DNA from: Halanaerobium sp.
Lineage (GTDB): Bacteria > Bacillota > Halanaerobiia > Halanaerobiales > Halanaerobiaceae
NCBI GenBank assembly: GCA_018399955.1
Contig: JAGYNO010000010.1
Coordinates: 1-35,970 of the forward strand
Direction: 5' to 3'
DNA: 35,970 nt
Positions 1 through 35,970 of this stretch are shown here, piece by piece (position 1 is the stretch's first letter; every line of letters starts with the position of its first letter). The position numbers and the translations under genes were made by a program. The notes beneath the pieces are model-generated. The model worked only from the letters and a program-made list of their open reading frames with translations. It searched no databases and had not been told where the DNA came from.

Positions 1-1994
1 CCTACAGATACTACATCTCCAACTTCTTTAACATGACGGTCAGCTAATTTAGAAATATGAACAAGACCTTCTTTATTTGGAAGGATCTCTACAAATGCAC
101 CGAAGTTCATAATTCTTTTTACCTTACCCTGATAAATTTCGCCGACTTCTACCTCTTTGGTCAGACGTTCTATCATTTTTTTGGCTTCATGACCACCATC
201 TTGATCTTCAGTTAATATCTTAACAAGACCATCATCTTCTATATCAATCTTAGCTCCAGTTTCATCAATAATCTTATTGATCATTTTTCCACCAGGACCA
301 ATAACAAATCTAATTTTTTCAGGATCAATCTGCATTGTAATAATTGCAGGTGCATTTTCGGATAATTCTGGACGTGGTTCTGCAATTACATCCAGCATTT
401 TACCCATAATATGCATTCTTCCTTTTTTAGCCTTATCTAAAGCTTCTTTAAGCACATCGGAAGAAAGCCCCTTTAATTTCATATCCATCTGTAAAGCAGT
501 AATACCATCTTTTGTTCCTGCAACTTTAAAGTCCATATCTCCATGAAAATCTTCAAAGCCCTGGATATCAGATAAAACTACAATCTCATCATCTTTTTTC
601 ATTAAACCCATAGCAATACCAGCAACAGGTGCTTTAATAGGGACACCAGCAGCCATTAAAGATAATGTGCTTCCACAAATACTGGCCTGTGAAGAAGAAC
701 CATTAGATTCTAATACTTCAGAAACAATTCTAATTGTATAAGGAAAATCCTCTTCTGAAGGAATTACAGGCAGCAGTGCTTTTTCACCTAATGTACCATG
801 GCCAATTTCTCTTCTGCCGGGTGAGCGCATCGGACTGGTCTCTCCAACACAGAATGAAGGGAAATTATAATGATGCATATATCTTTTTGTTTCTTTTTCT
901 CCCAGACCAAATAATATCTGTTCATCACTAGAAGCTCCAAGAGTTAATACACTTAAGGCCTGAGTTTCACCTCTGGTAAAAACTCCAGAACCATGAGCTC
1001 TCGGTACAACATCAACTTCAGCCCAGATAGGCCTTACTTCATCATATTCACGACCATCAGGACGAACTCTATCATCAATTATCAAGCTTTTAACTGACTT
1101 TTTAATCATCTTTTCAAATGCCAGATTTAGCTGTTTATCTATTTCTTCATCCTCATCAGGATTGATATTTGTTTTGAGTTCTTCTTTTAATTCATTCAGC
1201 CTATTATTTCTAGCTTTTTTCTCCTGGATTTGAATTGCTTCTTTTACTTTATCACCAAGTATTTCATCAACTTGAGACTGTATTTCAGCCTCTACAGTTG
1301 GTGATTCAAAAGGCATTTTTTCTTTGCCTGCTTCTTCTCGCATCTTTTGCTGCAGCTTGATAATCTTTTTTATTTCTTCATGAGCTGCATTCATAGCTTC
1401 AAGAATTATTTCTTCATCAACTTCATCTGCACTAGCTTCAACCATCATAATAGCATCTCTGCTTCCTGCAACTACCAAATCAAGAGCACTGTTTTCTCTT
1501 TCTTCAGCATCAGGATTAATTATTATCTTTCCATCAACCAGACCAACTTTTACGCCTCCAATAGGACCAGCAAAAGGTATATCTGATAAAGTTAATGCAG
1601 CAGAAGCACCATTTAGTGCTAATACTTCTGGATCATGATCATCATCAACTGATAAAATAGTTGCAACTACCTGGACATCCATTCTATATCCATCTGGAAA
1701 TAAAGGTCTGATAGAGCGGTCTATTACCCTAGCAGCTAAGGTAGCTTCATCTCTAGGCCTGCCTTCTCTTCTTAATACACCACCTGGAATCTGTCCAATA
1801 GCATAAACTCTTTCTTCATAATTAACCATTAGAGGGAAATAATTCATCCCTGGTCTTGGATCATCCATGGTTGCTGTAACTAGCACCTGTGAGTCTCCAC
1901 AGCGAACTAATACAGAACCATTAGCCTGTTTGGCCAATTTACCGGTCTGAAAATTAAACTCATCACCGGCATAATCAATTGTCCATTCTTTCAT
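1..1994 (-). CDS. pnp: Polyribonucleotide nucleotidyltransferase (PNPase), 3' end cut by window edge
   Basis: Phosphorolytic 3'-5' exoribonuclease of cytoplasmic RNA turnover. About 664 codons are open from an ATG at 1992-1994, preceded by AGGAGG, to the window edge with no stop. The usual length is about 700, so only the end of the C-terminal S1 domain is missing. Seen in order: a first RNase PH-like domain (PGGVLRREGRPRD), a helical linker around residues 230-310, a second RNase PH domain with the RNA- and phosphate-binding stretch FxxGExSPMRSPGRREIGHG and the catalytic-type motif DIQGxEDxxGDMDFKVAGT, a KH domain (IRFVIGPGGKMI near residue 560), then the S1 start (GEIYQGKVKRIMNFGAFVEI). It follows rpsO as in most bacteria, with a hairpin between them. 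Confidence 0.97.
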   Translation of the reverse strand, partial: MKEWTIDYAGDEFNFQTGKLAKQANGSVLVRCGDSQVLVTATMDDPRPGMNYFPLMVNYEERVYAIGQIPGGVLRREGRPRDEATLAARVIDRSIRPLFPDGYRMDVQVVATILSVDDDHDPEVLALNGASAALTLSDIPFAGPIGGVKVGLVDGKIIINPDAEERENSALDLVVAGSRDAIMMVEASADEVDEEIILEAMNAAHEEIKKIIKLQQKMREEAGKEKMPFESPTVEAEIQSQVDEILGDKVKEAIQIQEKKARNNRLNELKEELKTNINPDEDEEIDKQLNLAFEKMIKKSVKSLIIDDRVRPDGREYDEVRPIWAEVDVVPRAHGSGVFTRGETQALSVLTLGASSDEQILFGLGEKETKRYMHHYNFPSFCVGETSPMRSPGRREIGHGTLGEKALLPVIPSEEDFPYTIRIVSEVLESNGSSSQASICGSTLSLMAAGVPIKAPVAGIAMGLMKKDDEIVVLSDIQGFEDFHGDMDFKVAGTKDGITALQMDMKLKGLSSDVLKEALDKAKKGRMHIMGKMLDVIAEPRPELSENAPAIITMQIDPEKIRFVIGPGGKMINKIIDETGAKIDIEDDGLVKILTEDQDGGHEAKKMIERLTKEVEVGEIYQGKVKRIMNFGAFVEILPNKEGLVHISKLADRHVKEVGDVVSV

Positions 1995-2069
1995 ATTTTT
2001 GCCTCCTCATAGATCTTAACTTAACTAAAATGTTTTTTGTCTAACTTTAAAATGTAGGTATATTTAGAT

Positions 2070-2094
2070 AAAGAGCGGGTAAGCCCCGCTCTTT
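2070..2094 (-). terminator. Hairpin between rpsO and pnp
   Basis: Arms 2070-2079 and 2085-2094 form a perfect 10-bp stem (AAAGAGCGGG on the minus strand) with a 5-nt loop, just after the rpsO stop. The downstream tract is TTTATCTAAATA, a weak U-run, so it could be a leaky terminator or an RNA-processing hairpin that lets some transcripts continue into pnp. Confidence 0.75.
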
Positions 2095-2105
2095 AGTGTG
2101 CATTA

Positions 2106-2372
2106 TTAGCCGCGAAGTCCTAATTTAGATATTAAATCACGGTAACGCAGAACATCATTATTTTTTAGATATCTCAGTAATTTTCTTCTCTGTCCAACCA
2201 TTTTTAATAATCCTCTTCTTGAATGATGATCATTTTTATGGTCTTTAAGATGTTCTGTTAATTGAGCAATACGACTAGTTAATAAAGCAACTTGAACTTC
2301 TGGAGAACCAGTATCTCCTTCTTCTAACTGATATTCTTTGATAACTTCTTCTTTTTTTTCTTTACTTAACAT
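2106..2372 (-). CDS. rpsO: 30S ribosomal protein S15
   Basis: Primary 16S rRNA-binding protein of the small-subunit platform. The 88 residues match the family's usual length. Seen: the conserved N-terminal helix ([20 protein letters not shown]), the rRNA-contact motif [22 protein letters not shown], and the C-terminal LISKLGLRG. The open frame continues 35 codons upstream, but the ATG at 2370-2372 is chosen because it directly follows AGGAGGTGA and gives the family N-terminus [10 protein letters not shown]. It lies between ribF and pnp. Its roughly 100-nt leader folds and may mediate S15 autoregulation (separate entry). Confidence 0.97.
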
Positions 2373-2401
2373 TAAAAATTCACCTCCTGAATTCTTTATC
2401 C

Positions 2402-2448
2402 ACCATAAGCCAAGAAAACGTTGGAGAATCGCAAACCTAGCAGATGGT
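2402..2448 (-). promoter_or_regulatory. Structured rpsO leader, candidate S15 autoregulatory RNA
   Basis: On the minus strand, ACCAU (2448-2444) pairs with AUGGU (2406-2402). After a symmetrical 2x2 internal loop, GCUAGG (2441-2436) pairs with CUUGGC (2414-2409), using two G-U pairs, and closes a 21-nt apical region. The element ends about 12-20 nt before the rpsO Shine-Dalgarno. Position and shape suit a ribosomal-protein leader. The function is inferred, and several unrelated S15-binding leader folds are known in bacteria. Confidence 0.4.
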
Positions 2449-2470
2449 AATTTAAACTTTCCTTTTAATT

Positions 2471-3394
2471 TTAACATAAAATTTTTCGTGTGTAAAGCAC
2501 ATCTTTACGCATCTGTTCTTTTAATTCTTCTGGCCCAGCAAAGTTTATTTCAGGGCGAAGAAATTCAACCAAATCAACACAGATTCTCTTGTCATAAAGA
2601 TTTTTATCAAAATCAATAATAAAAATTTCAAAAGAAAATTTCTGGTCATCAAAGGTTGGGTTCCGACCCAAACTTGCTGCTCCATAATAGATATCATTAT
2701 TAAAATATACTTTAACTGCATAAACACCATATGGTGGTATAGCATAATTGCTTTCAAGATTAAGATTAGCAGTTGGATAACCCAGTTTCCTACCGACTTT
2801 TTTTCCATGTACTACTTTGCCACATATTTGATATGGCCTACCTAAAAGTTGTTCTGCTTTTTTTATTCTGCCATTCTTTAATAATCTGCGGATTCTAGTA
2901 CTGGAAATTCGATCATCATTATCATGTAGTTGAGAAATGATATTTGTTTTAAAATCGTAGATTTCTGCCATATCATTTAATAACTCAACATTTCCTTCAT
3001 TGTTTTTTGCAAAGCGAAAATCACTACCAACAACCACAGTATTAATTTTTAATTTATCCACCAATATGTCTTTAACAAATTCTACTGCAGTTAGATCGGC
3101 AAATTCTCTATTGAATTGCTGTTCAAAATAATAGTCAATACCCATTTTTTCTAAAATTGAAATTTTTTGTTTTCGAGATACTATAGAAGGTGGAGGGTTA
3201 TGACCGGGTATTATTTTAAGTGGATGTGGTTCAAATGATAAAACACCTGAAGGTATATTTGCTTGAGCAGCTAATTTTTTGCATTCATCTATAATTAATT
3301 GATGACCTTTATGTAGTCCATCAAACGCTCCAATCGCCAAACAAGTATTATTATTTTTATATTTATGATAATTTTCACTTGTAATTAATTCCAT
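2471..3394 (-). CDS. ribF: Bifunctional riboflavin kinase / FAD synthetase
   Basis: Converts riboflavin to FMN and then FAD in the cytoplasm. The 307 residues are typical. The N-terminal adenylyltransferase domain (about 1-180) carries the nucleotidyltransferase signature [11 protein letters not shown] (residues 22-32), [15 protein letters not shown] and SSTRIRRLL. The C-terminal kinase domain (about 180-305) carries [11 protein letters not shown], the PPYGVYAV turn and [11 protein letters not shown]. The start ATG has GGAGG seven bases upstream. It sits between truB and rpsO, the standard Firmicute arrangement, with 17 nt to truB. The stop lies inside the longer open frame that extends upstream of rpsO, so the rpsO leader begins at the ribF stop. 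Confidence 0.96.
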
Positions 3395-3411
3395 TTTATT
3401 TCCTCCAGTAC

Positions 3412-4305
3412 TTAAATAAAAACTTTAACCGCCTGATATACTAAATAGTCATCCTTAATGAGGTATTTATTTATTGATAAAAATCTATTGTCTTCAGAAA
3501 AACATAAAAAATAATCTCCAATTTCAAGATGCAGCTTTTCTTCTATAAAGTCTTTATCAAGTAAATAGTTTCCGTTTTCTGCTCTAAATAATGATGAGTC
3601 TTTTACAGTATATTTGGGAAGATCTAAAGGTTGATGAGCTTCCAGCAAAATCTTTGTCCCAAATTTCTCTATATCTTCTACAGTAACTGCATCTTCAATC
3701 TTAAAAGGGCCTGATTGAGTACGCAGTAAAAAGCTCAAAACAGCAGCTGAGCCAAGTTCTTGACCAATATCTCTAACTAGTGATCTAATATAACTACCTC
3801 TAGAAACCTTTACCTTAAATCTTATAATAGGCAGCTCAATTTTAATGATCTTAAGAGAAAAAATATTAATTTCACGCGCTTCTCTTTCAACTACAATTCC
3901 TTTTCTGGCAAGCTTATATAATCTCTGTCCCTGATAATGAACAGCAGAATACATGGGAGGAACCTGCTTTTGTTTTCCGGTAAAACTAATCAATACATCT
4001 CTAATTTCTTGATCTTCTAATTTATTCCAGTTAAGATCTTCTTTTATAACTTCTCCCTCAAGATCAAAAGTATCTGTCTGCATACCCAATTTCATTTCGC
4101 AAATATATGTTTTGATGCTGTCATCTAAAAATGGGATAGTTTTTGTTGCTTTGCCAAAACATACTCCCATAACACCTGCTGCAGCCGGATCAAGAGTACC
4201 AGTATGGCCTGCTTTTCTCTCATCAAGCATCCACCTCAGATGTTTAATCAGTGCAAAAGAAGAGATACCAGGTGGTTTAATTATATTTGCAGTTCCATTA
4301 AACAT
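3412..4305 (-). CDS. truB: tRNA pseudouridine-55 synthase
   Basis: Isomerises U55 in the T-loop of tRNAs. The catalytic Asp is in AGHTGTLDPAAAGV (residue 39 from the chosen start), followed by the tRNA-contact stretches PPMYSAVHYQGQRLYKLARKG and KVSRGSYIRSLVRDIGQELG. The 297 residues are usual for the family; the C-terminal 60 or so residues would be the PUA-like extension. An open frame begins at 4329, but the ATG at 4303-4305 gives the family-like MFNGTANIIKPPG. It overlaps the nrnA stop by 8 nt, which suggests translational coupling. GGAGG lies 12 nt upstream inside nrnA, a slightly long spacing. Confidence 0.94.
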   Translation of the reverse strand: MFNGTANIIKPPGISSFALIKHLRWMLDERKAGHTGTLDPAAAGVMGVCFGKATKTIPFLDDSIKTYICEMKLGMQTDTFDLEGEVIKEDLNWNKLEDQEIRDVLISFTGKQKQVPPMYSAVHYQGQRLYKLARKGIVVEREAREINIFSLKIIKIELPIIRFKVKVSRGSYIRSLVRDIGQELGSAAVLSFLLRTQSGPFKIEDAVTVEDIEKFGTKILLEAHQPLDLPKYTVKDSSLFRAENGNYLLDKDFIEEKLHLEIGDYFLCFSEDNRFLSINKYLIKDDYLVYQAVKVFI

Positions 4306-5275
4306 ATTTTTCAGCAGCCTCCACAACATCTGAAATTACTTTTTTAAGTTTTTCTTCCACTGTAGCACCAGCAGCTCGGGGATGTCCGCCCCCATCAAAT
4401 TCAGCGGCAAGTTTATTAACCTCTGCATAGAAATTGGAACGCAGGCTTACTTTTATAACTTTTTCTTCCTGCTGAGTGAATAAGATACCAATCTCAACAT
4501 TTTCTATATCTCTGGCCAGATTAACAAGACCTTCAGTATAATCTGTTGAAGCTTGATGCATCATCTCCCTATTAACATAAAGCCAGGCAATTTTACCATT
4601 TTTACTTAGCTCTAGAGTAGATAATGCGAGGCCCTGCAGAACGAGTGCATTATAACTTAGCTTGCCAAATATTTCTTTATTAATTTTATATAAATTTACC
4701 CCTTTTCCTATCAAATCAGCAAGTACCCTTAATACATCTGCACTTGTGTTTTCATAACGAAGAGATCCGGTATCAGTTATTATAGCAGTCGCCAGACAAT
4801 TAGATATTTCTAATGGTATTTCATTTTGAAGCAGTTCTTTTACTATATAATAAATAATTTCGCCAACTGCAGCCTTTGAAAAATCAACAAGATTTATTTG
4901 GCCAAAAAGCGTATTATCTTGATGATGGTCAATATTAATTATATATTTAGCAGATTCAATTATTTCTTCATCTAAATCTATTCTTTCCCTAGTGCCAGAA
5001 TCAAGAGCAAGCAAAATATATTCCTGTCCTTCAATTTCTTCTCTTAGATTATCTGGATTAGTAAAGAACTCTTCTTCATTAATATTTAAATAAGAAAAAG
5101 GAGCCAGAGTATCTCGATTGAGATAAGCCCTGGCTTTTTTATTTATTTTGAGCAGACTCCTAGTTAAAGCAGCAGCAGAACCAATACTATCTCCATCAGC
5201 TCCAACATGACCCACAACTAGAAAATTATTTTCTTTTTTTAGAATATTTATTATTTCTTTAATTTTTTTCTGCAT
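4298..5275 (-). CDS. nrnA: DHH/DHHA1 phosphoesterase: bifunctional oligoribonuclease / pAp phosphatase
   Basis: Degrades nano-RNAs of 2-5 nt left by other RNases and dephosphorylates pAp; metal-dependent and cytoplasmic. Seen: GHVGADGDSIGS with the DxD metal site at residues 27-29, an LDSG motif at about 90-93, the name-giving DHH at 115-117, TGSLRYENTS near 170, and the C-terminal DHHA1 motif GGGHPRAAG near 295-303. At 325 residues it has the NrnA length and lacks the extra domains of RecJ. It overlaps rbfA by 17 nt at the start and truB by 8 nt at the end, so the three are probably translationally coupled. Location in the infB-rbfA-truB cluster is common in clostridia. Confidence 0.92.
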   Translation of the reverse strand: MQKKIKEIINILKKENNFLVVGHVGADGDSIGSAAALTRSLLKINKKARAYLNRDTLAPFSYLNINEEEFFTNPDNLREEIEGQEYILLALDSGTRERIDLDEEIIESAKYIINIDHHQDNTLFGQINLVDFSKAAVGEIIYYIVKELLQNEIPLEISNCLATAIITDTGSLRYENTSADVLRVLADLIGKGVNLYKINKEIFGKLSYNALVLQGLALSTLELSKNGKIAWLYVNREMMHQASTDYTEGLVNLARDIENVEIGILFTQQEEKVIKVSLRSNFYAEVNKLAAEFDGGGHPRAAGATVEEKLKKVISDVVEAAEKYV

Positions 5276-5642
5276 CAGAGTCAGACTCCTTTATCTCACC
5301 ATTTTCTTTAAGATCATTAATTATTTCAGAAATATGAACTCCATGTTCAATAGAGTCATCATATCTAAACAGTAGTTCTGGAGTATGATGAATTTTTATT
5401 CTATCTCCAACTAGTTTTCTGATATAACCTCTTGCTTTTTTAAGACCCTGCATAGTTTCTTCTTTCTCTGTCTCAGTACCATATACACTGATAAATACTT
5501 TTGCATGTCTTAAATCCCCACTAACTTCAACATCGGTTACCGAAACAAATCCAATCCGAGGATCTTTCATTTCTCTTAATATAATATGACTTATTTCTTC
5601 TTTCAGTAGTTCTCCGACTCTAATTGCTCTTTTATTTTTCAT
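5259..5642 (-). CDS. rbfA: Ribosome-binding factor A
   Basis: KH-fold assembly factor for 30S maturation near 16S helix 1. Its 127 residues are slightly longer than the core domain because of a charged C-terminal tail. Seen: RVGELLKEEISHIILREMKDPRIGFVSVTDV, DLRHAKVFISV and the typical closing segment LLFRYDDSIEHGVHISEII. The start ATG follows GAGGTG. It lies 12 nt after infB, and its last codons carry the Shine-Dalgarno of nrnA. Confidence 0.95.
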   Translation of the reverse strand: MKNKRAIRVGELLKEEISHIILREMKDPRIGFVSVTDVEVSGDLRHAKVFISVYGTETEKEETMQGLKKARGYIRKLVGDRIKIHHTPELLFRYDDSIEHGVHISEIINDLKENGEIKESDSDAEKN

Positions 5643-5654
5643 TATTTCTCACCT

Positions 5655-7682
5655 CTATAAGGATCTTTTTATCTCCTTATAAGTATAGAATTCTATTACA
5701 TCACTTTCTTTAATATCATTGTAATTTTCAATTCCAATTCCACACTCATAGCCAGACTGAACCTCTCTCACATCATTTTCAAATCTTTTTAGAGAAGAAA
5801 TTGTACCTTCATGGATCACAACTCCATCTCTGATTAATCTTGCATCATAATTTCTATTAACATGGCCATCAGTTACATATGCTCCTGCAATAATACCAAC
5901 ATCAGGTACTTTAAATGTTGCTCTTACTTCTGCACGGCCTGTAACAATTTCTTTTAATTCTGGGTCAAGAAGTCCTGCCATAGCATCTTTAATATCTTCA
6001 AGTGCTTTATAAATAATTCTGTAAGTTCTTATATCAACTTTTTCTTTATCAGCTGCTTTCATTGCATTATTATCTGGTCTTACATTAAAACCAATAATGA
6101 TTGCATTTGAAGCACTGGCAAGATTTACATCAGTTTCATTAACAGCCCCAACACCGGTGTGAATAACATTTACTGTTACTTCATCTGTACCAAGCCTTAA
6201 AAGAGCAGCTTTTAAAGCTTCAATTGAGCCCTGTACATCAGCCTTAAGAATAATATTTAATTCTTTGACTTCACCTTCCTGAATCTGCTTATATAAATCT
6301 TCTAGAGAAACTTTTGCATCCTGCTGAATCTCCCGTTTTCTTTTTTGGGACTGTCTTTCAGAAGCTGCACTTTTAGCTTTTTTCTCATCTTCGATTACTT
6401 CAACAAAATCTCCAGCTGCAGGTACATCATCAAAACCTAATACCTCAACTGCAGAAGATGGACCTGCTTTTTTAAGGGTATCACCATATTCATCAAACAT
6501 CGCTTTAACCCGACCACATGTTAGACCAGCTAAAATATAGTCACCTATTTTAAGTGTACCATTTTTAATCAATACAGTTGCCACAGGGCCTCTACCTTTA
6601 TCAAGTTCACCTTCAATGACTATTCCTTCAGCAAGACGGTTAGGATTAGCTTGTAATTCTTCCATCTCAGAAACAAGGATAATCATTTCTAATAATTCAT
6701 CTATATTTTGTTCCTGCAGAGCAGAAACTGGAACACAAATTGTATTGCCGCCCCAATCTTCAGGAACAAGACCATGTTCAGTTAATTCCTGTTTTACTCT
6801 TTCTGGCTGGGCGTTTACTTTATCAATTTTATTTATTGCTACAATAATTGGTATACCAGCTGCTTTAGCATGATTAATTGCTTCAACAGATTGAGGCATA
6901 ATCCCATCATCTGCAGCAACTACTAGAATTGCAATATCGGTAAGTTGTGCACCTCTTGCCCGCATAGCTGTAAAAGCTTCATGACCGGGTGTATCAATAA
7001 AAGTGATCTTTTTTTCATTAACTTCTGCCTGATAGGCACCGATATGCTGGGTAATTCCACCAGCTTCACTACCTGCAACTCTACTTTTTCTGATTACATC
7101 AAGCAGGGTTGTTTTACCGTGGTCAACATGACCCATGACTGTAACTATTGGGGGTCTTGTTCGAAGATCTTCTTCTTTATCTTCAATATGTGGCCCAATA
7201 CGCAGCGACTTTAATTCTTCTTCTTCAGACTTAAATTTAATATTTATGCCAAGTTCGTCAGCCAATAAGTCAAGGGTTTCTTCATCAAGTGACTGATTTA
7301 CATTTGCCATAACTCCTAAATTCATAAGTTCAACAATTATATCATTAGCAGCCTGATCAATTTCTTCTGCAAATTCTTTAACTGTAATTGGAGTTTCAAT
7401 TTCGATAAATTCAGATTCATCATCTTCAAAAGTACCCTGATCATCTAAATCTATATCTTCACTGCTTATTTCTTTTTTTTGAACAGAGCTCTCTTCTTTT
7501 TCTACAGCTGGATCTGAATCTTCTTCATCTGCATACATACCTTTTACAAGTTCTGCTGTGTCATCTGTAATAGTACTCATGTGGCTGGATACTTCAATAT
7601 CCAGATCATGTAATATATCTAATAATTCTTTACTGTCAATATCCAGCTCTTTAGCCAGATTATAAACTCTAATTTTTCCCAT
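5655..7682 (-). CDS. infB: Translation initiation factor IF-2
   Basis: GTPase that places initiator tRNA on the 30S subunit and promotes subunit joining. At 675 residues it is a short IF-2. Seen: an IF2_N helical domain at residues 1-50, an acidic linker at about 51-95, a second IF2_N-like domain at about 96-150, then the G domain with G1 GHVDHGKTT (184-192), G2 [11 protein letters not shown]3 [17 protein letters not shown]4 NKID and G5 VSALQ. Domains II, III and IV follow, including [19 protein letters not shown] and a C-terminal segment with [18 protein letters not shown]. The start ATG follows GGAGGTG. It is 30 nt after rnpM; the ylxQ gene often found between them is absent. Confidence 0.97.
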
Positions 7683-7712
7683 ACTTGCACCTCCAAAATA
7701 TTCTACTGTTAA

Positions 7713-7973
7713 TTAATCATGTTTTATCTCCTCCGAAATTTGTTCATAAATTTCATCTGAGATCTCAATCTTTAAGGCATTTTTGAGTGAATCTTTTTTA
7801 ACTGCTTTATCCAAACATTTTAGGTTTGGACACAAATAGGCACCTCTTCCTGGTATTTTACCTCCTGGATCCACTAAAATATCTCCTTTATTATTTACAA
7901 TTCTCAAAAGTTCTATCTTATCTCTCCTGGCACCACAACCTACACATTTACGAATAGGGCTTCTTTTCTGCAA
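7713..7973 (-). CDS. rnpM: YlxR/DUF448 RNA-binding protein (RNase P modulator RnpM)
   Basis: Small basic protein of the YlxR family, reported in Bacillus to bind and modulate RNase P RNA. Seen: RKCVGCGARRDKIELLRIV at the N-terminus and PGRGAYLCPNLKCLDKAVKK in the middle, with the family's conserved Cys residues. There are two candidate TTG starts. The one at 7971-7973, seven bases after AGGAGG, is preferred over 7977-7979, which nearly touches the Shine-Dalgarno; this gives 86 residues beginning MQKRSPIRKC. It lies between nusA and infB as in other Firmicutes. Confidence 0.9.
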   Translation of the reverse strand: MQKRSPIRKCVGCGARRDKIELLRIVNNKGDILVDPGGKIPGRGAYLCPNLKCLDKAVKKDSLKNALKIEISDEIYEQISEEIKHD

Positions 7974-8002
7974 TCTCAATCCTCCTCAAGATTTTTCTTA
8001 AT

Positions 8003-9238
8003 TTATTCTGTCTTTTCAATTCCAACTTCTAGATCTGCAGATTTTTCTTCTTCTGCAGTCTCAGATTGATCTAAATCTAAATTCTTTTCATTTTCTTCGG
8101 CAGCTTCTAAAGCTTCTTCCTGATCATCTGCCTCATCAAGCTCACTAAGTTTTTCTGTAAGTTCTGAAGCCTCCTGATCAATTTCTTCTAATTCTTCATC
8201 AGTATGAATACTTTCTGATTCTTTTTTAATATCTACTTTCCAGCCTGTTAGTTTTGCAGCAAGACGAGCATTTTGTCCTTCTTTCCCAATTGCTAATGAT
8301 AACTGAAAATCCGGTACAACTACTTGTGCAATTTTATCAGATTTATTTATATCCACACTTATTACCTCTGCAGGATTTAAAGCATTAGCCACAAACTCCT
8401 CAGGTGAATCATCCCATTTAACTATATCAATCTTTTCATTATTTAACTGTTCAACCACTGCCTGTACTCTCATTCCTTTTGGGCCAACACAAGCACCTAC
8501 CGGGTCTATCTGTTTATCTGTACTGGAAACTGCCATTTTAGATCGCTGACCGGCTTCACGCGCAACAGCATTAATTTCAACAAGACCCTGAAAAATCTCT
8601 GGTACTTCTATTTCAAATAATCTTTTTAAAAGTCCAGGATGAGTCCTGGAAACAAGAATTCTTGGTCCTTTACTGGTACTGCTTACCTCAACTACATATA
8701 ACTTTATGCGTTTACCAACTTCATATTTTTCTCCAGCAATCTGCTCAGATGGCGGCAGCAGTGCTTCGGTTTTCCCCATATCAATTAGAATATTATCATT
8801 ATGAAAACGCTGTATAGTACCAGTTATTAATTCATCTTCTTTTTCTTTAAATTGATCAAATATAACATCTCTTTCAGCTTCTCTTATTCTCTGCATAACT
8901 ACCTGTTTGGCAGTCTGAGCAGCAATTCTTCCGAAATTTGATGGTGTAACTTCAATTTCTACAATATCACCTACAGCAAATTTACTGTCTATTTGATCTG
9001 CCTCTTTTAAAGAAATCTCACTATTTTCATTTTCAACTTCTTTCACAACTTCTTTTTTTGAAAAAACCTTCACTTCTCCAGCATCTGTTGAAATCTCAAC
9101 TCTAACATTATCTTTTGAACCAAAATCTTTTTTATATGCAGAAACTAAAGCTGTTTTGATTGCGTCAATTAATACTTCCTTGGAAATACCTTTATCTTTT
9201 TCTATATCATCCAGGGCTTGAATGAATTCTACATTCAT
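8003..9238 (-). CDS. nusA: Transcription termination/antitermination factor NusA with acidic C-terminal tail
   Basis: RNA polymerase-associated factor acting in pausing, termination and antitermination. Seen: an N-terminal RNAP-binding domain (about 1-125), an S1 domain (GTIQRFHNDNILIDMGKTEALLP), KH1 (DPVGACVGPKGMRVQAVVEQL) and KH2 (LAIGKEGQNARLAAKLTGWKVDI). The Firmicute core normally ends soon after KH2. Here a further 72 residues or so (340-411) hold 32 Asp/Glu against four Lys and are predicted to be disordered. Start ATG with GGGGG seven bases upstream; 23 nt from rimP and 29 nt to rnpM, the classic rimP-nusA-ylxR-infB operon. Confidence 0.96.
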   Translation of the reverse strand: MNVEFIQALDDIEKDKGISKEVLIDAIKTALVSAYKKDFGSKDNVRVEISTDAGEVKVFSKKEVVKEVENENSEISLKEADQIDSKFAVGDIVEIEVTPSNFGRIAAQTAKQVVMQRIREAERDVIFDQFKEKEDELITGTIQRFHNDNILIDMGKTEALLPPSEQIAGEKYEVGKRIKLYVVEVSSTSKGPRILVSRTHPGLLKRLFEIEVPEIFQGLVEINAVAREAGQRSKMAVSSTDKQIDPVGACVGPKGMRVQAVVEQLNNEKIDIVKWDDSPEEFVANALNPAEVISVDINKSDKIAQVVVPDFQLSLAIGKEGQNARLAAKLTGWKVDIKKESESIHTDEELEEIDQEASELTEKLSELDEADDQEEALEAAEENEKNLDLDQSETAEEEKSADLEVGIEKTE

Positions 9239-9261
9239 GCTGATTCCCCCTTTATAATTAT

Positions 9262-9723
9262 TTACATTTCAAAAGTCAAATTAGCTCTGGCAGCAATTTT
9301 GCGCTCCAATTCAACTTCATTTCCATTTTTTAATTTTATTATAATTTTGCCGTCCTTATAATCTACCAGATTACCTATAAACTCTTTTTGTCCATCTATT
9401 TTCTTATAAGTTGTGACAGCAATAAGTTCACCTTTAAATCGCTGAAAATCAGCTTCACTTTTAAGTGGTCTTTCCAGTCCTGGAGAAGAAACTTCCAATA
9501 TATATTTATCATCTATAGGATCCTCTTCATCTAAAACAGCACTTAATGCTCTACTGACATTTTCACATTCTTCAATAGTTAGGTCACCATTTTTGTTTTC
9601 GAGAAAGACTCTTAAAATCCAGTCACTTCCTTCTTTAACAAATTCGACCTCAATTAAATCTAAGTTTTCACTGTGGGCAATAGGAAGTACAAAATCTGTT
9701 ACTGTATCAGCAACTTTTCCCAA
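9262..9723 (-). CDS. rimP: Ribosome maturation factor RimP
   Basis: Needed for 30S subunit maturation. Seen: LDLIEVEFVKEGSDWILRVFLENKNGDLTIEECENVSRALSAVLDEEDPI and YILEVSSPGLERPL, a near-complete match to the family N-domain, followed by an SH3-like C-domain; 153 residues. Start choice: a GTG at 9730-9732 abuts the AAAGAGGGG ribosome-binding site with no room, whereas the TTG at 9721-9723 has eight bases of spacing and gives a family-like N-terminus (MGKVADTVTDF). It is first in its run after the terminator at about 9800, so a promoter should lie in 9733-9797; I could not pick out a convincing one. Confidence 0.93.
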   Translation of the reverse strand: MGKVADTVTDFVLPIAHSENLDLIEVEFVKEGSDWILRVFLENKNGDLTIEECENVSRALSAVLDEEDPIDDKYILEVSSPGLERPLKSEADFQRFKGELIAVTTYKKIDGQKEFIGNLVDYKDGKIIIKLKNGNEVELERKIAARANLTFEM

Positions 9724-9797
9724 ATGAAACACCCCTCTTTCTTGATATTTAATTTTTGTTTTTCTTTTTTTAAAAAATCATTTAAATACTATAATAA

Positions 9798-9824
9798 AAG
9801 AGTGGGAAAATAACCCCCACTCCT
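9798..9824 (-). terminator. Rho-independent terminator after polC
   Basis: Arms 9798-9806 and 9816-9824 pair on the minus strand (AGGAGUGGG with CCCACUCUU, including a G-U), with a 9-nt loop followed by TTATTATAG. It separates the polC transcription unit from the rimP-nusA unit. Confidence 0.8.
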
Positions 9825-9917
9825 AATCAACAGAACTATTTAAATAACTCTTTCCTTTATAATTCTATCACAGCTAATTTAGACATGCAAGTTTTTATTA
9901 TGGCATGGAATCTATGT

Positions 9918-12900
9918 CTATTCAGCAAATAGTGAAAGCTGATTTTTCTCGGGTAATCCAGCTAAGGAACCATGTTCTTTTAATACTTCAATAACTGTTT
10001 TAGTTAATGAAGTCCTGTTGGAAAGCTCCTCAATTGATCGGAAATCAGACTTTTCTCTTTCTACTACTACACTTTCTGCAGCACTACCGCCAAGTCCCTG
10101 AAGGCTTATCAGTGGAGGAAGCAGTTTATTATCTTCAATCTTTTTAAAATTACAGGTATCAGATTCATATATATCTACCGGCAAAAATTCTATACCTCTC
10201 AGCATTGCCTCTAAAACAATCCTTAAAACTTTTAGGGTGCCGCTTTCTTTTGCTGTCATCTCATTACCTTTGCTTTCAAGTTCATTAATTGAATTCATTA
10301 CTTTTTCTTTGCCGTTACAGGCAAGTTGAGCATCAAAATCATCTGCTTTTATAGAAAAATAACTTGTATAAAAAGCAGCAGGATAATGAACTTTAAAATA
10401 TGCTATTCTATAGGCCATTGTTACATATGCTGCAGCATGAGCTTTTGGAAACATATATTTTATCTTTTTACAGGAATCTATATACCATTCCGGTATATTT
10501 TTCTCCCGCATTACACTTTCTTCTTCATCTGTTAAGCCTTTACCTTTACGGACATGTTCCATAATCCAGAAAGCCTGAGAAGGATCTACACCTCTCTGCA
10601 GGAGATAGTTCATGATATCATCACGCACAGAAATAACTTCCGCTAGTTTAGCTTTACCTTTGCGGATTAAATTTTGAGCGTTGTTAAGCCAGACATCAGT
10701 TCCATGTGAGAGACCACTAATTCTTACTAATTCAGCAAAGGTAGTTGGCCTGGTATCACGCAGCATCTGCTGCACAAATGAAGTCCCAAATTCGGGAATA
10801 CCAAGAGTTCCAATCTCAGTTCCTAAAACTGCTGGATCTACACCGAGTTTATCAGTACTTGAAAAAATACTCATTGTCTCAGGATCATCAAGCGGTACAT
10901 TTTTTGGTTCAATACCGGTCATATCCTGCAGCATTCTCAATGAAGTAGGGTCATCATGACCTAGTAAATCTAATTTCAAAATTCTACCACTTATTGAGTG
11001 ATAATCAAAATGAGTTGTCCTGATATCTGTGCTCTGATCATTGGCTGGATGCTGAATTGGTGTGAAATCAAATATATTCTTAGTTTTTGGAACAATCATC
11101 AGTCCACCTGGATGTTGACCGGTTGTTTTCCTTACACCAGTACAGCCTTTTACAAGTCTGTCTATCTCTGCTCTTTTAACTTCTTTTCCTCTCTCATCAA
11201 GGTAGTTTTTAACAAAGCCAAAAGCAGTGCGGTCAGCTATTGTCGAAATAGTTCCAGCTTTATATACATAATCTCTACCAAAATATTCTTCTGTAAAACG
11301 ATGAATTTTGCTCTGATATTCACCAGAAAAATTAAGATCTATATCAGGTACCTTATCACCTTTAAAACCCATAAATACCTCAAAAGGTATATCAAAACCA
11401 TCTTTTATGTATTTTGTGCCGCAGTGAGGGCAGACCTTATCCGGAAGATCTACACCTGTTCCAATCGAGCCATCCTCAATAAATTGATAACTGGAGCACT
11501 CTGGACAGCGGTAATGAGGTGGAAGAGGATTTACTTCTGTAATCTCTGTCATCGTAGCTGCAAAAGAAGAACCTACCGAACCTCGTGAACCAACTAAATA
11601 ACCATCATCTAGCGATTTCTTGACAAGTTTATGTGCAATTAAATAAATTACAGCAAAACCATTCTCAATTATTGAATTCAGTTCTTTTTCCAGCCTGTTA
11701 ATAACCAATTCCGGCAGTTTTTCACCATATAATTCATGAGCTTTTTTGTATGCCATATTCCTAATTTCTTCTTCTGCACCTTCAATTTCGGGTGTAAATA
11801 GTCCATCAGGAATCGGTTTTAAGTCATCAATTTGATCTGCAATTTTATTGGGGTTTTTAATTACAATTTCTTCGGCTATTTCTCTACCAAAATAAGAGAA
11901 TTCTTCAAGCATTTCTTCAGTTGTTCTGTAATAAATGGGCGGCTGATTCTCTGCATCAGCAAAATTTTGCCCACTCTGAAGTATTTCTCTAAAAATACTG
12001 TCTTTTGGATCCAGAAAATGTGCATCTGTTGTTGCCACAACGGGTTTATTTAACTCTTTACCTAAATTATATATTTTTTTGTTAATATCCTTTAAATCTT
12101 CTCTGCTGTTAACTTTATCAGGGATTAAAAACTCATTATTACCCAGAGGCTGCATTTCTAAGTAATCATATAATCCTGCGATTTTTTTAATTTCACTTTT
12201 CGGTCTGTTATTAACAAAAGCTTTGTAAATTTGGCCTGACTCACAAGCAGATCCAATAATAATTCCTTCTTTATGCTGTAATAACTTGCTTTTTAAAATG
12301 CGGGGTTTCCTATAAAAATTATTCAAATGAGAAATAGATACCAATTTGTATAAATTTCTCAAACCTGCCTGGTTTTTAGCAAGTAAAACTGCATGAAAAG
12401 GACGCAGATCTTTCCAGTCAATTTTAGAAATATAGTTATTTATATCATTTAAATTGGATGCTCCATCTTCTTTAATAATCTCAAAAATATTAATCAATAT
12501 TTCAGCAGTCGCTTCCGCATCATCAAGTGCTCTGTGGTGGTTATCTAGGTCAACTTCAAAATATTCAGCTAAAGTATTGAGTTTATAATTTTTACTGTCT
12601 TTTACTACCGCTCTTGATAGAGCTAGTGTATCTAAGACCGTATATTCTTCTCTTTTTATATTCAAATTCTGCAGTGCAGTTCTGATAAAACCATAATCAA
12701 AATCAGCGTTGTGTGCTACAAGTACTGCACCCTCAGCAAAAGCAGTAAATCCCTCTATCACTTCAGATAATGGGGGGGCATCTGCTACCATTTTATTTTT
12801 TATTCCTGTAATTTCAGTTATTTTTGGAGGTATCATACCCTCTGGTTTAACAAAAGATTTAAATTCTCCAATTTTTTCTGCATTTTTTATTTTAACCGCA

Positions 12901-14123
12901 CCAATCTCGATAATTTCATGTTGAGAAGGGTTAAGACCGGTTGTTTCAAGATCAAATACTACAAATTCACTTTCTTCAATTAGACTGGAATAAGGATTAT
13001 TTATAATCGGTTCTCCATCATCAACAAGATAAGCTTCAACACCATATATTATCTTAACACCATACTTTTCACCTGCTTTGTAGGCATCTGGAAATGCCTG
13101 AACAACTCCATGATCAGTAATTGCCAGGGCTTTATGGCCCCATTCGGAAGCTCTTTTAATTAGATCATCAACATTCATCACAGAGTCCATAGCACTCATC
13201 TGAGTGTGGAGATGAAGGTCAACCCGTTTTTTTTCTGCATTATCCTGTCTTGTTTTTTTAGCTAAGAGATTAAGATCATTAAAAATTATATTCCATTCTT
13301 TGCTGTATGGATCAAAAGAAACTTTACCTCTCAGCTTGATGTGTGATCCTGCACTCAAATTATCTAAAAAATTATCTTTTTCATCAGAAAAAGCCTTAGC
13401 AGAAATTGAGCTGTCATAATCTGTTATTTTTAATATATATAAATAACTGCCTCTGCGGGTCTGTTTAACATCAATATCAAAGACATCAGCTTCTATTACT
13501 ACCTTTGGAATTTCTTCATTTAATTCTTCTATTTTATGGCTGAAGCTGCTTCTTATATTTCTCCCATACCTCTGCTTTTTCATTCTTTTATTATTCTTTT
13601 TGCTGCTGTCTATAGAATTATTAGCATTATTATTTTTGTTTTTAATTTTTTCTGCTACAATATTTTCGGTGCTTTCTATATCAGCTAAAAAATCTCCATT
13701 ATGGATAGTTACCTTTTTTATAGAAGCTAAATAACTGCTTATTTTTCTTTCTAGAAAATTGATAACTTTTTTCTGGGACAGCTTTTTTTTCGCAACCTCA
13801 GTTTCCATTTTAATTTTCAGATGATCTTGATCTAAATAAAGTTTAGCCCTTTTAAGCCAGTTTGTACTAAAAGAAAAATTATCAGCAAAATCCTGTATAA
13901 TCTGAGGCCAGATTAAAAATAGTTCTTCTTTTAATGATAAATTAGATATTATTTTTAGCTTATAATCTAGATTCTTTATATCCAATTTATTAATAAAATC
14001 ATTTTTATGATTAAGCTCAAGATTTTTATCAGTTATACAGTAAAGTATCTTTTTTTCTTCATCACAAATTAAATATTTAAATTCATTATTATCTTTTTCA
14101 TTTAAAGAAAGGGCCTTAATCAT
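9918..14123 (-). CDS. polC: DNA polymerase III PolC-type alpha subunit
   Basis: Main replicative polymerase of low-G+C Firmicutes with built-in proofreading; 1401 residues (family about 1440). Order seen: N-terminal domain, an Asn/Lys-rich linker at about 165-195, OB fold at about 200-290, PHP domain beginning DLHLHTQMSAMDS near 303, an inserted DEDDh exonuclease at about 385-550 (FDLETTG, HNADFDYGFI, HHRALDDAEAT), the rest of PHP, then the polymerase with a zinc-binding CPEC/CPHC pair at about 871-902, catalytic PDIDLNFSGE near 924 and KLDLLGHDDPT. The last residues include QLSLF near 1396, a beta-clamp-binding motif. The ATG at 14121-14123 is chosen over an upstream GTG because GGGAGG precedes it at normal distance. 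Confidence 0.97.
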   Translation of the reverse strand: MIKALSLNEKDNNEFKYLICDEEKKILYCITDKNLELNHKNDFINKLDIKNLDYKLKIISNLSLKEELFLIWPQIIQDFADNFSFSTNWLKRAKLYLDQDHLKIKMETEVAKKKLSQKKVINFLERKISSYLASIKKVTIHNGDFLADIESTENIVAEKIKNKNNNANNSIDSSKKNNKRMKKQRYGRNIRSSFSHKIEELNEEIPKVVIEADVFDIDVKQTRRGSYLYILKITDYDSSISAKAFSDEKDNFLDNLSAGSHIKLRGKVSFDPYSKEWNIIFNDLNLLAKKTRQDNAEKKRVDLHLHTQMSAMDSVMNVDDLIKRASEWGHKALAITDHGVVQAFPDAYKAGEKYGVKIIYGVEAYLVDDGEPIINNPYSSLIEESEFVVFDLETTGLNPSQHEIIEIGAVKIKNAEKIGEFKSFVKPEGMIPPKITEITGIKNKMVADAPPLSEVIEGFTAFAEGAVLVAHNADFDYGFIRTALQNLNIKREEYTVLDTLALSRAVVKDSKNYKLNTLAEYFEVDLDNHHRALDDAEATAEILINIFEIIKEDGASNLNDINNYISKIDWKDLRPFHAVLLAKNQAGLRNLYKLVSISHLNNFYRKPRILKSKLLQHKEGIIIGSACESGQIYKAFVNNRPKSEIKKIAGLYDYLEMQPLGNNEFLIPDKVNSREDLKDINKKIYNLGKELNKPVVATTDAHFLDPKDSIFREILQSGQNFADAENQPPIYYRTTEEMLEEFSYFGREIAEEIVIKNPNKIADQIDDLKPIPDGLFTPEIEGAEEEIRNMAYKKAHELYGEKLPELVINRLEKELNSIIENGFAVIYLIAHKLVKKSLDDGYLVGSRGSVGSSFAATMTEITEVNPLPPHYRCPECSSYQFIEDGSIGTGVDLPDKVCPHCGTKYIKDGFDIPFEVFMGFKGDKVPDIDLNFSGEYQSKIHRFTEEYFGRDYVYKAGTISTIADRTAFGFVKNYLDERGKEVKRAEIDRLVKGCTGVRKTTGQHPGGLMIVPKTKNIFDFTPIQHPANDQSTDIRTTHFDYHSISGRILKLDLLGHDDPTSLRMLQDMTGIEPKNVPLDDPETMSIFSSTDKLGVDPAVLGTEIGTLGIPEFGTSFVQQMLRDTRPTTFAELVRISGLSHGTDVWLNNAQNLIRKGKAKLAEVISVRDDIMNYLLQRGVDPSQAFWIMEHVRKGKGLTDEEESVMREKNIPEWYIDSCKKIKYMFPKAHAAAYVTMAYRIAYFKVHYPAAFYTSYFSIKADDFDAQLACNGKEKVMNSINELESKGNEMTAKESGTLKVLRIVLEAMLRGIEFLPVDIYESDTCNFKKIEDNKLLPPLISLQGLGGSAAESVVVEREKSDFRSIEELSNRTSLTKTVIEVLKEHGSLAGLPEKNQLSLFAE

Positions 14124-14186
14124 TGATATTCCTCCCACAAAAACCTTTAAAATACAAGCAAAGAGAATAAAATCTATTCATTGAAA

Positions 14187-15893
14187 TTAAGAAATTTCTT
14201 TGATCAGTTCAGCAACTTTATCTTCTATATTATCAATTTCAATTTTTAATTTCTTGTTATTTTCTCTAATCATTGCTTCAACAACACCATTTTCCAGTGA
14301 ACGAGAACCAATGGTTAATCGTAGTGGTATACCAATTAATTCAGAGTCGTTAAATTTGACTCCAGCTCGCTCTTTTCTATCATCCAGCAGCACTTCATAA
14401 CCAGCAGTTTTTAAGTCTTCATAAATTTCTTCTGATTTTACTTTAATTTCTTCATCATTTCCAAGAGAAAGAATTATTATCTGATATGGTGCAATAGATT
14501 TTGGCCAGATAATACCATATTCATCATTGTTCTGTTCAATAGCTGCAGCAACCAGTCTTGTAATCCCAATACCATAACTACCCATTACAATTGGCTGAGA
14601 TTTTCCATTTTCATCTAAATAATCAGCCTGCATATTTTCGCTGTATTTAGTTCCCAACTTGAAAATATGTCCCACTTCTATTCCAGCTTTTATATTTAAA
14701 TGTCCATCACTGCATTTTGAACATCTTTCTCCTTCTTTTACAAGACGAAGATCTGTATATGCTTCAACTTCAAAATCTCTACCAGCTTTAACATTCTTTA
14801 AGTGATAATCTTTTTCATTTGCTCCAACAACTGCACCAGAAATATTTTTTAATCGCTTATCTGCAATTATTCTTACGTTTTTCAAATTAACTGGCCCAAT
14901 AAAACCGGCAGTGCTCTGGTATAGCTCTTCAAACTCTTCTTCCTCTGCTGCCCGAAGTTCGTTTGCTTTAAGATAGTTGATAAGTTTTACTTCATTTAAC
15001 TCATCTTCTCCAGAGACAAGAGCAGCTACAGCTTCTCCATCTGCAACCACAGCAACAGCTTTGATCATTCTTGCAGCTGGATAAGCAAGAAATTCTTCCA
15101 GATCTTCTATTGTTTTAATATCAGGAGTATGTATTTTTTCAATTTCAGCATCATCTTCAAAATCAATATTTGTCTTTTCAGCAGAAGCTCGCTCAACATT
15201 AGCCGCATATTCACAGCTATCACAAAAAGCAATCTGATCTTCACCAGAATCCGCTAATACCATAAATTCATGAGAATCTTTACCACCCATTGCTCCGGTA
15301 TCAGCTTCAACAGCTACAGCTTCAAGGCCGCATTCTGCAAATATTTTCTCATAGGCATCATACATTGCCTGATAGCTTTTATCCAGGCCTTCATAATCAA
15401 TATCAAGACTGTAAGCATCTTTCATGATGAACTCTCTACCCCGCATTACTCCAAAACGAGGTCTGATTTCATCTCTAACCTTTGTCTGAATTTGATAGAG
15501 ATTTAAGGGAAGGTCTTTATAAGAACGGATTTCGTCTTTTACCAGATCTGTAACTACCTCTTCATGAGTAGGTCCAAGACAGTATTCTCTATTTTTACGA
15601 TCAAAAAATTTAACCATTAAAGGTCCAAATTTGTCCCATCTTTTTGATTCTTTCCATATTTCAGATGTCTGCATAATCGGCAGCAGTACTTCTTGAGCCT
15701 GAGCATTATCCATATGTTTTCTGGTGATTTTTTCGATCTTTTTTATAACTTTATAACCTAGAGGCAGGTAAGAATATATTCCGGCAGAATGTTTTCTCAT
15801 CATTCCTGCTCTGAGCATTAATTTATGACTGACAACATCTGCTTCTGATGGATCTTCTTTTAAAGTGGGTAAATATAATTTTGACATGCGCAT
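14187..15893 (-). CDS. proS: Prolyl-tRNA synthetase, bacterial type with editing domain
   Basis: Charges tRNA-Pro; class II synthetase. Seen: motif 2 region RPRFGVMRGREFIMKDAYSLD, an inserted editing (INS) domain at roughly 220-390 (VAALVSGEDELNEVKLINYL, FIGPVNLKNVRIIAD), the EVGHIFKLGTKYS segment, motif 3 GSYGIGITRLVAAAIEQ, and a C-terminal anticodon-binding domain (GYEVLLDDRKERAGVKFNDSELIGIP). The ATG at 15891-15893 is chosen because AGGAG sits eight bases upstream; the GTG at 15902 overlaps that site. Length is 568 residues. Only 31 nt separate it from ispG, so there is no room for a T-box leader. Confidence 0.97.
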   Translation of the reverse strand: MRMSKLYLPTLKEDPSEADVVSHKLMLRAGMMRKHSAGIYSYLPLGYKVIKKIEKITRKHMDNAQAQEVLLPIMQTSEIWKESKRWDKFGPLMVKFFDRKNREYCLGPTHEEVVTDLVKDEIRSYKDLPLNLYQIQTKVRDEIRPRFGVMRGREFIMKDAYSLDIDYEGLDKSYQAMYDAYEKIFAECGLEAVAVEADTGAMGGKDSHEFMVLADSGEDQIAFCDSCEYAANVERASAEKTNIDFEDDAEIEKIHTPDIKTIEDLEEFLAYPAARMIKAVAVVADGEAVAALVSGEDELNEVKLINYLKANELRAAEEEEFEELYQSTAGFIGPVNLKNVRIIADKRLKNISGAVVGANEKDYHLKNVKAGRDFEVEAYTDLRLVKEGERCSKCSDGHLNIKAGIEVGHIFKLGTKYSENMQADYLDENGKSQPIVMGSYGIGITRLVAAAIEQNNDEYGIIWPKSIAPYQIIILSLGNDEEIKVKSEEIYEDLKTAGYEVLLDDRKERAGVKFNDSELIGIPLRLTIGSRSLENGVVEAMIRENNKKLKIEIDNIEDKVAELIKEIS

Positions 15894-15924
15894 CTTTATC
15901 ACTCCTGAATTTATATATAATTAT

Positions 15925-16977
15925 TTAAAGTTTTTTTATTTCTTTTATTAGTTCATCAAGAAGTTCTTCTTCTTTTACTTTTTTAATTATCTCACCATTT
16001 TTAAAAATTAATCCTTCTTTTTTTCCACCTGCAATACCAATATCAGCTTCTTTTGCTTCTCCCGGACCATTAACTGCACAGCCCATCACGGCTACAGTGA
16101 TATTTTTTTCAAGTAATGCAAGTTTTTCCTCAACTTTTTCGGCCAGACTTATAAGATCAATTTCAGTTCTTCCACAGGTAGGGCAGGATATGATTTCCAC
16201 ACCTCTTCTGCGCAGTTCCAGTGATTTTAAAATCTGCCAACCAACTTTAACTTCTTCAACTGGATCTCCTGTAAGTGAGACCCTTAAAGTATCACCCAGA
16301 CCCTGAGTCAATAATGAAGCTATCCCAGCAGCAGATTTAATAGTTCCTCTCCAGGGAGTTCCTGCCTCGGTTATACCGATATGAAAAGGATAATCTACTC
16401 GTTCTGCCATCAGCTTATATGCTTCAATCGTAGTAAAAATACTGCTTGATTTAAGAGAAATCACAATATCATAAAAGTCATTCTCTTCAAGAATTCTAAC
16501 ATTTCTTAAAGCGCTCTCAACCATCGCTTCTGCAGTAGGTCCTCCATATTTAGCTAATAATTCCTTTTCTATAGAACCTGAGTTACTTCCTACTCTGATT
16601 GGGATACCAGCTTTTTTAGCTGCCAGTGCAACTTCTTTTACTTTTTTGTCACTGCCTATATTGCCCGGATTTATTCTCAGGGCATCTACTCCGCTTTCAA
16701 TAGATTGTAATGCCAGCTTATAATCAAAATGTATATCTGCAACCAGAGGTATATTAATACCAGCTTTAATTTCTGCAAGTGCAGAAGCTGAAGCTTCATC
16801 AGGTACAGCAGCCCTAATAATTTCACATCCGGCTTTTTCCAAATCTTTTATCTGGGCTGTAGTTTTTTTAATATCTGCAGTCTTCGTATTACACATAGAC
16901 TGCACAGATACAGGTGAATTACCTCCTACCGGCTGATCAGAAAAATATACCTTTTTGCTTTTTCTTCTTTTATACAT
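15925..16977 (-). CDS. ispG: 4-hydroxy-3-methylbut-2-enyl diphosphate synthase (MEP pathway, 4Fe-4S)
   Basis: Penultimate step of the MEP isoprenoid pathway, reducing MEcPP to HMBPP. Seen: an N-terminal TIM-barrel (NSPVSVQSMCNTKTAD, LVADIHFDY, ALRINPGNIG, PIRVGSNSGS) and the C-terminal 4Fe-4S domain with SCPTCGR and VMGCAVNGPGEA, supplying the three Cys ligands, plus a conserved downstream Glu. The 350 residues are the short bacterial form. The start ATG has GAGGTG upstream. It lies between rseP and proS; together with dxr two genes upstream and uppS further up, the operon links isoprenoid precursor supply with undecaprenyl lipid synthesis. Confidence 0.96.
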   Translation of the reverse strand: MYKRRKSKKVYFSDQPVGGNSPVSVQSMCNTKTADIKKTTAQIKDLEKAGCEIIRAAVPDEASASALAEIKAGINIPLVADIHFDYKLALQSIESGVDALRINPGNIGSDKKVKEVALAAKKAGIPIRVGSNSGSIEKELLAKYGGPTAEAMVESALRNVRILEENDFYDIVISLKSSSIFTTIEAYKLMAERVDYPFHIGITEAGTPWRGTIKSAAGIASLLTQGLGDTLRVSLTGDPVEEVKVGWQILKSLELRRRGVEIISCPTCGRTEIDLISLAEKVEEKLALLEKNITVAVMGCAVNGPGEAKEADIGIAGGKKEGLIFKNGEIIKKVKEEELLDELIKEIKKL

Positions 16978-17006
16978 GTTCCACCTCTTAATTAATCTAA
17001 ATTAAT

Positions 17007-18080
17007 TTAAAAGAAACTCCTCATCAAATCTCTATAAACAATAAAAATCATCAGCATAATTAAAATTGCAAATCCCAGCATGTGAATATAACTTTCTATT
17101 TTCGGATCTACTTCTTTTCCCCTTATTATTTCTAAAATAATAAATAGTATTCTACCACCATCAAGTGCCGGAAAAGGCAGTAGATTTATTATGCCAAGAT
17201 TAATACTTATAATTGCTGTCCAGTTCAACAAATTAACTATTCCGACTCTGGCAGCCTGCCCTATTATTGAAGCAATCATAACAGGTCCACCAATATCTTC
17301 TGCTGATCTCTGTGCTATCATCTGAACAAATCCCATGATTGTCAGTTCAACAATCATAAAAGTCTGCTGAAACCCAAGCACTAAAGAACGAAAAATCGAA
17401 ACATTTTCTCTAACAAGTTTTGGATAAATACCAATTACTCCACCTTCACTATCTGGGCTGCTTACAGGTGTAATACTGACAGTATTTACACTCCCATTCC
17501 TTTGATATTCAACTACTATTTCACTACCCTCATTTGCCCTTATTAAAGAGGCCATTTCCTGCCAGGTATCTACTTTTTCTTGATTTATAGCAAGTATCTT
17601 ATCACCAGGCTGAAGGCCTGCTTCTGCAGCTGGCTGTTCTGGTATGACTTCACCCAGAATTGCTGCAGAATCAGTTGAAGTGGGAACCCCAAAAAGTGCA
17701 AATGTTAAAATGAAAATTACAACTGCCAACAAAAAGTTCATCACCGGTCCCATGAGTATAACAGCCAATTTTTTTAAAGGTGATTTTTGAGTAAATAACC
17801 GCCCATCATTTTTTGCTTTTTCGTAAACCTCTCTTTCTTCTTCAGGCATTGATTCATCAGCTGGAAATTCTCCAACCATATTGCAAAAACCACCGAGAGG
17901 AATTGCACGAATAGAATAAAGAGTTTCTCCAACTTTCTTATATATTAATTTAGGACCAAAGCCCAGAGCAAACTCTGAGACCATAATCCCTGATTTTTTT
18001 GCTGTAATATAATGTCCAAATTCATGAATGAAAATCAAGACACCAAGTACTACTATAAATGACACTAATGTTAATAACAT
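17007..18080 (-). CDS. rseP: Site-2 intramembrane metalloprotease RseP
   Basis: Membrane zinc protease that cleaves transmembrane substrates such as anti-sigma factors and signal-peptide remnants. Seen: a first membrane helix with the zinc motif HEFGHY (residues about 20-25), SEFALGFGPKL, a second helix after PLKKLAVILMGPVMNFLLA, one PDZ domain (about 150-220, AAEAGLQPGDKILAINQEKV), and the C-terminal NLLPFPALDGGRI, carrying the third metal ligand Asp. Length 357. Start ATG lies inside dxr with a 10-nt overlap; its GGAGGT is in dxr codons, indicating coupling. Confidence 0.95.
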   Translation of the reverse strand: MLLTLVSFIVVLGVLIFIHEFGHYITAKKSGIMVSEFALGFGPKLIYKKVGETLYSIRAIPLGGFCNMVGEFPADESMPEEEREVYEKAKNDGRLFTQKSPLKKLAVILMGPVMNFLLAVVIFILTFALFGVPTSTDSAAILGEVIPEQPAAEAGLQPGDKILAINQEKVDTWQEMASLIRANEGSEIVVEYQRNGSVNTVSITPVSSPDSEGGVIGIYPKLVRENVSIFRSLVLGFQQTFMIVELTIMGFVQMIAQRSAEDIGGPVMIASIIGQAARVGIVNLLNWTAIISINLGIINLLPFPALDGGRILFIILEIIRGKEVDPKIESYIHMLGFAILIMLMIFIVYRDLMRSFF

Positions 18081-19219
18081 TTTTTAATTACCTCCACTGC
18101 CATCTGTCTGGCTTCACTGTCTGCAGTAAAAATCTCTTCAAGTTCAGGACGGCTGACATTCTTATGTTTATCCATAACTTCTGCAGTTACTTTATTTAGA
18201 GCAGTAAAAGGAATCTCACCTCTTAAAAAACTAAATACTGCTTCTTCATTTGCTGCATTTAATGCTGTAGGATAAGTTCCTCCTGATTCCCCGGCCTGAT
18301 ATGCCTGTTTTAAAGCTGGAAACTTACCCAGATCAGCTTTATAAAAATCAAGTGAAACAATTTCCTCAAGTTTTAGATCTTCTGCAGCTGTCTTTTTACG
18401 AAGCGGATAATTCAAACAATATTGAATTGGTACTTTCATATCTGCTGGACCCATTTCTGCGAGTATACTCCCATCTCGAACTCTAATCATCGAGTGAACT
18501 ATACTCTGAGGATGTATCAAAACATTAATATTTTTGTAATCAACATCAAATAACCAGTGAGCTTCTATAACTTCCAGTCCTTTATTCATTAAAGATGCAG
18601 AATCTATAGTAATTTTACTGCCCATCTCCCAATTGGGATGATTTAGAGCATCAGCAACAGAAACATTTTCTAATTCAGATTTGGAATAATTGAAAAAGGG
18701 TCCACCTGATGCTGTAAGTATGATTTCACTTAATTCGCTTTTATGACCTTTTAAAAGCTGGAAAATAGCATTATGTTCACTATCCAGTGGTAAAATTTTA
18801 CAGTTATTTTCAGCAGCTTTTCCCATTAGAATTGATCCACCACTGACCAGACTTTCTTTATTTGCCAGGGCAATATCATTGTTTGATTCTGCAGCTTTAA
18901 TAGAAGGCTCTAAACCTGCAAAACCAACCAAAGCATTAACTAATAGATCAACATCTTCCGCTGCAGCAGAAATTAAATTATTTCTACCAATTAACAATTC
19001 TGTATCAATGTTTTGTAATCTATTTTTTAATTTATGACCTGCTGCTTCATCAACAACTACAGCATATTCAGGTCTGTATTTTAAAATCTGTTCATAAAGC
19101 AGATCTATATTTTTATTAGCAGTTAAAATTTTAAGATTCCAATCACCCAAAAAATCTATGACTTCTAAAGTTTGAGTTCCAACTGATCCTGTTGAACCAA
19201 GTACGGTCATCTCTTTCAT
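18071..19219 (-). CDS. dxr: 1-deoxy-D-xylulose 5-phosphate reductoisomerase
   Basis: Second MEP-pathway enzyme: NADPH- and metal-dependent conversion of DXP to MEP. Seen: NADPH-binding GSTGSVGTQTLEVI at the N-terminus, NALVGFAGLEP, ANKESLVSGG, metal site LDSEHNAIFQ, LTASGGPF, the flexible-loop region HPNWEMGSKITIDSASLMNKGLEVIEAHWLF, and HPQSIVHSM. The 382 residues are typical. ATG follows GAGGTG. The 97-nt gap upstream holds the 41-bp palindrome. I cannot tell whether dxr is transcribed only by read-through from the uppS-cdsA-permease genes. Confidence 0.97.
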   Translation of the reverse strand: MKEMTVLGSTGSVGTQTLEVIDFLGDWNLKILTANKNIDLLYEQILKYRPEYAVVVDEAAGHKLKNRLQNIDTELLIGRNNLISAAAEDVDLLVNALVGFAGLEPSIKAAESNNDIALANKESLVSGGSILMGKAAENNCKILPLDSEHNAIFQLLKGHKSELSEIILTASGGPFFNYSKSELENVSVADALNHPNWEMGSKITIDSASLMNKGLEVIEAHWLFDVDYKNINVLIHPQSIVHSMIRVRDGSILAEMGPADMKVPIQYCLNYPLRKKTAAEDLKLEEIVSLDFYKADLGKFPALKQAYQAGESGGTYPTALNAANEEAVFSFLRGEIPFTALNKVTAEVMDKHKNVSRPELEEIFTADSEARQMAVEVIKKCY

Positions 19220-19257
19220 CTGTACACCTCATTATATAAGTTTTAATAGTATCATTA

Positions 19258-19298
19258 TGTCGATATTTATTGGTACCTGGTACCAATAAATATCGACA
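19258..19298. repeat. Perfect 41-bp palindrome between permease gene and dxr
   Basis: Two 20-bp arms (19258-19277 and 19279-19298) are exact reverse complements around a single T at 19278. The centre reads GGTACC-T-GGTACC and the outer part is AT-rich with TCGA ends. There is no run of T directly after it on either strand, so it is not a standard intrinsic terminator. It may be a dispersed palindromic element, a cruciform site, an RNA-processing hairpin or a protein-binding site; nothing here decides which. Confidence 0.9.
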
Positions 19299-19302
19299 AT
19301 AA

Positions 19303-19326
19303 AATCATTTAATCATTTAATCATTT
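19303..19326. repeat. Three tandem copies of an 8-bp unit (AATCATTT)
   Basis: Exact triple repeat at 19303-19310, 19311-19318 and 19319-19326, beginning 5 bp after the 41-bp palindrome. It overlaps the last two codons and stop of the permease gene, so one copy encodes the protein's C-terminus and stop. Possibly a replication-slippage product, or part of the same element as the palindrome. Confidence 0.85.
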
Positions 19327-20378
19327 ATATCAATTAATTCAGAATCAGCAATCGCTTTGATTAAAACCAAAAATGTAGGGCCAACTACAAAACCAATTGT
19401 ACCTAGGATCATATAACCCGCATATAAGGATATCATTGTAGCTAATGGATGTAAACCGAGATGTTCTCCCATTATTTTGCCCTCAGATGCAGAACGCACT
19501 ACTGACAAAGCAAGGTGCAGAATAAATAGAGAAAAAGCCTGACTAAGATTTCCATACATTATGGATATTATAATCCAGGGATAAAACAAAAGTGCAGGAC
19601 CGATAATCGGTATTAAATCCAAAACAGCTGCTGTAATACCAACAATAAGGGCATACTGGTTTCCAATTAAAGTTACCCCTATAGCTGAGATAAAACCAGT
19701 AATAGAAATTAAAATAATAAGTGCCCTAATATATCCAACCGCCGAAATATTCAGCTGACTAAATACATTTGCAATCTTCGGTTTTACTTCTTCTGGAAAA
19801 ATATTAACCAAAAACTCCTTTATTTTTTCCCGGTCTCTGCTGATAAAAAACGCAGCTATAAAAGATATGAATAATATCATAAATACTCTCGGCAATTTAC
19901 TCAATAACTCTAAAATAGTATTAATAAAAGATATAACAGAATTTCTGATTCCATTATAGAGCATCTGCAAGTTATTATTAATAGAATCTTTTATGGCATC
20001 AGATATTTCCCAATTAGCAATAAACTGTTCAAATTCTTCATTCTGCTCGGCCAACCACTGGATTTGTGTATCAATTGTTCTGTAATCCGGCAGATTTCGG
20101 AGCAGACGATTTAATTCCAGATAAATTTGAGCACCACCAAAAAATATAAAGGTGATTAAAATAATTAAGACTAGAAATAAAACTATAATAACAGAAAAAC
20201 CCCTATGAAGAGGAATCTTCTTATCCAGAAAATCAACTATAGGATTGATTAGACTTGCGATTACCGCTGCTATTATAAAAGGAGTAAAATATAAAAAAAA
20301 GTGTTTTAAAAATAATAAACTGAAGAGCAAAAAGATGAACATTAACAGATATTTTATATACCATTTTCTAACTTCCAT
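19317..20378 (-). CDS. AI-2E family membrane permease, YtvI-like
   Basis: Multi-pass inner-membrane protein (353 residues) of the AI-2E/PerM superfamily. Seen: two or three N-terminal hydrophobic helices (residues about 9-90), a central soluble amphipathic segment (about 95-160), and further helices. The conserved C-terminal signature is near 300 (EGKIMGEHLGLHPLATMISLYAGYMILGTIGFVVGP). This resembles YtvI, a sporulation-associated branch, more than the AI-2 exporter TqsA, but the substrate cannot be read from sequence. It starts at the base after the cdsA stop, with a GGTGG ribosome site inside cdsA. Its place between cdsA and dxr is not part of the Bacillus order. Confidence 0.8.
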   Translation of the reverse strand: MEVRKWYIKYLLMFIFLLFSLLFLKHFFLYFTPFIIAAVIASLINPIVDFLDKKIPLHRGFSVIIVLFLVLIILITFIFFGGAQIYLELNRLLRNLPDYRTIDTQIQWLAEQNEEFEQFIANWEISDAIKDSINNNLQMLYNGIRNSVISFINTILELLSKLPRVFMILFISFIAAFFISRDREKIKEFLVNIFPEEVKPKIANVFSQLNISAVGYIRALIILISITGFISAIGVTLIGNQYALIVGITAAVLDLIPIIGPALLFYPWIIISIMYGNLSQAFSLFILHLALSVVRSASEGKIMGEHLGLHPLATMISLYAGYMILGTIGFVVGPTFLVLIKAIADSELIDIND

Positions 20379-21194
20379 TTAGCCCACCACCAGTAAAAAG
20401 TATAAAAAATAATAAGTTAGAGGGGCTGTAAAAATAAAACTATCAAATCTATCTAAAATACCACCGTGTCCAGGAATTATATTTCCTGTGTCTTTAATAT
20501 TAAAATCTCTTTTTAAACATGACTCAAATAGATCACCAAAAATCGCAGCAGTTGGAAATGCAAAAGCAAAGATAAACCAGTATATATTAAAAATATTAAA
20601 AAACAATGATACAGCTATAATAAATACTGCTGTTAGACATATTCCACCAACTGCACCAGCAACTGTTTTATTTGGACTAATAACAGGTGCCATCGATTTT
20701 TTTCCGAATTTTTTGCCTGTAAAATATGCACCAGTATCAGTTAACCAGGTAGCAATTAATACAAACCACAATGCACTAGTGTTTATAAATGGGTCACTAT
20801 TATAGCTATGTAGGAATATTGCAAAAGATAAGCCTCCAGCTATATAAAGTATGCCGAAAAGTTCAAGGGTTATATTACACATAAATTTATCTTCTTCATA
20901 ATGATAAAGGTGATAAATATACAAAATCAATATAATAATAAATAAAATTATTCCATAAGGTAAAAAATTATAATTATTTGTAAATAAATAACTTTTAAAT
21001 ACTACTAAAATTGAAGCTGAATATAAAATTAATTTTAAAAATTTAGATTTAATTGAAAGTACATCTGCATATTCTTTAATCCCGAGCAGAGTTATTGCAG
21101 ATGCAGTTAAGAAAAATATAAATGGACCAGAAAAGATTAATAATAATAATATAAGTATCCCGATAACAGCACTTATTATTCTTTTTTTAAGCAT
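20379..21194 (-). CDS. cdsA: Phosphatidate cytidylyltransferase (CDP-diglyceride synthase)
   Basis: Makes CDP-diacylglycerol from phosphatidic acid and CTP for phospholipid synthesis. Integral membrane protein of about 271 residues with many hydrophobic helices. Seen: WLTDTGAYFTGKKFGK, SPNKTVAGAVGG and the CdsA signature ESCLKRDFNIKDTGNIIPGHGGILDRFDS near the C-terminus. Several in-frame starts exist from 21209; the ATG at 21192-21194 (MLKKRIISAV) has GGTGA five bases upstream and overlaps the uppS stop by 8 nt. It abuts the permease gene with no gap. Confidence 0.95.
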   Translation of the reverse strand: MLKKRIISAVIGILILLLLIFSGPFIFFLTASAITLLGIKEYADVLSIKSKFLKLILYSASILVVFKSYLFTNNYNFLPYGIILFIIILILYIYHLYHYEEDKFMCNITLELFGILYIAGGLSFAIFLHSYNSDPFINTSALWFVLIATWLTDTGAYFTGKKFGKKSMAPVISPNKTVAGAVGGICLTAVFIIAVSLFFNIFNIYWFIFAFAFPTAAIFGDLFESCLKRDFNIKDTGNIIPGHGGILDRFDSFIFTAPLTYYFLYFLLVVG

Positions 21195-21906
21195 TTTTAT
21201 CACCATCATTTAAAGCGCCAAATTTTCTTTCTCTATTTCTAAAATCTTCTAATGCTGCATCAAGCTCAGCTGCATCAAAATCCGGCCAGTATTTATCAGT
21301 AAAATAAAGTTCAGCATATGCAGACTGCCAGAGCAAGAAGTTGCTGAGGCGCTTATCTCCACCAGTCCTAATTAACAGTTCAATATCTTGAAAGTCTGAG
21401 CTGTAAAGATAAGAAGAAAATAAATCTTCATCGAGCTCATCAATATTAAAACCCTTATTTTGAGATTCTATAAATATTTTTTTAGCGGCATCAACAATCT
21501 CTGCACGCCCACCATAATTAAAAGCTATATTTAAAGTTAAACATTTATTTTTTTTTGATTTGATTTCAATATGTTCTATTTCTTTTATTAAATTTTTGCT
21601 CAGTCCATTTTTTCTGCCGATAAAATTAATCCTCACGCCATTATCTAATAAATCTTTCACTTCATTTCTCATCGTTTTTTTCATCAGAGCAAGCAAAAAA
21701 TCAACTTCAGCTTTTGGTCTTTTCCAATTTTCAGTAGAAAAAGCATAAACAGTTAGAGAGCTTATATCTGTCTCAACAGCATATTTAACTATTTTTTTTA
21801 AAGTTTTAACGCCCTCTTTATGGCCTTCATGTCTTGCTAGGCCTCTATTTTGTGCCCAGCGGCCGTTACCATCCATAATTATTGCTACATGTTGAGGAGG
21901 ATACAT
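21187..21906 (-). CDS. uppS: Undecaprenyl diphosphate synthase (cis-prenyltransferase)
   Basis: Builds the C55 lipid carrier for peptidoglycan by adding isopentenyl units to farnesyl diphosphate. Seen: catalytic HVAIIMDGNGRWAQNRG (Asp near residue 12), RHEGHKEG, LTVYAFSTENWKRP, LNIAFNYGGRAEI and the C-terminal LLIRTGGDKRLSNFLLWQSAYAELYF with the IPP-binding Arg residues. The 239 residues are typical. Start ATG with GGAAGG upstream. A small hairpin lies between it and the preceding 70-residue gene. Confidence 0.97.
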   Translation of the reverse strand: MYPPQHVAIIMDGNGRWAQNRGLARHEGHKEGVKTLKKIVKYAVETDISSLTVYAFSTENWKRPKAEVDFLLALMKKTMRNEVKDLLDNGVRINFIGRKNGLSKNLIKEIEHIEIKSKKNKCLTLNIAFNYGGRAEIVDAAKKIFIESQNKGFNIDELDEDLFSSYLYSSDFQDIELLIRTGGDKRLSNFLLWQSAYAELYFTDKYWPDFDAAELDAALEDFRNRERKFGALNDGDKNA

Positions 21907-21934
21907 GAAATCATTCCTTCCAATTAATTAATTA

Positions 21935-21952
21935 CCCCCTCAAAAAAGGGGG
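21935..21952 (-). terminator. C5/G5 hairpin between small ORF and uppS
   Basis: Arms 21935-21940 and 21947-21952 form six pairs, mostly G-C, with a 6-nt loop. The tail on the minus strand is TAATTAATTAATT rather than a U-run, so it is at best a partial terminator; it could instead protect RNA ends or modulate uppS expression. Confidence 0.45.
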
Positions 21953-21959
21953 CATAAAG

Positions 21960-22172
21960 TTAGTCATTATATTGAAAAGACCAAATAATTTCTAAAAAGT
22001 CTTCTGTGTCAGAAATATTGATAATTCTTTTTATTCCCAGTTCAGACTGATCTTCGATTTTTTTATTTGGAGGTTTAGTCTGAATTAATTTATAATTTAT
22101 CTTTTTTTTATCAAAAAACACAAGAACTTCTTTGAGTGGAGAAGCAAGCAATTTATCTTTATCTAAATTCAT
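21960..22172 (-). CDS. Uncharacterised 70-residue protein between frr and uppS
   Basis: I do not recognise a named family. The protein is soluble and charged. An N-terminal helix (SPLKEVLVFFDKKKINYKLIQT) leads to a TKPPNKK turn, then a predicted beta-rich end (GIKRIINISDTEDFLEIIWSFQ). The translation starts 4 nt after the frr stop, which argues that it is real. From general knowledge, small proteins with a similar helix-strand-PP layout occur at this position in other clostridia, but I cannot verify homology here. No Cys, membrane segment or signal peptide is present. Confidence 0.7.
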   Translation of the reverse strand: MNLDKDKLLASPLKEVLVFFDKKKINYKLIQTKPPNKKIEDQSELGIKRIINISDTEDFLEIIWSFQYND

Positions 22173-22175
22173 AAT

Positions 22176-22733
22176 TTATACTTCCATTATCTCTTCTTCT
22201 TTTTTCTCTGTAATATTATCAATTTTATCAATATACTCATCAGTCAATTCCTGAACATTATCTAATCCACGGTGCATATTATCTTCTGAAATTTCTCCTT
22301 CATCCTCCAGCATTTCTAACTCATCATTAGCATCTCTTCTAATGCTGCGGATTGCAATTCTTCCTTTTTCCGCTTTTTTATGAAGAATTTTAACCAGTTC
22401 TTTTCTTCTTTCTTCAGTTAATTGTGGTATATTGATTCTAATAACATTCCCATCATTGTTGGGATTCAAACCAATATTTTCCTGGAGAATAGCTTTTTCA
22501 ATTGCTTCAATATTATTTTTATCCCAAGGTTCAATTACTATCTGGCGGGCTTCTGGTGCCATCACCTTTGCCATCTGCTGAATTGGAGTTGCAACTCCAT
22601 AATTATTTGCTTTTATATTCTCTACTAATGATGGCCTGGCTCTTCCCGTTCTTATTGTGTTTAAATCTTCTTTTGTGGATTCCAGAGATTTTTGCATTTT
22701 TTCTTCAGTTTCTCTCATAACTTCTCTAAACAT
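22176..22733 (-). CDS. frr: Ribosome recycling factor
   Basis: With EF-G, splits post-termination ribosomes. The 185 residues match the usual length. Seen: the N-terminal helix (EEKMQKSLESTKEDLNTIRTGRARPSLVENI), YGVATPIQQMAKVMAPEARQIVIEPWD for domain II, NDGNVIRINIPQLTEERRKELVK, and the C-terminal three-helix bundle with RRDANDELEMLE. ATG has GGGGGGT upstream. It is downstream of pyrH as in nearly all Firmicutes. Confidence 0.97.
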   Translation of the reverse strand: MFREVMRETEEKMQKSLESTKEDLNTIRTGRARPSLVENIKANNYGVATPIQQMAKVMAPEARQIVIEPWDKNNIEAIEKAILQENIGLNPNNDGNVIRINIPQLTEERRKELVKILHKKAEKGRIAIRSIRRDANDELEMLEDEGEISEDNMHRGLDNVQELTDEYIDKIDNITEKKEEEIMEV

Positions 22734-22771
22734 AAATTGACCCCCCTAATTAAATTAACGCTCAGATTATA

Positions 22772-23491
22772 TTAACTAACAGAAGTACCAATATTTTCTC
22801 CGAGCAGCACTCTTTTAATATTACCTTCTTTTTTTACTGCGAAAACTTCAAGTGGAATCTTATTATCCATACATAATGAAACCGCAGTAAAGTCCATAAC
22901 TCTAAGTGAGTTATTTAATAAGTCTAGATAACTTAAACTATCAAGCCTCTGGGCATCTTGATTGACACTGGGATCAGAGTCATAGATTCCATCTACATTT
23001 TTAGCCATCAAGATTACATCAGCATTAATCTCGGCAGCTCGTAAAGCAGCTGTTGTATCTGTTGAGAAAAATGGATTACCTGTTCCAGCAGCAAAGATTA
23101 CAATCCTGCCCTTTTCAAGATGCCTGATAGCTCTTCTTCTTATATAAGGCTCAGCTATCTGACGCATTTCTATTGCTGACTGAACACGAGTTTCAATATC
23201 AAATTTCTCTATCGCATCCTGCAGAGCTAAAGCATTTATAACAGTTGCCAGCATTCCCATATAATCAGCTGTTCCTCTATCCATACCTTTAGCACTTCCA
23301 GCAATACCCCTAAAAATATTCCCTCCACCAACTACTACTGCCATTTCTATATCTGTAGTTTTAACTACATCACTTATTTCAGCTGCAATTTTTTTGATCA
23401 TTTCCGGATCAATACCATAACCATTTGTTCCGGATAAAGCTTCTCCACTAATTTTAAGCAGTACTCTCGAATAAATTGGTTTTTCTGTCAT
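22772..23491 (-). CDS. pyrH: UMP kinase
   Basis: Phosphorylates UMP to UDP; hexameric amino-acid-kinase fold, usually GTP-activated. Seen: [97 protein letters not shown] and the C-terminal [19 protein letters not shown]. The open frame begins with an ATG at 23509, but that ATG is itself part of the ATGGAGG ribosome site, so the ATG at 23489-23491 ([10 protein letters not shown], 239 residues) is chosen. It follows the tsf terminator, so it needs its own promoter or read-through; none is clear in 23492-23562. Confidence 0.96.
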
Positions 23492-23567
23492 TATATAATT
23501 AACCTCCATTAAATATTATTCTCTAATTTAAAGCTAATTCCTCTATTAAAAACAAATTTACTTAAAA

Positions 23568-23597
23568 AAAGAGAACACCAACTTAAGTGCTCTCCTT
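23568..23597 (-). terminator. Rho-independent terminator after tsf
   Basis: Arms 23568-23578 and 23587-23597 make an 11-bp stem, including G-U pairs, with an 8-nt loop, followed on the minus strand by an uninterrupted T-run. A strong intrinsic terminator between tsf and pyrH. Confidence 0.88.
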
Positions 23598-23606
23598 TTT
23601 TAATTA

Positions 23607-24503
23607 TTATTGATTTTTAACAGCTTCTACTTCTGCAGCAAAATCTTCTTCTTTCTTTTCAATTCCTTCACCAATTTCAAAACGTGTAAAACTATTGATT
23701 TCCAAATCATTTTCTTTAAGAACATCTGCAACAGTTTTTTCGTCATCTCTAACAAAAGGCTGTTCTAAAAGACATACCTGTGTGTAATATTTATTAATCT
23801 TACCTTCAACAATCTGATCAATAATATGCTCAGGTTTTCCTTCATTAAGCATCTGTTCTTTATAGATTTTCTTTTCTTTTTCAATATTTTTTTGGCTGAC
23901 AGAATCTCTATCTAAAAATTCTGGATTAATAGCAGCAATATGCATAGCAATATCTTTAGCGGTTTGTTCTTTATCAGCAGAAAAATCATCAGCAAAATCT
24001 ACTATAACACCAATTTTCCCACCTAAATGAATATATCCATAAAGAAAGCCATCTGTATTATAGCGGTCAAATCTTCTTAAATTGATATTTTCACCTATAC
24101 CAGCAATTGCTTCTTTAATTACAGTGTTTACAGTTTTGGATTCATCTTTAAACCAATTTTCTTCACTAACTGCTTCCACATCTTCAGCTTCACTGTTGAG
24201 TACATGTTCAGTAATATCTGAAACTAAATTTTTAAACTGATCATTTTTAGCAACAAAATCTGTTTCTGAATTAACCTCAACCAGTACACCTTTTTTGCGG
24301 TCATCAGTTATATTTAAAACAACTAATCCTTCGGCAGCAATTCTACCTGCTTTTTTAGCTGCATCAGACATACCTTTTTCACGCAGATACTCAACTGCAG
24401 CTTCTACATCTCCATCAACTTCATTTAGAGCTTTTTTGCAGTCAAGAACTCCTGCTCCAGTACGGGAACGCAGTTCTTTTATATCTTTCATTGTAACTCC
24501 CAT
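23607..24503 (-). CDS. tsf: Translation elongation factor Ts
   Basis: Nucleotide exchange factor for EF-Tu. The 298 residues match the family. Seen: the N-terminal UBA-like domain (MKDIKELRSRTGAGVLDCKKALNE and the AVEYLREKGMSDAAKKAGRIAAEGL segment), the EF-Tu-contact motif SETDFVAKND, and the C-terminal LLEQPFVRDDEKTVADVL. The first ATG (24501-24503, MGVTMKD) has AGGAGGT eight bases upstream and is preferred over the internal ATG four codons later. It is bracketed by terminators on both sides, so it is probably expressed on its own, unlike the usual rpsB-tsf operon. Confidence 0.96.
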   Translation of the reverse strand: MGVTMKDIKELRSRTGAGVLDCKKALNEVDGDVEAAVEYLREKGMSDAAKKAGRIAAEGLVVLNITDDRKKGVLVEVNSETDFVAKNDQFKNLVSDITEHVLNSEAEDVEAVSEENWFKDESKTVNTVIKEAIAGIGENINLRRFDRYNTDGFLYGYIHLGGKIGVIVDFADDFSADKEQTAKDIAMHIAAINPEFLDRDSVSQKNIEKEKKIYKEQMLNEGKPEHIIDQIVEGKINKYYTQVCLLEQPFVRDDEKTVADVLKENDLEINSFTRFEIGEGIEKKEEDFAAEVEAVKNQ

Positions 24504-24561
24504 TAAATATTACCTCCTTAATATTTACTTAAGACACTTATATTTTATACAAAAAATGTTC

Positions 24562-24589
24562 ATTATATAAATAAGGACATTTGTCTTAA
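24562..24589 (-). promoter_or_regulatory. Candidate promoter for tsf
   Basis: On the minus strand, TTAAGA (24589-24584) and a consensus TATAAT (24567-24562) are 16 bp apart, in the 155-nt gap between the rpsB terminator and tsf. The -10 is perfect and the -35 matches 4 of 6. In DNA this AT-rich the match could be chance, but a promoter is expected here. Confidence 0.4.
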
Positions 24590-24658
24590 ATGTAATTAAT
24601 ATAATTATATTTAAGCAAAAAAATATTTCTTTTTATTGTCTAAATAATAATAATGTTA

Positions 24659-24696
24659 AAAAGCGCGGCAAAGCTAAAAACTTCACCAGCGCTTTT
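24659..24696 (-). terminator. Rho-independent terminator after rpsB
   Basis: Outer arms AAAAGCG/CGCTTTT (24659-24665 with 24690-24696) extend inward with one bulged base through about eight more pairs, including G-U, to a 7-nt loop, giving about 15 bp. The minus-strand tail is TTTTTAACATT. It uncouples rpsB from tsf. Confidence 0.85.
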
Positions 24697-24708
24697 ATTC
24701 TTTGCAAA

Positions 24709-25461
24709 TTATTGAGCAGATTCTTCTTGAACTTCAGCTTCAGCCTCAGCCTGTTCTTCTTGAGCTTGTGCTTCCTGTCTACCCTGTTTTCCTGCTAATA
24801 CTGCATCAGAAATAACACTGGTAATTAACTTGACAGCCCTAATAGCATCATCATTACCTGGAATAACATAATCTATCAGATCTGGATCACAATTTGTATC
24901 AAGAATTGACACAATTGGAATATCCAGCTTTATTGCCTCAGCTACTGCTATATCTTCTTTTTTAGCATCGGTAATAAATAAAATATCTGGTAGACCATTC
25001 ATATTTCTAATGCCACCAAGAAATCTTTCGAGCTTATCGTGTTCTTTATTTAACTCAATAACCTCTTTTTTAGGCAGAACCTCAAAGATACCTTCTTCTT
25101 CCATCTTTTCAAGCTCATCTAAACGGTCAATACGCTTTTTGATTGTTTGATAGTTAGTTAACATACCACCTAACCAGCGCTGGTTGACATAGGGCATCCC
25201 ACATCTTTCCGCTTCTTTTTTGATAGTTTCTTGTGCTTGACGTTTAGTTCCTACGAAAAGAACTTTTTTACCTTTAGCAGCTTCTTCTTTGACGAAATTA
25301 TATGCATCATCAATTAATTTTACTGTCTGCTGAAGGTCAATAATATAGATTCCGTTTCTTTCAGTGAAAATATATGTTTCCATTTTAGGATTCCATCTTT
25401 TAGTCTGATGACCAAAATGAACACCCGATTCGAGGAGTTGTTTCATGTTTACTACTGACAT
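24709..25461 (-). CDS. rpsB: 30S ribosomal protein S2
   Basis: Small-subunit protein bound at the head-body junction. Seen: [96 protein letters not shown] and [31 protein letters not shown]. The final 25 residues or so after GKQGR form a Glu/Gln/Ala-rich acidic tail. Length 250. Start ATG follows AGGAGGTG at a slightly long distance. It has its own promoter and a folded leader upstream, and a terminator downstream. Confidence 0.97.
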
Positions 25462-25493
25462 AACTCCTGCACCTCCTTTCTGGTTTTAGCCTC

Positions 25494-25557
25494 CGACAAC
25501 ATCAGCTCTAAACACAACTGTATTTAAATACAGCACCAGCATTTAGATCAATTGTCG
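25494..25557 (-). promoter_or_regulatory. Structured rpsB leader RNA, candidate S2 autoregulatory element
   Basis: Three nested helices lie between the promoter and the rpsB start. The outer CGACAA/UUGUCG pairs 25557-25552 with 25499-25494. The middle CUAAA/UUUAG pairs 25546-25542 with 25512-25508. The inner hairpin is a perfect palindrome, CTGTATTTAAATACAG (25518-25533). Internal loops are asymmetric and purine-rich. The element ends about 15 nt before the Shine-Dalgarno. Translational or transcriptional feedback by S2 is inferred from position. Confidence 0.6.
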
Positions 25558-25577
25558 TGTGTATTTTGCCACAAAAA

Positions 25578-25606
25578 AGTATAACACAGTATTTGTAATT
25601 AATCAA
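25578..25606 (-). promoter_or_regulatory. Promoter of rpsB
   Basis: Minus strand TTGATT (25606-25601), a 17-bp spacer, and TATACT (25583-25578): five of six consensus bases at the -10 and four of six at the -35, at ideal spacing. The expected start is near 25570, giving a leader of about 110 nt that contains the nested-helix element. The rest of the 317-nt gap (25607-25719) is AT-rich with nothing I recognise. Confidence 0.75.
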
Positions 25607-25719
25607 GTAAATTTAGTATAACTTTTATAATTCCATAAATATACAGAAAAATTTTCTTTCAGTTTTTTTCTAAAAATATATCATAAGAAATTATAGATAA
25701 AGATAAATTAAAATATCTA

Positions 25720-25752
25720 AATAAAACCTCCCCAATAAGAGAAGGTTTTATT
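25720..25752 (-). terminator. Rho-independent terminator after codY
   Basis: Arms 25720-25731 and 25741-25752 form a 12-bp stem (AATAAAACCTTC with GGAGGTTTTATT on the minus strand), loop 9 nt, followed by T-rich sequence. It ends the hslV-hslU-codY unit. Confidence 0.85.
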
Positions 25753-25778
25753 TTAATTACAACTTTAATTATATCAGT

Positions 25779-26561
25779 TTAAGCTTTTAGTTTTTCAAGT
25801 TCATCAAGTAAATTATCATTCAAGACTTTAATATAAGTACCTTTCATACCTAAAGAACGTGATTCAATTACTCCTGCACTCTCAAACTTTCTCAGTGCAT
25901 TTACAATAACAGAGCGGGTTATTCCAACTCTATCTGCAACTTTGCTTGCCACCAGCAGTCCTTCATCTCCATCCAGCTCTTCAAAAATATGTTCTATAGC
26001 TTCCAATTCAGAATATGAAAGTGTATCTATAGCAATTTGAACTGCAGCTTTTTTACGAGCCTCTTTTTCTACTCTTTCACTACGTGCTCTTAAAATTTCC
26101 ATTCCAACAACTGATGCACCGTATTCTGCAAGTACAAGATCTTCATCATCAAATTCAGAGCCATATCTAGCTAATACAAGTGTTCCAAGCCTATCTCCAC
26201 CACCAATTACAGGTACGATAGTAGTCAATTTATTTTCAAAAAGACATTCTTCTCCTTTGGCAAATACACATTTACCATCTTTTTGTTCAATATTTGACTT
26301 TGTTTCACGAATTCTTAAGAGGCCTTTGTTGTATTCTTCTGGAAAACTTCCATCTTCAATGACTTCTTCTTCCATGATATCACATTCAAAATCATCTAAA
26401 AGACTGTAGCCTAAAATCTTACCCTTTTTGCTTGTCACATAAATATTACACTTTATTGCTTCTTTAAGAACATAAGCCATGTCAGAAAAATCTACAGCAT
26501 TACCCCCAGTTCTCTGCAGCAACCTGTTAATCTTTCTACTTTTTTCTAATATACTACCCAT
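25779..26561 (-). CDS. codY: GTP- and branched-chain-amino-acid-sensing global repressor CodY
   Basis: Dimeric transcription regulator that represses stationary-phase and amino-acid genes when GTP and Ile/Leu/Val are high. Seen: an N-terminal GAF ligand-binding domain (about 1-155; [24 protein letters not shown], a [33 protein letters not shown] core), a linker helix, and a C-terminal winged helix-turn-helix ([44 protein letters not shown]). The ATG at 26559-26561 is chosen because GGAGG is eight bases upstream; an earlier in-frame ATG at 26576 is itself part of that site. Length 260. It is third after hslV-hslU, as in Bacillus. Confidence 0.96.
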
Positions 26562-26593
26562 TTTGATCTCCTCCATTTATCTTTTCTTAATAA

Positions 26594-27964
26594 TTATAAA
26601 ATATATTTACTTAAATCTTTATCTGCAGCTACGTCAGATAATTTTTCGTGTACATAATCAACATCAATTATAACTTTGCTTTTTTCTAATTCTGGTGCTT
26701 CAAAAGATAAATCCTCAAGTAATTTTTCCATTATTGTGTGAAGCCTTCTGGCCCCAATATCTTCAGTGTCCTCGTTAATATCATAAGCAAAGCCTGAAAT
26801 TTCTTCCACAGCATTTTCACTAAATTCAATAGTAATACCTTCAGTTTCAAGTAAAGCTTTATATTGTTTTATCAGAGAATTCTGCGGCAGCAGCAGTATA
26901 TCTTTAAAATTATCCCTGCTTAAGCTGTCTAAATTGACTCTGAGTGGAAATCTACCCTGAAGTTCAGGTATTAAATCTGCAGGAGAAGAAACATGAAAAG
27001 CACCTGCTGCAATAAATAAAATGTGATCTGTTTTGACTGAACCATGTTTGGTAACTACTGTTGATCCCTCTACAATCGGTAGAATATCTCTCTGAACTCC
27101 CTGTCTTGATACTTCAGGGCCAGAACCAGACTCTCTACCTGCTATTTTATCTATTTCATCTAAAAATATAATACCATCATTTTCTACTTTATCTATCGCT
27201 TCCGATTTAACCTGCTCCATATCGATCAGTTTTTGTGCTTCTGCATCTTTTAAAATATCTTTTGCCTGCGCAATTTTCACTTTTTTTGTTTTCTTTTTTG
27301 AAGGAAAAATATTTCCCAGCATATCCTGGAAATTAATACCCATTTCTTCTACACCAGAACCTGAAAAAACTTCCAGCATCTGCTGATTACCAGCTTCAAT
27401 TTCTATTTCAATTTTTTGATCATCAAGCTTGCCATCTTCAATGCGTTTTATCATTCTTTCCCTTCTGGCAGCAACACGATCATCTACTTCATTTGACTGA
27501 TCTGATTTATCCAATTCAGCAAAATAATCATCTCTTTTCTTCTTTGTCCCGGGAAGCAAACTGTTCACAATTCTTTCAACAGCCATTTTTTCAGCTTCTT
27601 TTTCAACCTGTTTCATCTTTTCTTCTTTTACCATTCTGATAGAAGTTTCTGTAATATCTCTTATCATAGACTCCACATCCCTACCAACATAACCGACTTC
27701 AGTAAACTTTGTTACTTCAATTTTTATAAATGGCGCTCTTGCAATTTTAGCAAGCCGGCGTGCTATTTCAGTTTTACCTACACCTGTAGGGCCTATCATC
27801 AGAATATTTTTGGGAACAATCTCATCCTTCATTTCAGCTTTTACTTCTTTTCTTCTGTATCTATTTCTTAAAGCTATTGCAACAGATTTTTTTGCTTTAT
27901 CTTGTCCTATTATATACTTGTCTAATTTTTCCACTATATCTTTAGGTGTTAATTGATTTTCCAC
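26594..27964 (-). CDS. hslU: HslU/ClpY AAA+ unfoldase subunit of the HslVU protease
   Basis: ATPase that unfolds substrates and feeds them to HslV. Seen: [24 protein letters not shown], Walker [27 protein letters not shown], an intermediate (I) domain at about 120-240 rich in charged residues, Walker [12 protein letters not shown], the sensor region [11 protein letters not shown], and the C-terminal tail ending KYIL, which in this family docks into HslV. Start uncertain: a GTG at 27979 overlaps the GGAGGTGA ribosome site, while the GTG at 27962-27964 gives [11 protein letters not shown], close to known ClpY N-termini, at a rather long spacing. I prefer the latter (456 residues). Confidence 0.94.
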
Positions 27965-27968
27965 TTTT

Positions 27969-28526
27969 TTATGACTCACCTCCGGTAAGTTCTTCCAGAG
28001 TTATATTTTTATTAGTATAAATGCAAATAGAAGCCGCTATTTTAAGTGCTTCTCTGGCTATATCCCCGGCACTTAGGTTGTTAGTATGATCAGATAATGC
28101 AGTTGCAGCTGCTCTGGCATAAGGACCACCAGAACCAATTGCAGAAATATTTGCATCAGGCTCAATCACATCACCATTACCGGAAATAATCAAAATTTCT
28201 TCCAGATTTGCAACAATTAGCAAAGCTTCAAGTTTTCTTAAAATTTTATCTGTACGCCACTCTTTGGCCAGCTCAACTGCTGCCCTCTGCAGACTGCCGT
28301 GATACTCTTCAAGTTTAGCCTCAAACTTCTCAAAAAGAGTAAAGGCATCCGCAGATGTACCGGCGAATCCAGCTAAAATTTCTCCATTATATAGTCTTCT
28401 GACTTTTTTTGCTGTACTTTTCATAACTGTATTTCCCAGAGTAACCTGTCCATCTCCAGCTAAAGCCATACAGCCATTATGCCTTACAGCAACTATAGTA
28501 GTTGCCTCGAAATCTGTTATTGACAA
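27969..28526 (-). CDS. hslV: HslV/ClpQ proteasome-like peptidase subunit
   Basis: N-terminal-nucleophile protease chamber of HslVU. Seen: [109 protein letters not shown] and [15 protein letters not shown]. The TT after residue 8 implies an eight-residue propeptide removed to expose catalytic Thr, as in E. coli and unlike the Ser reported for Bacillus ClpQ. The start is TTG (28524-28526) with AGGAGG eight bases upstream. The promoter is about 80 nt upstream. No xerC/codV gene precedes it. Confidence 0.96.
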
Positions 28527-28600
28527 TTTAGAACCTCCTTTACTTATAAACTTATTTTCAAATTGTCACATGATTCAAAATATTTTAATCTATTTTGTTT

Positions 28601-28630
28601 ATATTACCACGAATCCGTGAAAAAAGTCAA
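28601..28630 (-). promoter_or_regulatory. Promoter of hslV-hslU-codY, with palindrome in the spacer
   Basis: Minus strand TTGACT (28630-28625), an 18-bp spacer and TAATAT (28606-28601). Inside the spacer is the hyphenated palindrome CACG-N4-CGTG (28608-28619 on plus), placed where a repressor would block polymerase. The promoter is a good consensus match; operator function is speculative, and the short arms could be chance. Confidence 0.62.
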
Positions 28631-28668
28631 GTATTTGCTATAATCTTCACAATATTTTTCAAATAAAA

Positions 28669-28706
28669 AAAGTTATTATTAGCAGAAAATTTAAAGTTAT
28701 TATTAT
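28669..28706. repeat. Direct repeat of AAAGTTATTATTA in topA-hslV gap
   Basis: Copies at about 28669-28681 and 28694-28706, 25 bp apart, in the AT-rich part of the 317-nt gap 28527-28843. The rest of that gap holds the hslV promoter on the right-transcribed side and the topA terminator; 28707-28770 is low-complexity AT-rich DNA with nothing further recognisable. Confidence 0.5.
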
Positions 28707-28772
28707 ATTATTATTGTTTTTCTACTGGTAATTATATTATTATAAATCTTAAAAAATATTGTAAAAATATAT

Positions 28773-28835
28773 AAAAAACCGGATATTATTAGAAAATGCA
28801 GAAATGTGTTTGCATATAATCTAAATCATATCCGG
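28773..28835 (-). terminator. Long hairpin terminator after topA
   Basis: Perfect outer arms CCGGATAT/ATATCCGG (28828-28835 with 28779-28786) enclose 41 nt that can form two further short helices, TTAGA/TCTAA and ATGCA/TGCAT, giving one long interrupted stem. A T6 run follows on the minus strand, right after the arm. It starts eight bases after the topA stop. Confidence 0.8.
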
Positions 28836-28843
28836 CACTATTA

Positions 28844-30919
28844 TTAATCTGCTTTTTCAGTATGTCCACATTCTTTATTTGTACATTTATAATGTTTCCC
28901 TTTTGCTTTTGTTGTTTTTTCAACCATCAAACTTCCGCATTCTGGACAAGGTTTTTTAACTGGTTTATTCCAGATCATAAAATTACAGTCTGGATAGTTA
29001 CTGCAGCCATAAAATGTTCTTCCTTTTTTGGAAGTTCTCTCGATAATCTCACCATCTTCACATTCTGGGCAGTCAACTCCAGTTTTGATCAAATAAGGTT
29101 TTGTATTTTTACATTCTGGATATCCAGAACAAGCTAAGAATTTACCATATCTGCCATACTTAACTACCATCGGTTTGCCGCATACTTCACAGACTTCATC
29201 TGTTTCTTCCACGATTTCAACACGTTCCATATTTTCTCTTGCGTTTTCTAATCTTTCATAAAAGGGTTGATAAAAATCCTTCAAAATCGTTTTCCACTCT
29301 TCATTACCTTTTTCTATTTCATCCAGACGTTTTTCTAATTCAGCAGTAAACTCTACATCTGTTACATCTGGAAAATATTCGGTAAGTAATTCAGTAACTG
29401 TCTCACCAAGTTCAGTTGGCTCTAAATATTTGCCATCTTTTTTTACATAATCTCTTGACACAATAGTGGAAAGTGTTGGAGCATAAGTACTCGGCCGTCC
29501 AATCCCCTCTTCTTCAAGAGTTTTTACAAGGCTTGCTTCAGAGTATCTTGGGGGTGGTGTTGTAAAATGCTGTTCTGGATTAGTATCAACTAATTTATAA
29601 TTATCTCCCTCTTGAAAGACTGGTAAATCAATTTTATCCTCTTTTGCTTTTCCAGTTAAAATTAGATGACCTGGGAATATTAGCCTTGAGCCACTTACCC
29701 TAAATTTATATTTATCTCCAGCTTTAAACTGTGCAGATATGCTTTCATAAATAGCTGGACTCATCAGACTTGCAGTAAACCTCTTCCAGATTAGATCATA
29801 TAATTTGTATTGATCTCTGTTTAAATGTTTTTTCATTTTCTCAGGTGTTCTTTCTACATCAGTTGGTCTAATCGCCTCATGAGCATCCTGAGAGTTTTTA
29901 TTGTTTTTGTTTTTTCTTTTTTTGTTATTTAGAAATTTATTTCCATAGTTATTTTCAATATAATTTGCAGCGCTCTGTTTAGCTTCTTGAGATAATCTGG
30001 TGCTGTCAGTTCTAATATAACTGATTAAACCAACTGTCCCAGCACTACCTATATCAATACCTTCATAAAGCTGCTGGGCTAAAAACATTGTCTTTTTAGC
30101 AGTAAAGTTTAATTTGCTTGAAGCACGCTGCTGAAGAGTACTCGTGGTAAATGAAGCTTTAGCATTTCTTCTTCTTTTACGTTTTTTAACCTTTATAACT
30201 TCAAATTCTTCCTTTTCAATTTCTTCGATTATTTTTTCTACTTCTTCTTTGCTGCCGATGTTATATTTTTTATTATCTATTCTATATAAATCAGCCTTCA
30301 ACTTGTTACCATTATCTTTTAAAGCCACTTCTAATGTCCAGTATTCTTCTTCTTCAAAGTTTCTAATCTCTTCTTCTCTCTCACAAATTAAGCGTACCGC
30401 AACAGACTGTACCCTGCCAGCACTTAGCCCTTTTCTCACTTTTTTCCAGAGTAGAGGACTGAGTCTGTAGCCCACAATTCTATCTAAAAGTCGGCGAGCC
30501 TGCTGAGCATCTACAAGATTTCTATCTATTTTACGCGGCTTATCAATTGCATTTTTAATTGCACTTTTAGTGATCTCATTAAATTCTATTCTATTATTTT
30601 CTTCTTCAGATAATTTTAAAGCATGAGATAAATGCCAAGAAATCGCTTCTCCCTCTCTATCAGGGTCAGTTGCTAAATAAACATCTCTGCTTTTTTTAGC
30701 TGCTTTACGTAATTTGCTTAAAGTTTTACCTTTTCCTCTAATTGTGATATAGTTTGGTTCAAAATTTTCTTCAATATCTATGCCTAATTTACTTTTAGGT
30801 AGATCAATTACATGACCCATAGAAGCTTCCACTTTGTAATTTCTACCTAAAAATTTAGAAATCGTTTTTGCTTTAGCTGGTGATTCAACTATTACTAAAT
30901 TCTTTTTTTTCTTTGCCAT
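28844..30919 (-). CDS. topA: DNA topoisomerase I (type IA)
   Basis: Relaxes negative supercoils. Seen: an N-terminal TOPRIM domain (LVIVESPAKAKTISKFLG; DPDREGEAISWHL), the gate region, the active-site Tyr in GLISYIRTDSTRLS (near residue 300), EEGIGRPSTYAPTLSTI, and three C-terminal four-Cys zinc ribbons (CEVCG...CSGYPEC, CPECE...CSNYPDC, CPECG...CTNKEC). The 691 residues are typical of Firmicutes. The open frame starts at 30943, but the ATG at 30917-30919 has TGGAGGT at the right distance and begins MAKKKKNLVIVES. It follows smg and dprA, probably in one transcript. Confidence 0.97.
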   Translation of the reverse strand: MAKKKKNLVIVESPAKAKTISKFLGRNYKVEASMGHVIDLPKSKLGIDIEENFEPNYITIRGKGKTLSKLRKAAKKSRDVYLATDPDREGEAISWHLSHALKLSEEENNRIEFNEITKSAIKNAIDKPRKIDRNLVDAQQARRLLDRIVGYRLSPLLWKKVRKGLSAGRVQSVAVRLICEREEEIRNFEEEEYWTLEVALKDNGNKLKADLYRIDNKKYNIGSKEEVEKIIEEIEKEEFEVIKVKKRKRRRNAKASFTTSTLQQRASSKLNFTAKKTMFLAQQLYEGIDIGSAGTVGLISYIRTDSTRLSQEAKQSAANYIENNYGNKFLNNKKRKNKNNKNSQDAHEAIRPTDVERTPEKMKKHLNRDQYKLYDLIWKRFTASLMSPAIYESISAQFKAGDKYKFRVSGSRLIFPGHLILTGKAKEDKIDLPVFQEGDNYKLVDTNPEQHFTTPPPRYSEASLVKTLEEEGIGRPSTYAPTLSTIVSRDYVKKDGKYLEPTELGETVTELLTEYFPDVTDVEFTAELEKRLDEIEKGNEEWKTILKDFYQPFYERLENARENMERVEIVEETDEVCEVCGKPMVVKYGRYGKFLACSGYPECKNTKPYLIKTGVDCPECEDGEIIERTSKKGRTFYGCSNYPDCNFMIWNKPVKKPCPECGSLMVEKTTKAKGKHYKCTNKECGHTEKAD

Positions 30920-30957
30920 TAAATTTATACCTCCAGTAAACAATTAGCAGTAAATAA

Positions 30958-31470
30958 TTAGTTTATATTGTTATTTTTAAAATAAAAATTGTTAAACTCA
31001 CTAATTGCCTGTGATATGATAATTTTAGTTTCCGAATCTTTAACAAGTGCATCTATTAAATTCCAGATATCTTCAGATTCCAAATCTTCATAAATTCCAT
31101 TGTGAAACATATGCTCAAGTAAAAGCTCAAATTCATATGCTTTTAATACCTTTAAATCATTTATTCTATAAATTAAACTTTTTATATAATCATTAAATAC
31201 TCTTTTCTCAGATTCAGCCAGCACTCTATTATAACCGCTATTTGAATTTTTATCTATATAAAATTCTGTATCTGTCACTGGGCTAATTCTTTCATCATAA
31301 GGTTTTAATCTGCCATTTATAATGAAATCAAAGGCTTCATTTATATCTTCAATAGTATAACCCTCATTCTCAAGAGTGATGACAATTTCTTCTCTATTTT
31401 CTTCTAAATTTTCTTCTTCAATAATCTGTTTTAGTAAAAAGTTTAATATTTCAATAACATTTTTATTCAT
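30958..31470 (-). CDS. smg: Smg/DUF494 family protein
   Basis: Function unknown. About 170 residues, acidic and helical, without signal peptide or membrane segment. The N-terminal NVIEILNFLLKQII, the EGYTIEDINEAFDFI helix pair, the central RVLAESEKRVFNDYIKSLI and the C-terminal ESEDIWNLIDALV segment match the layout of the Smg/DUF494 family. The context agrees: gamma-proteobacteria carry dprA (smf)-smg-topA-like genes in this order. Start: the ATG at 31468-31470 fits the family N-terminus, though a GTG at 31506 is in frame. A 6-bp hairpin (31478-31492) lies between this ATG and AAAGGGG. Family assignment is from pattern memory. Confidence 0.65.
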   Translation of the reverse strand: MNKNVIEILNFLLKQIIEEENLEENREEIVITLENEGYTIEDINEAFDFIINGRLKPYDERISPVTDTEFYIDKNSNSGYNRVLAESEKRVFNDYIKSLIYRINDLKVLKAYEFELLLEHMFHNGIYEDLESEDIWNLIDALVKDSETKIIISQAISEFNNFYFKNNNIN

Positions 31471-31477
31471 ATTATTC

Positions 31478-31492
31478 TGGCTTTTTAAGCCA
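31478..31492 (-). promoter_or_regulatory. Hairpin between ribosome site and start of smg
   Basis: TGGCTT-N3-AAGCCA on the minus strand is a perfect 6-bp stem with a 3-nt loop. It lies between the only Shine-Dalgarno-like sequence, AAAGGGG (31503-31497), and the ATG at 31470. Folding would bring a site nearly 30 nt away to about normal distance. Confidence 0.4.
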
Positions 31493-31533
31493 TTTTCCCC
31501 TTTCACCAGTCAAAATCTTTAACTAGTATATAA

Positions 31534-32676
31534 TTATATTGGTTTAAGTAGATTTTGTAAACCCTTAAATCGATATTTTTTACCTTTGAGTCGAATAATT
31601 AAATTCATTAATTCAAATTTTACCAGTATTTTATCAATTTTGTCTGTATCTAAATTACTTAACTTTAATAATTCACTGTAATATAATTCGATTTCATGTT
31701 GAAAAAGTTTTAAAAGCATTTTTTCATCTTTGTTTAAAGAAGGAAAAATTTTTTCTGCCTGACTCTGAGAAAATTGAAATTCATTCTCCTCCTTTTCTGT
31801 TCTCAAATACTGCTTTAAATAATCAAGTATATCCTGAACAGATGTGAAGATAGCAGCTCCTTTTTTAATTAATTTATTAGAACCAATTGAAGTAGGCCGA
31901 TCAATATTTGCAGGTACAGCCATAACATCTTTCCCATGTTCAAGTGCATAGTCAACTGTTATCATTGTCCCGCTTTTTTTACCTGCTTCAACAACGAGTA
32001 TTAGATCTGCTAGCGCACTTATTATTCTATTTCTGCGCGGAAAATTAGCTGCTTTTGGTGCTCTATCTGGATTAAATTCTGTTATAAGCAGTCCACTCTG
32101 TTCTATTTTCTTATATAAATATCTATTTTGTGAAGGATATATATAATCAAATCCATTTCCAAGAACTGCAGTGGTTATACCTGCATTTACATTTAAAGCC
32201 CCTTTATGGGCTGTACTGTCTATTCCTTTAGCAAGACCGCTGATTACATTGATGCCCTTTGCAGCCAGACTTGAGGCTGTTTTAAATGCTATTTTGCGGC
32301 CGTAAACTGTAGAGTTTCGTGATCCTATAACCGCAACTGCAGGTAAAGTAAAATTGAGTTCACCTTTATAATATATTACAGGAGGTGGATCATAAATATT
32401 TTTTAGTTTTATTGGATAATTTTGATCCATTATAGTTAGATAGTTAATATCTTTTTTTTGAAGTTCATTTAATATATCAAAATTTTTGATTTTATGCTTT
32501 AATTTTAAAAATTTATTTAATCTTTTTTTATCTAAGCCAATATTTTTAAGTTCGTTTGAGTCCATCTGCCAGAGATCTGAAACTTTTTCAACTTTATTTA
32601 ATAAATTGCAGATTGTTTTTGGGCCAAAACCATTAATATTATTCAAGAAAAATAAATAATTATCTTTTTTAACCAT
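31534..32676 (-). CDS. dprA: DNA-processing protein DprA/Smf
   Basis: Binds incoming single-stranded DNA and loads RecA in natural transformation; also present in many organisms not known to be competent. Seen: an N-terminal helix-hairpin-helix-like region (1-70, INGFGPKTICNLLNKV), the Rossmann-like core (PAVAVIGSRNSTVYGRKIA, VISGLAKGIDSTAHKGAL, PRRNRIISALADLILVVEAGKKSGTMITVDYALEHGKDVMAVP, GSNKLIKKGA), and a C-terminal winged-helix domain (about 310-375). Length 380. ATG has GAGGTGG upstream. First gene after a strong promoter, followed by smg and topA. Confidence 0.95.
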   Translation of the reverse strand: MVKKDNYLFFLNNINGFGPKTICNLLNKVEKVSDLWQMDSNELKNIGLDKKRLNKFLKLKHKIKNFDILNELQKKDINYLTIMDQNYPIKLKNIYDPPPVIYYKGELNFTLPAVAVIGSRNSTVYGRKIAFKTASSLAAKGINVISGLAKGIDSTAHKGALNVNAGITTAVLGNGFDYIYPSQNRYLYKKIEQSGLLITEFNPDRAPKAANFPRRNRIISALADLILVVEAGKKSGTMITVDYALEHGKDVMAVPANIDRPTSIGSNKLIKKGAAIFTSVQDILDYLKQYLRTEKEENEFQFSQSQAEKIFPSLNKDEKMLLKLFQHEIELYYSELLKLSNLDTDKIDKILVKFELMNLIIRLKGKKYRFKGLQNLLKPI

Positions 32677-32698
32677 TTTTTACCACCTCTGTACAAAT

Positions 32699-32727
32699 AT
32701 TATAACTCCACTATTTAAAATTTGCAA
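32699..32727 (-). promoter_or_regulatory. Promoter of dprA-smg-topA
   Basis: Minus strand TTGCAA (32727-32722), a 17-bp spacer and a perfect TATAAT (32704-32699). The expected start is near 32692, about 16 nt before the dprA ATG, leaving just enough room for the ribosome site. Confidence 0.75.
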
Positions 32728-32807
32728 GTAAATTTTTATTTTATACAGGATGTAGTAATTAATTATCGAAATTAATATATTAGAAGAATTATTTAGGAGG
32801 GATTCGA

Positions 32808-34295
32808 TTGTTAAATTCAACTAAATACAATACTATACTATATTATATCAGCTTATTAAGTTTTATCCTTGGAATTATAATGATTATACCTCTTCTAATT
32901 TCTTTTTCTTATCGAGAAGGTATTGAAATATATCAGGCTTTTTATTACACCATAATAATCTCTTTTACAGCAGGAGTACTGCTAAAACTTCCCACAAATA
33001 ATAAAGATATAGAAATTGACCTTACAACAGCTATGCTTCTCTGCGCATTAGCCTGGATTACTATTTCTTTACTTGGAGCACTCCCTTTTATGATGGCTGT
33101 AGATAAATCTTTTATTGATTCTTTTTTCGAGGCAGTAAGCGGATTTACTACTACAGGGATTACAGTTTTTACAGGTTTAGAGTTAATGCCTAAATCAATA
33201 ATTTTTTGGAGGAGTTTAATGCAGTTATTGGGTGGGCTTGGTATTTTAACTTTTTTCCTATTAATTGCAACCAGATCTAAGGGTGAGTCCTGGCAGCTTT
33301 TTAGTGCAGAAAGTCATAAGATCAATGTTTCAAGACCGGTACCCAATATTTTTAAAACTGTAGAAATCTTATGGGCTATTTATTTAGGCTTTATATTTTT
33401 GGAAACAGTAATCTTAATGCTACTTGGACTTTCTTTTTTTGATGCTGTCACACACAGTTTTACCACACTTTCTACAGGAGGGTTTTCCCGTTATGATGCT
33501 TCAATAGGATATTATGCAGCAAATGGTTTCTCTCAAGCAGTTTTAATTGAATATGTTATTACTTTTTTTATGTTTTTAGGTGGGATGAATTTTCTTCTCC
33601 ATTACAGAATATTTACCAGAGATCTTGATAGTGTAAAAACTAATTCAGAACTAAAAACTTATCTAAAAATCGTATTATATTCAAGTATTTTTATTTCCAT
33701 TTTAATTATTTTTCTTAATACTGCATTAGACAGCAGTGCGGAAGAAATATTTAGAAAATCTATTTTCCAGGTAACTTCAATCTTAACTACTACAGGTTTT
33801 GGAACTCAAAATATTAATTCATCTTTTTTCCCCGCAGCTGCAAGACAGCTATTTATAGTTTTTATGCTCATCGGTGGAAGTGTTGGCTCAACTGCAGGTG
33901 GAATAAAAATTATGAGATTAAATATTTTAGGAGGACTGTTTAAAAGAGAAGTGAAGAAAATTTATCTTCCTAATCGAGCCGTTCTGCCTGTAACACTTGA
34001 TAAGCAGATTATTAGAAATGATGAGATCAATAAATTAACAGGACTTTTTTCTTTCTGGTTGTTTCTGATTTTAATCGGTGGAGTAATTACCTCAATTTTT
34101 TCGGATTTAAATGGCTGGCAGGCATATTCAGGTATGTTTTCAGCAATGGGTAATATAGGTCCCTTCTTCTTTTCTGTAGAAGAAATGGCCTCAATGTCTC
34201 CAATAATTAAAATGACATATATTTTTGGAATGCTGGCAGGAAGGTTAGAAATCTTACCAGTAATAATATTGTTTTCCAGAAAAGCATGGAAATGA
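32808..34295 (+). CDS. trkH: Trk-type potassium uptake channel subunit TrkH
   Basis: Membrane pore of a K+ uptake system, 495 residues with about ten hydrophobic helices. The four pore-loop filters of the superfamily are visible: SGFTTTGIT, FTTLSTGGFS, ILTTTGFGT and SAMGNIGPFF, each with its filter Gly. The length fits TrkH more than KtrB. The start is TTG (32808-32810), seven bases after GGAGG; no ATG is suitably placed. It is divergent from dprA, with a 131-nt shared gap. I could not identify a convincing trkH promoter there, only AT-rich DNA and a low-information inverted repeat (32758-32776). It pairs with the trkA gene downstream. Confidence 0.93.
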   Translation: MLNSTKYNTILYYISLLSFILGIIMIIPLLISFSYREGIEIYQAFYYTIIISFTAGVLLKLPTNNKDIEIDLTTAMLLCALAWITISLLGALPFMMAVDKSFIDSFFEAVSGFTTTGITVFTGLELMPKSIIFWRSLMQLLGGLGILTFFLLIATRSKGESWQLFSAESHKINVSRPVPNIFKTVEILWAIYLGFIFLETVILMLLGLSFFDAVTHSFTTLSTGGFSRYDASIGYYAANGFSQAVLIEYVITFFMFLGGMNFLLHYRIFTRDLDSVKTNSELKTYLKIVLYSSIFISILIIFLNTALDSSAEEIFRKSIFQVTSILTTTGFGTQNINSSFFPAAARQLFIVFMLIGGSVGSTAGGIKIMRLNILGGLFKREVKKIYLPNRAVLPVTLDKQIIRNDEINKLTGLFSFWLFLILIGGVITSIFSDLNGWQAYSGMFSAMGNIGPFFFSVEEMASMSPIIKMTYIFGMLAGRLEILPVIILFSRKAWK

Positions 34296-34381
34296 TATAT
34301 TTAATAATCTAATTCTAAATACAATTTAAAGTATAAATCCTAAATAATTTTTTACAATTCATAAACTATGGGGGAATTTAA

Positions 34382-35053
34382 ATGTATATAATTATTGCAG
34401 GTGGTGGAATTGCAGGAAGTAATTTAACAAAAAATCTTGTTGAAAAACACGATGTTATAGTAATTGAAAAAGAACAGAGTACTGCTGAAAAAATTTACAG
34501 CCGTTATGGAGCTGTAACTGTATTAGGAAATGCTACAACAATAGATGTTTTAAAAGAAGCAGGTATTGAAAAATGTGATATTGCAATAGCTGTAATGAGA
34601 GATGATGCTGATAATCTATCTTTTTCTCTCCTGGCAAAAAACTTTGGAGTAGAAAAAATACTCGTCAGAATGAGGGAGCCTGAATACGAAAGTGCCTATA
34701 AAATGGCAGGAGCAACAAATATTGCAGCAACTATGGAATTAATAGTTGATAAATTTATAACCGATATTGAAGAACCTGATGTAAGGAAAGTTGCATCTCT
34801 TGGTGATGGAAAGGCAGAAGTATCTATATTAACCATTCCACCAGAATCTAGAATATCCGGTATGAAAATTTCTGAAATTGTTAGTCAAGAAAAATTTCCT
34901 GATGGTACGGTTATTGCCGGTATTTATGATAAAAAAAGAGATCGTTTTATAGTTCCTAGAGGAAATAGAGAAATATTTGCAGGAAATCAGGTTTTCCTAG
35001 TTGCATCTAAAGAAGATATGGAAAGAGCAGCTAACTTTTTATTAAATAAATAA
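34382..35053 (+). CDS. trkA: TrkA/KtrA-type RCK regulatory subunit of potassium uptake
   Basis: Cytoplasmic gating ring that binds nucleotides and controls TrkH. A single RCK unit: Rossmann N-domain with GGGIAGSNL (residues 7-15) and the acidic end of strand 2 (VIVIEKE), VLGNATTIDVLKEAGIEKCDIAIAVMRDD, then a TrkA_C domain from about 135 to 223 (ISGMKISEI, GNQVFLVASKEDME). At 223 residues it has the KtrA single-copy size, not the roughly 450-residue duplicated TrkA of E. coli. ATG follows GGGGG. An 86-nt gap to trkH without a clear promoter or terminator suggests one transcript. Confidence 0.93.
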   Translation: MYIIIAGGGIAGSNLTKNLVEKHDVIVIEKEQSTAEKIYSRYGAVTVLGNATTIDVLKEAGIEKCDIAIAVMRDDADNLSFSLLAKNFGVEKILVRMREPEYESAYKMAGATNIAATMELIVDKFITDIEEPDVRKVASLGDGKAEVSILTIPPESRISGMKISEIVSQEKFPDGTVIAGIYDKKRDRFIVPRGNREIFAGNQVFLVASKEDMERAANFLLNK

Positions 35054-35060
35054 TGATCAA

Positions 35061-35089
35061 AAAAGACTCCATATAATATGGAGTCTTTT
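35061..35089. terminator. Bidirectional terminator between trkA and the SIMPL gene
   Basis: Perfect 13-bp arms (35061-35073 and 35077-35089) with a 3-nt loop. The arms begin with an A-run and end with a T-run, so it can work for trkA on plus and for the converging gene on minus. Confidence 0.9.
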
Positions 35090-35131
35090 CTAATCTAAAA
35101 TATAATTATATCTATTCTTATAAAATCTAGA

Positions 35132-35887
35132 TTAGTACAATTCTATTTCTGCAGATAATGAAACATTAATATTAACCTTCTCTTCTTCAACTGGAACAGG
35201 AATGCCTGCAGATTCTGCAGATCTACTGCCCATAAGAGCAGAATCCAATGACTGTCCAATTATATTTTGTCTTCCCAGGTTCACATTTACTATCCTATAA
35301 TTTTCTTTATCTAAATTATCAGCAATAAAAGCAGCTTTATCTTTTAAACTAGTTAAAGCCATTTCTGTTACTTCATCTAAAGCTTCTTCATTATTTTTTA
35401 AACGATAGTTAATATTTTGTACATTATTTGCTCCGGCTTCTAAAAGCTGTCCCAATAAAACTGGAAGTTCCTCTAAATTTTCTGTAGTAAATTTGATCTG
35501 ATTAGTAACTCTATAATATCTTTCTCTTTCATCATCTTCATTATAACGGGTAAGTGGATAAACCCTGTAGTATTGTGTCTCTAAGTTTACTAGATCTCTT
35601 TCTTCGAGAATAGTCATTAAATTACTCACAGTTTGACTGTTTTCTCTAACTGCTTCAGCCTGATCTTCATTTTCATTCTGGAAGCCAAGTACAACATCAA
35701 CAATATTTGGTTCAAATTCCTTCTGTCTCGAAATGCTGAGATTAGTAGTTATATAATCCTTTTCTACTTCTTCTTTAACAACCTCCACTGGTGCCTGTGC
35801 TTGATTTGTTGATGTATCAAAATAAAGTCCATTAACAACTAAAACAGAAAGTAATATTAAAGCTAAAAAAACTAAAGAAATATCCAA
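35132..35887 (-). CDS. SIMPL/DUF541 domain protein, membrane-anchored; start in doubt
   Basis: About 251 residues. An N-terminal hydrophobic anchor (residues 2-20, LVFLALILLSVLVVNGLYF) is followed by a SIMPL (DUF541) domain: ITTNLSISRQKEFEPNIVDVVLGF, ENSQTVSNLMTILEER, TQYYRVYPLTRY, YRVTNQIKFTTENLEELPVLLGQLLEAGANNVQNINYRL and ALTSLKDKAAFIADNL. Expected to face outside the membrane; the family's biochemical role is poorly defined. The open frame has only a TTG (35885-35887) as start, 16 nt from AAAGGAG. A well-placed ATG (35895-35897), six bases after that site, is out of frame by one base, so either a homopolymer indel exists here or an unusual start is used. Confidence 0.75.
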   Translation of the reverse strand: MDISLVFLALILLSVLVVNGLYFDTSTNQAQAPVEVVKEEVEKDYITTNLSISRQKEFEPNIVDVVLGFQNENEDQAEAVRENSQTVSNLMTILEERDLVNLETQYYRVYPLTRYNEDDERERYYRVTNQIKFTTENLEELPVLLGQLLEAGANNVQNINYRLKNNEEALDEVTEMALTSLKDKAAFIADNLDKENYRIVNVNLGRQNIIGQSLDSALMGSRSAESAGIPVPVEEEKVNINVSLSAEIELY

Positions 35888-35970
35888 GAAAATACATTTT
35901 TTTCTCCTTTTCTGTTTTCCTTTTTTTCATTTTTTTATTTTTTTAATGTTATTGTTGATCTTTAAATACT

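Follow-up and report, generated by a model that had tools for sequence, protein, structure and literature searches.

The sequence analysed here, called the window throughout, is a 35,970-nucleotide stretch of a Halanaerobium sp. contig (JAGYNO010000010.1). On its minus strand a gene for an AI-2E-type transporter, a permease (19317–20378), is followed by dxr, which starts at 19219. Between the two genes lies a perfect palindrome of 41 bp with a doubled GGTACC core. It begins 18 bp beyond the permease stop and ends at a distance of 38 bp from the dxr start. Its position and its 20 base pairs around a single central base (T, 19278) agree with what a first-pass annotation of this DNA had described. 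The two arms (19258–19277 and 19279–19298) are 20 nt each and 100% complementary, and of the 13 pairs of inverted repeats that the listing gives for the window, this one ranks first and is the only perfect pair. From base composition, 2.1e-7 such structures are expected by chance in the window for 20 pairs around a 1-nt centre, and 4.5e-6 for 20 pairs around any centre of 0–20 nt, which bears out the earlier view that the palindrome is far beyond chance. The 8-bp tandem repeat that adjoins the palindrome (Table 1) may be related to its insertion. Elsewhere in the window, at 35055–35095, an inverted repeat with 20-nt arms (90% complementary), a 1-nt centre and A-/T-rich ends has the look of a terminator that follows the gene whose end is at 35053.

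Table 1 Features of the palindrome and its immediate surroundings in the window.
Feature	Position	Strand	Basis or remark
Palindromic element, one-core form	19258..19298	.	Inverted-repeat listing and DNA folding
Core GGTACC-T-GGTACC	19272..19284	.	Sole GTACCNGGTAC within the window; the host assembly contains 31
Outer arm, dxr side, TGTCGATATTTATT	19258..19271	+	Arm, core and 4 bases (31 bp) identical to copy L106 of G006
Outer arm, permease side	19285..19298	-	Exact reverse complement of the dxr-side arm
8-bp tandem repeat AATCATTT, 4.4 copies	19303..19338	.	Adjoins the palindrome, overlaps the permease stop codon

Folded as DNA, the 41-mer forms one hairpin of -17.9 kcal/mol, and none of 200 shuffled sequences is equally stable. 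The minus strand folded as RNA together with its flanks gives a z of -4.5. The G+C-rich hairpin followed by a T-run that marks an intrinsic terminator is not found here, and the terminator scan of the window has no entry at the site, in line with the earlier remark that a terminator is not the obvious reading. An Rfam search returned seven matches up to E = 1, of miRNA or lncRNA type; every one of them stays under its gathering score, and the reading as a known RNA family was rejected.

The palindrome is not unique: the host assembly (G000; 154 contigs, 75.88% complete) contains 31 exact copies of the core GTACCNGGTAC. The core pattern of the family reads GTACC-N-GGTAC. Exact GTACCNGGTAC was counted against a reversed-pattern control in 38 genomes of the order, the comparison genomes being partly drafts. 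The other 11 Halanaerobium genomes contain 118, 106, 46, 43, 36, 35, 11, 10, 6, 1 and 0 cores; with the host included, 10 of the 12 genomes of the genus hold 6–118, where the control yields 0–2. Two other genera of the same taxonomic family have 62 (G013) and 1 (G012), and G014, which belongs to another family, has 10. The remaining 23 genomes of the order contain 0–4 each, as does the control. The check that had been proposed for the 20-mer arm came out the same way: with up to three mismatches the host assembly has 12 occurrences, a number that includes both arms of the window copy, and none of the reversed pattern. At the same tolerance TTGGTACCWGGTACCAA is present at 30 places. A scan of bacterial contigs for the exact 19-mer pattern, which may have omitted records near the host, returned eight stretches from unrelated taxa, about as many as chance would give on a rough estimate.

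By a rough tally based on open reading frames in the fetched stretches, most core sites lie between genes (host 25/28, G005 35/41, G006 25/33, G003 30/41, G013 10/12), and tandem gene pairs are their commonest setting. A short palindrome that is dispersed and mostly intergenic is what is known from REP and REPIN sequences. The palindrome belongs to a dispersed family, as the first-pass annotation had proposed among its options, and this repeat is specific to one clade, Halanaerobium with its near relatives. Exact-string searches of the open-access literature returned nothing for GGTACCTGGTACC or for three GTACC...AAA/TTT strings; shorter core strings gave, judged by title, none on bacterial repeats. 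Nothing there pairs 'halanaerobi' with 'tyrosine transposase', and among the matches listed for Halanaerobium with 'palindromic' none is on this repeat by title and start of abstract.

Does the palindrome belong to dxr? The gene is present in 12 of the 14 genomes of the taxonomic family, host included. At E 0.001 there is no match in G006 and G010, both nearly complete Halanaerobium genomes, where another reductase may stand in for it. The core is absent from the 400 nt 5' of dxr at all 11 orthologous loci. From the upstream stop to dxr the host has a gap of 97 nt. Nine others have one of 5–35 nt as determined by script, and G005 and G013 have about 28 and 5 nt as judged by eye, the script having taken another frame in these two. 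Because the palindrome is missing at every orthologous locus, it is no conserved regulator of dxr: a dxr-specific regulator or leader element is ruled out, the conservation upstream of dxr that had been suggested as a check is lacking, and the proposed RNase processing site of the operon is left unsupported. The palindrome has no conserved role at dxr, and its presence in this operon should not be taken as evidence for dxr regulation. Within this one permease-dxr transcript the hairpin may have a side effect.

A broader functional view is that of an RNA or DNA regulator, either a hairpin by which the permease-dxr transcript is made more stable, processed or attenuated, or the binding site of a dimeric protein, favoured by selection at numerous promoters or ends of genes. 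The stable RNA hairpin, the symmetric core and the mostly intergenic copies with their preference for tandem gene pairs would agree with it. We nevertheless regard it as very improbable in view of the 11 empty dxr loci, the lack of a terminator at the site and of an Rfam family above threshold, and copy numbers that, in a single genus, vary between 0 and 118.

Copies of the repeat occur in two forms. The one-core form, to which the window copy belongs, has a single core with outer arms. The two-core form consists of GTACCAGGTAC, about 14 nt and GTACCTGGTAC, and is a nested palindrome around a hairpin of 14–16 nt. Among the fetched stretches there are 18 such units in G005, 17 in G003, six in G013, three in the host (with 16-nt interiors) and one in G001. 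Many copies have arms or interiors of differing sequence and still keep their self-complementarity. This covariation can be quantified for 18 distinct 14-nt interiors from G003, G005 and G001, a set that leaves out six 15-nt interiors of G003 and G005, which pair more poorly from their ends, and the units of G013 and the host: at pairs 4–5, 33 of 36 cells are complementary, compared with a mean of 16.8 and a maximum of 28 in 5000 shuffles. The six two-core interiors of G013 are mostly unpaired.

In the host most copies are asymmetric outside the core, which makes the window copy an extreme member of the family. All 14 arm pairs are intact at four of the 31 host core sites, window included, and these four have four different arm sequences; of the three others, contig C1 holds two, at separate places, and C108 one. 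When the host arms are permuted, one in 10,000 permutations reaches four fully paired sites. The same copies bear on the possibility that the palindrome is an assembly artefact, for example a folded-back read, as one could suspect in a source assembly of 154 contigs that is 76% complete. Such an origin is extremely improbable, since the other fully paired host copies have different arms and the same core is present in independently assembled genomes, two of which are single contigs. In addition, the symmetry ends after 20 bp in the middle of a contig.

Two further observations concern the surroundings of the cores. G006 contains cores paired at a near-constant 63–65 bp (L101, L104, L108, L109, L113, L115, L117), and the interiors of these pairs are mostly unrelated. 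Copies L080, L087, L089, L092 and L093 of G005 and L156 of G003 adjoin short direct repeats in which some flanking sequence is duplicated along with GGTACC or GTACC, a pattern that resembles slippage or target duplication.

A connection to a transposase appears in the relatives. A search with Y1_Tnp (PF01797) gave 36 matches in 13 of the 14 genomes of the taxonomic family. By length and profile range, 14 of these were classed as RAYT-like, six as RAYT-A and eight as a type bracketed by cores; a protein search of the 38 genomes added a ninth gene of the latter type in G014, from another family. All nine loci have a core with at most two mismatches within 330 bp on both sides, and exact cores stand on both sides in five and on at least one side in seven. 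At the comparison Y1 loci, cores on both sides are found in 0 of 24 cases: 0/6 for RAYT-A, 0/4 for f4/f7 and 0/14 for the IS200 type, where 14 of 22 matches were taken, 8 were left out and one locus, at a contig start, is single-sided. Two RAYT-A loci have a core with two mismatches on one side. One-sided proximity by itself means little, as 626 of 4000 random 330-bp stretches from a core-enriched pool hold a core with up to two mismatches. Relatives of the host thus have copies to either side of a RAYT-like Y1 gene, as is expected of a RAYT-associated repeat (REPtron/TIRtron).

In seven of the eight genomes of the genus that carry it, the bracketed gene follows a uvrA-like end; the G006 gene lies elsewhere. 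Next comes uvrC directly in G007 and G008, whereas the other five have a different frame there. In G008 both uvr genes are named by NCBIfam, uvrC also by Pfam. Three core-flanked proteins exceed the cut-off of PF01797. For three that were compared with NCBIfam the sole model match is REP_Tyr_transpos, at 58.9–63 bits and so below its cut-off of 80. HUH-type and tyrosine motifs are visible in the alignment. A sequence search of the PDB returned one weak match only (E 0.53). In the tree six core-flanked proteins form a 98/97 group; those of G001, G006 and G014 stand beside RAYT-A and f4 proteins without resolved branching, and a single supported clade of core-flanked RAYT-like proteins was not obtained. 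Gene and core number do not run in parallel everywhere: G013 and G004 have 62 and 11 cores and no core-flanked RAYT-like gene, and G008 has the gene with only six cores.

The paralogues show features of their own. At the RAYT-A loci L202, L206, L208 and L209 a motif resembling the core, GYRCCGTGWAC, with TGTCGA nearby, is found about 130 nt 5' of the matched stretch and is possibly the repeat served by this paralogue. The f4 proteins at L197 and L198 are RAYT-like, 283–289 aa long with a long low-complexity tail, and occur without the palindrome.

In the host assembly neither a family search nor a protein search of all contigs detected a RAYT-like gene, in an assembly 75.88% complete, and tblastn (E up to 1) found no remnant in the fetched loci L001–L039, L235 and L236. 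In the host, uvrA is found on contig C110 (L239) and uvrC on C107 (L240). There is a palindrome copy after uvrA and one before uvrC, matching the arrangement of the two bracketing copies in G007 and G008. These copies beside the separated genes suggest that the host lineage once had a RAYT-like gene between uvrA and uvrC and lost it by rearrangement.

Taken together, the palindrome is probably a non-autonomous element of the REP/TIR type, spread in trans by a RAYT-like single-strand transposase of the HUH/Y1 class. Enzyme and repeat are associated by genomic position; binding, cutting and movement are inferred. The enzyme would bind the hairpin into which the DNA folds when it is exposed as a single strand, and would cut near the foot of this hairpin; a copy would then be joined into intergenic DNA. 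The one-core copy of the window may never have had an inner hairpin, or may have lost it when the two cores of a nested copy recombined or slipped. The simplest explanation for arms of such exact symmetry is hairpin-templated copying, which would have begun at the self-complementary core and rewritten one arm from the other, or selection to keep the substrate foldable, or both. Of the ideas put forward in the first-pass annotation, the remnant of a small mobile element comes close to this mechanism, because the same palindromes bracket the RAYT-like gene; the dispersed family stood as proposed and the RNase site of the operon found no support.

A rival proposal is that replication errors alone are at work: the core would drive template switching in the hairpin and slippage, both making and perfecting palindromes with no need of a transposase, and the bracketing of RAYT-like genes would be hitch-hiking. 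Arms and interiors that vary between copies and pair within them speak for it, and short direct duplications of flank plus GGTACC adjoin several copies, as does the 8-bp tandem repeat at the window copy. It leaves unexplained why sequence is shared at unrelated places, such as the dxr-side half and core of the window in a one-sided copy elsewhere in G006, and why cores stand on both sides of nine in nine RAYT-like loci and of none of the 24 others. On balance we consider it improbable.

A variant of the transposase mechanism is suggested by pairs of alleles. In G008 the site 5' of the RAYT-like gene carries a one-core allele, ATTGGTACC-G-GGTACAGAATAAATATTTCACA; at the same site in G002 the central G is replaced by a 26-nt hairpin, with nearly equal outer sequence (21/24 on the right side). 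At an orthologous copy shared by G005 and G003 (L094/L141) the right 45 nt are identical and the left match at 34/45, and seven of the 14 interior bases differ, with interiors that pair 7/7 and 6/7. Based on these two sites one could picture a hairpin cassette, in which fixed half-sites GTACC...GGTAC enclose a hairpin that the RAYT-like enzyme inserts, removes or swaps whole. The window would then be an emptied site, a reading that we find unlikely.

Among known systems, the Halanaerobium repeat fits closest to the TIR repeats and TIRtrons and to the REP/REPIN systems. TIRtrons, as presented by Di Nocera et al. 2013 (PMC3733652), are RAYT-like (TIRYT) genes between inverted repeats without a GTAG tag; a GGGGWSAS motif is reported there for some TIRs. 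Shared features are a RAYT-like gene with inverted, partly self-complementary repeats on both sides and the dispersal of these repeats as a family, single or paired. In contrast to them, the Halanaerobium family has nested palindromes with variable self-complementary interiors. That main text mentions neither Halanaerobium nor Firmicutes nor Clostridi.

Classical REPs bear a GTAG tag, as outlined in PMC8266576. With such REP/BIME/REPIN sequences and their RAYT (TnpA-REP), as these are portrayed in PMC8266576, PMC8049555 and PMC3116915, our family shares short dispersed intergenic palindromes in inverted pairs, and a gene kept vertically at one place in most genomes beside repeat copies. It differs in that its core is itself palindromic. 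GTAG or CTAC is absent from the 41-mer and 30 bp on each side, and is found within 36 nt of the core at 8 of 28 host sites against 1367 of 5000 random ones, that is, without enrichment; the element is therefore not classed as a GTAG REP. The tag of CGTC-tagged REPs is likewise absent from the element with its flanks and from all 28 host sites. With IS200/IS605 there is common ground in the Y1_Tnp domain (PF01797) and in hairpin recognition on single-stranded DNA, as described for these elements in PMC6006769, whereas the Halanaerobium element is geneless and none of the 14 examined IS200-type loci has cores on both sides.

Pairs of RAYT and repeat are best known from Proteobacteria, according to PMC3733652. 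The halophilic anaerobes studied here, Clostridia in the NCBI taxonomy, add a tag-less family of nested palindromes linked with a RAYT-like enzyme. How such domesticated transposases recognise and copy hairpins can be asked independently in this system, where hairpins that covary at orthologous sites provide a natural record.
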